40,452 bases of DNA, taken from IMG/VR virus record IMGVR_UViG_3300042691_013910, positions 1 to 40,452 of that record; one strand, 5' to 3'. A program made the position numbers and the translations under genes. This DNA is from a virus. The notes beneath the pieces were generated by a model. It was not told the DNA's origin. It saw only the letters and a list, made by a program, of their open reading frames with translations, and made no database searches. This document shows, in pieces, positions 1-40,452 of the stretch. Numbering within the stretch: position 1 is the stretch's first letter; each line of letters opens with the position of its first letter.

Positions 1-303
1 AATGTTTATAGGAATTGGGTAGTCAATCACCCCGCCTTTATTTGTAGGCAGGTTGTCTGGAATTAAATAGTCTTGGTCTGCAAATCCACGATGTGAACGA
101 GCACGGTCTTCATTAACATCAATCATGTCAATGGTGATGTATGGATAGTTCTGCTCACGTAGTTCTTGGTCAGGCATGCCGAACCAAACACCTACAGGAC
201 GAGTAGATGCTTCTGAGTTGCCTTTTTGGTCAGTAACAACCATCCCCTTTAGCAAATCACGAAGGGCTTTGTCTTCGGTTAAAAACAATGGGCCTAGGGT
301 CAT
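1..303 (-). CDS. Partial phage protein leaving the left edge, putative tail-completion/structural
   Basis: The first 101 codons are in the window and the reading frame stays open to base 1, so the C-terminus is missing. The start ATG overlaps the TGA stop of the upstream gene as ATGA, which indicates translational coupling. The visible part has no signal peptide or membrane segment. It contains VWFGMPDQELREQNYPYITI and later a stretch rich in Asp and Arg. I recall similar text in neck or tail-terminator-like proteins of aquatic phages, but I cannot name a family with certainty. Its position directly after an HK97-gp10-like gene fits the tail-completion or neck block that normally follows head genes. 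A role at the head-tail junction is therefore inference from context. Confidence 0.7.
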   Translation of the reverse strand, partial: MTLGPLFLTEDKALRDLLKGMVVTDQKGNSEASTRPVGVWFGMPDQELREQNYPYITIDMIDVNEDRARSHRGFADQDYLIPDNLPTNKGGVIDYPIPINI

Positions 304-623
304 AAGCCACCTGCTAGTTTTTTAGCACGAGTCATCATGTAGGAGGCAACGCCTTCTAGACGGTTATTAAACTTGCGAAGTGCTGCTGTTGGTTGAGTAG
401 AGGTAGTGCCATATTCAAGGGCGAACACTTCATCTTTTAATCTCTCTGGAATGACAAGTTTAAAACCATCGTCGTCAAACCCGACTTTTAGTTGATTTGC
501 GGTAGCAGCATCCCACCCACTGGATTTGCACTGAGCCCTTAACTGGGCTGTCATAAAGACCGCAGTCTCTCTACCTGCTTGAATCAGAGAGGCTGAATAC
601 TTATCGAAGATACTTTGATTCAT
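300..623 (-). CDS. HK97 gp10-like putative neck/tail-completion protein
   Basis: This 107-residue soluble protein has no signal peptide or membrane segment. Near residues 67-90 it reads FALEYGTTSTQPTAALRKFN. This resembles the conserved core of HK97 gp10-family tail-completion proteins, in which a V/LE-x-GT segment is followed by a Pro-containing stretch and then an amphipathic helix. The family joins or terminates the tail at the head and is usually about 110-140 residues, so the length fits. Its ATG lies inside the end of the upstream 65-codon gene, and its TGA overlaps the next start as ATGA, so the genes form a tightly coupled cassette. The family assignment rests on one motif and is moderate. 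A generic virion protein is the alternative. Confidence 0.6.
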   Translation of the reverse strand: MNQSIFDKYSASLIQAGRETAVFMTAQLRAQCKSSGWDAATANQLKVGFDDDGFKLVIPERLKDEVFALEYGTTSTQPTAALRKFNNRLEGVASYMMTRAKKLAGGL

Positions 624-798
624 TACGTGACTTCTTTAGTGCCTTCGACAATAACTGCTGTCCTGCGTACCCCGCGACTAACCCAATTAAAAAAGAATGT
701 TGGGAGTGAGGTCTAGAACTAAACATGCCTTTGACAAATTCGTCACGCTCATGTGCAGAGTGCATATTGGCAATCTGCTCATACCATGGAATGGACAT
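601..798 (-). CDS. Small protein with one putative membrane segment
   Basis: The chosen ATG gives 65 residues. It is preceded by AGGGGA about six bases upstream, whereas the frame further upstream (to 840) lacks a comparable ribosome-binding site. The N-terminal half is polar (MSIPWYEQIANMHSAHERDE). Residues near 33-48 (SFLIGLVAGYAGQQLL) are hydrophobic and glycine-rich, and the tail is basic (KALKKSRNESK). It is the first gene after a strong minus-strand terminator and overlaps the following gene by 23 bases. I do not recognise a family. A short membrane-active peptide or a small virion component are both possible. The hydrophobic run is short for a full transmembrane helix. Confidence 0.6.
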   Translation of the reverse strand: MSIPWYEQIANMHSAHERDEFVKGMFSSRPHSQHSFLIGLVAGYAGQQLLSKALKKSRNESKYLR

Positions 799-877
799 AA
801 ATCCCCTAACAGGCAAATAACTTCGCAAGTACAGCAACAAGAACCCGCATAGTTCTTGTTATGACAAGAATAAAGAA

Positions 878-899
878 AAGCCCCCAGTTACGGGGGCTT
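878..899 (-). terminator. Rho-independent terminator for the basic-protein operon
   Basis: AAGCCCCC and GGGGGCTT flank a six-base loop. On the minus strand the stem is followed by TTTTCTTTATTC, a proper U-rich tract. It sits six bases after the stop of the lysine-rich gene and so closes the leftward cluster of tiny basic genes. A second small stem-loop (TTCTTGT/ACAAGAA, 853-870) follows immediately. This is the one hairpin in the window with a classic U tract. Confidence 0.85.
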
Positions 900-904
900 A
901 ACTC

Positions 905-1192
905 TTACTTCTTTTTACGCTCTCGCTTTTCTTCGGCTTTCTCGCCCTTCTTACCCTCACGGGCTTCATGACGCTTCTCCTTGGACTTAATACCTTTGAT
1001 GATTTTGGTATCTACCTTACGGTCTTCAGAGATGGTCTTGGGCTTCTTTTTAAGACCATGGGCTTTGTCCTTCTTTTCAAACTCTTCTTTCTGTTCCTTA
1101 TCAAGACCAGCCTTTTTGGTAAGGCGAGCATCCATTTTCTCGTCCTTGGACTTGGTGTACTTGCCTTTCATAAATGAAGGTGACTTTGCCAT
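905..1192 (-). CDS. Highly basic Lys/Glu-rich small protein
   Basis: The 95-residue protein is dominated by Lys, Glu, Asp and Arg, with no Cys or Trp and almost no hydrophobic core. It ends in a basic run (EKRERKKK). Such composition predicts a long charged helix or a disordered polycation. It is the last member of a chain of tiny basic genes: its ATG overlaps the TAA of the preceding 44-codon gene (TAATG), and a U-tract terminator follows its stop. I recognise no domain. Nucleic-acid binding, DNA condensation or packaging into the virion is inferred from charge only. Confidence 0.75.
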   Translation of the reverse strand: MAKSPSFMKGKYTKSKDEKMDARLTKKAGLDKEQKEEFEKKDKAHGLKKKPKTISEDRKVDTKIIKGIKSKEKRHEAREGKKGEKAEEKRERKKK

Positions 1193-1326
1193 TACTTCTT
1201 ACCTTTTGACTTAGAGGACTTGGCTTTCTTGCCTTTGCCTTTTTTTGCATACTTCAGGTTTGCTGCAGCAAGGGTCTTTTCCCCATGCTTGTCTTTAGGA
1301 CGCATACATCCACAGGTTGCACACAT
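1192..1326 (-). CDS. 44-residue Cys-motif plus polylysine-tail microprotein
   Basis: Direct translation gives an N-terminal MCATCGC motif (Cys at 2, 5 and 7), a polar middle, and a tail made almost only of Lys, Gly and Ser. AGGAG lies upstream at good spacing, and the TAA stop overlaps the next ATG as TAATG, so a coupled real gene is likely despite its size. The Cys cluster could bind a metal and the tail could bind nucleic acid; both are inferences. The adjacent 23-codon gene starts with the related MCVACGC motif, so the two are probably paralogous. No named family is claimed. Confidence 0.65.
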   Translation of the reverse strand: MCATCGCMRPKDKHGEKTLAAANLKYAKKGKGKKAKSSKSKGKK

Positions 1327-1334
1327 AGCGACTC

Positions 1335-1406
1335 CTACTTACAGCACTTGCACTTGCAGGACTTGGTTTTGCACTTGCCTTTTTTACATCCACACGCAAC
1401 GCACAT
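1335..1406 (-). CDS. 23-residue Cys-rich, metallothionein-like microprotein
   Basis: The frame begins MCVACGCKKGKC and ends CKCKCCK, giving eight Cys and eight Lys in 23 residues with no aromatic residue. That pattern (C-x-C, C-C) is the hallmark of metallothionein-like metal-thiolate peptides, but homology to a known metallothionein is not claimed. GGAGAA lies upstream at acceptable spacing. Its stop lies just before the AGGAG of the next Cys/Lys gene, so the two are packed as in an operon. The main doubt is length: it could be a chance frame. The conserved MCxxCGC start shared with the neighbour argues for a real gene. Confidence 0.55.
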   Translation of the reverse strand: MCVACGCKKGKCKTKSCKCKCCK

Positions 1407-1415
1407 GGTTTTCTC

Positions 1416-1652
1416 CTATCGATGTCTTGCCGTTTTTTTGGCAATGGTTTTTGGTTGTTTTACGAACTGCTTTCCTTCTTTGTTACCTTTGGCTTTGGCA
1501 CGATTGGTCGCAGCCTTTTCCCCAGGAGTCAAAGAGTCCCACGCTGAATCAGGTAGGTAACGCTTCTTCCCTTTTGATGGCTTACCATCGGAGGTACGCC
1601 ATTTTTGTTCAGTCCACTTTTTAAGGGACTCCTGCGACTTCTTTACCGCCAT
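1416..1652 (-). CDS. DUF5872-like small basic protein
   Basis: The 78-residue protein reads SLKKWTEQKWRTSDGKPSKG, then RYLP, LTPGEKAATNRAKAKG and QFVKQPKTIAKKTARHR. From memory this is the conserved core of a family annotated DUF5872, found in aquatic phages and large eukaryotic viruses; an HMM search would confirm it. No enzymatic motif is visible. The protein is strongly basic, which is compatible with nucleic-acid binding, but function is unknown. GGAGG lies upstream, and its ATG overlaps the TAA of the preceding gene (TAATG), marking tight co-translation with the other tiny basic genes around it. Confidence 0.85.
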   Translation of the reverse strand: MAVKKSQESLKKWTEQKWRTSDGKPSKGKKRYLPDSAWDSLTPGEKAATNRAKAKGNKEGKQFVKQPKTIAKKTARHR

Positions 1653-1858
1653 TAGTCTTTGTAACCTCCGCCCTTCTTCTTGTATTCAGATGCAAGAAGT
1701 TGAGCCTTACGTGCAGACCATTCTCCTGGGTCTCCACCTTTTGTACCTGCTTTAATCTTGTTAAATAAAGCCTTACGCATACCAGGCTTGGTGTAGTTAC
1801 CTGCCTCGTTTACTTTTGACTTTGATGCTTTTTTAACTGGCTTCTTTTTGGCTGCCAT
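1652..1858 (-). CDS. Small basic phage protein with GNYTKPGMRK...GGYKD core
   Basis: After a Lys/Ala-rich start, the 68-residue protein contains VNEAGNYTKPGMRKALFNKI, then GDPGEWSARKAQLLASEYKK and GGGYKD. I recognise this as a recurrent small protein or domain in aquatic phages and large viruses, often next to or fused with DUF5872-like sequences, but I cannot give a confident family name. It is highly basic and has no catalytic motif. Both ends are stop-start overlapped with neighbours (TAATG), so it is an internal member of a coupled operon. Function is unknown. Confidence 0.8.
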   Translation of the reverse strand: MAAKKKPVKKASKSKVNEAGNYTKPGMRKALFNKIKAGTKGGDPGEWSARKAQLLASEYKKKGGGYKD

Positions 1859-1983
1859 TATTTAACCTTTTTTGGTTTGCGTGATTTTTTTGTTGCGGGA
1901 ACGCAGTTAGGGACTTTCTTGCCGTTCTTGTTCTTCCAGCCCTTTTGAACATACCCTTCCCAACAAGGTCCTTTTTCTGCCAT
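1858..1983 (-). CDS. 41-residue basic protein with PCWEGY...VPNCVP motif
   Basis: Direct translation gives PCWEGYVQKGWKNKNGKKVP followed by NCVP and a Lys/Arg-rich tail. The CW-x-GY ... VPNCVP pattern is one I recall from the C-termini of many aquatic phage proteins and from stand-alone microproteins. Its role is not known to me. The two Cys could form a disulfide or bind a metal. Both the start and the stop overlap neighbours as TAATG, which strongly supports expression. It is too short for ordinary gene callers and easily missed. Confidence 0.75.
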   Translation of the reverse strand: MAEKGPCWEGYVQKGWKNKNGKKVPNCVPATKKSRKPKKVK

Positions 1984-2240
1984 TATCGACCTTGCTTTCT
2001 GTGTGGATTTGCTTTGTGCCATTGTTTTACCGCTTTGACACCTTGCTTAATATTCTTAGCCCCACCCTTTTTAGTGAGGTTAATTTTGTCGTACTTGCCC
2101 TGATTGCTGTTTGTGTGCTCAACCATGACATCGCCCTTCTTATCTTTGTAAACCTTGTGGGTGACCTTAGCCTTACGACCAGGCACTCCAATACCTAAAG
2201 TGACTGGTTTTTCTTTTTTAACGTCCTTTTTTTCAGCCAT
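1983..2240 (-). CDS. Small Lys-rich protein, unknown function
   Basis: The 85-residue protein starts MAEKKDVKKEKP, has a central part with some beta character (VTHKVYKDKKGDVMVEH), and ends in a basic helix (GVKAVKQWHKANPHRKQGR). No family is recognised. It lies two bases after the stop of a 50-codon gene, and its own TAA overlaps the next ATG. Net charge is strongly positive, like its operon partners. It resembles a small folded domain with basic tails more than a fully disordered polycation. Confidence 0.75.
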   Translation of the reverse strand: MAEKKDVKKEKPVTLGIGVPGRKAKVTHKVYKDKKGDVMVEHTNSNQGKYDKINLTKKGGAKNIKQGVKAVKQWHKANPHRKQGR

Positions 2241-2242
2241 GT

Positions 2243-2395
2243 TTATGCTTCTGGTGTAGAGCCGTCTTCTACAATCTCAATCGTATTTACTTCTGCGATT
2301 GCATTATTTAAACGTTCAATCAGTCTTTCATCAGTTGCTTTTTCTAACTCTGTAGTAAGAGTTAAAAGGGCTGCTTCTTTCTGTGCTGAGTTCAT
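2243..2395 (-). CDS. 50-residue helical protein, unknown
   Basis: Direct translation gives a Met-start frame of 50 residues that is rich in Glu, Leu, Ala and Thr and likely helical (LLTLTTELEKATDERLIERL). Unlike its neighbours it is acidic. AGGAA lies upstream, and its ATG overlaps the TGA of the preceding gene as ATGA, so coupling supports a real gene. It could be a small partner or chaperone for a basic neighbour, but that is speculation; no family is recognised. Confidence 0.65.
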   Translation of the reverse strand: MNSAQKEAALLTLTTELEKATDERLIERLNNAIAEVNTIEIVEDGSTPEA

Positions 2396-2943
2396 TGAAT
2401 TTCCTTTGTTGATAGTGCGTACTGTTTAAATTGTGGGTCATTGACCAACTCATCGCTATTGACCTCTGTGCAGTCGATAGTGACTACTGCCCAGTTATAG
2501 CCAAAATGACCACGTGGCATAACGCGAGTTGGATTAAAGACGTTACCTCTATAAAGGATACGGTCTTTAATGTGTTTCTGAGGGCTTACCAACATTTCAG
2601 GTACAAGCCTTTGTACATCCCCTACGTTTAGAACAATGCGTAAAGTGTCGACTACGTAGAAGCCTCGTTCGTTCATTTCGTTTCCACCGCGAACTAATTG
2701 TGCGGTAACGCAAGGCATATTAAATGGAAGCATCCAACGACGGCCTTCCCCATTTGTTGAACTAGACACGTCATATATGTCGTCAACCATGGTCGGAACG
2801 TTTTCGTCAAGATAATATTCTTGCCATCTAAACCAGTCAACATCTACACCCACAGGATGCTGGACATCTTCTTTTATGCCTTCATACATTCGCTTCTGTT
2901 CAAAGTCCATGTTAAAACGGCCTTGCATCCTGCTGCCTCGCAT
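2392..2943 (-). CDS. Putative virion structural protein
   Basis: The ATG giving 183 residues is chosen because AAGGAG lies five bases upstream; the preceding in-frame TTG sits too close to it. The protein is rich in Asp, Met and Arg, with a beta-type middle (FYVVDTLRIVLNVGDVQRL) and a C-terminal YNWAVVTIDCTEV strand. There is no signal peptide or membrane segment. It lies between the glycosyltransferase and the tiny-gene chain and overlaps neighbours at both ends. Its size, composition and position near tail-completion genes fit a neck or tail-associated component, but no family is recognised. Confidence 0.65.
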   Translation of the reverse strand: MRGSRMQGRFNMDFEQKRMYEGIKEDVQHPVGVDVDWFRWQEYYLDENVPTMVDDIYDVSSSTNGEGRRWMLPFNMPCVTAQLVRGGNEMNERGFYVVDTLRIVLNVGDVQRLVPEMLVSPQKHIKDRILYRGNVFNPTRVMPRGHFGYNWAVVTIDCTEVNSDELVNDPQFKQYALSTKEIQ

Positions 2944-3992
2944 CAAGACTCCTTATAGAACTCTAAGTTCTTCTTTAGACGTTCGTCTGTAGGGTTAAGA
3001 TTAAGGGCTTCTTGACCAAACGTCAGTGCTTCCTCTTTGTAACCTAAGTTATGAGCAGCAATTGCTGCTAAGTCGTATGGAAATTCGCTCCAGGCTTTAG
3101 GGTCATTTAAGTATTGAAGTGGCTTCTCTTTAATATCTAATGCTCTAAGAACAGATGAGTAGCACTCCTTCCACATGTCGTTTTCATAATAATAATCTGC
3201 TAGGTCTACCCAAGGCTCCCTACCTTCTGGATATTCACGGGCTGCTTTCTTTAGCCATTCCTCACGTTCCTCTCCTTCAGAACATTTAGCAATGTACCTC
3301 ATAGAAGCAGCACGTTCTGGTTTCCACTTTGCTCTTGGCAATTCAAGATGGCGTTGCAGTTCTGCTTTTGCTTTGTCACACATGCCGTGAAAGAAGTATT
3401 CGCGTCCCAAGTAATGGGAGTTTCTGTCATCTTCAGGGTCCTCTTTAACAGCCATCTCTAACATTGGGAAATATTGTCCACGAGATTTTGAGTTATCTGG
3501 ATGATGATGAATTTCTAGCCCTATCCAATGCTGTACTTCGTCTATTAAATAAGAGTTTAGTACTTCATGAACAGGGTGTTTCCACCGATAATTTTTTCTA
3601 GAGTGGATTTTATCTCCACCATACACTAAGCCTTCAGACCCATCTGCGTTCCAAGACCATACGTATTTATAACGAGGGCGAGTAACTTCTTTAGAAACTT
3701 GCTCTAAATGCTGTCTCCATCCTGGAGCCAAAACTTCATCAACATCTAAAGCAATGCAATAATCTATGTCTTCTGGTAACGCTGCTAAAGAAGCATTTCG
3801 GGCATCGTCAAATCGCCAAGGTTTTACTCTAACGTCTACTACGTGGATACCTAATTCACGGGCTAATTCAACAGTTCCATCAGTTGACCCTGTATCAGCA
3901 ATAAGCAAAAAGTCTGCTTCTTTTGCTGACTCGTACCATCTGCGTACAAATTGATGCTCGTTTAAAGCGATGCTGTAGACCGCTATCTTCAT
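2943..3992 (-). CDS. GT2-family glycosyltransferase with helical-repeat tail
   Basis: The N-terminal 90 residues are a GT-A fold of family 2: VYSIALNE, a nucleotide-sugar binding segment ADTGSTDGT (33-40), and the metal-binding DxD motif within ALDVDE (81-86). The C-terminal half (about 170-345) is rich in paired helices resembling TPR-like repeats (HYLGREYFFHG, DLAAIAAHNLGYKEEALTFG). Related enzymes transfer sugars to protein, peptide or glycan acceptors. GGAG precedes the start. Its place beside the fibre genes suggests that it could glycosylate virion fibres, such as the Thr-rich collagen-like shafts, or modify host surface glycans to block superinfection; both are inferences. Length and motifs look intact. 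Confidence 0.9.
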   Translation of the reverse strand: MKIAVYSIALNEHQFVRRWYESAKEADFLLIADTGSTDGTVELARELGIHVVDVRVKPWRFDDARNASLAALPEDIDYCIALDVDEVLAPGWRQHLEQVSKEVTRPRYKYVWSWNADGSEGLVYGGDKIHSRKNYRWKHPVHEVLNSYLIDEVQHWIGLEIHHHPDNSKSRGQYFPMLEMAVKEDPEDDRNSHYLGREYFFHGMCDKAKAELQRHLELPRAKWKPERAASMRYIAKCSEGEEREEWLKKAAREYPEGREPWVDLADYYYENDMWKECYSSVLRALDIKEKPLQYLNDPKAWSEFPYDLAAIAAHNLGYKEEALTFGQEALNLNPTDERLKKNLEFYKES

Positions 3993-4009
3993 GTTGTGCT
4001 CCGTTTAGT

Positions 4010-4819
4010 TTATAGTTTAGTTGCTGAGTTCCCCATATTTGGATGGATATTGCATGAGTAGTAAATAGGGGATGCTAGGTCATATTTAACTGTAAGGGTT
4101 ATACGGCGAACAGTCGCACCTGCAGTCCATGCAGCAGCGTATGTGTTATAGGTGTTGTAGTTAGTGCCATCAATGTTGTAAATAGCCCCATTTGCAGAAC
4201 TTAATGCACCGTTTGTATTGTCTTGAATGGTTGTTAAATAGAATGGGTGGTTATCAACAGTGTTGTCAGAAACATCAAAAACGTATGTCAGTCCTGGAAG
4301 TAACTTTAACTGTGGATTTTGAACACCATCAACAAAGTAATAGTTAGTACCAACTACAGACTGCACTGTAATTGTATGAGTTACAGTTGCAGCACCAGGA
4401 TTACCTGTAACTCCAATAACTCCTTGAGGTCCAGTAGGTCCAGTAGGTCCAGTTGAACCTGTAGGTCCTGTAGGTCCAGTCACATTTGAAGCAGCCCCTT
4501 GTGCACCTTGAGGTCCTGTCGGTCCTGTCGGTCCTGTCACGTTTGAGGCAGGTCCAGTAGGGCCTGTAACACCTTCTGGCCCTGTTGCACCTGTAGCACC
4601 TATAGAGCCAATTGGACCAGTTGGACCTGTAGGGCCTGTTGCTCCAGTTGGACCAGTAGGTCCGCCTGGGTCTCCTTGTGGTCCTGTAGCACCTGTTGGT
4701 CCTGTAGGACCACCAGATGGACCAGTAGGTCCAGTAGGTCCAGCAACACCTGCAGGTCCTTGTACACCTTCAGTTGCACTGACCCAAGCAGAGCCATTCC
4801 AATACTTTAATGTAGCCAT
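4010..4819 (-). CDS. Collagen-like tail fibre with C-terminal cupredoxin-like knob
   Basis: Residues 1-19 are a short cap ([10 protein letters not shown]). Residues about 20-143 are Gly-x-y repeats, mostly GPT, GAT and GPQ, with a breaker motif (ASNVTGP). The C-terminal 125 residues are a beta-rich domain containing [20 protein letters not shown] and [12 protein letters not shown]. The spacing His191 ... Cys256-x2-His259-x2-Met262 resembles type-1 copper ligands of cupredoxins, and the YVFDV...HPF pattern is typical of such domains in aquatic phage fibres. Collagen-like segments form trimeric shafts and the knob is likely the receptor-facing tip. The ATG overlaps the TAA of the upstream fibre gene (TAATG). 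Confidence 0.88.
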
Positions 4820-6147
4820 TAGGTCAACCTACTCCAATACGCATGAGTAATTCCGCTAAACGAGTTTCGTGTTGCAGGAAGGTCAGAGGTTGAGCCAGCA
4901 AATCCAACTACTCTTGGAGATAGAGCCATAATTGCAGTTGAAGCAGCACCAAACGAAACAGCAGCAAGTTGTGGGGTAGTTGAAGCCACTATTACAACTG
5001 CTACAGCATATCTATTTCCAGCAACTAAGTTGTAAGAGGTTGGGAATCCTCCTGTGCTATCTAAAGCACCTGTATACACTGTATTTGCAACTGTAAAGCG
5101 AGATGAGTCGTTATTTGTTCTTGCTACTAAAGTAGCGGTTGTACCATCAAAAGTATAAAGACCAAAACGTACAAGTGTGACACCAGATGCTGGTGTGCTT
5201 CCAGAAGAAAAAGAGATATTAGAAACAGTTAACGGTTCTGTTGGGGTAAAGAACGAGAAATAGGTAATGTTAGTTGTAATTGCAGTGCTTGCATTTACCT
5301 CAGTTCTAGTTGGGATGTCTAAAGAGGTTGTTGAGTTATGTTGAGAACCTCTAAAAAATGCTTGTGCAACAGAGGTATAAGCAGTTTCATCTGTGTCAAT
5401 CCACAACAACTCTGTATTAGTAGGAGCAGAGGCTTGTTGTGCTAAAGAAATTGGACCAGTTGGTCCAGTGACTCCTTGTGCACCAGTTGGACCAGTTGGA
5501 CCTGTAGGGCCTCCAGAAGGTCCAATAGGACCTTGTGGTCCCGTTGGGCCAGTTACTTCTGGGCCAGTTGGTCCTGTTGGACCAGTTGGTCCTGTTGGAC
5601 CAGTTGGTCCTGTAGGTCCTCCAGGTGTTCCAGCAGGTCCTTGAGTACCAGTTGGGCCAGTTACTCCTTGAGGTCCAGTTGGGCCAGAAGGTCCAGTTGG
5701 TCCAACGGTTATTGAATCAACCCATTGAAGCCCATTCCAAAACTCAATTGAGTTATCTGGTTTTATCCAAATGTCACCAATTTGAGGAAGAGAAGGCGCA
5801 TTTGATGAGTAAGTGACGTATTGGCGACCATCTACTTCATAAGCAGCATTAACTGAATAAGACAGGTTAGCAGCAGAACCAATAACTTGGATAGAGTCAC
5901 CAGTGTTTAAAGCAAATCTAAATGTTTCAAAAGACTGACCCGCACCTATGGCTAAGTCTTTTATTAAAGTAACAGCAGTCGAGTCAGTGTAAACGCCACC
6001 AACAGGCACTATGTATATGCTTGAAGTAACTGTTTGGTTGTTTTTATTAGCAACAATTACTGAAGCAACGTACCCTCTATTTACAGAGACTATAGTTGTA
6101 AGTTCATTTGCTAGAGGATTAGCAATCCCAAGTCTAGTTACTGGCAT
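4819..6147 (-). CDS. Collagen-like fibre with shared N-terminal domain and beta-rich C-terminal domain
   Basis: Residues 1-115 form a domain shared with the next gene (both have [12 protein letters not shown]-x-GDS), probably an attachment or trimerisation module. Residues about 118-148 read [10 protein letters not shown] and [10 protein letters not shown], a small cap common in fibre proteins. Collagen-like GPTGPTG repeats follow to about residue 235. The C-terminal 200 residues are Thr/Ser-rich beta sequence without a recognised fold ([11 protein letters not shown] ... AYWSRLT). A trimeric host-recognition fibre or accessory fibre is likely. It precedes the cupredoxin-tipped fibre by a stop-start overlap, so the two are expressed together. 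Confidence 0.88.
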
Positions 6148-6148
6148 G

Positions 6149-6670
6149 TTATAACCACGCTATCGTTTTCCACCCCGTAGAGGTTTTTACCTCTAGGGCA
6201 TCGAAGTCTGTATTAAATCTAACGTAGCCTATTTCAGCACCTGCTTCTCTTGCAGCCGTTGAGCCTTTGTCCAAATAAAGGGTGTTGTTGATTCCTCGGA
6301 TTGTCTTGTTTCTAAAAACAATTGGGTAATCTCCAGGTCCGCTATCTTCAGACTGAAGTAGTCCATAAGCAGAGAAAGAAGTTCCAGCAATAGTGGATTT
6401 AACGTAAACGGAATCTCCAGCATTAAGGGCAAACCTAAATGTCTCAAAGGATTGTCCAACACCAAGAGTTAGGTTAGAAGCAATGTATGCGTACTCTGCC
6501 ACAGAAGAGGCATTTTGAGGTTGAACCCAAATATCTACTTTACAAACAGGGGTTGCTTGTGCAGAAGTGTTTGCAACAACAACTGATGCAAGGTGCGAGT
6601 TTAAAACGCTTGTTAATTGCACAGAACTATTAGCAGAAGGAGTCACGACTCCAAGTCGAAGAATCGCCAT
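6149..6670 (-). CDS. Short fibre-associated protein, paralogue of the neighbouring fibre N-terminus
   Basis: The 173-residue protein begins [20 protein letters not shown] and carries [20 protein letters not shown], aligning with the first 110 residues of the next collagen-like fibre. It then ends with a small domain ([20 protein letters not shown]) like the terminal or intermolecular-clamp segments of phage fibres. It lacks collagen repeats. It may be a minimal fibre, a connector that shares the attachment site, or the product of gene duplication. GGAGGGA precedes the start. Only two bases separate its stop from the next gene. Confidence 0.8.
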
Positions 6671-6682
6671 GAAGTGTCCCTC

Positions 6683-9600
6683 CTATGCCTGTGCTTCAGT
6701 CCATGTTAACTTTGCGGAAGTAAGTGTAGTATTACCAGTTAGACGAGACACTGCAATTGTCAGAATGTCTGGTCCATCTGGGAACACAGAGTCACCACCA
6801 AGAATCGAGTTCGACAACTCAAACAAGTCTGAGATGTCAACCGTAGTTGATTGTTCTGTACCGTTTTGACCTGCTGCACGGAAGTTATACACCTGGATAC
6901 CTCCAGATACCGTGTCGTTACCTGTGTGAGCGATGACTTGGCTCAAAGCAGGGCTTGGAACAGAGACGAAGTTCAAGTTATTTAGACGTGGGTTGATAAG
7001 AACCTTTACGTCTACCAACTGTGTGGTCTGAACAGCAAGTTCTTTAATACGCAACTGCATGCGGTTAATGACATCGCGGTCTCCGAGTTTTCCAGTTAAA
7101 CCGCTTGATACCGAAGGAGATAGACGTAGTGATAGCAAAGGCTGGTAGTTAGCACCAGAGGTATTGTTTAGAGAGCCAACAGGATACAAGTAGTATGTGT
7201 ACTGAGCGTTACCTTGAGAGGTAATGTCAATTACATTTGTTCCACCAGTTGCGTTTGCATCTGCTGCTGTTGGATGCAGGGTAATGTTATTGGCATCTAC
7301 TGCTCTTACATACAGCGTTGATGAGTTCTGTAAGCGATTAAAGTTGTATGCAGGATTTTGAGCAACAATCGCTGGGTTTTGATTGTTTTGTCCAGTCAAA
7401 CCTTGAGCAGTTAGACCAACAAACTGAACGGGGTTTCCTGTGGAAAATCCGTGTGTTGGAATGTTGATTTGATTATTTGTAAGGTTTATTGCTGTTGAAC
7501 CAAAGTTTTTGGCTGTTGTTCCTGTAATGGTAAGTGTCTGACCTGAGGCAGAGAACAAGTATGCTTTATCATCATCAAACTTACCGTCCATGATGACTGA
7601 AGTACCCCAGTGGAACAAGAATGGGATATACGTTGGGTTTTGGTAAGTTGTTACCTCATAACGAGTAGGCAAGTTACCTGAACGGAAGTACGACTCTAAC
7701 TGGAAGTTGTTGTGAATATACTCATGGACGTATTGAACTTCGCCTTGAACAGTCTTAAATCCATAACGAATCTTTCCTGCTCCGTACCAAGAGTAATCCA
7801 TGTAAGCCATCTGAATCTTATTTAAATCAAGGTCGTATCCAGTTGGTCCAGTTCCGTCAAGAGGGTCAATAGACCAGTTTGCTTGTGGAGTACGAACATC
7901 CACTGTCTTTGTGATGATAATACCGCTCTTTGCTGGAGTGAAAGAATGAGGAGAGCCAGCACCAACAGATGAAAGAGCAACATCCACTACTGAGTCTGGA
8001 GTTGCCTTCAACTTAAAGTTGTTGTTGTCAATGAAATCGACGTAATAAGTACGACCATTAATCAAACCTCCGATAGGGGTTCCATCAATAGCGTCGTAAA
8101 TAACTGGCAAGTTGTTGGTAAATCCATGGTTTTGGATTACAAACTGGTCGTCTGCAAGACGAACAACTCCTGTAGTTCCGTTACCTGGGTCAAATTCTTT
8201 CTCAATTCCAGATGAACCCTTATACTCAGGTTTAATTGTTATTCTGCTGTCACTGATAACGCTTGATACTAAATATGACTGACCACGCATAACAATATAA
8301 TCACCTGCAGTTAACTGAGTTGTAAAGGTAGTTCCAGTACCAAATACCCATTCAGTTCCTTGTAGGGCTGCTGCTGTTCCAGCAATTTGTTGAGTTGAAG
8401 AACGACGAACTGCATAGATGTTTTGTCCATCAAATTCAAAGAACATTCCGTTCTGAGAATCGAACATACCCGCACGAATTGCACCGTTTTGCCATGAGTC
8501 TACGTTGAACTGAGGGAATCCGTATGCCTTGGCTTCAGCACCAGTTGGGATTGTTGAAGATGCAATACATGTAAATGTAAGAGAATCAATAACGGTTACT
8601 TGGAATAGCCCGTTATAAATAGTGCTCAAACCACCTGTAGAGGTTCGTGCCTCTGAAATCTCAATATAGAGACCGTTAATCAATCCGTGAGGACGACGAG
8701 TTACGCAAGAGAAGGTAGTAGGGCTGACACGTACTAGAGACTCAATATCAATTGTTGGCTTAAAGTTAATACCAAAGGATGTTTGAATACCTTTACCAGA
8801 CTGATAACGGAAGTACTTACGTGTTTGACGAATAATTGACGCGTATGAAGTGCCTACACCAACAGACATTTCTACACCACCGTCAAACGGACGATGTAGA
8901 GAATATCCTTGTGGACGTACATACACGAAGGTCTGATATGAGTAAGACACCGAAGAGTAAGTCGCTGTGTATGGGCGATTTACAGTAATCTGAGTATCAG
9001 AACCAATAGCAGTGATTGTTCTGATAATTGGTGAAGATGGGGTTGTCTTTACCAAAGAATGTGTTGTGCCTGAACCTGCTGTTGTAATAACAACGCGGTT
9101 TGTGTTTGACGATGCTTCTGAGGCTGTATTGAAGAGAGCAACGGTGTTTCCGTCAATTCTACGTACAAAGTAGAAGTAAGTAGAAGTCAAACCTGTTGGA
9201 GCAACAGAACCAGCACCTGCTGTGTAAACCACAGCATCGCCAGTTTGGAATCCGTGCCCAGTTAGTGTTATCTGGTTAGTTGGGTTAATAGAGACATTTG
9301 CGCTGCTAAATGTTGACGTTACAGTGATGTTTGGTGGGAACAAACGGAATCTGTCGCCAACCTTAAGAATCTTTGCAAATGATGTGTTAACGCCGTTTAC
9401 TAGAGTAGAGCCTGAAGCAGTCGATACAGTTCCAGAACCAGTTACGTAACCGTTAATTTGTGAAGTTGTAAGAGTGTGGTCTACGCCGCCACCAAATGAA
9501 CTTAGGCTAATAGGAACACCAGAAGCAGCATTTTCTGCACTGCTTGCAAGTTGGATGTGGTCCTTGCTGATGTTAATTACGTAGTAATCAGTAGCGTTGG

Positions 9601-12289
9601 TTAATCCACCGATTGCAGTTCCACCGCCAGTGCTATAAGCAACCTTAGTTCCAGTTAAGAAACCGTGTGAAAGAATCTTAACGTTATTTGCTTGAAGGTC
9701 TACTACTGCTCTTGGTGTAAATGTTTTAACAATAAATGGAACGAAGCCATTTGCAGGTACGGTAAATGTAGTTGTAGAAGGAACAGTGTCGATTGTGTAA
9801 GTTCCATCTGGAGACTTAGACAAAGACAAGATGCGGTGACGACCCACACCAGCAGTAGTTAGGTTTACAGCCGTACCAGCGTTTGCCAATTCCAAAGTGT
9901 TTGCAAGACGGATGTTATCTCCGTCAACAAGAATTACGTAGTAAGGGTTACCAGAAGTAAGACCACCTATAGCGGTTTGACCTACTGAGTCGTATTGCAC
10001 AAGTTCGCCTTGACTGAATCCGTGTGATGGAATAGAGATTGTGTCTGTTCCAAAGTCAACTTGATTTAGAGACAAAGAGTGGTTACCAGTGCCCAAAGAA
10101 GTAAGGTTTACAACGTTCGTTCCTTCTTTGTTGGTTGTTATCTTAATAATGTTGTTATCTACCTTGAAGGTGAAGTAGGTAGCACCGTTTGTTAAGCCAC
10201 CGATAGATGTTCCGCCGCCATTTGAATAGACAACCTTTGAACCAGTTACTAAGTCGTGGCCTGGAATATACAAAGAGTCTTCATCAATGTTTACAACAAC
10301 GTAAATAAATGAGTGATTTGTACCAGTTCCAGCAGAGGAAAGGTCAATTACAGGACCACCCAAAGACTGGCTAAGTTGAATGTTGTTGTTATCAATAACT
10401 GTTTTTACATAGTAAGTAGCATTGTTCTGTAAAGGAGCAATTGCGGTTCCTCCACCAGTTGAATATCTGATTGGCTGATTTGCCAAGAAACCGTGTGATG
10501 GAATTGTAATAACGTTGGTTGCAGTATTAACAACAACCTTACCAAATCGACTAAGTGAAGTGCTTCCTGGAAGAATAAAGTCTACTTCTGTTGTAGTAGG
10601 AGAAGGAGTAGTGCTTAACTTAAAGGTGTAGTCATTGATACGACGAACATAGTAAACAGTGTTTGCTGCCAAAGGAGTTGGGGCAGTTCCTGTAAAGGTA
10701 TAAGTAAGAGCGTCGTTTTCTGCAAGACCATGAGCAGCAGTAGTATTAATTGTGTTGTTCTCAATGTCCAAGGTAATTGGTACAAGAGTGTGGTATTCGG
10801 TTCCTGCAGCAGCGATAGCGATTGCATTTGTATTTGCGTTTGCATCTGCTGCTGTTGGGTGAAGAGTGATTCCAGAACCAGAAGCAGCAACCAAAGTAAC
10901 GGCTACATCGCCTTCTACCCCACCAGTTTTCCAAGTGTTGAGGTTTGTAATTGGGGAACCATTAAAGGTGTTTGCACCATCGTAAAGGCCTGTGGATGTA
11001 GCAACCTGAGTAGCAGAAGGGATAATGTAAGAACCACCGAATGAACCAGGAGATGTTCCTTGGTTAGGACCAGCAGCACCTCCAGAGTAACCTCCAGAAC
11101 CTCCAGGACCTCCTTGGGTATTTCCATCAGAACCTGCACCGCCACCAAAGCCTCCGACAGCACCGTTTGAAGCGGTATACGCAGCACCACCAACTAGACC
11201 GTCGTTAAAGCCGCCACCACCAAAACCGTAAGAAGTGTTAGCACCACGAGATAGGAAACCACCACCCGCTCCACCAACAGTTCCATTCTGTGCACCGTTA
11301 CCTCCTGTACCGCCAGTAATAGAGCCAGCACTTCCACCGTTAGTTGTAATTGCTGCATTGGCTGGAGTTCCTGCTGTGTATGACGCAGATGCACCTCCAC
11401 CCGCAACAAAAAGAGGGGTATTAGTTGATTTGCGAACTACGAAGGTTCCACCAGAAGCGGCGGGCCAGTTACCGTTAGGAGCACCACCATTTCCAAGGCT
11501 TGGACCACCGCGTTGTCCAACAGCAATGGTAATAATTTCACCAGCGTTTAGTTGAACGCGTCCCTTAACAATCGCAGCACCACCACCTGAAGATTGGTTA
11601 GACGCACGACCTGGTGCACCAGCAACAGTAAATTCATAAACACCAGAAACTGGAACTGTCCAGTCCTGATAACCCTGGTAAGCACCTTGCTTTAGATATA
11701 CGCCACCTGTTGCCCAAGCGGTTCCTGCATAGGCTGTTTGCAACTGTGTAAGAGTTGGTCCTGACTGGCCTGTTTGTCCGCCAGAGGTAAAGGTAAAGTT
11801 TGTAAAAGCATATATTTGACCTCCGCCAAAACCTGTTGCACTTTGACGAGCATAATAGGTGTTGCCAGAAGTAAGGCCCGTTAATGGGGTTCCATTGGTG
11901 TAGTACTTCACTGCTTGTTGACTGCTGTAAAGAATTGGTGTGTCAAAACTTAGGATATTGCTGTAAACAAATGGGAAGTTAAAGGTTGTGCTACCTGCAA
12001 TAACGCTAGTTAAATCAACTGCTGTTCCATTTGGGGTTGTTGCACTTAAAGTAAATGAAGAACTATCGATGTGATTTGCATAGTAAAGATTGCCTGAAGT
12101 AATTCCGCCAATAGTTCCAGTTCCATTACGAACAATCCAAGGAGATTCGTCTTTAATAATGGATGGAAATTGTTGTGCAGCAACTCCTTGAGCAGAAGAA
12201 TAGTAAAAGTAATTTTCGTCTAAGTTAACGTTTGTTTTGCGGAAGGAGTGAGTGCCCGTAGAACCTGCAGCCGTAATATCAATTGGCAT
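6683..12289 (-). CDS. Giant 1868-residue tail fibre with HGF/GGLT repeats and ALK/LTK-type Gly-rich domain
   Basis: This is the largest gene in the window. Residues about 205-465 form a glycine-rich domain: WTVPVSGVYEFTVAGAPG, GGGAAIVKG, ITIAVGQRGG, FVAGGGAS, many GG runs and a closing GDVAVTLVA. That order matches the glycine-rich domain of ALK/LTK receptors and related bacterial proteins. Around it are at least eight repeats of about 65-75 residues with the core PSHGF-x-TG-x-x-V-x-Y ... GGLTNGATYYV ... LSS-x-G-x-GHSL. Near residue 1150 a conserved segment (RKYFRYQSGKGIQ) begins a C-terminal region that I recall from virion proteins of marine phages, continuing through DGKFDDDKAYLF. It is likely a long fibre or baseplate-anchored adhesin. 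AAAGGA precedes the start. Confidence 0.88.
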   Translation of the reverse strand: MPIDITAAGSTGTHSFRKTNVNLDENYFYYSSAQGVAAQQFPSIIKDESPWIVRNGTGTIGGITSGNLYYANHIDSSSFTLSATTPNGTAVDLTSVIAGSTTFNFPFVYSNILSFDTPILYSSQQAVKYYTNGTPLTGLTSGNTYYARQSATGFGGGQIYAFTNFTFTSGGQTGQSGPTLTQLQTAYAGTAWATGGVYLKQGAYQGYQDWTVPVSGVYEFTVAGAPGRASNQSSGGGAAIVKGRVQLNAGEIITIAVGQRGGPSLGNGGAPNGNWPAASGGTFVVRKSTNTPLFVAGGGASASYTAGTPANAAITTNGGSAGSITGGTGGNGAQNGTVGGAGGGFLSRGANTSYGFGGGGFNDGLVGGAAYTASNGAVGGFGGGAGSDGNTQGGPGGSGGYSGGAAGPNQGTSPGSFGGSYIIPSATQVATSTGLYDGANTFNGSPITNLNTWKTGGVEGDVAVTLVAASGSGITLHPTAADANANTNAIAIAAAGTEYHTLVPITLDIENNTINTTAAHGLAENDALTYTFTGTAPTPLAANTVYYVRRINDYTFKLSTTPSPTTTEVDFILPGSTSLSRFGKVVVNTATNVITIPSHGFLANQPIRYSTGGGTAIAPLQNNATYYVKTVIDNNNIQLSQSLGGPVIDLSSAGTGTNHSFIYVVVNIDEDSLYIPGHDLVTGSKVVYSNGGGTSIGGLTNGATYFTFKVDNNIIKITTNKEGTNVVNLTSLGTGNHSLSLNQVDFGTDTISIPSHGFSQGELVQYDSVGQTAIGGLTSGNPYYVILVDGDNIRLANTLELANAGTAVNLTTAGVGRHRILSLSKSPDGTYTIDTVPSTTTFTVPANGFVPFIVKTFTPRAVVDLQANNVKILSHGFLTGTKVAYSTGGGTAIGGLTNATDYYVINISKDHIQLASSAENAASGVPISLSSFGGGVDHTLTTSQINGYVTGSGTVSTASGSTLVNGVNTSFAKILKVGDRFRLFPPNITVTSTFSSANVSINPTNQITLTGHGFQTGDAVVYTAGAGSVAPTGLTSTYFYFVRRIDGNTVALFNTASEASSNTNRVVITTAGSGTTHSLVKTTPSSPIIRTITAIGSDTQITVNRPYTATYSSVSYSYQTFVYVRPQGYSLHRPFDGGVEMSVGVGTSYASIIRQTRKYFRYQSGKGIQTSFGINFKPTIDIESLVRVSPTTFSCVTRRPHGLINGLYIEISEARTSTGGLSTIYNGLFQVTVIDSLTFTCIASSTIPTGAEAKAYGFPQFNVDSWQNGAIRAGMFDSQNGMFFEFDGQNIYAVRRSSTQQIAGTAAALQGTEWVFGTGTTFTTQLTAGDYIVMRGQSYLVSSVISDSRITIKPEYKGSSGIEKEFDPGNGTTGVVRLADDQFVIQNHGFTNNLPVIYDAIDGTPIGGLINGRTYYVDFIDNNNFKLKATPDSVVDVALSSVGAGSPHSFTPAKSGIIITKTVDVRTPQANWSIDPLDGTGPTGYDLDLNKIQMAYMDYSWYGAGKIRYGFKTVQGEVQYVHEYIHNNFQLESYFRSGNLPTRYEVTTYQNPTYIPFLFHWGTSVIMDGKFDDDKAYLFSASGQTLTITGTTAKNFGSTAINLTNNQINIPTHGFSTGNPVQFVGLTAQGLTGQNNQNPAIVAQNPAYNFNRLQNSSTLYVRAVDANNITLHPTAADANATGGTNVIDITSQGNAQYTYYLYPVGSLNNTSGANYQPLLSLRLSPSVSSGLTGKLGDRDVINRMQLRIKELAVQTTQLVDVKVLINPRLNNLNFVSVPSPALSQVIAHTGNDTVSGGIQVYNFRAAGQNGTEQSTTVDISDLFELSNSILGGDSVFPDGPDILTIAVSRLTGNTTLTSAKLTWTEAQA

Positions 12290-12299
12290 TTCTCATCCT

Positions 12300-14837
12300 T
12301 TACTTTACAAAGATGCCGTAGCCGACATCAATAATGTTAGAAGCGTTTACACGGTTACAAGAGGTGTTTGTCTGACCGCATGTTGTTGAAATTTGATTTT
12401 GACCCTGGTTGGTGTAGTTGTTTCCATTACCAGCACCATTTCCTTCACCGTAATATCCTGGAGTATCGCAGTATGGAGAGATTGGAGCCATCTTAAATCC
12501 GTTGTTCCAACCACCGTTTTGGTGTTCTCCACCAATACCGTTGAAAGTGTGTGGATAAGAAGAGTTTCCAGAACCTGCAGTTGTACCAATGTGGAAACGG
12601 TTGTATCCGTCTGATGAGTACCACTGACCAGCACCGTAGTTGCCTCGCATGTGAAGACCGTCGCCTGAGTTACGAGCGTCAATGAATCCATCACCACCAC
12701 GAGATTGTGAACGGCAAGAAGAGTTTGGAATACCAGAGTCACCGTTTTGTGCAGTACGAGAGTTAGCGATTGTGTTGTTAGTAGAGCCTTGAGTTGTCCA
12801 GTGCCATAATGAGTTGGTGTTTCTAACTCCAGAATTTAATTGATAGTGACCCCAACCACGCCAGGATGTTGTAGACACGTTGTGAAGCACAAAAAGAATG
12901 TCACTGACATTGTGATAACCCCATAAATGCGTTTTTGAGTTAACTGTAAGTCCTTGACCAGTGTTGAAAGAACCATCTCGTGTTGAATAAAGACTGTTGC
13001 CCCAAATAGGAGTTCCTGAAGGGAATCCAGTGTTGCTGTTTGCAATCATGTTCATTGCAAGCATCCAACCTCCACCAGCAACAGCAGAATCCATAATGCA
13101 ATAAACCTGTTGTGGTGCTGAGTAAGAGTCGGTTTTAATCCAATATAGCCCGTTGGTATTTGTACCAGTAAGCGTTTTAATTGCTGCTGCAGAAGTATTA
13201 GCAGAAGCCTCTGTAGAACCGTCTTTTAGACCGCCCTTTACAAGACCAATTTGAATATTGTTTCCATTAACTTGCTCTACGAAGTAATAGTTAACTGGCA
13301 CTGTTTCTGTTGTAGTTAAACGACCTCCAACTGGGTAGTCGTAACGGACCATATCTCCAGTAATAAAATTATGGTTTGGTACATGAATCCACTCTTTATC
13401 AGTTGAAACACCGATTTGTTGTACTTTATGCGTTCCAGAACCCTGGCTGCTAATGATGATGTCAGCACCACCTGGAGTTGCAGCAAGTTTAATTTGAATA
13501 AGACCAGGGACACCTTGAACAACTACGTTAGAGAAAGTACACCAGTAAGTAGCGTTGTTTGTTAAGCCTCCAGCAGCAGTTCCTGTGGTGGTGTACTTAA
13601 CCATAGAGCCAACTACTAGCCCTGTTGAAACAGTGGAACCTGCATCGTTTACAATCTGAATAATGGCAGAGCCATTAGAAAAAGAGTTAACCGTAGACAA
13701 AGACCCTGTGTTATTAGCACCATCAAATGTGAAAGGATTGTCATTAACAACCGTAATTGATGTTTGCTTTTGAGTGTCTAAGTTGTTTCCAGCAAAAGTC
13801 TTTGCTTGGTTTGCCAACTGAACTGTTCCAGTAATAGTTGCAACTATGTCGATAACTGACCCGCCAGGAATTGCACTTACTTTGAATGTGGAAGAAGATG
13901 ATGAAGAAGTTACTAATTCTTTTAAGTACACAATTCCACGAGGTGTTCCAGCAAAATAACCAGAAGAAGAGGTCACTACATAGTAGAGAGGGGTTCCTAT
14001 CAACTGACCAACAAAGTTTTCGCTTGAGTGAGTTACAGTGATTGTATCGTCACCAACGCTTGTAGAAACAATGTTGCTAACAACTCCGTTTAGTTGTGCT
14101 TCATTATCCAAGTCAATTGTGTAAGTAGTAAGAGTGTTTGAGCCATCAAAAGACTGTGCAGTTGCAGTGTTTGAAGCATCGAATGTTTTTGAACCAGTGT
14201 TTGAAGAATCAAACTCTTGTGAAATTGTAGAGTTTAGGTTCAAGAAGTAGAAAGGAGTATTAACGCCAAACCCATGAGGAGAGTCTGTTTTAATTGTAAG
14301 TGTAGACTGTCCTTGAGCATTTGTAATAATACCTTCAGAGTCAGCAATTTTAATCTGAGAACCCTGAAAGAACTGACCTGTAATAATTGAAGTGTAAAGG
14401 TCAACAATTGATGCTGTTGTTAACTGATTTTGTTTGCAAAGATAAGTAAAGGTTGTTGAGTCTGGAACTGAGTTAATGATGTAAGCACCGTCTGCAGTAA
14501 GAGACTTACTTCCAGTTACGTTCAAAGGAATACCAACAGCAAGTCCGTGAGGAAGCGATGTCGTTACCTTAATCTCACGAGAACCAGCAGTAGTAATTAC
14601 ATCTAAAAGGTTTGGAAGAGTTGTATCACCAGAAGCAGAGAAGAAGGAAGGGGTGTTGTTAATTAACTCAACTGTTTCCCATTTGGTTGGCTGAAGACCG
14701 TATTCAAAGTCTGTGTCAATGAGGTTTTGCGGTTCACTGACACGGATTTTTGTTACTGGGTCAATGAACTCCGCAGGGTAACGAATTTCCCCACTAAGGC
14801 CACCACTACTGGTGCTACCGCCTAGAAAACCTGGCAT
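12300..14837 (-). CDS. Adhesin with HGF-type repeats and C-terminal fibrinogen-like domain
   Basis: The 845-residue protein has N-terminal repeats related to those of the giant fibre (SPHGFGVNTPFYFLN, PNHNFITGDMVRYDYP). The C-terminal 285 residues start NGLYWIKTDSYSAPQQVYCI and continue GGGWMLAM. This is the signature of a fibrinogen-related domain, in which an N-terminal strand, a VYC-x-M turn and a GGGW motif are conserved. Such domains bind acetylated sugars or other glycans in animal lectins. Later segments are rich in Gly, Asn, Ser and Trp with several Cys (YCDTPGYYGEG, TTCGQTNTSC). A host-glycan-binding fibre tip is the natural interpretation. AAAGG precedes the start. Confidence 0.87.
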   Translation of the reverse strand: MPGFLGGSTSSGGLSGEIRYPAEFIDPVTKIRVSEPQNLIDTDFEYGLQPTKWETVELINNTPSFFSASGDTTLPNLLDVITTAGSREIKVTTSLPHGLAVGIPLNVTGSKSLTADGAYIINSVPDSTTFTYLCKQNQLTTASIVDLYTSIITGQFFQGSQIKIADSEGIITNAQGQSTLTIKTDSPHGFGVNTPFYFLNLNSTISQEFDSSNTGSKTFDASNTATAQSFDGSNTLTTYTIDLDNEAQLNGVVSNIVSTSVGDDTITVTHSSENFVGQLIGTPLYYVVTSSSGYFAGTPRGIVYLKELVTSSSSSSTFKVSAIPGGSVIDIVATITGTVQLANQAKTFAGNNLDTQKQTSITVVNDNPFTFDGANNTGSLSTVNSFSNGSAIIQIVNDAGSTVSTGLVVGSMVKYTTTGTAAGGLTNNATYWCTFSNVVVQGVPGLIQIKLAATPGGADIIISSQGSGTHKVQQIGVSTDKEWIHVPNHNFITGDMVRYDYPVGGRLTTTETVPVNYYFVEQVNGNNIQIGLVKGGLKDGSTEASANTSAAAIKTLTGTNTNGLYWIKTDSYSAPQQVYCIMDSAVAGGGWMLAMNMIANSNTGFPSGTPIWGNSLYSTRDGSFNTGQGLTVNSKTHLWGYHNVSDILFVLHNVSTTSWRGWGHYQLNSGVRNTNSLWHWTTQGSTNNTIANSRTAQNGDSGIPNSSCRSQSRGGDGFIDARNSGDGLHMRGNYGAGQWYSSDGYNRFHIGTTAGSGNSSYPHTFNGIGGEHQNGGWNNGFKMAPISPYCDTPGYYGEGNGAGNGNNYTNQGQNQISTTCGQTNTSCNRVNASNIIDVGYGIFVK

Positions 14838-14853
14838 TAGTTATCGCCTTTCA

Positions 14854-16836
14854 TCATATTCCCAACCACCATGAAGTTGATATTGCAAGAGTGCCTACTG
14901 TGCCTTGCGGACCAGTAGGACCTTCATTTCCTGACGCAACTTCTATCCATGCACCTTGAAAGAATACATAAGTTTTTGCGTTTTGAGTGTTAAACCATCC
15001 GTCACCTGGTGATGATGTAGCAACATCTGGAGCAGTTGGACCAGTTGCAGTAAATTTACCGACAGGTCCTGTTGGGCCTGTTGGTCCTTGAGGACCTGTA
15101 GGGCCAGTTACGTTTGATTGTGGTCCAGTGGCTCCAGTGGGTCCAGTTGGACCTGTAGGTCCTGTTTCACCCTTTTTATCAAAGATTGCAATGACACCGA
15201 TTTGTGCTGCATCAGCAACGCTTTGATAAACAATATTTGCTGGGGCATTAAATGGAACAATGTAAGTGATAACTGTGTTTGTTGAAGCAGAGTATTTACC
15301 AAGTGCTGGGTCGTTGTTAGTTGTTCCAGGCACAGCACTGCCACTGTTGTTTTCAGTTAAACGAAGAGCAAACGGGTCACCAACAGGAACTTGGCTAACA
15401 TCAAAGTAATAAATTTCACCACGCACTAAAGTTAGTGTTGGGTTGTCTCCAGCAATACCTACGAAGTTATATGCTGTGTTACCAGGATTGTTAGTAACAA
15501 GGAAAGTTGTACCACCACGAGGACCGACTGGACCAGTAGGACCTGTCGCTCCAATAGCCCCTGTAGGACCAGTAGGACCAGTAAATTGACCAGCATCTTC
15601 CCAAGCGGTTCCATTCCAAATCCAAATGTGTCCGTCTGCAGTTACTACATAGGCATCACCTTCGGTGTTACTTAAAGTAGGCAACGCTCCTGTAGTGCTT
15701 ACTGCACCTTGCAAGTTAATGCTTGTACCAGCATCACCTTTAGCACCAGTAGGTCCTGTAGGTCCTTGTGGACCAGTTGGACCAGTGACAGTGCTGTCTG
15801 CACCAGTAGGTCCTGTAGGTCCTTGTGGACCAGTTGGTCCTGTAACAGTTGAGTCTGCACCAGTTGGTCCTGTAGGTCCTTGAACACCTTGTGGACCAGT
15901 TGGACCAGTTACATTAGAATCCGCACCAGTAGGTCCTGTTGGACCTTGGATACCTTGAGGACCAGTAACACCTTGAATATTACCTACATTTTGCCAACCA
16001 CCTGCACCACCATTTAACGACGGATTCCAAACACATAAGTCACCGTTTGCTAAAAGGTAAGAGTCACCGATTTGTCCTGTTGGTTGTGCAGTTTGTAGTG
16101 TTGCAAAATCTGCGTACTCACCTTTAATAACAGTTGCTGCACCAGCAGGGCCTGTAGGACCAGTTGGACCTTGTGCACCTGTAGGACCAGTTACGTTAGA
16201 AGCAGGGCCTGTAGCACCTGTAGGTCCTTGAACACCTGCTGGACCAGTAGGTCCAGTTACATCTGAAGCAGGGCCTGTAGCACCAGTAGGACCAGTTGGA
16301 CCTGCAACACCTTGAGGACCTGTTGCACCAGTTGGGCCAAGTTCACCTTGTGAACCAGTAGGGCCCGTTACATTTGAAGCAGCACCTTGTGGGCCTGTAG
16401 CACCAGTAGGACCAACAGGTCCTGTAGGACCAGTTGCACCATCGCTACCAATAAAACCAGCAGGACCAGTTGCACCTGTTGCACCAGCAGGACCAGTAGG
16501 GCCTGTTGCACCTAAATCACCTTGTGGACCCGTAGGACCAAGTGCACCTGTTTCACCAACAGGACCACGAGGACCAGTAGGGCCTTCTTCACCTTGAATA
16601 CCTTGTAAACCACGAGGACCTGTTGCACCTGTTGGTCCTGTTACTGCAGGACCTGTTGCACCTGTTGCACCTACAGGACCAGTTGCACCAGTTGCAGATG
16701 CAGAACCTGCAGGACCTGTTGCACCAGTAGGACCTGTTGCACCACGAGGACCAGTAGGACCACGTTGACCTGGAACACCAGGAAGTAACGATGGGTCAAT
16801 CTCTGGATACTTAGGGCTGTTCGGATTAATTGGCAT
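14854..16836 (-). CDS. Long collagen-like fibre with three globular inserts
   Basis: The 660-residue protein is mostly Gly-x-y triplets (GPTGPTG, GATGPTG). A globular insert near residues 235-290 reads [20 protein letters not shown] second near 370-415 reads [20 protein letters not shown] third near 440-555 ([14 protein letters not shown] ... [17 protein letters not shown] ... IVYQS) is a sister of the cupredoxin-like knob in the 269-residue fibre but lacks its Cys/His/Met. A cap ([20 protein letters not shown]) lies near the C-terminus. Together these suggest a trimeric beaded shaft. The ATG overlaps the TAA of the upstream connector gene. The low-complexity DNA is prone to length change by recombination or slippage. 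Confidence 0.88.
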
Positions 16837-17888
16837 TATGTAGTCACCTCACGAACAGTAAAAAACTTTCCAGCCTTGTAGGTTTCTTTATGACCATCTG
16901 AGTCATATACAAACTGGACATCCCAATACATTCTTTGTGCAAGCCTTCTCGTTTGTTCCTGCGTCAAACTTAAGGTAATAGTATGACTTGTAGATGAGGT
17001 AGATGTGACCGAAACTGTAAACGGCATGTGGGACTGGTCTACACCAGCCTTCCACCTAATATTTGCAACAACTCCTTTATTGGTGAGATTGCCCGTATAC
17101 GGTAAGGAGTAGGTGAAAGCCACGTCTTGGTAAGCGGTGAGTTCCACAGAGTCATAAGGACGCTCTGATGGTTGGTCTCCATAGGTTGGTCTTGGGACTT
17201 CGATGCGTTCTGGATATGAGTAATCGTCGACCTCCTGTGGACGGTATAGCGGAACATAATGATTTGTAGTCTTAGAAATTCTGCGGAATGTAAATACCTC
17301 GATACGGTACATACCAATACCAAGCAAGATGCAGAGTTCGCGGTACTGGTCTTTACGAGCCTGAATCATGTCCATGAGTTGGCGATAGCGTTCTGAACGC
17401 GGAATGGTTACGCCATCTGGAGCAAAGACGTTAATGTCAAATGAAGCATCAGTAGCAAGTGTGTAGAGAGCCAACGTGGAGGCAAGAAGGGCTACTGGAT
17501 AAACTTCTATAGCAGGTAGGTTTGAGATGTTTTGAATACGTCCCAAAGAATCTACGCGGTTGTTTGAATGTTGCAGGAGAGCAGTCTCTACAAAACGCTC
17601 AACTTCTGCAGTTGTGAAATACCTAAAGTAATTACCAGCAACGGTGATTTCTACACCTTCGGCTGGGATGTTATCGGTGACTAGAACACCAGTTGTTTCT
17701 TCTACGGAACAGTCGTCAGATACATCGACTCCGTCAAAACTTACAAATAATTCTGCAGCATCAAGAGGTGAGTAATGCAGTGTGAACCTATTAGTAGTTC
17801 CGTCTGCAACAAACTGCATGACGAAAGATTTGGGTAGGTCACCCAATTCAGACCGTACTAAATCGGTGAGATTCTGTACGGTGGTCAC
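16836..17888 (-). CDS. Putative head-tail connector or virion structural protein
   Basis: The GTG start (350 residues) is supported by GGAGG four bases upstream. The N-terminus ([20 protein letters not shown]) is followed by a beta segment ([19 protein letters not shown]) and a helical middle ([18 protein letters not shown] ... [20 protein letters not shown]). The C-terminal part is Ser/Thr-rich beta ([20 protein letters not shown]). There is no signal peptide. [10 protein letters not shown]-type start and a mixed helical domain after the capsid genes are typical of adaptor or neck proteins in aquatic phages, but I cannot assign a family. Its stop overlaps the first fibre gene (TAATG), linking head completion to fibres. 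Confidence 0.7.
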
Positions 17889-17956
17889 ATATCCTCCATG
17901 CTTTCAATCCTCAGGTTAATCATCGCGGACATTTGTTGTTTAGTCAGCGCAAATAG

Positions 17957-18002
17957 GTACACCTCACTCTGGGAGGAGGGCGGAAACCAGAGCGAGGTGT
18001 AC
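17957..18002 (-). other. Long stem-loop after the head-completion gene
   Basis: GTACACCTC-A-CTCTGG pairs with CCAGAG-C-GAGGTGTAC around a 14-base purine-rich loop, giving 15 base pairs with one A/C mismatch. On the minus strand it lies 13 bases after the stop of the 123-codon gene and about 70 bases before the next start. No U-rich tract follows, so it may be a U-less terminator, a processing site or an RNA-stability element. Confidence 0.7.
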
Positions 18003-18015
18003 GATTGTTGGCGAT

Positions 18016-18387
18016 TTAGTTTGGTCGCCAGATATAACCTAGACCCTCAAGATAATCGGCAAGTTCACGAGGCACGGAGTACTTGACTCCTGCTTTGAAC
18101 GAGTAGGTATTTCCAACACCGTAGGTCATCTCTTCGATGTCCGTAATGGTGCGGATGATTACCTTGTCGTTCGCTAGTGATACGCCTACTTCTTGAATTT
18201 CGTCTAGAACAATCGGTGCGTCTGGTTTCTTCGGGTCGAATACGTCCCGCTCCAGACTTTCTCGTTCTACTTCTGCTGCGATAGAGATTTCATCTGCTCG
18301 CTTACGAAGTGCTTCCGCGTTCTTCTTTGCTGCTGTTTCTGCCGCTCTGCCTGTTGCGTCAAGCGGACTTGTTGGTTTGTTTGCCAC
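18016..18387 (-). CDS. Putative head-completion protein downstream of the capsid gene
   Basis: The GTG start is chosen (123 residues): AGGAG lies ten bases upstream, whereas the frame-extending TTG at 18435 lies inside the arm of a perfect hairpin. The N-terminal half is a charged helix (AAKKNAEALRKRADE ... EVERESLERDVF). The C-terminal half is compact (VIIRTITDIEEMTYGVGNTY and VPRELADYLEGLGYIW). The latter resembles a small domain I recall from genes following the capsid gene in actinophages, often with the same EEMTYG and LGYIW text. A role in head completion or connector assembly fits the position between the capsid and the next structural gene. The name remains tentative. Confidence 0.7.
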   Translation of the reverse strand: MANKPTSPLDATGRAAETAAKKNAEALRKRADEISIAAEVERESLERDVFDPKKPDAPIVLDEIQEVGVSLANDKVIIRTITDIEEMTYGVGNTYSFKAGVKYSVPRELADYLEGLGYIWRPN

Positions 18388-18422
18388 GATGTTCGTTCTC
18401 CTAACGATTCTTTTTTTGTGGC

Positions 18423-18457
18423 GGATGAGCCCCAAAGAAGGAGTATGGGGCTCATCC
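18423..18457 (-). other. Perfect 11-bp stem-loop between capsid gene and next gene
   Basis: GGATGAGCCCC pairs perfectly with GGGGCTCATCC around a 13-base loop. It starts 19 bases after the capsid stop on the minus strand. It is followed by GCCACAAAAAAAG rather than a U tract, then the AGGAG of the next gene. It could partially terminate transcription, stabilise capsid mRNA, or insulate the downstream ribosome-binding site so that capsid protein is made in excess. Confidence 0.75.
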
Positions 18458-18475
18458 AGCCGTGCTTAAAACTAA

Positions 18476-19588
18476 TTAAGCAGTGTAGACCTTGCAGATA
18501 GCCTGGTCTGTGATAACGCCAAGTCCCCAGATTGCGTACCAAGCAAGAGCATGCTCACGACCGAAGTCAAGAACGCCACCATCGCGTAGTTCAACTGGAA
18601 GGGAAATTGCGTGACCAAATGCGTTGTCACCAATCATGATTGATTCGTAGACATCGACTGCAGTTGTACCTGCTGGAGCAGTAGCACCTGGTGCTTCTGG
18701 GTTTCCACCAGTACCAGGAGCAGTGTTTGCCTTTACAGGAACTTCAGTCTGGTCAGCAGGTGCACCAACGATGCTGCTGTAGTTAACAGCAGTGCCAGAT
18801 GCAATCTTCTTGACCTGAGTTGTCTCGATGAATACAACGTCATAAAGACGGCCGATTTCACCAAGCATGAAGTTACCAGGAGCAGCGTACTTCGTGACTT
18901 CAATGAACTCTGGGTTCGAACGGATGTCACGTGACTGCTTTGGATGGATGAACTGAACATAAGTTTCACCCAACCGTGGGATGTTCTTTGATGCAAGAGT
19001 CAACGCTGCGTCCTTAACGGCTGCGGTTGTCAACTTGTCATTGATTGTGATGTCAGCAAGACCTGTAGCAGGTGTACCTTCATCGTAGTTTGTGAAGGCT
19101 CCACCAGTGATGCCTGAGCGGTCGTAACCGAATACTGCAGAAGTTGCAGCACCGAGTGTGTTACGTGCCTGTACATCGAGGTACTGAGCCATGTGGCGAC
19201 CAAGAAGACGTGAGGCAGATGCCATTACGTCATCGAAGGAAGCGTTGAGAAGTAGTTCAGAAACTGCTACTGCGTAGCCGTGCTCTGCAACTGTAATTGC
19301 AATTTGGTCTGCTGTGAGAGCGTTGGTTGTAAGACGAACACCTTCAGTTAGAGGTGTTGGGTCTACGCCAAAGTTCTTGTAGCGGAGGAAGTTAACGCGA
19401 AGACCTGGTGCAACACCGAGTTCAGTCTTCTTTACTGCAAACTGTTCGAAGCGAAGAATTGGCATCGCCTGGAACAGGATTTCTTTCGACCAGATGGTCT
19501 GAATGGCTTGTGAAAGCGAGGTGTTACTGCCTGAGTAGGCGGTAGGTGCACCTGCGAGTTCACTTGTGCCAGTAATTGCTGATGCCAT
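18476..19588 (-). CDS. Major capsid protein, N4-gp56/HK97-type
   Basis: The 370-residue protein has the layout of the N4-gp56 group of HK97-fold capsids. An N-terminal helix is followed by IWSKEILFQAMPILRFEQF, then a strand LRVNFLRYKNF. The key TEG segment (DPTPLTEGVRLTTNALTADQ) leads into VAEHGYAVAVSELLLNASFD and the spine helix (SASRLLGRHMAQYLDVQARN). LVGEIGRLYDV-like text (FMLGEIGRLYDVVFIET) and a C-terminal GHAISLPVELRDGG ... AWYAIWGLGVI complete it. A Pro/Ala/Gly/Thr-rich insertion near 285-315 may be a surface loop. It follows a scaffold-like gene, and a strong hairpin follows its stop. It forms the icosahedral shell. Confidence 0.92.
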   Translation of the reverse strand: MASAITGTSELAGAPTAYSGSNTSLSQAIQTIWSKEILFQAMPILRFEQFAVKKTELGVAPGLRVNFLRYKNFGVDPTPLTEGVRLTTNALTADQIAITVAEHGYAVAVSELLLNASFDDVMASASRLLGRHMAQYLDVQARNTLGAATSAVFGYDRSGITGGAFTNYDEGTPATGLADITINDKLTTAAVKDAALTLASKNIPRLGETYVQFIHPKQSRDIRSNPEFIEVTKYAAPGNFMLGEIGRLYDVVFIETTQVKKIASGTAVNYSSIVGAPADQTEVPVKANTAPGTGGNPEAPGATAPAGTTAVDVYESIMIGDNAFGHAISLPVELRDGGVLDFGREHALAWYAIWGLGVITDQAICKVYTA

Positions 19589-19634
19589 TTGGAATCAGTC
19601 CTTTCCTGTTAAATGGTTAATTGTTGGGGATTAC

Positions 19635-20387
19635 TTACCCGAACAGTCCCCGACCACGGTTGGATGATGCGTCGCCAAGTAATTTGGCTCTGTTCTTCGC
19701 ATAGTCTGCCAATGACATTTCCCGAATTGAATCGGGTGTATACGTTTTTGAGTCCGAGTTGGTGTCGAGAGGTCCTGAAGCAGGAGCGGTAATGCGTGTT
19801 CCTGCCATTTCTCTGCGAGCACTGGACATAGCCTGTGCTGCTGAGTCGAGAATCCGAGCAGATTTGTCTTTCAAACTTGCGATGCTCTGCTCGACTTCAT
19901 CGCGGTTATTACCCTCAATCAAATCTATAAGTTCAGGAATGATGTTGTCGCGTTCCTGCTCAAGTCTCTGTTGACGGTACTGCATTAGTTCTTGGAACGT
20001 GCGTTCCTGCTCCAACAATGCAAAAGCACGTTCTCTTTCAAGACGCTCTGCTTCCAACTGTTGCTGGAACTCTTGCTCTTTCTTAGTAAGAAGAGAACGG
20101 ATGTCCATTTCTTCTTCTAACTTCTTCTGTTGCTCAGATTCAGCGAGTTGGCGTTGACGCTCTTCCTCGGCTGCTCTTTCGTCACGCTCCTTCTTCAAGG
20201 TAGCGAGTTCATCTTTCAACTTTTCAAGTTGAGGGTAGAGTTTCTGCTTCTCTTGTTCACGAGCACGAACAATGTCGTCCTGCGTGAAGTTCAAGTTAGA
20301 CTCCTCTACTTTTTGAGACATGCTTTCCATGACTGGAGAAACATCCTCAGGTACTACTGAATCGGCAACTATTTCTTGGTTATCCAT
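19635..20387 (-). CDS. Capsid scaffold-like coiled-coil protein
   Basis: The ATG giving 250 residues (MDNQEIVADS) is preferred over the upstream GTG at 20438, which has no ribosome-binding site; the site before the ATG is also weak. Residues about 40-170 are a long charged coiled coil rich in Glu, Gln, Lys and Arg (LATLKKERDERAAEEERQRQ). An acidic N-terminus and a more polar C-terminus (PDSIREMSLADYAKNRAKLL) follow the usual scaffold plan, in which the basic/helical C-terminus contacts the capsid protein. The order portal, scaffold, capsid is the classic head-gene order. No protease motif is evident. Scaffold is inferred from composition and position. Confidence 0.8.
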   Translation of the reverse strand: MDNQEIVADSVVPEDVSPVMESMSQKVEESNLNFTQDDIVRAREQEKQKLYPQLEKLKDELATLKKERDERAAEEERQRQLAESEQQKKLEEEMDIRSLLTKKEQEFQQQLEAERLERERAFALLEQERTFQELMQYRQQRLEQERDNIIPELIDLIEGNNRDEVEQSIASLKDKSARILDSAAQAMSSARREMAGTRITAPASGPLDTNSDSKTYTPDSIREMSLADYAKNRAKLLGDASSNRGRGLFG

Positions 20388-20424
20388 AGTGTTCACAAAC
20401 TCTTTTCTTTGTCTTTGTCCGAGT

Positions 20425-20438
20425 GTGGATTTCTCCAC
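20425..20438 (-). other. Small GAAA-tetraloop hairpin in the scaffold gene leader
   Basis: On the minus strand GTGGA pairs with TCCAC across a GAAA loop, a stable GNRA tetraloop. It lies in the 127-base interval between the portal stop and the scaffold start. It could stabilise or fold the leader and compensate for the poor ribosome-binding site. The stem is only five pairs, so it could be chance. Confidence 0.4.
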
Positions 20439-20514
20439 GTGCCACGCTTGTTAGCAGATAATTACACAGTGTTACCATGTAGTTGTCTGCCTAAATCAAA
20501 TTTTTTCATTTGAT

Positions 20515-22257
20515 TTACTTGTTGTCTCTGTCAACGGCCCTTCTCTGCGGAATCTTGGTTCCGTAGGCTTCGGTTACCAGTTTCTCTCTCAAAGCAGCCT
20601 CGGTCTGTGACTCAATCATCGCAGCCTCTTGAGTGGCTGGGTCTTGTAGGTTTTCAGGAGTTGCGGGTCCTTCTACCTTGTCACCGAGAACATCTCCATC
20701 AGCCAACTGTGTTGGTTGGAGTGGAACAGCACTGTCGCCTCCAGGCCCTGGCATCATGCCAGTCATATCCTGGATTTCTTTTTGAATTTGAACCTTAATG
20801 AGTTGCAACGCACCATCAGAAATAGCATCCGCACGTAGTTCTGAGCGAATCTCTGCCAACTTCTCTTCTGGGAACTCTTCTCCAAGAGTACGTAAAGCAC
20901 CTTCTTTAGACTCTAGGCCCATGCCAAGTTTGGTCTGAATCTCATTAAGCACGATGAGTTTGTCTAGAGGAAGTGGTGGTGGGAACTGAACAAAATTCAT
21001 GTAAGTCAAAGAATCATTTGGGTCTAAACGGTCTAACTGACCTTCTTTGATTGGCCCATCTTCCATTGGGTTGTACATAAGGGCTTGTGGTTCTTTAAGA
21101 GCAAGATGCAACATAATCAATTGATTAATCTGCTCAATGCCAGCACCATACTGAGCCACCTTCTGTGACCAACGATTCATCAAAGGCTGATACTGAATAG
21201 AAAGAGCAACACCCGAAGTATTTGAAATCGGCTGCACTTGTCCAAGAGCAGTCTCTGGGATGTTCATCATCTCGTGCATAGACCTCTTTAGAAGTTCTAA
21301 GTACTTCAATGCACCGTCGATACCAGATGCTCCACCTTCAAGGTTGAACACCTGGCTATCTTTTGGAAGACCTCCCCAAACTTTCTTTGGGCCTTTTTCA
21401 AGGTTAGAAGCCTTAGCACCAACGATAACTGTTACAGGAGCAGCGTGATAGTTAATGATGTCTGCTACATCTGTTGAAATTTCGTTGTATGAACGATTGA
21501 TTGTGATGATGTCATGGCAGTCGCTAAGTCCCCAAGGAGAACCTGCAACTGGAATATTAGGGATGTGAACAACTGGAATTGTTCCTAGTGGGTTTGGACG
21601 AGAGTCAATTAATTCGTCGTTGATGTACTCTTCAATAACGTCATCTGTAAGGATTTCAGTGTAAGTAAATACCTGACGAGTACCTTCTAAAGAAGTTCCC
21701 CAGAAACGATACTTTTGCTTAAAACGTAGTAGACGGGTTCTGTCGTGTGGGTGAAACTCTGGGAAACAAAAAGCAGAGTTCATAGGAAGGATGCGAACAC
21801 GACCTGGGTGTAAACGTCCTGCTGAATCTTGCCAAGGCTCTTCGTATGCAACCTTTACAAAGCAGTCGCCTGAGATTCCACCGCTCTGTGCCATTTCAAA
21901 TAGCACACGCATTTTGTCGTTATCAACTTCCCAAACACGTTGTAGTCTGTCGGGAACGATTGCTTCCGTTGATTTAGGGCTACGGAATTGAACGCCCTTA
22001 CCAAATGTAAATCTTGCTAAATAGTCATTAAATGCACGATAGTAATTAACTGCAATTTGCATTTCGCCTTGTTCACGACGATAGCCCCAGTGATGACCAA
22101 GGTACATTGCCCAGTTAAGTGAGTAACGATTTAAACGTGGACCATGAACTTCAAACTCTTCATCTGCTAACTCCACTAAACCAAGTGGAGAAATAGAAAT
22201 AGTTAAATCAGAAGATGCCGCTCTGTAAGACGGAGGGGAGAAGTCAATGAAACTCAT
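20515..22257 (-). CDS. Portal protein
   Basis: The 580-residue protein is a phage portal of the SPP1-gp6/HK97 superfamily type. Visible features are the wing region with ALNWAMYLGHHWGY-like text (LNWAMYLGHHWGYRREQG), SGDCFVKVAYEEPW, the beta-rich clip region (FTYTEILTDDVIEEYINDEL), IPVVHIPNIPVAGSPWGLSD, a stem/crown helix NYHAAPVTVIVGA, and a long C-terminal helix region (LNEIQTKLGMGLESKEGALR). It forms the dodecameric ring that terminase docks on and DNA passes through. The acidic, Pro-rich tail is probably flexible. Its start follows a basic small gene by three bases with only a weak AAGAAG motif, so coupling is likely. Confidence 0.92.
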   Translation of the reverse strand: MSFIDFSPPSYRAASSDLTISISPLGLVELADEEFEVHGPRLNRYSLNWAMYLGHHWGYRREQGEMQIAVNYYRAFNDYLARFTFGKGVQFRSPKSTEAIVPDRLQRVWEVDNDKMRVLFEMAQSGGISGDCFVKVAYEEPWQDSAGRLHPGRVRILPMNSAFCFPEFHPHDRTRLLRFKQKYRFWGTSLEGTRQVFTYTEILTDDVIEEYINDELIDSRPNPLGTIPVVHIPNIPVAGSPWGLSDCHDIITINRSYNEISTDVADIINYHAAPVTVIVGAKASNLEKGPKKVWGGLPKDSQVFNLEGGASGIDGALKYLELLKRSMHEMMNIPETALGQVQPISNTSGVALSIQYQPLMNRWSQKVAQYGAGIEQINQLIMLHLALKEPQALMYNPMEDGPIKEGQLDRLDPNDSLTYMNFVQFPPPLPLDKLIVLNEIQTKLGMGLESKEGALRTLGEEFPEEKLAEIRSELRADAISDGALQLIKVQIQKEIQDMTGMMPGPGGDSAVPLQPTQLADGDVLGDKVEGPATPENLQDPATQEAAMIESQTEAALREKLVTEAYGTKIPQRRAVDRDNK

Positions 22258-22260
22258 CTG

Positions 22261-22524
22261 TTACTTCTTGTCCTTGTCACGTTTACCGCCCTTTTTCTTT
22301 TTTAAATCTATGCCTCGTGCTTTGGCCTGATTAGTAAACTGCTTTTCTTGCAACTTCTGTTGTTTATAAACAGGGTCACTTGTATTGATAAACTTACCAC
22401 CTGATTGCTCATATTTGGTGTGAACCCAGTGACTTGCTGCAGGATTTGGGTACGTGGAAAACTTCGCCTTGGCCTGGGCAATAATCATTTGCCAAAGTTT
22501 TTCGTTAGCGGGTTTCTCAGCCAC
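22261..22524 (-). CDS. Small basic protein with YPNPAASHWVH motif
   Basis: The start is GTG with AGAGGA six bases upstream; the product has 87 residues. The core reads EKLWQMIIAQAKAKFSTYPN and PAASHWVHTKYEQSGGKF, and the tail is polylysine (LKKKKGGKRDKDKK). From memory, AKAKF-x-x-YPS/N-x-x-A-x-x-W-x-x-x-x-Y-x-x-x-GG is a recurrent small domain in aquatic phages, sometimes fused to other proteins, with unknown function. It sits between a strong hairpin and the portal gene. The basic tail fits nucleic-acid contact during assembly, which is only an inference. Confidence 0.8.
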   Translation of the reverse strand: MAEKPANEKLWQMIIAQAKAKFSTYPNPAASHWVHTKYEQSGGKFINTSDPVYKQQKLQEKQFTNQAKARGIDLKKKKGGKRDKDKK

Positions 22525-22540
22525 CTTAAATCCTCTACGC

Positions 22541-22577
22541 CTTTAGGCCCCCTAGCCTAGTGCTAGGGGGGCCAAAG
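22541..22577 (-). other. Strong stem-loop between two head-region genes
   Basis: CTTTAGGCCCCCTAGC and GCTAGGGGGGCCAAAG pair with a small internal irregularity around CTAGT. It begins 14 bases after the stop of the 131-codon gene. No U tract follows on the minus strand, only GCGTAGAGGATTTAAG and the next start. A U-less terminator or mRNA-processing hairpin is likely, as with similar elements near the capsid genes. Confidence 0.75.
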
Positions 22578-22590
22578 TTCTACTACCTAA

Positions 22591-22986
22591 TTAGTCGTTT
22601 ACGACTGTTGGAGCAACGCGTTGTGTGCGTCCTCCTGAACGAGCAACAACTTCAACCTTTTGCTCTGCATAGTCAGTGAATGAACCATGAGAGAACTCAT
22701 TAAGGAATGTTGGTGCTTCTGTCCATGCAGCAGAGCCTACGTGAGCACGTGCTTGCATTGTTTCTGCAGCAGTCTTTGTGTGAACTGGTGCATTACGATT
22801 TGGACGACCAGGTGCTGCAGCGTAGCCATTTGCAATACCAGTCTGGAAATCGTTTGGAACGTCAGTATCAGTTGCGATACCTTCTTCGAAGCGAAGTGGT
22901 CCACGGCGTTCTGGATTACCCCACTCCTTTACTTCGTATACATGCTGACCCTTTTCAGGGAACTGTGGATTTGGTGCTAGTGTCAT
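22591..22986 (-). CDS. Hypothetical protein between terminase and portal
   Basis: The 131-residue protein is polar and probably disordered in parts, with many Pro, Asn, Gly and Thr (NPQFPEKGQHVYEVKEWGNP, YAAAPGRPNRNAPVHTKTAA). There is no membrane segment or signal peptide. AGGAG lies eight bases before the ATG. A 95-base interval separates it from the terminase stop and contains no gene I can support. A strong hairpin follows. Position between terminase and portal suggests a head or packaging accessory role, but no family is recognised. Confidence 0.65.
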   Translation of the reverse strand: MTLAPNPQFPEKGQHVYEVKEWGNPERRGPLRFEEGIATDTDVPNDFQTGIANGYAAAPGRPNRNAPVHTKTAAETMQARAHVGSAAWTEAPTFLNEFSHGSFTDYAEQKVEVVARSGGRTQRVAPTVVND

Positions 22987-23081
22987 TTAAGACTCCTAAA
23001 CTCTAGAGTTGTTTCTTGGAACGGCCTATTCCAGGTAAGAGTTTGACGGATAGAAGAGGTTTTGTAACGTGAAACTCGTAT

Positions 23082-24683
23082 TTAATTGTTACCAAAAAAC
23101 GGGCTGCTGGTCAGGACCACTTCTGGCATAACCAGGTCTTTGGTCAGGGAACAAGCGATAGCCAGAGAGTCCACATAGTCATCATGGGCATACGACTCGT
23201 CTGGTGCTTTGACAATGAAGTTTGGCCCCTTGAAGTGAACCTCTGCATCCACCATCTGCTGATAAAACCGCTTCCAACTACGTAAACGACGTGTTTTTGC
23301 ATGAGCAGGGTAGCCAATCATGCGTCTTTGAATTAAGGCTTGCAGATGCTTCCATCTAGTTGATTGTTCGGATTGGCTAGATGTAACGGCTGCAACTTCT
23401 GCTCTAGGTATCAGAACCTTGAGTCGTTGGGCTACAGCATCACCAACACCGTTGGCATCCACACCAATAGCAAGTACATCGTAGTTAGCCAAAAAGTTAA
23501 CTATCTGGAAGTACTGCTCTTCCCAGTCGTCTCCTTGAATCTCTAACCAATTAAGAACTCGATGTTCAAAATATCCAAACTCATCTGGTCTATCCCAATC
23601 AACCCATACAACAGTTACTACTGTTGAGTCCATTTTACGAGCAGGGTCAATGCCTACAACTACAGGAGTTTGATGCCACATCTTTACAACTTCTTGAGAA
23701 GTGTCACCAAGTTCATCCATGATTCCAGTAGTTACAAACATTCCACGTTCTAAAAGCCACTTGCAGTTGTATGACATCTGGAACTCATCTGAGTCCTCAC
23801 CGATACGAAGCATTTCTTTCTTAATAAACTTTTGATAGTTGTCGTTGTATTTAGCAACGTCTTTCCAGTCCCATTGGAAATGGTTTTGCCTATTGCCCCT
23901 GGTTGTCTGTCGACGACGATTAAGTTGAATACTTCTATAGAAGTTGTTTTTGCTTGTAGTGGGGGTTCCTGTTTTAACCATAGTTCCTGCGTAATAAGCC
24001 AACATAGGAGAGATGGATTTAGACACTACAAAGTCGTCTGCTTCTTGACACTCATCGATAACGATTAGATGGAAGGACTTTGATTCAATCTTTGCACGAG
24101 GGTTTGCTGTCATCATCGTCAAAGTAGAGCCAGAGTTCTTTAACTTAATCATTCGAGTTACTCCGCCAATTTTTGCAGCAGAGTCGTCAATTTCTGGGTC
24201 ACCTAAAACTTCAAGAGCACGTTGAGAAGTTAGTCGCGTAACAGTTCTGCCAAACAATGTTTCTGCCTGAGACTCTGTAGGTGCAAACAATCCAACCCAT
24301 AGTCCATCTTTAAACTTACCTAGAAGGTCTGGGTATAACTTTGCAAGACGTGGTAACAGAATCATTAGAGTTGCAACAGTGTCTGCAACAGTTTCTGATT
24401 TACCTGACTGACGAGAAGCAAGAGCAGTTATTTCTTCACCATCATTTATAAGAACTGATTCAATCATTCTTTTTGCTAATGGTTTTTGATACGGGTGTAA
24501 GTCATGACCAACTAACACAACAAGAAATTGCATTATCTTTTCAATGAGTTTGTTAACAAACTCTTGAGAGAGTTCATCAAGTTCTTCAGTCTCTTCTTCT
24601 ACTAACGGTTCTTCTTCTGTATCCGCATAGAACTCAGGAGTGATTTCCTCGAATTGTTCATCATCAAAATCTACTGGTGTCAT
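23082..24683 (-). CDS. terL: Terminase large subunit
   Basis: The 533-residue packaging motor has an acidic N-terminus, an ATPase domain with Walker A ASRQSGKSET (near 89-98), and Walker B HLIVIDE (205-211). It also has the coupling segment VKTGTPTTSKNNF. The RNase H-like nuclease domain has GIDPARKMDSTVV (Asp346), IGVDANGVGD (Asp409) and HDDYVDSLAIA (500-510). All catalytic elements appear intact and the length is normal. AGGAA lies before the ATG. It cuts concatemeric DNA and drives it through the portal. No small subunit was recognised; one of the unassigned genes just upstream (24780-25251) is a candidate by position. Confidence 0.95.
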   Translation of the reverse strand: MTPVDFDDEQFEEITPEFYADTEEEPLVEEETEELDELSQEFVNKLIEKIMQFLVVLVGHDLHPYQKPLAKRMIESVLINDGEEITALASRQSGKSETVADTVATLMILLPRLAKLYPDLLGKFKDGLWVGLFAPTESQAETLFGRTVTRLTSQRALEVLGDPEIDDSAAKIGGVTRMIKLKNSGSTLTMMTANPRAKIESKSFHLIVIDECQEADDFVVSKSISPMLAYYAGTMVKTGTPTTSKNNFYRSIQLNRRRQTTRGNRQNHFQWDWKDVAKYNDNYQKFIKKEMLRIGEDSDEFQMSYNCKWLLERGMFVTTGIMDELGDTSQEVVKMWHQTPVVVGIDPARKMDSTVVTVVWVDWDRPDEFGYFEHRVLNWLEIQGDDWEEQYFQIVNFLANYDVLAIGVDANGVGDAVAQRLKVLIPRAEVAAVTSSQSEQSTRWKHLQALIQRRMIGYPAHAKTRRLRSWKRFYQQMVDAEVHFKGPNFIVKAPDESYAHDDYVDSLAIACSLTKDLVMPEVVLTSSPFFGNN

Positions 24684-24700
24684 TTGTTCCTAAACAGAGA

Positions 24701-24723
24701 TGCCCAACGATTTACGTTGGGCA
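24701..24723 (-). other. Perfect 9-bp hairpin upstream of terminase
   Basis: TGCCCAACG pairs with CGTTGGGCA around a five-base loop. It lies 17 bases before the terminase start in the transcript and after the 76-codon gene. No U tract follows. It may separate terminase expression from upstream genes. Confidence 0.65.
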
Positions 24724-24779
24724 GCCCCGCGTCTGAGAGAGAGGGAGACAGGAGAATCATAACAAACACAATAACAAAT

Positions 24780-25010
24780 TCAACGACGTTTTAGTTCTTT
24801 AATAATTTCGTGCAAAACTTCTGCACCCATTTCTGCGTCATTTAGCAAATGCTTTTCACTGGTACGCATGTAAGTCGTAACCTCTTTGCCAATTACAAAT
24901 AGCGAATTCTCTACCCAAGAGAGTAGTTCTGCTGTAGGTAGTTTAGAGATACGCTTCTGAATCTTGGTCTGGGGCTGGTTCCCATCCCGCTTCTTCCGTA
25001 AAATCATCAT
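24780..25010 (-). CDS. Hypothetical protein upstream of terminase
   Basis: The 76-residue protein begins with two Met codons and a basic stretch (MMILRKKRDGNQPQTKIQKR), then helices (TAELLSWVENSLFVIGKEV, GAEVLHEIIKELKRR). AGGAGGGAC lies upstream, a strong ribosome-binding site, although the start is 68 bases inside the upstream gene. The large overlap is unusual but the site supports it. Helical, small, and immediately upstream of TerL, it could be a terminase small subunit, but no helix-turn-helix is clear. Unassigned. Confidence 0.6.
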   Translation of the reverse strand: MMILRKKRDGNQPQTKIQKRISKLPTAELLSWVENSLFVIGKEVTTYMRTSEKHLLNDAEMGAEVLHEIIKELKRR

Positions 25011-25251
25011 AAGTTAAGTCCCTCCTAGAGACGGCTAAGTTTAACGCGTCTTCTTCGTCTTTTGAACCTTCCCAAATACCAATTACTAAAATTTTGTTGC
25101 GGAACAGTGTTATTAGAGTCGGAGAGGCATACCTGTAAGGCGGCTCTATCTCTTGTGTCCAGCCCTTTACTTTTCGCTTACCCTCCCACTTAAGGGGCTG
25201 GTCGATTAGTTGTACGAATCTGTTTGGTCCGAGTCTATGTACCTTTGGCAT
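24943..25251 (-). CDS. Hypothetical protein, unknown
   Basis: The 102-residue protein reads MPKVHRLGPNRFVQLIDQPL at its start, a beta-type middle (TLITLFRNKILVIGIWEG), and an acidic C-terminus (DDFTEEAGWEPAPDQDSEAY). No family is recognised. Its start lies four bases after the stop of the KTSC-domain gene with a weak AGGTAT site, so coupling to that gene is likely. Its 3' end overlaps the next gene by 68 bases in another frame. Confidence 0.6.
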   Translation of the reverse strand: MPKVHRLGPNRFVQLIDQPLKWEGKRKVKGWTQEIEPPYRYASPTLITLFRNKILVIGIWEGSKDEEDALNLAVSRRDLTYDDFTEEAGWEPAPDQDSEAYL

Positions 25252-25255
25252 ATAC

Positions 25256-26062
25256 CTATCTGCTTCTCTTACGATTACCTTTACTGGACTTTAGTGCAGA
25301 ACGGTTGGGCTTGCTTGCTTTAGTTTGAGGAGTTTTCTTTGCTTGAGGATTACGCTGATTTCTATACAGACGAGACTCGTCCATAGCAGACTGCTTTCCC
25401 TGGAAGTAAATCTGGGTTGTACGAACAACTCGATACAGAGTTTCACGAGCAATTGGGGTAAAGGCTCCGATGTCAGCAGTACCACGAGGCTTGGCATCTA
25501 AAACTTCACGGATGTAACAGCCTTTACAAGTGCGGGCTTTAAATGCACCCCATTCAGTAGGGGTAACTTGATAGTAATTATAAAAAAGTCCGTCTCTAAA
25601 AACAACGGTCAAAACTTGTCTAGCCTTGTCATAACCAGCAGCAACTGTGCGAGGTCTTTGATAATTTGTAGTTGAAGTTGGGACTACAGAAAGCGGAGCA
25701 GGTCCAGCAAAATCTTCTTCGTATCCTGGAAGGTTCTTATAAACAGTTGGTTCGTAATATTCGCCAGCAGTGATGTCTTCACTTAAATCTTCTGAGTCAT
25801 ACTCATCGTTATAAATAGCAATAGCGTCATAAGTAGAACCTGCACTTGCTACTGGGAGTCCCTGAAGAGGATTTACTGTTTTACCCTTTAGTTCTCCAGA
25901 GTCGTATTTTCCAAGTAGTTGTCTAAAGTCAGACATTTCTCGGTCATTTAAACCGATGCCATAAACAGAAGTAGCGGGGTCCATGAACCCATAGAGTTCC
26001 TCAGAAGGAGGCAACACAGGTGCTGTCTTCTTCTTTGGTCCTTGATTCATGGACCTCGCCAC
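25256..26062 (-). CDS. KTSC-domain protein
   Basis: The GTG start (268 residues) is preferred because AAGGAG lies five bases upstream; the internal ATG at codon 5 is poorer. Residues about 139-190 (VAAGYDKARQVLTVVFRDG, then YNYYQVTPTEWGAF and GCYIREVLD) match the KTSC domain: a YD...L-x-V-x-F-x-x-G strand pair, Y-x-Y-x-x-V, and a helix leading to an S/C-x-G-x-Y segment. KTSC domains are small and often fused to nucleic-acid related modules; their function is unclear. The N-terminal half is acidic and poorly structured, and the C-terminus is strongly basic (SALKSSKGNRKRSR). Confidence 0.75.
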   Translation of the reverse strand: MARSMNQGPKKKTAPVLPPSEELYGFMDPATSVYGIGLNDREMSDFRQLLGKYDSGELKGKTVNPLQGLPVASAGSTYDAIAIYNDEYDSEDLSEDITAGEYYEPTVYKNLPGYEEDFAGPAPLSVVPTSTTNYQRPRTVAAGYDKARQVLTVVFRDGLFYNYYQVTPTEWGAFKARTCKGCYIREVLDAKPRGTADIGAFTPIARETLYRVVRTTQIYFQGKQSAMDESRLYRNQRNPQAKKTPQTKASKPNRSALKSSKGNRKRSR

Positions 26063-26076
26063 GGTAACTCCTTAAA

Positions 26077-26772
26077 TTAAGAGGCTGTCGCCCAAGGAGT
26101 GATTGTAACTGCTGCACCAGGGACAACGCTGTTTTGTCCAGGTGTAAGTGATTGTGTCTTAATGGTTGCGGCTGCACCAGCAAGAGTTCCAGTTGCATTG
26201 ACTCCAGTTGTATCAGCAACTGTGAATCCTGAACCTGAAATCGTAATCTGACCAGAACCTGCCGAACCTGTTACGGTCCAAGTACCAATTGCATACGCTG
26301 GAAGATTTACAGGTGCTTCTCCAGCAGGAGTTCCTGTGAAGATTTGAACCTTAGTTCCAGTTGGGTAATTGGTGTGTGCATTTGTTGCGTATACGACAGC
26401 AACCGTTGTGCTTGTAGCGTTAAAGCGTGTGATGTCTGTCTTGGTGTTAGTTGCTGCAGAGGCTGTAGTTACAGTCAATGAAGCATCCTTCATAGCATCT
26501 TGTGCTAGAGCGGTTGCAAATCCACGTACATCTGGGACAAGTACGTAGTCAGTTGCTCCTGCTACATCTTCACCAGTGGTATTTGGATTGTATTGTGGAT
26601 AACCGTTCCATCCTGAAAGAGCGATGATGTGGTTATCAAGTGCTGGGTCTAGACGGTTAGCCAACGCGTCTGGACGAGCATCATTTGGCTGCATCGGCAT
26701 GTTACCCCAGACGAAGTCGATTGCGACCTCACCTTTGGTATCAAGAAGATTGCCGTTATTGTTTACTGCCAT
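26077..26772 (-). CDS. Putative virion protein, Ala/Thr-rich
   Basis: The 231-residue protein has an N-terminal segment NLLDTKGEVAIDFVWGNMPM followed by PQYNPNTTGEDVAGATDYVL. A long Thr/Ala/Gly beta-rich part (TVTGSAGSGQITISGSGFTV, VNATGTLAGAAATI) resembles Ig-like or decoration domains of phage virions. There is no signal peptide. GAGGAAA precedes the ATG, which lies within the end of the upstream gene. A head-decoration or fibre-like protein is plausible, but no family is recognised. Confidence 0.65.
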   Translation of the reverse strand: MAVNNNGNLLDTKGEVAIDFVWGNMPMQPNDARPDALANRLDPALDNHIIALSGWNGYPQYNPNTTGEDVAGATDYVLVPDVRGFATALAQDAMKDASLTVTTASAATNTKTDITRFNATSTTVAVVYATNAHTNYPTGTKVQIFTGTPAGEAPVNLPAYAIGTWTVTGSAGSGQITISGSGFTVADTTGVNATGTLAGAAATIKTQSLTPGQNSVVPGAAVTITPWATAS

Positions 26773-27008
26773 TCTTCTATTTCCTCACATTCATGAATGT
26801 TAAGACTCTCTCTGCCTAGAACCTCGCCACAGTCGCGACATCTGAAGAGGCGGTATTCGTCAAGTGCTTCGTGCAAGGAGTCCGAGTGTTCGACTACTAC
26901 TTCCATTTGAGGTTGTTTTAAAACCTCAGCAGGAAAGGGTCCTACAGGATGATGAGCCTTGTCAGGGACGGGGTGTCCCTGTACTGCAAATTTTCTTATA
27001 ACTTTCAC
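26763..27008 (-). CDS. Small putative Zn-binding protein
   Basis: The start is GTG, overlapping the upstream TGA as GTGA. The C-terminal third of the 81-residue protein reads FRCRDCGEVLGRESLNIHEC, a CxxC ... HxC arrangement that could hold one zinc ion. The N-terminal part is mixed (MKVIRKFAVQGHPVPDKAHH). It is co-translated with another Cys-rich small protein just upstream. Possible roles are protein or nucleic-acid binding. No named family is recognised. Confidence 0.65.
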   Translation of the reverse strand: MKVIRKFAVQGHPVPDKAHHPVGPFPAEVLKQPQMEVVVEHSDSLHEALDEYRLFRCRDCGEVLGRESLNIHECEEIEEWQ

Positions 27009-27283
27009 TCTGCATCAGGCTCAACTGCTAATGCTTTTTTCGAAGACTTCTTTACGGGTTTTGAATCTTCTTTTGGCGACTCAACTTGTTCTGCATCTTT
27101 TGGAGCGAGGGCGGCGATAGTTTCTTGAAGATAGTCGTCAAAGCCATCGGCTTTGGGTAGGTGTCCTGCTTTCATGCGAGGACGTAAAAATGCTGGGATG
27201 CAGGGTATGCAGTACGGGATGGACTGCGACTCTGTAGGTTGATAAATATAAGCAGCAGCATTACTGCAGTTAGAACACTTCAT
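27005..27283 (-). CDS. Small Zn-ribbon-like protein
   Basis: The N-terminus CSNCSNAAAYIYQP and then PYCIPCIPAFLRPR give two CxxC pairs, a compact zinc-ribbon-like arrangement. The remainder is acidic and then Lys-rich (ESPKEDSKPVKKSSKKALAV), probably flexible. The product has 92 residues. AAGGAG lies before the ATG, and the stop overlaps the next gene. The CxxC layout resembles small Zn-binding proteins of actinophages, but a specific family is not claimed. Confidence 0.7.
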   Translation of the reverse strand: MKCSNCSNAAAYIYQPTESQSIPYCIPCIPAFLRPRMKAGHLPKADGFDDYLQETIAALAPKDAEQVESPKEDSKPVKKSSKKALAVEPDAE

Positions 27284-27298
27284 TTGTACTCCTTAAGA

Positions 27299-27580
27299 TT
27301 AGCAATCCCACTTACGTAGGGCTAATGCCTTGCGTGTTGGTTTTCCGTTCTTTTCCATTGGTCCTGGCATACCGCCCATACGTGCACAGAATGACTTGCG
27401 ACGATTAGCGGACTTCTTTGATTTCTTTGCTTGAGCAGCAGAGACTGGCGGTTTTAAATCAGAACCAGGATTCTGACGCTCATAAGACTTGCGTCCCTTT
27501 TCGTTCAAACCACCTTTTGAGTTCTTGCCCTCTTTACGAGTCCAAGCAGCAGTTTTGTTTGAAGTCTTTTTACTTGCCAC
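27299..27580 (-). CDS. DUF6321-like small basic protein
   Basis: The GTG start overlaps the stop of the upstream 44-codon gene by 11 bases and gives 93 residues. The extension to an ATG at 27649 would add 23 residues lying inside that gene. The core AAWTRKEGKNSKGGLNEKGR, SYERQNPGSDLKPPVS, KKSANRRKSFCARMGGMPGP and PTRKALALRKWDC is one I recognise from a family annotated DUF6321 in aquatic phages and large viruses. It is very basic, with Cys near RKSFCARM and at the C-terminus. Function is unknown. The preceding gene has a strong AAGGAG, so the two are co-translated. Confidence 0.85.
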   Translation of the reverse strand: MASKKTSNKTAAWTRKEGKNSKGGLNEKGRKSYERQNPGSDLKPPVSAAQAKKSKKSANRRKSFCARMGGMPGPMEKNGKPTRKALALRKWDC

Positions 27581-27704
27581 TTGGCTTCTTCTTGCCTTTA
27601 CGAAGTGCTTTGAAGTCTGCTGCGTCAATTGCTTTCTTGTTACCTGCAACAGAAGCGATTTTCATTTGCTTTGCTGTAAGTGGTTTCTTTTTTGCTGTTG
27701 CCAT
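27570..27704 (-). CDS. 44-residue Lys/Ala-rich protein
   Basis: Direct translation gives MATAKKKPLTAKQMKIASVA, a polar middle and a tail of Lys and Gly. AAGGAG lies seven bases upstream, the best site in the neighbourhood. The TAA is followed within the overlap by the GTG of the DUF6321-like gene. I recall the LTAKQ-x-KIA-x-VAG-x-x-x-KI-x-x-x-DF-x-x-LR text as a recurring microprotein in aquatic phages. No function is known. It is too short for most gene callers. Confidence 0.75.
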   Translation of the reverse strand: MATAKKKPLTAKQMKIASVAGNKKAIDAADFKALRKGKKKPSGK

Positions 27705-28381
27705 TATTTGCTCCTTGGACGACGTGCTGCTTTTGGAGTTGCTTTAGCAGCAGGGGTTGATGTTGATGAATAAGCAGGGTTTCGTGTAGCACGTCCTGTC
27801 TTAGGGTCACGAATTACTGGTGCAACTTTAGTTGTTCCGCTTGGAACTTCTGGAGTTGCAGTAGAACGTTGCGGAGTTGTAGGTGCTACTTGAGTAGGTT
27901 GACCTGGAGTTGTAGAAGAACGACGACGTGTAGTTGGCTTGTTGTAATTAACACTCATCTCTCCATTTTGTCCCATGGTAAATGAGCCAACACGCTTGCC
28001 TTTTCCTAATTGTTCAATACCAGAAAATGTTGCACTGGTTTTAGCAAGTTCATGGCTTTGCTTTAACTTAGTCATTGACCTTTCATGACTACGAGTTGCT
28101 TTGCCTTGTTTTTCAGCATGAGCCATACCACGTGACTGTAGTTCAAGAGCATGGGACTGTTTCATTCCCAACATGTCACGTTCGTGACCTTGCTTTCTAG
28201 TATCACGAGCAGTCTGAAGACCGTGTTGTACAGCCATCATCTCTAAACGATTGTTAAGACCTGCTTGTTCTGCACGGCGGTCTTTACGCTTTTCAATAGC
28301 CGAGTTAACAAGGTCTGTTAAAGGCTGTAACGGATTACCTGCACCCTGGGGTGCTCCAAAGCCAACTTGATTAAGTGCCAT
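27704..28381 (-). CDS. Coiled, basic, repetitive low-complexity protein
   Basis: The ATG giving 225 residues (MALNQVGFGAPQG) is supported by GGAGA eight bases upstream; a longer frame to 28438 lacks such a site. Residues about 40-125 are rich in Gln, His, Lys, Met and Arg (QGHERDMLGMKQSHALELQ), predicting a helical or coiled region. The C-terminal 80 residues are Thr/Pro/Arg-rich (TPGQPTQVAPTTPQRSTATP) and end in RRPRSK. No family is recognised. A virion-internal or DNA-associated protein is possible by composition, but this is inference. Confidence 0.65.
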   Translation of the reverse strand: MALNQVGFGAPQGAGNPLQPLTDLVNSAIEKRKDRRAEQAGLNNRLEMMAVQHGLQTARDTRKQGHERDMLGMKQSHALELQSRGMAHAEKQGKATRSHERSMTKLKQSHELAKTSATFSGIEQLGKGKRVGSFTMGQNGEMSVNYNKPTTRRRSSTTPGQPTQVAPTTPQRSTATPEVPSGTTKVAPVIRDPKTGRATRNPAYSSTSTPAAKATPKAARRPRSK

Positions 28382-28385
28382 GAGT

Positions 28386-28760
28386 TTATTCTCCCCTGCT
28401 TTTTGTTTTTTTGGTGCTAAGTGCCTTAATAGCCTCAAGAATAATTATGTGGTTCTGTTGGCGGGCTATTTCAGCCTCTTCCAACTTCTGTTCTAACCTG
28501 TCCTGACGCTTTTCAATACGTTGGACGGTGTCTTTTAGGGACTTACCCCCGTTGTTGGATAGTTCCCCATCCAGTTTATTCAAACGCTCCATAACGCCTG
28601 GAGTAGCGTCTCTACCTATTGCTGCTTCTTCCCCTTCCCAATCTCTCATAAACTTATGCCATGTACCAAACAAAATACTCAACTTTCTGATAAACCAACC
28701 CAAGATGGCTCCCCCTCCGAGGACAATACCGATAATTACTGACCAAGTTTCTAGAGCCAT
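28386..28760 (-). CDS. Membrane-anchored coiled-coil protein (DUF2746-like)
   Basis: The N-terminus has a transmembrane helix (WSVIIGIVLGGGAILGWFI, residues about 6-24). It is followed by an amphipathic segment (FGTWHKFMRDWEGEEAAIGR) and a C-terminal coiled coil (VQRIEKRQDRLEQKLEEAEI). The 124-residue layout recalls DUF2746-type membrane proteins of actinobacteriophages, which lie near lysis genes. AAGGACT precedes the ATG. It sits beside two more small membrane proteins, so it probably belongs to the lysis or membrane-targeting block. Holin activity itself is not shown. Confidence 0.7.
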   Translation of the reverse strand: MALETWSVIIGIVLGGGAILGWFIRKLSILFGTWHKFMRDWEGEEAAIGRDATPGVMERLNKLDGELSNNGGKSLKDTVQRIEKRQDRLEQKLEEAEIARQQNHIIILEAIKALSTKKTKSRGE

Positions 28761-28772
28761 CTTGTGTAGTCC

Positions 28773-29063
28773 TTACTTAACTGCTTTTTTTGCTGGTGCT
28801 TTTTTGGCTGCAGATGCAAGTTTCTTTTCTGCTTCTGCTGCTACTGCTGTTGCTACGCGACCAAATGCTGGGTCTTTCTTATTAGCCCAACGAAGTGCTG
28901 TTGGGATTAGTGAGCCCCAAAGTGCGTTTGCTACAAGTAGCCATTCTCCTGAACCAAAATCAAGTGGGCTTGAAATGCCGCTTGTTTGGGTAACAATCAT
29001 CACTGCTGCAATTACTTGGCCTAGCAAGTTGCGAGCATACGATTCAATTGCTGCTTTGTTCAT
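28773..29063 (-). CDS. Putative holin, two membrane segments
   Basis: The 96-residue protein has a first hydrophobic segment (LLGQVIAAVMIVTQTSGI) and a second (WLLVANALWGSLIPTALRW), followed by NKKDPAFGRVA and a Lys/Ala-rich cytoplasmic tail. Two membrane helices with a basic C-terminus are a class II-type holin plan, and the EWLLVANALW...IP...KKDPAFGR text recalls small membrane proteins of aquatic phages. AGGAG lies before the ATG. Neighbouring membrane proteins and the CHAP endolysin upstream support a lysis role. Confidence 0.7.
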   Translation of the reverse strand: MNKAAIESYARNLLGQVIAAVMIVTQTSGISSPLDFGSGEWLLVANALWGSLIPTALRWANKKDPAFGRVATAVAAEAEKKLASAAKKAPAKKAVK

Positions 29064-29102
29064 TTATATCTCCTAAATGTGTCAGTTAGACACAGTTAAA
29101 GT

Positions 29103-29270
29103 TTAATCCTCTTCTTTGTTCCTCAAAGGGTAAGTAATTCCCCAAAGAACTATTGTTCCTACGGTTGCCCAGCCAACTACTGATTTTGCCGAGCCATCAA
29201 GCACCACCCAGGCAATAAACATGCCTAGTAGTGTCCAAGACTGTTCAATAAAGTCTCTTAATATTTTCAA
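29103..29270 (-). CDS. 55-residue two-helix membrane protein with TTG start
   Basis: Direct translation from TTG gives KILRDFIEQSWTLLGMFIAW, a second hydrophobic segment (VVGWATVGTIVLWGITYPL), and a polar end (RNKEED). The TTG overlaps the TGA of the 920-residue gene, and TTAGGAG lies upstream at usable spacing, so re-initiation is likely. It has the size and shape of a small holin or antiholin and precedes the other holin candidate. The function is inferred from topology and context. Its shortness and non-ATG start make it easy to miss. Confidence 0.65.
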   Translation of the reverse strand: MKILRDFIEQSWTLLGMFIAWVVLDGSAKSVVGWATVGTIVLWGITYPLRNKEED

Positions 29271-32029
29271 GGCTTACGTCTCCTAACGCCTTTAAGTTCG
29301 CCAGTGGGCCCACCACCGCCACCTGAGTTACCCCCACCTGAAGGTGCAGATGGAGCACTACCACCAGTTGCAAGTCCGACTGCATTTAGTGCTGCACCAG
29401 TTGCGACAACGGTTGCGACGACCATCTTCTCGGCTTCTTCACGTTCTTCTGGCGACATATCTGCACCGATACTTCCAAGTGCAAGGAGAACTTGACCTGG
29501 GTCTTCAAATACTGCGCCTAATAGTTCTGCGGGATTTTGTAACACTTCTAATGCTGCAGCAACTTCAGCAGTAATTATGACAGCATTTCCATTTTCGTCA
29601 GTACGAACATCTACAGGTGTAGCAGGTGGTAAATCTTCGTATGTAATTCCCGCTTCTTTAATTGCTTCAGATGAAAGTGCTTCACCTGGTGCTAACGAAG
29701 ATACAAGAGCCTCTGCTACAACAGCCTTTTCTTCAGCCGTTAACTTTCCGTCTGACAATGCTTCACTTATTACAGTTTCGGGTGTAGGCTCTGGTTCAGG
29801 TTCAACGTTAGGAGTATCTTGTGTTTCTTCCGACTGATTTTCTTGCTGTGGGTTGTCTGTTTCTGGCTCTGTTGATTCTTCAGGTTGGGGTTCGGGAGAA
29901 GACTCGTCAGTTTCGTCGTTTTCTTCAGGGGTTGTGGGCTCTGTCTCTGGCTCTTCTGGGGTTGATGGCTCTTCTGAGTCTGTAGGTTCTTCTGATGGTT
30001 GTTCTTCAGGTGTTTGATTTGAGTCAGAAGGCTCTTCTTCATTATCGGAGGGTGAGTCCTCAGGTTGCTCAGGTTGCTCAGGCTCTGGCTCTGTCTCAGG
30101 GTCGTCAACAGGTGGCTCTTCAGGATTTGGTTCAGGCTCAGGCTGAGGTTCAGGAGTAACAGGTGTCGGAGTTGGTTCTGGGGTTGGTTCTGGGTTTGGT
30201 GTTGGGGTTGGCTCTGGCTGTGGTTCTGGGGCTGGTTGTGGGGATGGCTCTGGTACGGGCGTGGGAGCAGGATTGGGCTGAGAGGCTTGGGATTGCTGAA
30301 CAGAAGCAATTACGGCAATGGCTGAAGACACTGTGGAAGTAGCCTCACTAGCCTTTTGAACTGCTGTGTTTGCTGCTGCATCTGCTGCTGCTAAAGCGGT
30401 AGTTGCATTTGTTTCTGCAGTTACTTGTGCTGCTTGAGCAGTTGTAAGAGTTTCTTGTTCTGTTGTAAGAGTTGCTTGTTCTGTTGTAAGGGTTGTTTGA
30501 GCGGTTGTTAGGTTTGTCTCCGCAGTTGTTTTTGCTTCTGTAAGAGTTGTTAATACCGCAGTCTCTGTAGCAACAACCTCTGTTTGGGCTGCTATCTGTG
30601 CAGTTAAGGTTTCATTAGTTACGTTTGTCATCGGTTGGACTGCTTCACCAGCAGCCTCACGCACACCAATGCGAGGTCCGTTGTAAAGGTTGGTTGTATT
30701 CCCAGAAACACTTCCAACACCTGCCCATTCCCCAGTTGTAGGGTTAACAGTCATTGTCCAGTTAACGTTTGTAATAGGGCCGTTGTTGTCCCCAAATCGG
30801 TGTAAATCCCAATCTACGGCTAAAGTTGTTTCGGTTGTAGTTACGGTAATAGAAGCACCTGGACCAGCACTCATAAAATCAGAGGCGTAAACAGAGATAT
30901 GAGCACCTGCTGGGAAATCCCACCAGTTATAGTCACCAGTACCAAAAGTAATAGTTGCTTTTGAAGTTACGTAGATTTGGCTATTAGTGCCTTGTCCTTC
31001 ATAAACGGTATCGCCCATTTTAATGTCAAAAGGCGTTTGTATTTTGGTTGCTGCATCCCACATGGCAGGAAGAGTTGTTGTAGTGACTGTTGGAGTCTCT
31101 GGAGCAACAGGTGCTACATACCCTTCGGTAGTGTAGGTCTTGGTATCTGAAGGCGTATTTTGGAGAGTAGTTAGTTCGTTTGTTTCTTGAGTAACCACGG
31201 TTTGTTGAGCCTGAACAGCAGTGGTGGCTTGTTGAACATCTTCTTGACGAGCAGCAACTTCAGCAGTCGCTGTAATTACTACGGCTGTTTGAGTGTCTAC
31301 TGCGTTTTGAGCAGTGGCTGTTGTTGCAGCAGCAGTCTCTGCAATTGCTACAGCAACAACGGCTGAATCAGAAGCAGCAACGGCTGCCACAATTGCTGTT
31401 TGAGCCTCTTCAATTCTTGCTTGAGCATTTGTAACTGCGGTTACGACAGTCGTATCTGAAGATACTGGTGTTGGAAGATTAGTTGTGGCACTATTTAAGT
31501 CTTGTTGAGCCTGTGTTGTTGTTACATTTGCGGACTCGATTTTGTTATTAACGGAGGTGACTGATGGACTTTCAGAACTGGCAGGAGTGGGCGTGGACTC
31601 TGTTGTGCTTGGGGACGGGGATTGTTCTGGGGACGGTGTGGACACGGGAGCCGTTGAAGTCGCAGGTGAAGGTTCTGCAGTCACTGTTGGCTCAGGAGCG
31701 GGTGAAGAACTTGGAGTTGGCTCAGGAGTTGAAGTGGTCGAAGGCGAAGGTGATGGCTCAAGAGTCTGACCTTGACCGCTTGAATTCGAAGTGGTTGTGG
31801 AAGGAGTAGGCGATGGAGCAGATGTTGTGGTTTCTGTTTGGCTTGGGATTGGGGTTGGCTCTGGACTGGGTGTTGGTGAAGGCGATGCTTCGCCCTGTGA
31901 AGTCTCGCCTTGATTACTTGGAGGCGGAGTTGTCGACTCTTCGGCGTAAGTAGTCTCTGTTCGCATAATCGTGTAAACGAAAGCAAGTAAGAGAACAGCA
32001 AAAAATTGTTTAATTGCTTTCGGTAGCAA
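29267..32029 (-). CDS. Exported 920-residue Pro/Thr/Glu-rich surface protein
   Basis: The TTG start follows an in-frame TAA directly and yields a good signal peptide: LPKAIKQFFAVLLLAFVYTI, then TTYA/EE as the cleavage site. Next come Ser/Thr/Pro repeats (to about 155), an Ala/Thr/Val-rich heptad region (160-300), and a compact beta-type domain (about 320-470; ITFGTGDYNWWDFPAGAHIS, VDWDLHRFGDNNGPITNVNW). A second Thr/Ala/Glu coil follows, then a long Pro-Glu-rich stretch. A C-terminal domain begins ALSDGKLTAEEKAVVAEALV; after it come a hydrophobic helix, a Gly run and RRRKP, resembling a membrane-anchor tail without LPxTG. The plan is that of a cell-surface protein, unusual in a phage lysis region. 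Confidence 0.8.
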   Translation of the reverse strand: MLPKAIKQFFAVLLLAFVYTIMRTETTYAEESTTPPPSNQGETSQGEASPSPTPSPEPTPIPSQTETTTSAPSPTPSTTTSNSSGQGQTLEPSPSPSTTSTPEPTPSSSPAPEPTVTAEPSPATSTAPVSTPSPEQSPSPSTTESTPTPASSESPSVTSVNNKIESANVTTTQAQQDLNSATTNLPTPVSSDTTVVTAVTNAQARIEEAQTAIVAAVAASDSAVVAVAIAETAAATTATAQNAVDTQTAVVITATAEVAARQEDVQQATTAVQAQQTVVTQETNELTTLQNTPSDTKTYTTEGYVAPVAPETPTVTTTTLPAMWDAATKIQTPFDIKMGDTVYEGQGTNSQIYVTSKATITFGTGDYNWWDFPAGAHISVYASDFMSAGPGASITVTTTETTLAVDWDLHRFGDNNGPITNVNWTMTVNPTTGEWAGVGSVSGNTTNLYNGPRIGVREAAGEAVQPMTNVTNETLTAQIAAQTEVVATETAVLTTLTEAKTTAETNLTTAQTTLTTEQATLTTEQETLTTAQAAQVTAETNATTALAAADAAANTAVQKASEATSTVSSAIAVIASVQQSQASQPNPAPTPVPEPSPQPAPEPQPEPTPTPNPEPTPEPTPTPVTPEPQPEPEPNPEEPPVDDPETEPEPEQPEQPEDSPSDNEEEPSDSNQTPEEQPSEEPTDSEEPSTPEEPETEPTTPEENDETDESSPEPQPEESTEPETDNPQQENQSEETQDTPNVEPEPEPTPETVISEALSDGKLTAEEKAVVAEALVSSLAPGEALSSEAIKEAGITYEDLPPATPVDVRTDENGNAVIITAEVAAALEVLQNPAELLGAVFEDPGQVLLALGSIGADMSPEEREEAEKMVVATVVATGAALNAVGLATGGSAPSAPSGGGNSGGGGGPTGELKGVRRRKP

Positions 32030-32046
32030 TTACGGAACGCCTCTCG

Positions 32047-32214
32047 TTAGTTCTTTTGAGGGACCCAGTTCCGATTAATAATCATTGGGAAAGATTTTCC
32101 ACTGTTAATGGATTCTCCCCGTACACCTTTGCCTGGACTTGACCACGAGATAATAGATGGCTTTTCTACCGATTTCATTTGAACGCTTGATATGTTGGCG
32201 TTCGGTCCGTTCAC
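32047..32214 (-). CDS. Candidate 55-residue protein filling a gap
   Basis: A GTG-started frame fills the interval between the lipoprotein and the 920-residue gene almost exactly. It reads NGPNANISSVQMKSVEKPSI and ends SFPMIINRNWVPQKN. An internal ATG would give 43 residues. There is no ribosome-binding site, but AATAAT lies exactly six bases before the GTG, the same spacing as the other apparent leaderless promoters here. The product is polar with no recognised motif. Real coding status is uncertain. Confidence 0.4.
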   Translation of the reverse strand: MNGPNANISSVQMKSVEKPSIISWSSPGKGVRGESINSGKSFPMIINRNWVPQKN

Positions 32215-32234
32215 GTAGTAATTATTGCAACACG

Positions 32235-32552
32235 TTACGTATTTGGTGGGCTAAACGATGGTGAAGGTAATGGTGGTTCAATATTTAAATCTGGGTCAAC
32301 ATCATCATCGCCCCATGAATCAGGTGTGTCTTGTTGTCCATTAGGGTCAGTAGACGGAAGTGGATTAACTGGAGTTGGATTTTGATTTGACTCTATGTTT
32401 GGCAACTTCCACTCAGGTGTGTTGATTGTTGCGTTTGGTATTTCCACATAGTTGTCGTGGATGTCATTAGTTACAGGTGCGTTTACAGAGCATCCAGTAA
32501 GTGCAAGAGTTAATAGAGGCAGAGCCACTAACATTCGGGGGTTAGTAATCAT
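32235..32552 (-). CDS. Phage-encoded lipoprotein
   Basis: The N-terminus ITNPRMLVALPLLTLALTGC is a lipoprotein signal peptide with lipobox LTGC, so Cys21 would be lipidated and the protein anchored outside the membrane. The rest is Pro/Asn/Asp-rich and likely flexible (EIPNATINTPEWKLPNIESN, PSPSFSPPNT). The product has 105 residues. A near-consensus promoter lies just upstream with the -10 six bases from the ATG, implying a leaderless mRNA. Possible roles are superinfection exclusion or lysis assistance. No family is recognised. Confidence 0.85.
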   Translation of the reverse strand: MITNPRMLVALPLLTLALTGCSVNAPVTNDIHDNYVEIPNATINTPEWKLPNIESNQNPTPVNPLPSTDPNGQQDTPDSWGDDDVDPDLNIEPPLPSPSFSPPNT

Positions 32553-32558
32553 TTGCGG

Positions 32559-32589
32559 ATTATAAACCCACTGTTATCAGATACGTCAA
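32559..32589 (-). promoter_or_regulatory. Near-consensus promoter of the lipoprotein gene, leaderless type
   Basis: On the minus strand TTGACG (-35), 19 bases, and TATAAT (-10) are followed by CCGCAA and the ATG. A start site seven bases after the -10 would fall on the A of the start codon. It is the best sigma-70-like promoter I can see in the window. Confidence 0.75.
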
Positions 32590-32660
32590 GGCGACACGAA
32601 CAGGTGTTTGATATGTCTAAATCTTGGGTATAGACTTCTTTTGCTTCTTCTATAGAAGTT

Positions 32661-32717
32661 TAAGACCTTAGGCTATCGGGTACGAATGTACCTTTTCGGG
32701 GATGGCCTAAGGTCTTA
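32661..32717 (-). other. Two-part hairpin after the 81-codon gene
   Basis: TAAGACCTTAGGC pairs perfectly over 13 bases with GCCTAAGGTCTTA. Inside it, GGTAC-GAAT-GTACC forms a second stem. It begins two bases after the stop codon of the 81-codon gene. A further palindrome (CTTCTATAGAAG) follows downstream. There is no U tract, so it is either a U-less terminator separating this gene from the lipoprotein promoter or a processed 3' end. Confidence 0.75.
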
Positions 32718-32718
32718 G

Positions 32719-32964
32719 TTAATTTACAGGCATACCAGTAAGACCTGATGGGTCTGATACTGATGCTGTTCCGCCTTCTTGATTAACTGCTTGAGGCTGT
32801 GATGCAGTCATGTGTCCGCCGTATCCACTCTGGGCAGCAACTTGAGTGGGATACATGCCCCACCAATAACCGTTGCCAACAAATCCTTTGTCAGGATTCA
32901 TCAACCCACGCTTACGTATCTCTGCCTCAGTTGTAGCAAACTGATTATTACTTAATGAACTCAT
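32719..32964 (-). CDS. Small hypothetical protein, Gly/Met/Trp-containing
   Basis: The 81-residue protein reads SSLSNNQFATTEAEIRKRGL, then a distinctive NGYWWGMYPTQVAAQSGYGG, and a polar C-terminus (SDPSGLTGMPVN). No membrane segment or signal peptide is present. Its start overlaps the stop of the upstream Cys/His protein by four bases, so the two are coupled. No family is recognised. Confidence 0.65.
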   Translation of the reverse strand: MSSLSNNQFATTEAEIRKRGLMNPDKGFVGNGYWWGMYPTQVAAQSGYGGHMTASQPQAVNQEGGTASVSDPSGLTGMPVN

Positions 32965-33143
32965 GCTGTAGCCATTGATGGATGTAGTAAGAACTCAGGG
33001 TCATCAATACGAATAGACACTTCTTTAATCTTAGAAGCATATTCTTTTGCGTGATGTCCGCAAAACAGCAGTTCTCCATTCAACATTACCGCTCTTACTT
33101 TCGCTGCTGCAGAGCAACGGTCGCAACGGTCATTAGCGTTCAT
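32961..33143 (-). CDS. Small Cys/His protein of actinobacterial type (DUF7455-like)
   Basis: The 60-residue protein reads NANDRCDRCSAAAKVRAVML, NGELLFCGHHAKEYASKIKE. The CDRC...GELLFCGHH pattern is one I know from a small protein family widespread in actinobacteria (annotated DUF7455), with two Cys pairs replaced here by CxxC plus C-x-HH, likely a zinc site. The molecular role is not known. Its presence in a phage suggests acquisition from, or adaptation to, an actinobacterial host. It overlaps the next gene by four bases. The ribosome-binding site (AGGTAGG) is weak. Confidence 0.8.
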   Translation of the reverse strand: MNANDRCDRCSAAAKVRAVMLNGELLFCGHHAKEYASKIKEVSIRIDDPEFLLHPSMATA

Positions 33144-33149
33144 GGCTAC

Positions 33150-33425
33150 CTACCTGTTCTTGTTTCCCTTGCCTATGTTCTTCTTGGCTGACATTACCTT
33201 TAGGTTAGAGGAAGACTCGTTATGTTTGTTGTTGTCCTTATGGTCAACGTGTTCTTTCTTCGATAACTTCCTGCCTAGAGACTTTTCTTTTTTGTGGCGG
33301 GCTGAATTAGTAGACGTGGTCTTTTGAGACTTAGGGTCGTACTCAACCATAATCTTGCGACCACCGTTTTGCTTTGAGCCTTTGTAAGGTCCGTAAACCT
33401 TTTTCTTTTTGCTAGGCAGGGTCAC
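33150..33425 (-). CDS. HNH nuclease-like small protein
   Basis: Residues 59-83 contain HVDHKDNNKHNESSSNLKVM and then SAKKNI. This is the HNH/His-Me finger pattern: His59-x-Asp-His62 on the first strand, Asn74 in the turn, and Asn83 on the helix, with the N-terminal strand VYGPYKGSKQNGGRKIMVEY before it. The protein is very basic (91 residues). The start is GTG, coupled to the endolysin gene whose stop lies two bases upstream. A homing-type or packaging-associated nicking nuclease are both possible. CxxC zinc pairs are absent. Confidence 0.8.
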   Translation of the reverse strand: MTLPSKKKKVYGPYKGSKQNGGRKIMVEYDPKSQKTTSTNSARHKKEKSLGRKLSKKEHVDHKDNNKHNESSSNLKVMSAKKNIGKGNKNR

Positions 33426-33427
33426 GA

Positions 33428-34009
33428 TTACTTCTTTATGGCTTGACCGCAGCAGTTACAGAGTTGAACAGGTTCTGAAGATGCTGCTGGTGCAGATGCT
33501 TTAGCGGCTCCTTTGAACTTAGGGCGACCAAAACCAACAATAGAAATCATTACGCCAGCCTTGTTCTTCTTATAGGCACGAAGTTGTTTGCAAACTTCTC
33601 CACCATTTCTTTGGCTTCCAGATTTCTTTGAAGAAGTGTTTCCTTCAATACACCAAACAGTTCCATCTTCGTTGTCTTTGATAACAATTCCTACGTGAGA
33701 AATTCTATCGACACCGTCTGCTGGAAAATCAAAATAGGCGATGTCACCTGGTTCTGGGTCTGCGATGTCTCCATCAATCCATGCACCAGCCTTCTTAAAT
33801 GCTGCTGCACCACCAGGTGTGTACACAGTGTTAGGAACTTTTACTCCCGCTTCATTTGCACACCACATAACGAAGGAGCCACACCAAGGCTGGAAGTTAG
33901 CCTTGGTGAAAGCACCGTACTTCGTTTCGTTGTCTTTAGGACCTTCAATAGTCCCTAGTTCGCCTTTAGCGACTTCAATAAGACGTGCTGCTGTTCCTTG
34001 CTCTGCCAT
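33428..34009 (-). CDS. CHAP-domain endolysin
   Basis: The 193-residue protein has a CHAP amidase/endopeptidase domain: RLIEVAKGELG, the catalytic Cys43 in FQPWCGSFVMW, GDIAYFDFP, catalytic His105 in RISHVGIVI, and IEGN (121-124) as the third polar site. It cleaves peptidoglycan peptide cross-links. There is no signal peptide, so it needs a holin or other route. The tail (KASAPAASSEP ... CNCCGQAIKK) has a Cys cluster (C-x-CC) that might bind zinc or a cell-wall component. AAGGAAG lies before the ATG. It is followed by the HNH gene and preceded by a two-helix membrane protein. Confidence 0.92.
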   Translation of the reverse strand: MAEQGTAARLIEVAKGELGTIEGPKDNETKYGAFTKANFQPWCGSFVMWCANEAGVKVPNTVYTPGGAAAFKKAGAWIDGDIADPEPGDIAYFDFPADGVDRISHVGIVIKDNEDGTVWCIEGNTSSKKSGSQRNGGEVCKQLRAYKKNKAGVMISIVGFGRPKFKGAAKASAPAASSEPVQLCNCCGQAIKK

Positions 34010-34422
34010 TAGTCTTCCTTATCCCAATCAGTGTCTACTGGTTGTTCTTCTGGCATCTGTCCATTTGGCTTTGCAGCAAGACGTGCTGCTGTAGCGTCAA
34101 TCTCTGCTTCAAGTTTCTTGTCTGCCAGGGTGTTCTTAGCGTCCATCTCTTTGTTGGCTAGTTGTGCAGACATAATGTCCTTAGCACCAGACTGACCAAT
34201 TAAAAGACCAGCAAGAGTTCCTGTAATAAATGTTGCAACGCTTCCCAATACATTGAAGAACATCTTGTCATTCTCTGACTGTGCTCCGATTGGCTGCGAT
34301 ACGAAGAGAAGTCCGTAAAGGATTCCCAATGCTGTAAATAGGAGAATCGCTCCTAGCGTGATGCCCAAGATAAACTTCAGACGAGCATCTAAGTCTGCTG
34401 GTGACATTCTGTCTTTAGCCAT
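34009..34422 (-). CDS. Two-helix membrane protein, holin candidate
   Basis: The 137-residue protein has two membrane helices (LGAILLFTALGILYGLLFV near 25-43; VLGSVATFITGTLAGLLIG near 59-77). The C-terminal half is a charged helix (NTLADKKLEAEIDATAARLA). Its stop overlaps the endolysin start (TAATG), the typical linkage of a holin or lysis regulator to its endolysin. It is larger than most holins. A lysis-control membrane protein is an alternative. Confidence 0.7.
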   Translation of the reverse strand: MAKDRMSPADLDARLKFILGITLGAILLFTALGILYGLLFVSQPIGAQSENDKMFFNVLGSVATFITGTLAGLLIGQSGAKDIMSAQLANKEMDAKNTLADKKLEAEIDATAARLAAKPNGQMPEEQPVDTDWDKED

Positions 34423-34654
34423 TTGATTGACCGCTTTCTGTGGTTGTTGTGGTTCCGTCTTGTGTGATGTTCTTCAGTATATCTGAGGTACACGTCAATG
34501 TGGCCTCACAAATAGGAGGATTGCACTCTGCGTTCTTCCAGTTTGCTGGGTCCTGGCATGGATAACGATAACGCTCTAGGTCTTTGCATCCTGTAAGTGA
34601 AAACAAGAGAACACTAGCCATGCCAGCAACTAATAACTTCTTAACGTTTTTCAC
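34415..34654 (-). CDS. Cys-rich phage lipoprotein
   Basis: The GTG start has AGGAG ten bases upstream. KNVKKLLVAGMASVLLFSLT leads to GC, a lipobox (LTGC), so Cys23 is likely lipidated. The mature part reads KDLERYRYPCQDPANWKNAE, CNPPICEATLTCTSDIL, with several Cys probably in disulfides. The RYRYPCQDPANW...C-x-PP-x-C text is one I recall in lipoproteins of aquatic phages near lysis genes. The product has 79 residues. It overlaps neighbours at both ends. A spanin-like or exclusion role is possible, but in a monoderm host the former is unlikely. Confidence 0.85.
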   Translation of the reverse strand: MKNVKKLLVAGMASVLLFSLTGCKDLERYRYPCQDPANWKNAECNPPICEATLTCTSDILKNITQDGTTTTTESGQSNG

Positions 34655-34802
34655 TTTCGAATGACTCCTTAATCGCTAATCGTCGTGCTGTACTTTTATC
34701 TCTCATCCGATTTGTGCGACGGTCATTAAATACTACGGTTTTTTGATTCAGTTTGTAATTACCTGGAGCACCTTTGCCCAAGGACTTGTCTTTCTTAGGC
34801 AC
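34641..34802 (-). CDS. Small basic protein, GTG start
   Basis: The GTG overlaps the TAA of the upstream gene by eight bases and gives 53 residues; a TTG at 34829 would extend it into that gene. The product reads PKKDKSLGKGAPGNYKLNQK, VVFNDRRTNRMRDKSTARRL and a charged end. It is strongly basic, without Cys. No family is recognised. The layout (GTG, Lys-rich start, overlap with upstream stop) parallels the DUF6321-like gene. It is coupled to the lipoprotein gene. Confidence 0.6.
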   Translation of the reverse strand: MPKKDKSLGKGAPGNYKLNQKTVVFNDRRTNRMRDKSTARRLAIKESFESEKR

Positions 34803-35151
34803 TTGGCTTTGGTCCAGTGTCTTTAACAACAGGACGACCAGATGCTTCTGCTCCTCTGCGTGTGTAGGTTTGGTGCTTTGATGTTGATGTCGAATACTTA
34901 ACGTCTGGGATTACCCAACCGTGTGTAGGACTGTGTACACCAATCGGTGTTTGATAAGACATAACAACATAATCAGCGTCGTGTACGTTCTTAAACACAT
35001 TGCCAGCAGCAGAGCCTTCACGTGCTCTACCAAATAGCAGGTGGTCACCAGGACCAGTGTGTCCTCGTGCAGAGATAGCACCGTGACTTACAAACGCTTC
35101 ACGGCGTGAGATTTTTTCGATTGCTTCGGTTGCATTAACTCTTTTAGCCAT
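34795..35151 (-). CDS. Hypothetical protein from a leaderless promoter
   Basis: The ATG giving 118 residues (MAKRVNATEAIEKISRREAF) is chosen because TATTCT lies exactly six bases upstream and no ribosome-binding site exists; a TTG two codons earlier is unlikely. The middle reads SHGAISARGHTGPGDHLLFG and VFKNVHDADYVVMSYQTPIG. The end is basic and polar. There is no membrane segment. The His/Gly-rich middle has the look of a small beta-fold enzyme or binding domain but matches no family I can name. Confidence 0.7.
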   Translation of the reverse strand: MAKRVNATEAIEKISRREAFVSHGAISARGHTGPGDHLLFGRAREGSAAGNVFKNVHDADYVVMSYQTPIGVHSPTHGWVIPDVKYSTSTSKHQTYTRRGAEASGRPVVKDTGPKPSA

Positions 35152-35157
35152 GGTCAA

Positions 35158-35163
35158 AGAATA
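35158..35163 (-). promoter_or_regulatory. TATTCT -10 element, leaderless spacing
   Basis: TATTCT is followed by TTGACC and the ATG of the 118-codon gene. No clear -35 is visible. Spacing is identical to the other TANNNT elements in this region. Confidence 0.6.
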
Positions 35164-35169
35164 AAGTAC

Positions 35170-35715
35170 TTATGCGTACTTGTACTGCTCTTTCTTAGAA
35201 AAAGGTCCAGAAGTCCAAGCATCTTGAGATTCGGCTATCTTCATAGCCTTCAAAGGGGCTGCACCAGCCAATATAGCCCCGACAGCATACTTTGCACCAT
35301 TCCCTACACCATAGATGCCATCGGCTCTTATACCGACCGACAGGTCGTCTTCAACGGCAAATAGCGTTCCACCTACAGCAAGTAAAAACTGGAAACGGTA
35401 TTCGCCATCAGAACTCTCTTCTTTGAAGTCAAAGCCGTTATCAGTCAGACATTGACGGAGAGAAGGCACTGCTTTTGCAATCATGAAGTGATAGAGGTCT
35501 TTAATGTCTCTTTCAGTAGGAGAAGGAGGATTCCAGATGTGCTGTGCTACATCGCAAGGAAACGCTTCACCTGCACCAGCAATTAAAAAATCCCCACGTC
35601 TAGAAACTTTAGACATTTGGGGATGATGAAACTTGCGTCCTTGACCATCTGTTGTTTGATTATCGCAGTAGATAACGCATTTATCTTTCTGCTGGATTCC
35701 AATAATCGTCGTCAC
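35170..35715 (-). CDS. HslV/proteasome-like Ntn hydrolase
   Basis: The GTG start has AAGGA six bases upstream. After removal of the initiator residue the protein begins TTIIGIQQKDKCVIYCDNQT, which aligns position by position with HslV (TTIV...GDGQ-T). Thr1 is the nucleophile, Asp17 is in the same place, and Lys35 (PQMSKVSR) matches the HslV Lys33 after a two-residue insertion. Later features are FLIAGAGEA and GIRADGIYGVGNGAKYAVGA, matching the glycine-rich strand-loop-helix of the beta-type fold. The 181-residue length is that of HslV. A peptidase or amidohydrolase active on host or phage protein is inferred. No HslU-like ATPase gene is nearby. Confidence 0.8.
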   Translation of the reverse strand: MTTIIGIQQKDKCVIYCDNQTTDGQGRKFHHPQMSKVSRRGDFLIAGAGEAFPCDVAQHIWNPPSPTERDIKDLYHFMIAKAVPSLRQCLTDNGFDFKEESSDGEYRFQFLLAVGGTLFAVEDDLSVGIRADGIYGVGNGAKYAVGAILAGAAPLKAMKIAESQDAWTSGPFSKKEQYKYA

Positions 35716-35727
35716 AGTAGGTCCTTA

Positions 35728-35768
35728 AAGTTGGGGGATGAGTAATTCTACTTCCCATCCCCCAACTT
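35728..35768 (-). other. Perfect 13-bp hairpin before the HslV-like gene
   Basis: AAGTTGGGGGATG pairs with CATCCCCCAACTT around a 15-base loop. On the minus strand it follows the 95-codon gene by nine bases and ends one to two bases before the AAGGA ribosome-binding site of the HslV-like gene. There is no U tract. It could end most upstream transcription or keep that ribosome-binding site exposed. Confidence 0.8.
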
Positions 35769-35777
35769 AGAAAGGGT

Positions 35778-36065
35778 CTACTTAGGGTCTCTGTATGTAA
35801 AAGACCCGTAGAAACGGGCTGGTTTGCCCTTATCGTCCGTTTCTGGCCCTGCTACTAACTTCACACTCTTACGAGGTGTCTTTGCTGCTGCCTGGGCTTT
35901 GAGCCACTTCTTAGAGGCAGAGGCGTTCTTCCAAGCGGTAACTGAGACGGTCTCGTTATCGTCTTGGTCGTTCTTAATGATTGTTGTGGCTAACCAACCG
36001 CCACCCTTCTCCTTGTTAAGAACTGTTTTTGCTTCAAACGTGAAGACTTTTCTTGGCACGTTCAT
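35778..36065 (-). CDS. Small basic protein, unknown
   Basis: The ATG giving 95 residues has AAGGAG directly adjacent, too close to use well; a GTG two codons later (36059) has ideal six-base spacing and may be the true start (93 residues). The protein reads VPRKVFTFEAKTVLNKEKGG, LATTIIKNDQDDNETVSVTA, then a basic helix (ASKKWLKAQAAAKTPRKSVK) and FYGSFTYRDPK. No family is recognised. The beta-helix-beta impression and high Lys suggest a nucleic-acid binding or structural protein. A hairpin follows its stop. Confidence 0.65.
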   Translation of the reverse strand: MNVPRKVFTFEAKTVLNKEKGGGWLATTIIKNDQDDNETVSVTAWKNASASKKWLKAQAAAKTPRKSVKLVAGPETDDKGKPARFYGSFTYRDPK

Positions 36066-36116
36066 CTCCTTTGCAAATAGAGTGTGTTGACAATAACACG
36101 GATGTAGTTCTGGGTC

Positions 36117-36122
36117 TAGTAT
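36117..36122 (+). promoter_or_regulatory. TAGTAT -10 element of the plus-strand Zn-ribbon gene
   Basis: TAGTAT is followed by CTGGCT and the ATG, the same six-base spacing as the minus-strand elements. A TTGACA lies further upstream but 24 bases away, too far for a normal pair. The 60-base divergent gap therefore holds this promoter and the ribosome-binding site of the leftward gene. Confidence 0.6.
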
Positions 36123-36128
36123 CTGGCT

Positions 36129-36326
36129 ATGGAAGGTTTAGACGGCATCGATTTTCGTGGGATACCAACTCACGAGTGCCCTGTCTGCGGAAGCACCACA
36201 TTTAGCGTTGCAGCAGGGTTTGCTGACTACAACATCGCTTGGTGGGGCACAGACGCTTCGTGTTACGAATGTGGGGCAAAAGTTACGGTTCCTTGCCCAG
36301 TAGATGACCCTAACCGTTCTGAATAG
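36129..36326 (+). CDS. Isolated plus-strand Zn-ribbon protein
   Basis: The 65-residue protein reads IPTHECPVCGSTTFSVAAGF, YNIAWWGTDASCYECGAKVT and VPCPVDDP. The CPVCG ... CYECG pairs form a zinc ribbon, and the closing PCPVDDP is one I recall from small aquatic-phage proteins. It lies between leftward genes, is transcribed the opposite way, and has no ribosome-binding site but a -10 six bases before its ATG. Its 3' end converges with and overlaps the GT25 gene by 17 bases. A regulator or RNA-polymerase partner is possible; function is unknown. Confidence 0.8.
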   Translation: MEGLDGIDFRGIPTHECPVCGSTTFSVAAGFADYNIAWWGTDASCYECGAKVTVPCPVDDPNRSE

Positions 36327-36930
36327 TCGTATCGAACCCGCCGATGTTGCAATACATCGGAACACCTGGCTTTAGAGTGTAAACATCCCAGTCACGTGTC
36401 ATTCCTCTTTTGAGGATGTACCAATCGACTGCTTCATCAATTGGATAAAGGGCTACTGCCTCAAGTAAACGCTCCGCACCTTTTTTTGAAACCCAGAAGC
36501 ATGCGTTGGACCAGACCTGATAGGACCTGCATATCTGTGTATCACCGATGTCGTAACTCTTCTTGTAGTTATTTGCGCCTTGCCATGGATGAACGTATTG
36601 GTAGAAGAAATCCCAGAACATAGGAAGTCTGTCTAAGTACTGCTTGGTCTTCTCTAAAAACCCAGAGTCGAAGGTGATGTCATCTTCAAGTATCAACAAT
36701 GCGTCGTAGTCGGATTCGATAAACGCATTAAGCGCAACGAAGGTGGAGTGCCATAAGCCAACTTCACCTGGTTTGAATTGTTTTGAAAAATACAGTGGGC
36801 AGGATTCTGTACTGTTTTTAGTTGGGGAACCAAGGTTTGGAAGTTCTAAAGAAGAGTGGATTGCTTTAGCGTTCTCGTCACGTTCGTGAGATACACCGTC
36901 TATGTGAAAGAGTTGGTAGGCCAGATTCAT
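36310..36930 (-). CDS. GT25-family glycosyltransferase
   Basis: The 206-residue protein has the GT25 signature: FKPGEVGLWHSTFVALNAFI (about 52-71) followed by YDALLILEDDITFDSGFLEK (75-94). Here LEDD (81-84) is the metal/nucleotide-sugar motif and GE-x-G-x-x-x-S/H the acceptor-side motif. This family includes LPS galactosyltransferases and collagen hydroxylysine galactosyltransferases. Later WSNACFWVSKKGAERLLEA and YPIDEAVDWYI fit the conserved C-terminal half. The start has a -10 TAGACT six bases upstream and no ribosome-binding site. Targets could be host surface glycans or the phage's collagen-like fibres; both are inferences. Confidence 0.88.
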   Translation of the reverse strand: MNLAYQLFHIDGVSHERDENAKAIHSSLELPNLGSPTKNSTESCPLYFSKQFKPGEVGLWHSTFVALNAFIESDYDALLILEDDITFDSGFLEKTKQYLDRLPMFWDFFYQYVHPWQGANNYKKSYDIGDTQICRSYQVWSNACFWVSKKGAERLLEAVALYPIDEAVDWYILKRGMTRDWDVYTLKPGVPMYCNIGGFDTTIQNG

Positions 36931-36936
36931 GTAGAC

Positions 36937-36942
36937 AGTCTA
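36937..36942 (-). promoter_or_regulatory. TAGACT -10 element of the GT25 gene
   Basis: TAGACT, then GTCTAC, then ATG. It overlaps the TAG stop of the 36-codon gene upstream. No ribosome-binding site or clear -35 is visible. Spacing matches the other leaderless elements. Confidence 0.6.
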
Positions 36943-37050
36943 GCGTGTAACCTCACAAATACAGTTGCACGAGTCGACCTCGCAAACGCCGAACAGGATG
37001 AAATGCCCACACTTAGGGCAGGACTTGGGCTTTCTTACTTCTTCACTCAC
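36940..37050 (-). CDS. 36-residue Cys-rich Zn-ribbon microprotein
   Basis: A GTG-started frame reads SEEVRKPKSCPKCGHFILFG, then CEVDSCNCICEVTR. The CPKCGH knuckle plus C ... C-x-C-x-C gives up to six metal-binding Cys in 36 residues. No ribosome-binding site is present, but GATAAT lies exactly six bases before the GTG. It occupies the gap between the SpeD-linked gene and the GT25 gene. Its size makes the call moderate; the strong Cys pattern supports it. Confidence 0.55.
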   Translation of the reverse strand: MSEEVRKPKSCPKCGHFILFGVCEVDSCNCICEVTR

Positions 37051-37056
37051 AGCCCA

Positions 37057-37062
37057 ATTATC
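37057..37062 (-). promoter_or_regulatory. GATAAT -10-like element in a small hairpin
   Basis: GATAAT, TGGGCT, then GTG of the 36-codon gene. The element lies in the loop of a short stem (AGCCC/GGGCT, 37051-37067) that also follows the upstream stop codon, so termination and re-initiation of transcription may be combined here. Confidence 0.45.
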
Positions 37063-37065
37063 GGG

Positions 37066-37278
37066 CTAAGAGTTCCAGAGTTCGTCCTCAATGCGAAGGA
37101 TTTCTTCTAACTCCTCAGCACTTGGCTGCATAATAAAGGGAGGCTTCTTGGCCTTCAATCGCTTCTCGTAGTAATCCTTAGGTGGGTTCTCGTGGAAGTC
37201 GTTGAGATGCTTTTGCTTCTTAACTGCAGACATCTTTTGCTGATGCTGAGAAACATCGAACTGCTTGGTCTTAATCAT
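37066..37278 (-). CDS. Small basic protein coupled to speD
   Basis: The 70-residue protein reads IKTKQFDVSQHQQKMSAVKK, then LNDFHENPPKDYYEKRLKAK and an acidic helix at the end (SAEELEEILRIEDELWN). It has a basic N-terminal two-thirds and an acidic tail. Its ATG overlaps the TGA of speD (ATGA), so it is translationally coupled. No family is recognised. It could act with SpeD, for example as a small regulator, but there is no direct evidence. Confidence 0.65.
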   Translation of the reverse strand: MIKTKQFDVSQHQQKMSAVKKQKHLNDFHENPPKDYYEKRLKAKKPPFIMQPSAEELEEILRIEDELWNS

Positions 37279-37751
37279 TGAACTACGAAACCATTCTCTC
37301 TATCTAGGTGTAGGTAGTCCAAATCTACAACCTGGAAGGTCTCGTTGAAAAGAGCCAGCACTTGGTCAACATCTAAAGAACCACAGGTGTACAGGTCGAA
37401 CTGAACTAGAGCAGGGTCCTTCTCATCCCAGATGTGGAAGGCGATGTGGCTGGTCTCAATCATTACGATTGCAGTTAGACCACGGTTACCTGGCTTATCT
37501 ACATAACTGGCAAACGGCCCCTTGATAATCTTCATATCGATGTTCTCAACTAAACGCTTCAAGAAGCCGATGGCCTCTTCCTCGGACCGCATCGGGGAGG
37601 TTACTTTGGCATTAATCAACAAATGCTTATGAAGTATGGGCTTCACCTCGCCACGCTCGCAGGTACATCCACCACAGCCACAGGACTGCTCTTTTGCTAA
37701 AGGGAGTTCATTCATCTTGTTCATCCTTGCTAGTATCTTGGGATTCATCAT
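37275..37751 (-). CDS. speD: S-adenosylmethionine decarboxylase, phage type
   Basis: The enzyme makes decarboxylated SAM for spermidine synthesis. The domain begins HKHLLINAK (41-49) and contains DMKIIKGPFASYV, GNRGLTAIVMIETSHIAFHI and FDLYTCGSLDVDQ. Ser101 in ETSHIAFH is the expected pyruvoyl-forming cleavage residue. His106 and Cys123 match the catalytic His and Cys of the bacterial enzyme, so it looks active. The text closely recalls cyanophage SpeD. The N-terminal 40 residues are unusual: SCGCGGCTCERG has Cys at 24, 26, 29 and 31, an apparent metal-binding extension. The start has TAGCCT six bases upstream and no ribosome-binding site. Confidence 0.9.
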   Translation of the reverse strand: MMNPKILARMNKMNELPLAKEQSCGCGGCTCERGEVKPILHKHLLINAKVTSPMRSEEEAIGFLKRLVENIDMKIIKGPFASYVDKPGNRGLTAIVMIETSHIAFHIWDEKDPALVQFDLYTCGSLDVDQVLALFNETFQVVDLDYLHLDRENGFVVQ

Positions 37752-37757
37752 GGCAGA

Positions 37758-37763
37758 AGGCTA
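37758..37763 (-). promoter_or_regulatory. TAGCCT -10 element of speD
   Basis: TAGCCT, then TCTGCC, then ATG. It overlaps the 12-base word TAGGCAGTAGCC that also occurs upstream of the neighbouring nuclease gene, so the site may be regulated. No clear -35 is seen. Confidence 0.6.
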
Positions 37764-37777
37764 CTGCCTAAGAAGTA

Positions 37778-38302
37778 CTACGTAACGCTAGTCGTGGATG
37801 GCTCGTTATCTATAAAGACATCTGTGGGCACACGCCAACAGAGCCGCTTGCCACCCATCTCGACAGACCACCAGTCATCTCGCTGACACTGCTCCACAGG
37901 TATCCAGCCGTAGACCTGCACCTGACTGAAGTAGTCGTCATCTAATACACGAGTGCCCACCAGGAGCATCCCTGGTCTTATATCCTTAGGAAACAGTGGT
38001 ACGGCATCCCTGGTTCTCATGTTCTTGACCTCTAGGTTAGGAAGCACATCAGGTATATCCTTACGGAATGGGTGCTCGCTATTGGGATAGAACGGTAGTA
38101 CGTGAGGTAGTTTCCATAACTTGGCTACCGCGTACTCTGCCACTATAGAGCGAACATTAGCCATCAACTCTGGCTCTAGATACTGCTTGTTCTCCCCCGC
38201 ATAATTAGCCCTATCCTCTGACCCGAATTTCATCAACCATCGATGTAGGCCCATATCAGCACAGATGGCTACTTCCTCTTTAGTCAAAGTAACCGTCTTC
38301 AC
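37778..38302 (-). CDS. PD-(D/E)XK-like nuclease candidate
   Basis: The 174-residue protein has an acidic helix (RSIVAEYAVAKLW, Glu56), then FRKDIPDVLPNLEVKNMRTR, a D-x(n)-E-V-K pattern with Asp82/Asp85, Glu91 and Lys93. That is the PD-(D/E)XK core, and the following RDAVPLFPKDIRPGMLLVGT strand order and GWIPVEQC end match a family of small phage nuclease-like proteins. It could degrade host DNA or resolve phage DNA. The start is GTG with TAAATT exactly six bases upstream; GCGGGG between them might also serve as a weak ribosome-binding site. It is the first leftward gene after the divergence region. Confidence 0.75.
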   Translation of the reverse strand: MKTVTLTKEEVAICADMGLHRWLMKFGSEDRANYAGENKQYLEPELMANVRSIVAEYAVAKLWKLPHVLPFYPNSEHPFRKDIPDVLPNLEVKNMRTRDAVPLFPKDIRPGMLLVGTRVLDDDYFSQVQVYGWIPVEQCQRDDWWSVEMGGKRLCWRVPTDVFIDNEPSTTSVT

Positions 38303-38308
38303 CCCCGC

Positions 38309-38314
38309 AATTTA
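38309..38314 (-). promoter_or_regulatory. TAAATT -10 element of the first leftward gene
   Basis: TAAATT, then GCGGGG, then GTG. The 12-base word TAGGCAGTAGCC lies 11 bases further upstream, over the -35 region. It is probably the start of leftward transcription from the divergence region. Confidence 0.6.
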
Positions 38315-38489
38315 TCACTACTTTCGGCTACTGCCTAGGATTCAAACCTTCAACCGTGTCTTACATCTGGCGGTGGGTTTTACAGCGATTTTCTAAGGGT
38401 GGGGGGCTATCAGCGTTGTTCTTTAGCAATCTGTTTATGAAACAACTTGTATGTGTTCTATCTATGTTTATTTATTATTGTTATTAGTG

Positions 38490-38513
38490 CGTTGATAGCA
38501 ACGTTGATAGCAA
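38490..38513. repeat. Tandem 12-bp repeat CGTTGATAGCAA
   Basis: CGTTGATAGCAA occurs twice head to tail. A related inverted word (GCTATCAGCG) lies about 80 bases to the left. The arrangement is iteron-like and could bind a replication or regulatory protein. Confidence 0.75.
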
Positions 38514-38696
38514 GCATTGGCTACTGTGTTTTTTATTCATGTTGTTGTGTGACTACCACCAGACCTACAAGCATTGTCCGTCACTATTATCAGATAGTTA
38601 TTTAGTTATGTATCTACCAATCGTCATTACTAAACGCATACAACAATCATTGTTTATTACTACGTAATCTCTTTACTAATCGCTATGCGAAAGCAT

Positions 38697-38730
38697 GTAT
38701 CTATCTCTTATCTATCTATCTTCTATCTAT
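38697..38730. repeat. TATC/TCTA tetranucleotide-rich tract
   Basis: The stretch consists of imperfect TATC/TCTA repeats and leads directly into the 19-base palindrome. It is a low-complexity, easily melted tract, not a CRISPR. Confidence 0.8.
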
Positions 38731-38747
38731 TGTTATTCAATAACAAT
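38729..38747. repeat. 19-bp perfect palindrome
   Basis: ATTGTTATT-C-AATAACAAT is a perfect inverted repeat with a one-base centre. It has the form of a dimeric operator or an origin palindrome rather than a stable RNA hairpin. Confidence 0.75.
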
Positions 38748-38754
38748 CTGACGT

Positions 38755-38773
38755 TCCCCGATTATTTTTTCGT
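38755..38773. repeat. CCCCGA-N6-TTTCGT word, copy 1
   Basis: TCCCCGATTATTTTTTCGT shares both ends and length with a second copy at 39015-39033, while the middle six bases differ. Conserved arms with variable centres suggest a protein-binding site. Confidence 0.6.
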
Positions 38774-39014
38774 AGGGTCGTGCGTTACGAGATGTACGTG
38801 TAATAGATACTTGACGTTGTTGTTGATTATGTTATGAATAAACTTCTTTAGAGTTATTTACTACCAAGATGTCTAGTGTCCAGAACCGAGATGCTGTCGT
38901 GACAATAACTACGCTAAATAACTTTCTAAATAACTTTCAATCTTCTATTACTAACTAAATAAACTTCTTATTGTTATCTCTTTACACTTTTACAATCAAC
39001 GCCGTATTTAGTTA

Positions 39015-39033
39015 TCCCCGAAAACTTTTTCGT
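39015..39033. repeat. CCCCGA-N6-TTTCGT word, copy 2
   Basis: TCCCCGAAAACTTTTTCGT matches copy 1 at both ends. This copy contains the palindrome CGAAAA-CT-TTTTCG. Confidence 0.6.
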
Positions 39034-39138
39034 TGAACCCTTTACAAAACAATCGCCAACAGGGAGTACGTATAAATGAACGCGAAAACTCTCTCTATTT
39101 ACGCGTAAGACACGCGAGTTGCGTGGGGGTGGGGGGTC

Positions 39139-39252
39139 GTGTATTCTTCACCTCAGGTAGTTAGCCCAACGGAAGTTGTTGAGGCAGGTAAGAAGAAAAC
39201 TTCTATTGACGTTACTCAAAAAAGTTTTCACGCAATCGTGTGTAAGTCGTGA
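39139..39252 (+). CDS. Weak candidate 37-residue protein
   Basis: A GTG-started frame reads YSSPQVVSPTEVVEAGKKKT and ends with FHAIVCKS. A G-rich run (TGGGGGTGGGGGGTC) precedes it and could act as a ribosome-binding site but is not typical. The end of the frame is the 5' copy of the 21-base direct repeat, whose other copy is non-coding. It may be a chance frame in the control region or a short leader. Confidence 0.25.
   Translation: MYSSPQVVSPTEVVEAGKKKTSIDVTQKSFHAIVCKS
39230..39250 (+). repeat. 21-bp direct repeat, copy 1
   Basis: The copy includes CGCAATCGTGTGTAAGTCGT and recurs exactly at 39400-39420, 170 bases away. Flanking bases differ, so this is a discrete conserved element. Confidence 0.85.
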
Positions 39253-39399
39253 AACTAAAATCGTGTAACTAACTTCTTTAGATGATGAACTTACTAAATC
39301 GAAACTTGTAATCAACAACAACTTTCTTGTCTAACTACTTGTTGAGTAACAACAACAACTTGTTACTGATACTCACAACAACAATCGCACTTCCGCGTT

Positions 39400-39420
39400 A
39401 CGCAATCGTGTGTAAGTCGT
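39400..39420 (+). repeat. 21-bp direct repeat, copy 2
   Basis: This is an exact copy of the element at 39230-39250. Here it is flanked by CGCGTT and AACGC, which extend a local inverted symmetry (GCGTTACG/CGTAACGC). Confidence 0.85.
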
Positions 39421-39584
39421 AACGCAATAACGTCGCACTTGTTGTTATCTCTTCTGTATCACAATCAAACTTCTTTACAACTAAATACGCATGGTCGGTG
39501 ATAAGTAACTACCAACTACTTGTCACCTTCCATGTGTAGTTAGCAACAACAACTACACAATCCAACTACGAAGGGAAAACGTAA

Positions 39585-39854
39585 ATGGCTCAAACAAAAC
39601 AACGTCTAACAAAACAACAACGCAACTACAACGCGAACTACGACATGATTGAAAACGTTGTCGCAGTATTTCGCAAAACAGATAACGTTGAACGACTTGT
39701 AAATGTTCTCGCAACTGAACTCGACAATGGTGCGTTCCGTTATTTATTCGCAACAGAGTTCGCAAACGTTCCACTAACTATTCGATACGTTGATAACACC
39801 GACAACGAAACTTCTTTAGAAACAACAACTACAACCGAAGGGAATAACAACTAA
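39585..39854 (+). CDS. First gene of the rightward operon, Asn/Gln/Thr-rich
   Basis: The 89-residue protein reads AQTKQRLTKQQRNYNANYDM, then a helical, folded-looking centre (NVERLVNVLATELDNGAFRY) and an acidic Thr/Asn tail (ETTTTTEGNNN). CGAAGGGAAAA lies before the ATG. No family is recognised. It begins the rightward operon after the repeat-rich region, so an early or replication-related role is possible by position. Its TAA overlaps the next ATG (TAATG). The composition is clearly unlike the leftward genes. Confidence 0.8.
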   Translation: MAQTKQRLTKQQRNYNANYDMIENVVAVFRKTDNVERLVNVLATELDNGAFRYLFATEFANVPLTIRYVDNTDNETSLETTTTTEGNNN

Positions 39855-39997
39855 TGACTCTTGACGAGTTCAAGAAACACGTTACACAACAACGCAACGC
39901 ACAATCACAAAACGCAATCAACGCGTTCGCACTAATCGCAAACGCAACAATCAACAACAACAACAACAACGCAACAACAATCGAAGGGGCTAAGTAA
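39854..39997 (+). CDS. 47-residue Asn/Ala-rich protein
   Basis: Direct translation gives TLDEFKKHVTQQRNAQSQNA, a short hydrophobic stretch (FALIANATI), a run of six Asn, and TTIEGAK. The ATG overlaps the upstream TAA, and CGAAGGGA lies upstream. The Asn run is encoded by an AAC repeat. It is probably a small helical protein with a flexible tail, of unknown function. Coupling and the shared ribosome-binding motif support it. Confidence 0.65.
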   Translation: MTLDEFKKHVTQQRNAQSQNAINAFALIANATINNNNNNATTIEGAK

Positions 39998-40000
39998 CTT

Positions 40001-40452
40001 ATGTATTCAATCCTCACAACAACTCAAACACCACAACTCAATCACTTGCGACAGTTCGTTGTTGTCGCAGTATCTTCAACTGATGTTCGTGTATGGACAC
40101 GTGTTACTAACGGCGGTCGCGGTGAAAGTAATGCGTGGCAGGATAGTTCGTACAACGACTTCCAAAACAACTCTTACGGCAACGAACCTATTGTCGGTGA
40201 GTTACTTTCATCTCCGTTATCTTCCGTTGATGTTGAGGCAATCAACAACAACGAACGACCAACTATCTTGTTTCAGAAACTAACAAAACAGTTCGGTCTC
40301 CGACACAAAACAATCGGCTCACGTCTCTTTGATGATGTTGCTTTAGAAGTTACACAACTCATCACACAATCACCTAACGCGTTATCGAAGTATCGTTCTG
40401 ACGGACGTATTGACAAGAACGCAACTATCGGTGCGACAACAACAACTACCAA
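40001..40452 (+). CDS. Partial protein running off the right edge
   Basis: The frame starts at ATG, has CGAAGGGG eleven bases upstream, and stays open to the last base (150 residues seen). It reads YSILTTTQTPQLNHLRQFVV, then VAVSSTDVRVWTRVTNGGRG, ESNAWQDSSYNDF and FQKLTKQFGLRHKTIGSRLF. The alternating hydrophobic start suggests a beta-rich domain; the later part is helical. No family can be assigned from the fragment. It lies three bases after the previous stop, so it is in the same operon. Confidence 0.75.
   Translation, partial: MYSILTTTQTPQLNHLRQFVVVAVSSTDVRVWTRVTNGGRGESNAWQDSSYNDFQNNSYGNEPIVGELLSSPLSSVDVEAINNNERPTILFQKLTKQFGLRHKTIGSRLFDDVALEVTQLITQSPNALSKYRSDGRIDKNATIGATTTTT

Follow-up and report, generated by a model that had tools for sequence, protein, structure and literature searches.

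Candidate leaderless promoters at a fixed distance from start codons in a lineage of freshwater actinophages

Does a TANNNT hexamer placed six bases ahead of a start codon mark a promoter from which transcription would begin on the start codon itself, or can the same layout arise without any such function in the gaps between phage genes? The question is raised by an IMG/VR virus record of 40,452 bases (44.6% G+C), analysed over its whole length and called here the window, in which the first-pass annotation named six TANNNT hexamers and read them as a family of leaderless promoters. Each of the six occupies precisely positions -12 to -7 relative to its start codon. On the minus strand, TATAAT (32559..32564) stands six bases before the ATG at 32552 of a lipoprotein-like gene (32235-32552), TATTCT (35158..35163) before the ATG at 35151 of gene 34795-35151, TAGACT (36937..36942) before the ATG at 36930 of a glycosyltransferase-like gene (36310-36930), and TAAATT (38309..38314) before the GTG at 38302 of gene 37778-38302. 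On the plus strand, TAGTAT (36117..36122) precedes the ATG at 36129 of a zinc-ribbon-like gene (36129-36326). The sixth, TAGCCT (37758..37763, minus strand), lies before the ATG at 37751 of an AdoMet decarboxylase gene and is probably no -10 box, as discussed below.

Two further minus-strand hexamers had been grouped with these six, GATAAT (37057..37062) at -12 of the GTG at 37050, which begins a 35-aa zinc-ribbon-like ORF, and AATAAT (32221..32226) at -12 of the GTG at 32214, which begins a 55-aa ORF. They do have the same spacing, but both lack the first T and so read NANNNT rather than TANNNT, and they are treated here as weaker candidates for -10 boxes. GATAAT is identical in the nearest relative compared, L002 (IMGVR_UViG_3300021376_000071), although few orthologues exist for this comparison, and the start codon at 32214 is supported because L002 has the same box with ATG instead of GTG.

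To place the window among known phages, its proteins were compared with those of annotated genomes. Identity to BRock-group (Borockvirus) phages of Streptomyces reaches 61.6% for the major capsid protein and is ∼53% for the large terminase. Megablast of the region against annotated phages returned no match, and Rfam returned none within the window. A search of genomes with the AdoMet decarboxylase, aimed at the host, had a 3.7-kb Paceibacterota MAG contig as its sole match and did not place it; capsid and terminase are nearest to Streptomyces phages. The phage relatives point to an actinobacterial lineage for this freshwater phage. L002 is ∼78-88% identical to the window across most of the region, and together with the window, 13 related phages, mostly of 77-98 kb, formed a lineage set of 14 phages.

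The first-pass annotation had proposed comparing TANNNT counts across offsets, and the outcome agrees with its reading. When 53 curated plausible starts in the window were scored at every offset from -40 to -6, TANNNT was found at -12 in seven, and in no more than three at any other offset. These seven are the six named above and the start at 4819 (minus strand) of a tail-fibre-like gene, where a Shine-Dalgarno-like sequence is also present. With a background rate of 1.05% for TANNNT in the window, six or more among 53 starts has a binomial P of ∼2e-5. The lineage set provided 1,241 non-redundant genes, whose starts were picked blind to the upstream sequence, and these contained 58 TANNNT hexamers at -12, compared with a mean of 17.6 (s.d. 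8.3, maximum 36) elsewhere and with 8-14 at each of the neighbouring offsets (Poisson P ∼2e-14). A further set of 78 AdoMet decarboxylase loci from other freshwater phages, with starts also chosen blind to the upstream sequence, showed TANNNT at -12 in 117 cases versus 39.8, and TATANT in 57 versus 7.9. This speaks against a choice of starts that happened to fit the hexamer as the source of either peak. The TANNNT peak was absent at internal ATGs of the AdoMet decarboxylase-locus genes (29 versus 37.5), and two Pelagibacter phages, a small control, also had none (1 of 102 starts). In BRock alone, where starts are few, the peak was not confirmed (3 of 101 annotated starts at -12, mean 0.8). The excess over background amounts to only ∼3 genes per phage, and single cases without orthologues may for this reason be due to chance.

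The strongest evidence for leaderless promoters comes from orthologues, in which TANNNT remains fixed at -12 while its middle bases, the spacer and the flanks vary. Among the 11 closest orthologues of the 36129 gene (65-83% identity), 10 have the hexamer exactly at -12, as TAGTAT, TAGACT, TACTAT, TATGAT, TAGAAT or TAGGAT, with differing spacers, and the eleventh has TAGTAT at -13. All five closest orthologues of the 35151 gene (57-75% identity) have a box at -12, which reads TACTAT, TACAAT (three times) or TACACT. The same is true of all five non-redundant orthologues of the 32552 gene, including that of L002, in which the register is shifted by two bases and TAATCT occupies -12. For the 38302 gene, which is absent from L002, TANNNT was found at -12 in 9 of 17 orthologues. 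In the 32552, 35151, 36129 and 38302 families, no offset other than -12 has a count above 4. Binomial values for such counts overstate their significance, since the orthologues are related. More distant orthologues of 35151, 36129 and 38302 have Shine-Dalgarno sites or neither signal.

The 36930 gene requires separate consideration because the TAG of its box, TAGACT, doubles as the stop codon of a small gene upstream. Chance matches could be favoured by AT-rich gaps and by TAA or TAG stop codons at a common intergenic distance, and in the lineage 28 co-directional genes with a 9-base gap do place such a stop codon on -12; nine of these have the final T, about as many as expected by chance. However, the 14 phages have 61 cases in total, of which these nine are the only ones involving such a stop codon. 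The two closest orthologues of the 36930 gene keep the box, as TAAACT in L002 and TAGGCT in L304, and it is absent from the orthologue in L312. In L304 the upstream stop codon has moved off while the box stays, so that the box is not merely a stop codon.

An independent protein family of 290-330 aa has the same layout, with TARACT or TAGAAT at exactly -12 in all 11 phages that carry it. A GS...DxD-type motif suggests that this protein is nucleotidyltransferase-like; Pfam and PHROGs gave no match above the cut-off. In the BRock homologue, gp39 (35% identity), TAAACT occupies -12 relative to the GenBank start. Some variation in spacing does occur, since in four other Streptomyces phages members of this family have TAGACT at -13.

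Signals around the presumed transcription start were then considered. The base at -1 was a pyrimidine in 83% of genes with TANNNT at -12 and no Shine-Dalgarno site, versus 41% of control genes with neither signal (P = 4e-8), and it is C, C, T, C, C and G in the six window genes. This fits what is expected of a transcription start, and mapped starts of M. tuberculosis show the same pyrimidine preference, together with a TANNNT box and no -35 consensus (Cortes et al., 2013; PMC3898074). It had been noted at first pass that most of these genes lack a ribosome-binding site, and no Shine-Dalgarno core is in fact found between -18 and -4 in any of the six; this is weak evidence, and not independent, because a TANNNT in that zone displaces a Shine-Dalgarno sequence anyway. 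The Shine-Dalgarno fraction is similarly low (0.10-0.15) for genes with TANNNT at -14, -13, -11 and -9. A search upstream of the boxes revealed no common -35 box, and only the 32552 gene has a good one, TTGACG (32584..32589, minus strand), 19 bases upstream of TATAAT in a stretch conserved in L002 as TTGACC. Between this promoter region and gene 32719-32964 lies a strong minus-strand hairpin (32661..32717; -31 kcal/mol for 86 nt, z = -7.3), the arms of which are conserved in L002. It is possibly a terminator, although no T-run follows it.

We consider leaderless promoters to be the best explanation for the 32552, 35151, 36129, 36930 and 38302 genes, with a probability of about 0.82, on the combined evidence of orthologues, the lineage peak, the pyrimidine at -1 and the actinobacterial lineage; the 37751 gene falls outside this reading. 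Messages of the five genes very probably have their 5' end at the start codon, because distant relatives keep box and spacing where other sequence has changed. The hexamers would be the -10 boxes of host-type (sigma-70/SigA-like) promoters, RNA polymerase would start on the first base of the start codon or no more than about two bases away from it, and the leaderless message would be translated by actinobacterial ribosomes of the host without a Shine-Dalgarno sequence. Some of these promoters lie inside tightly packed gene runs, where they could give single genes their own entry point. We infer transcript ends, promoter activity, leaderless translation and the host itself from sequence comparison.

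For the 37751 gene, a leaderless -10 box is disfavoured, since TAGCCT is unconserved and forms the tail of a repeated intergenic motif, GGCAGTAGCC, located at 37759..37768 (minus strand). In L002 the motif is kept, with the start codon 8 bases after the hexamer rather than 6, and the layout is missing from all other orthologues compared, so that this hexamer is most likely not a leaderless promoter. A second copy of the motif lies upstream of the 38302 gene (38326..38335, minus strand), and the 14 phages have 24 exact copies versus 2.3 expected, of which 20 are intergenic. Several copies are within ∼30 bases of a start, and some adjoin a -10 box and start codon. We therefore somewhat favour, for 37751 and to some extent for 38302, the explanation that GGCAGTAGCC, acting as a regulatory site specific to these phages, is the relevant signal, rather than the overlapping or following TANNNT. 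As applied to 38302, this explanation has against it that the gene has its own TAAATT at -12, and that most of its orthologues with TANNNT show no adjoining motif. The motif contains no AGGA/GGAG-type core and would act, if at all, by some means other than from a Shine-Dalgarno pairing position. A scan of IMG/VR for AGGCAGTAGCCNAAAG found 86 stretches, possibly no more than chance would produce in a collection so large.

Less probable, at perhaps one chance in five, is that the hexamers are real -10 elements with transcription beginning a few bases to either side of the codon's first base, or that the main messages are leadered and polycistronic and the leaderless entry is a minor one. The 35151 and 36930 genes, and many genes of the relatives, do lie in co-directional runs with short gaps, and the better TATAAT of the 32552 gene in L002 is two bases farther from the ATG. 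Furthermore, lineage genes with the box were not enriched at operon heads (0.38 versus 0.37 overall). On the other hand, the sharpness of the -12 peak relative to its neighbours and the pyrimidine at -1 favour the first base of the codon, and a leadered message would find no Shine-Dalgarno site to use in these genes. Very unlikely, despite the stop codon within the 36930 box and the unconserved 37751 hexamer, is that the matches arose by chance, a reading already contradicted for the five genes by orthologues that hold TANNNT at the exact offset amid changed surroundings.

The first-pass annotation also proposed that the layout belongs to accessory rather than virion genes. Within the window this holds, with TANNNT at -12 in 6 of about 20 starts beyond 32 kb versus 1 of 33 before that point (P = 0.009), but it fails in the relatives, where structural genes (6 of 116) and other genes (52 of 1,125) have the hexamer at similar rates, and the matches in the structural block include a portal gene and a KTSC-domain gene. 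Nor is there support for the annotation's further suggestion that these genes may share timing, and no link among these promoters was detected in their sequence beyond an ordinary -10 box.

As the first-pass annotation stated, leaderless genes with this layout are a familiar feature of actinobacteria (Zheng et al., 2011; PMC3160421; Cortes et al., 2013; PMC3898074), where TANNNT lies directly before the start with no Shine-Dalgarno sequence, no common -35 box and a pyrimidine followed by a purine at the start; in hosts of this type ∼20-26% of genes are leaderless with TANNNT. The present cases differ in that they belong to a lytic-type phage lineage, comprise few genes per phage and are known from sequence alone. 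A -10 motif next to ORFs in Deinococcus-Thermus also consists of TANNNT with a required spacing to the ORF, and has been shown by experiment to drive leaderless expression (PMC12340547); that work deals with cellular genes of another phylum, whereas the approach here was comparative. Among actinophages, gene 90 of the mycobacteriophage Adephagia was likewise predicted to start on its start codon (PMC11373665), but this is a single predicted case, in contrast to a gene set with orthologue conservation across a lineage. The SAS/ESAS elements of Cluster K mycobacteriophages and Cluster EF Microbacterium phages resemble GGCAGTAGCC in being repeated, conserved motifs just before starts, and the Cluster EF SAS is at the position of the ribosome-binding site and aligned with the 3' end of 16S rRNA (PMC3203893; PMC7302621). 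The sequence of GGCAGTAGCC is different, it has no Shine-Dalgarno core, and some copies abut a -10 box. The literature searched, which was mostly outside subscription journals, yielded no survey of leaderless promoters for phages of this kind.

It is conceivable, although we hold this only tentatively, that selection in this freshwater actinophage lineage has made a defined set of genes leaderless at one spacing while most others keep Shine-Dalgarno sites, and that GGCAGTAGCC beside the -10 box near some of them adds a layer of control. The results offer comparative evidence that individual genes have retained a leaderless layout through long divergence, in many uncultured phages and as far as one Streptomyces phage isolate. 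Where gene finding depends on Shine-Dalgarno sequences, starts in these phages may be wrongly assigned, and the constant spacing provides a simple guide to locating them. Phages of the BRock group could serve as laboratory systems in which leaderless translation is measured during infection.

The motif GGCAGTAGCC occurs in 24 exact copies across 1.12 Mb of sequence from 14 phages, comprising the window phage and 13 related phages, where a third-order Markov model predicts 2.3, and 20 of the 24 copies are intergenic. Two exact copies lie on the minus strand of the window, at 38326-38335 and 37759-37768, and the related sequence CAGTAGCC is found on the same strand at 38519-38526. In some relatives, a -10 box (a TANNNT hexamer) and a start codon directly adjoin the motif, as in L292, which reads CAGTAGCC-TATAAT-GAGCTTT-ATG.

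The gene starting at 38302 (37778-38302, minus strand) was compared with positions ~990-1113 of L002, the closest relative of the window phage. L002 lacks this gene, and both its flanks and GGCAGTAGCC are still present there. The alignment points to 38302 as a single gene gained or lost, bringing its own start-site box.

A hairpin of very high stability (-31 kcal/mol, z = -7.3) was detected at 32661-32717, between the gene at 32719-32964 and the 32552 promoter, with arms that are kept in L002; an Rfam search returned no match for it. The phage also encodes a relative of the HslV peptidase family (phrog_1040, E = 3e-22) on the minus strand at 35170-35715; this gene begins with GTG and has an SD. 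A 920-aa open frame at 29267-32029 (minus strand) has a high Pro, Ser, Thr and Glu content and a signal-like N terminus; its 899-aa form, from 31966, had no match in PHROGs.

The phage AdoMet decarboxylase gene (PF02675; 37275-37751, minus strand) may start at 37724 rather than 37751, because it is the later ATG that lines up with the start in L002. Aquatic phages widely carry this enzyme, with 185 confirmed relatives among candidate stretches from IMG/VR.

CTATCAA-type repeats were also seen beside CAGTAGCCAA in an AT-rich non-coding stretch at ~38460-38530, and similar stretches are similarly placed in several relatives (L280 from 8074, L300 from 9132 and L256 from 11578). These repeats may represent either origin iterons or operator sites.

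Follow-up and report, generated by a model that had tools for sequence, protein, structure and literature searches.

The IMG/VR virus record IMGVR_UViG_3300042691_013910, whose 40,452 nucleotides were analysed as a whole (hereafter, the window), carries at positions 35170-35715 of the minus strand a gene for a group I proteasome/HslV-like N-terminal threonine hydrolase. By profile similarity, predicted fold and catalytic residues, the encoded protein belongs to the proteasome-like (20S/HslV/BPH) superfamily of Ntn hydrolases. We give a probability of about 55% to the reading that it is a BPH-like, ATP-independent and self-compartmentalising threonine protease removing unfolded or selected proteins during infection, for which we infer the assembly of the ring, its activity and its substrate. 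The novelty that the original prediction saw in a phage-borne proteasome homologue has to be given up, with relatives already described (PMC8665760) and present in about 200 phage records. What is new here is a large and conserved actinophage branch, together with a chaperone neighbourhood in two of its clades, not in the window's own lineage.

The gene and its active site

The reading frame starts with a GTG codon at 35715 and encodes 181 amino acids, with a Shine-Dalgarno-like AAGGA (35722-35726, minus strand), as read from the sequence, 6 nt 5' of the start. Its assignment draws on the ORF itself, a PHROG match, alignments, dN/dS and the predicted fold, and the protein can be followed through the landmarks MTTIIGIQQKDKCVIYCDNQTTDG, SKV, LIAGAGEA and DGIYGVGNGAKYAVGA, in this order. 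Values of dN/dS between the window gene and members of its lineage range from 0.04 to 0.11, and the gene is real and under purifying selection. The start codon, either ATG, GTG or TTG, is found at the same point in all but one of 68 distinct relatives, the sole exception being a gene (L021, 5001-5549) with an ATT start and no ATG, GTG or TTG upstream, where TTI still comes next. Moreover, a threonine immediately follows the initiator in all 68 of them. The entire open frame around the window gene comprises just 184 amino acids, so a propeptide is impossible for this protein.

Thr1, Asp17 and Lys35, the equivalent of Lys33, correspond to residues 2, 18 and 36 when the initiator is counted, and are encoded on the minus strand by codons at 35710-35712 (ACG), 35662-35664 and 35608-35610 (AAA), respectively. 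The lysine is displaced by two extra residues, as the original prediction had correctly noted when placing Thr2, Asp18, Lys36 and the late DGIYGVGNGAKYAVGA motif, all of which we confirmed in the sequence. The three catalytic residues do not vary among the 69 distinct proteins from the window and IMG/VR, nor among the 38 rows of a wider set with identities down to ~25%, which covers phages of Arthrobacter, Microbacterium, Psychrobacter, Moorella, Geobacillus and Vibrio, T5-like phages, and rhizobial and Streptomyces plasmid sequences. In this way, the conservation of Thr2 and Asp18 among homologues, on which the original prediction was to be judged, turned out to be complete in both sets.

The G47-A48-G49 stretch (35569-35577, minus strand) aligns in the close set with the oxyanion-hole glycine of the proteasome (Gly47), and its two glycines, numbered with the initiator, are kept in 69 of 69 sequences. 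At the position of proteasome Ser129, the alignments place Asn139 (35299-35301, minus strand), a residue that varies among the 69 close sequences (45 Asn, 20 Ser, 4 Ala) and is replaced by Ser, Thr or Cys in outgroups, with Ser in most of the actinophage ones. According to our reading of the close alignment, a nearly invariant Asp165-x-x-Thr168 occurs where the proteasome has Asp166 and Ser169. Finally, the predicted structure and the homologue alignment locate an acidic loop at residues 93-107 (35395-35439, minus strand), connecting helix 2 to the strand that follows, which is the position of the pore loop in BPH; 69 of 75 homologues have a net negative charge in this segment.

Family and predicted fold

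The window protein matched the PHROG_1040 family, annotated as 'peptidase HslV family', with an E-value of 2.9e-22. When searched as a single sequence it stayed under the Pfam Proteasome cut-off, and a single-sequence phmmer match to UvrA was a chance hit, as resolved by the profile search. A 41-row profile compared with the PDB recovered BPH (2.5e-12), HslV (3.9e-12) and 20S beta subunits (~1e-6 or weaker); the match to the actinobacterial 20S beta spans residues 2-50 only and is weaker than those to BPH and HslV. AlphaFold, run with a 32-row alignment, predicted a proteasome-type alpha-beta-beta-alpha fold with a beta core and helix pairs (pLDDT 93.8, pTM 0.89, every residue at 70 or above), and a 17-row alignment gave a consistent model. 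In Foldseek searches with the predicted model, BPH came first (5ovs/5ovt, TM up to 0.74), followed by HslV and then 20S beta, together with many predicted phage proteins sharing the fold.

Altogether, the PHROG_1040 match, the profile, the predicted fold and the invariance of the site in 69/69 and 38/38 sequences bear out the proposal of a proteasome/HslV-type Ntn hydrolase with an intact Thr/Asp/Lys site, and the structural check suggested with it found, in AlphaFold and Foldseek, the alpha-beta-beta-alpha proteasome fold. HslV membership in the strict sense does not survive: the protein scores 14-15 bits against equivalog cut-offs of 157.75 and 137 (TIGR03692 / NF003964), thus missing them by more than 120 bits, no HslU gene was found in 20 related contigs, and its nearest solved relative is BPH.

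A maximum-likelihood tree placed the window protein in an actinophage group with IMG/VR contigs and the phages Hum25, Pumpernickel, LeeroyJenkins and DSL-LC01. A second branch, separated from this group at 100/100 support, contains rhizobial and Streptomyces plasmid genes, D'Alembert, and Moorella, Geobacillus, Vibrio and T5-like phages, a taxonomic spread as reported for AAH. BPH and HslV attach on the window's side of the tree through long branches.

Host and other features of the record

The terminase is 54% identical to that of Streptomyces phage BRock and its kin, and the actinobacterial factor WhiB is present at 70 of 84 related loci and on three longer contigs from the window lineage. 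Because of the terminase similarity and WhiB, we regard these phages as actinophages, in agreement with the actinobacterial host originally proposed, and they would come mostly from freshwater-type metagenomes. A scan of genome contigs for the protease gave one MAG contig only (L032), assigned to a cyanobacterium (MAG bin-073). It also carries WhiB, GroES and thioredoxin, and we therefore take it for a probably mis-binned actinophage contig.

At 40 kb, the record probably covers only part of the phage genome. Its last ~2 kb (38303-40452) hold short ORFs only, on both strands, and form a divergent and variable end. Elsewhere in the window, two minus-strand genes (4010-6147 and 14854-16836) encode collagen-like proteins with GPTGPTGP repeats, which are probably tail fibres, and a third one (12300-14837, minus strand) an 845-aa protein of the tail region, whose C-terminal half looks fibrinogen-like by eye (GLYWIKTDSYSAPQQVYCIMDSAVAGGGWMLAMN) and had no Pfam match. 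A 920-aa ORF (29267-32029, minus strand), kept in several contigs of the lineage, combines an N-terminal hydrophobic segment resembling a signal peptide with long repeats rich in Pro, Thr, Ser and Glu. Glycosyltransferase genes of family 2 and family 25 occur at 2943-3992 and 36310-36930 (minus strand), and a gene for S-adenosylmethionine decarboxylase (SpeD) with a Cys-rich N-terminal segment at 37275-37751 (minus strand).

Genomic neighbourhood

The genes flanking the protease on its own strand, encoding 120 aa downstream (34795-35157) and 95 aa upstream (35778-36065), are conserved in the window lineage only (8 and 7 of 12 contigs, respectively). A more recurrent neighbour is a divergent gene (36129-36326, plus strand) for a 65-aa zinc-ribbon-like protein of the CxxC...CxxC type, found 0.6 kb upstream in 12 of 12 lineage contigs and close to the protease in many others. 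The same gene is also found in phages lacking the protease, and we do not claim it as a dedicated adaptor; a tblastn search of phages with this protein gave no match.

A different panorama is offered by two sister clades. In clade c (~41-47% identical to the window protein), 46 loci have a thioredoxin gene ~0.3 kb upstream and GroES within ~2.6 kb. GroES stands on the upstream side in the majority of members and on the downstream side in the rest; since the side differs, the linkage with GroES has survived rearrangement. In a closer clade (53-58% identity), five of six tested contigs encode Hsp20 ~2 kb downstream of the protease, and the sixth has it at a distance of 33 kb. Neither GroES nor Hsp20 was found in five contigs of the window lineage, one of them of 99.8 kb. 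Outside these clades, an annotated chaperonin gene lies 5 kb from the homologue of Psychrobacter phage D'Alembert (PMC9331655), and the R. etli homologue is preceded by Hsp20 ~1.6 kb upstream. Each clade amounts to one synteny block, so the linkage with chaperones represents few independent events. As a separate observation, thymidylate synthase or DHFR genes adjoin the family gene, or lie within about two genes of it, in Microbacterium phage Pumpernickel, T5-like phages and Geobacillus phage E3 (L027, L163, L166, L168).

Possible function

From the shared fold, the Thr1 site and the net-negative loop at the pore position, a BPH-like and ATP-independent chamber is therefore the most likely form of the protein. 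Judging from the Met-Thr start, the host methionine aminopeptidase would remove the initiator, leaving Thr1 as the nucleophile, presumably activated by Lys35 (the Lys33 equivalent) and Asp17. The subunits would then close into a double ring like those of BPH and HslV, with the active sites inside, which would most likely act without ATP, like BPH with its similar acidic pore loop and no known unfoldase. While the cell is infected, the substrates would be polypeptides unfolded fully or in part, or else a single host or phage protein. Such a protease would be part of a proteostasis kit of the phage's own, which in the two sister clades includes neighbouring genes for GroES, thioredoxin and/or Hsp20. 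What speaks against this reading is the Asn at the Ser129 position, the inactivity of purified BPH itself in the standard assays used (PMC5777263), and the lack of GroES and Hsp20 in the five tested contigs of the window lineage. A more speculative extension, which we put forward tentatively, is that the actinophage branch constitutes a distinct and unnamed group I subfamily, forming an ATP-independent chamber fed by the phage chaperones (GroES, Hsp20, thioredoxin). A chaperone-supplied chamber of this kind would be a viral proteostasis module acting on host proteins or misfolded phage proteins during infection.

HslV and the 20S relatives operate with AAA+ partners, and the phage ring might likewise be an ATP-dependent core that docks on a host unfoldase (ClpX, Mpa/ARC) or on a MoxR-like AAA_5 protein, redirecting host protein degradation. 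Three contigs of the window lineage do encode such an AAA_5 ATPase on the divergent strand, 5-8 kb from the protease and just past the window's right end, which offers a weak lead to a partner. This protein is however MoxR-like, outside the unfoldase families known to work with proteasomes, and its gene is not adjacent to the protease. The absence of a nearby HslU that had been remarked from the window now extends to 20 related contigs of up to 112 kb, which may be incomplete and contain no HslU/ClpX-type AAA_2 gene, whereas 14 of 14 control genomes were positive. Together with the report that the new proteasome homologues have no co-occurring AAA+ interactor (PMC8665760), these data make an ATP-dependent core unlikely. 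We find it rather improbable, too, that the protein works outside any degradation chamber as a highly specific hydrolase or ligase for one host or phage protein. Connectase shows that the family can turn into specific ligases (PMC8665760), but the predicted model lacks the connectase-type insertion and retains the compact arrangement of group I, including the two helix pairs.

A role as head or scaffold maturation protease could be imagined from the order of the structural genes, in which a single unassigned ORF of 267 aa stands between the portal and major capsid genes of the window and no protease was recognised there, and from the lack of any S78 match in the window lineage. The family gene is nonetheless distant from the capsid genes, is also present on rhizobial and Streptomyces plasmids, and in six of nine long clade c contigs coexists with a separate S78 match, because of which a maturation role looks very unlikely. 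The LeeroyJenkins protease, seven genes upstream of the terminase, represents a single position, and we did not count it as support. As for the idea, also put forward originally, that the protein is a decoy for the host 20S proteasome or replaces one of its subunits, the host is actinobacterial and many actinobacteria have a 20S proteasome. Against this idea, the protein is closest to BPH and HslV, with a weak and N-terminal match to the actinobacterial beta subunit, limited to residues 2-50. Moreover, its catalytic residues are intact under strong selection, which does not fit a decoy, and the family extends to phages whose hosts lack a 20S proteasome, such as Escherichia and Salmonella. We consider this last explanation extremely improbable.

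Comparison with known systems

The phage families PPH, AAH and CPH (group I) were described by Fuchs, Alva and Lupas in 2021 (PMC8665760), when genomic context gave no hint of the function of phage homologues and no Actinobacteria-specific phage with an AAH had been found. GenBank has since come to include actinophage isolates that carry members of the wider family, and the homologue of Citromicrobium phage RXM has been called BPH (PMC8953757). A large actinophage branch, deeply conserved and with an invariant site, and with chaperone neighbours in two clades, offers a concrete hypothesis for why phages carry proteasome homologues. Since relatives are also found in T5-like coliphages that grow on E. 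coli K-12 (e.g., IrmaTschudi bas28_0066), this hypothesis is open to experiments with a common laboratory host.

Like PPH, AAH and CPH (the cyanobacterial proteasome homologue), the window protein is phage-encoded, compact and HslV/BPH-like, with a Thr1 nucleophile and no known partner. PPH by definition has ~140 aa and lacks H2 (PMC8665760), whereas the 181-aa window protein has a predicted helix at the H2 position (residues 74-92) and is therefore not a PPH as defined. The window group falls in the tree outside the branch of rhizobial, Streptomyces and T5-phage sequences, which resembles AAH in its taxonomic spread, and may itself belong to AAH, to CPH or to an unnamed family. PHROG_1040 and the actinophage 'protease' genes of Arthrobacter phages Hum25 and Pitbull, Microbacterium phages Pumpernickel and LeeroyJenkins, and phage DSL-LC01 represent the same phage protein family as the window gene, all with Thr1/Asp17/Lys33, although they share ~25-31% identity with the window protein and have other gene neighbourhoods. 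With HslV (ClpQ, the peptidase of HslVU), the protein has in common the fold, the N-terminal TTI, Asp17, Lys33 and the late glycine-rich motif, and differs in its ~15 bits against cut-offs of 137-158, the lack of HslU and the two extra residues before the lysine.

BPH, the betaproteobacterial proteasome homologue (PDB 5ovs/5ovt/5ovu), is the nearest solved structure by both profile and fold. It assembles into tetradecameric double rings, with seven subunits per ring and an acidic loop at the pore. Its Thr1 binds epoxomicin, no unfoldase is known for it, and the purified enzyme was inactive in the standard assays used (PMC5777263). Unlike BPH, the window protein is phage-borne, has Asn at the Ser129 position and is known here from its sequence and a predicted model, with ~20% identity between the two; both, however, share Thr1/Asp17/Lys33, the absence of a propeptide and of a known AAA+ partner, and an acidic loop at the position of the pore.
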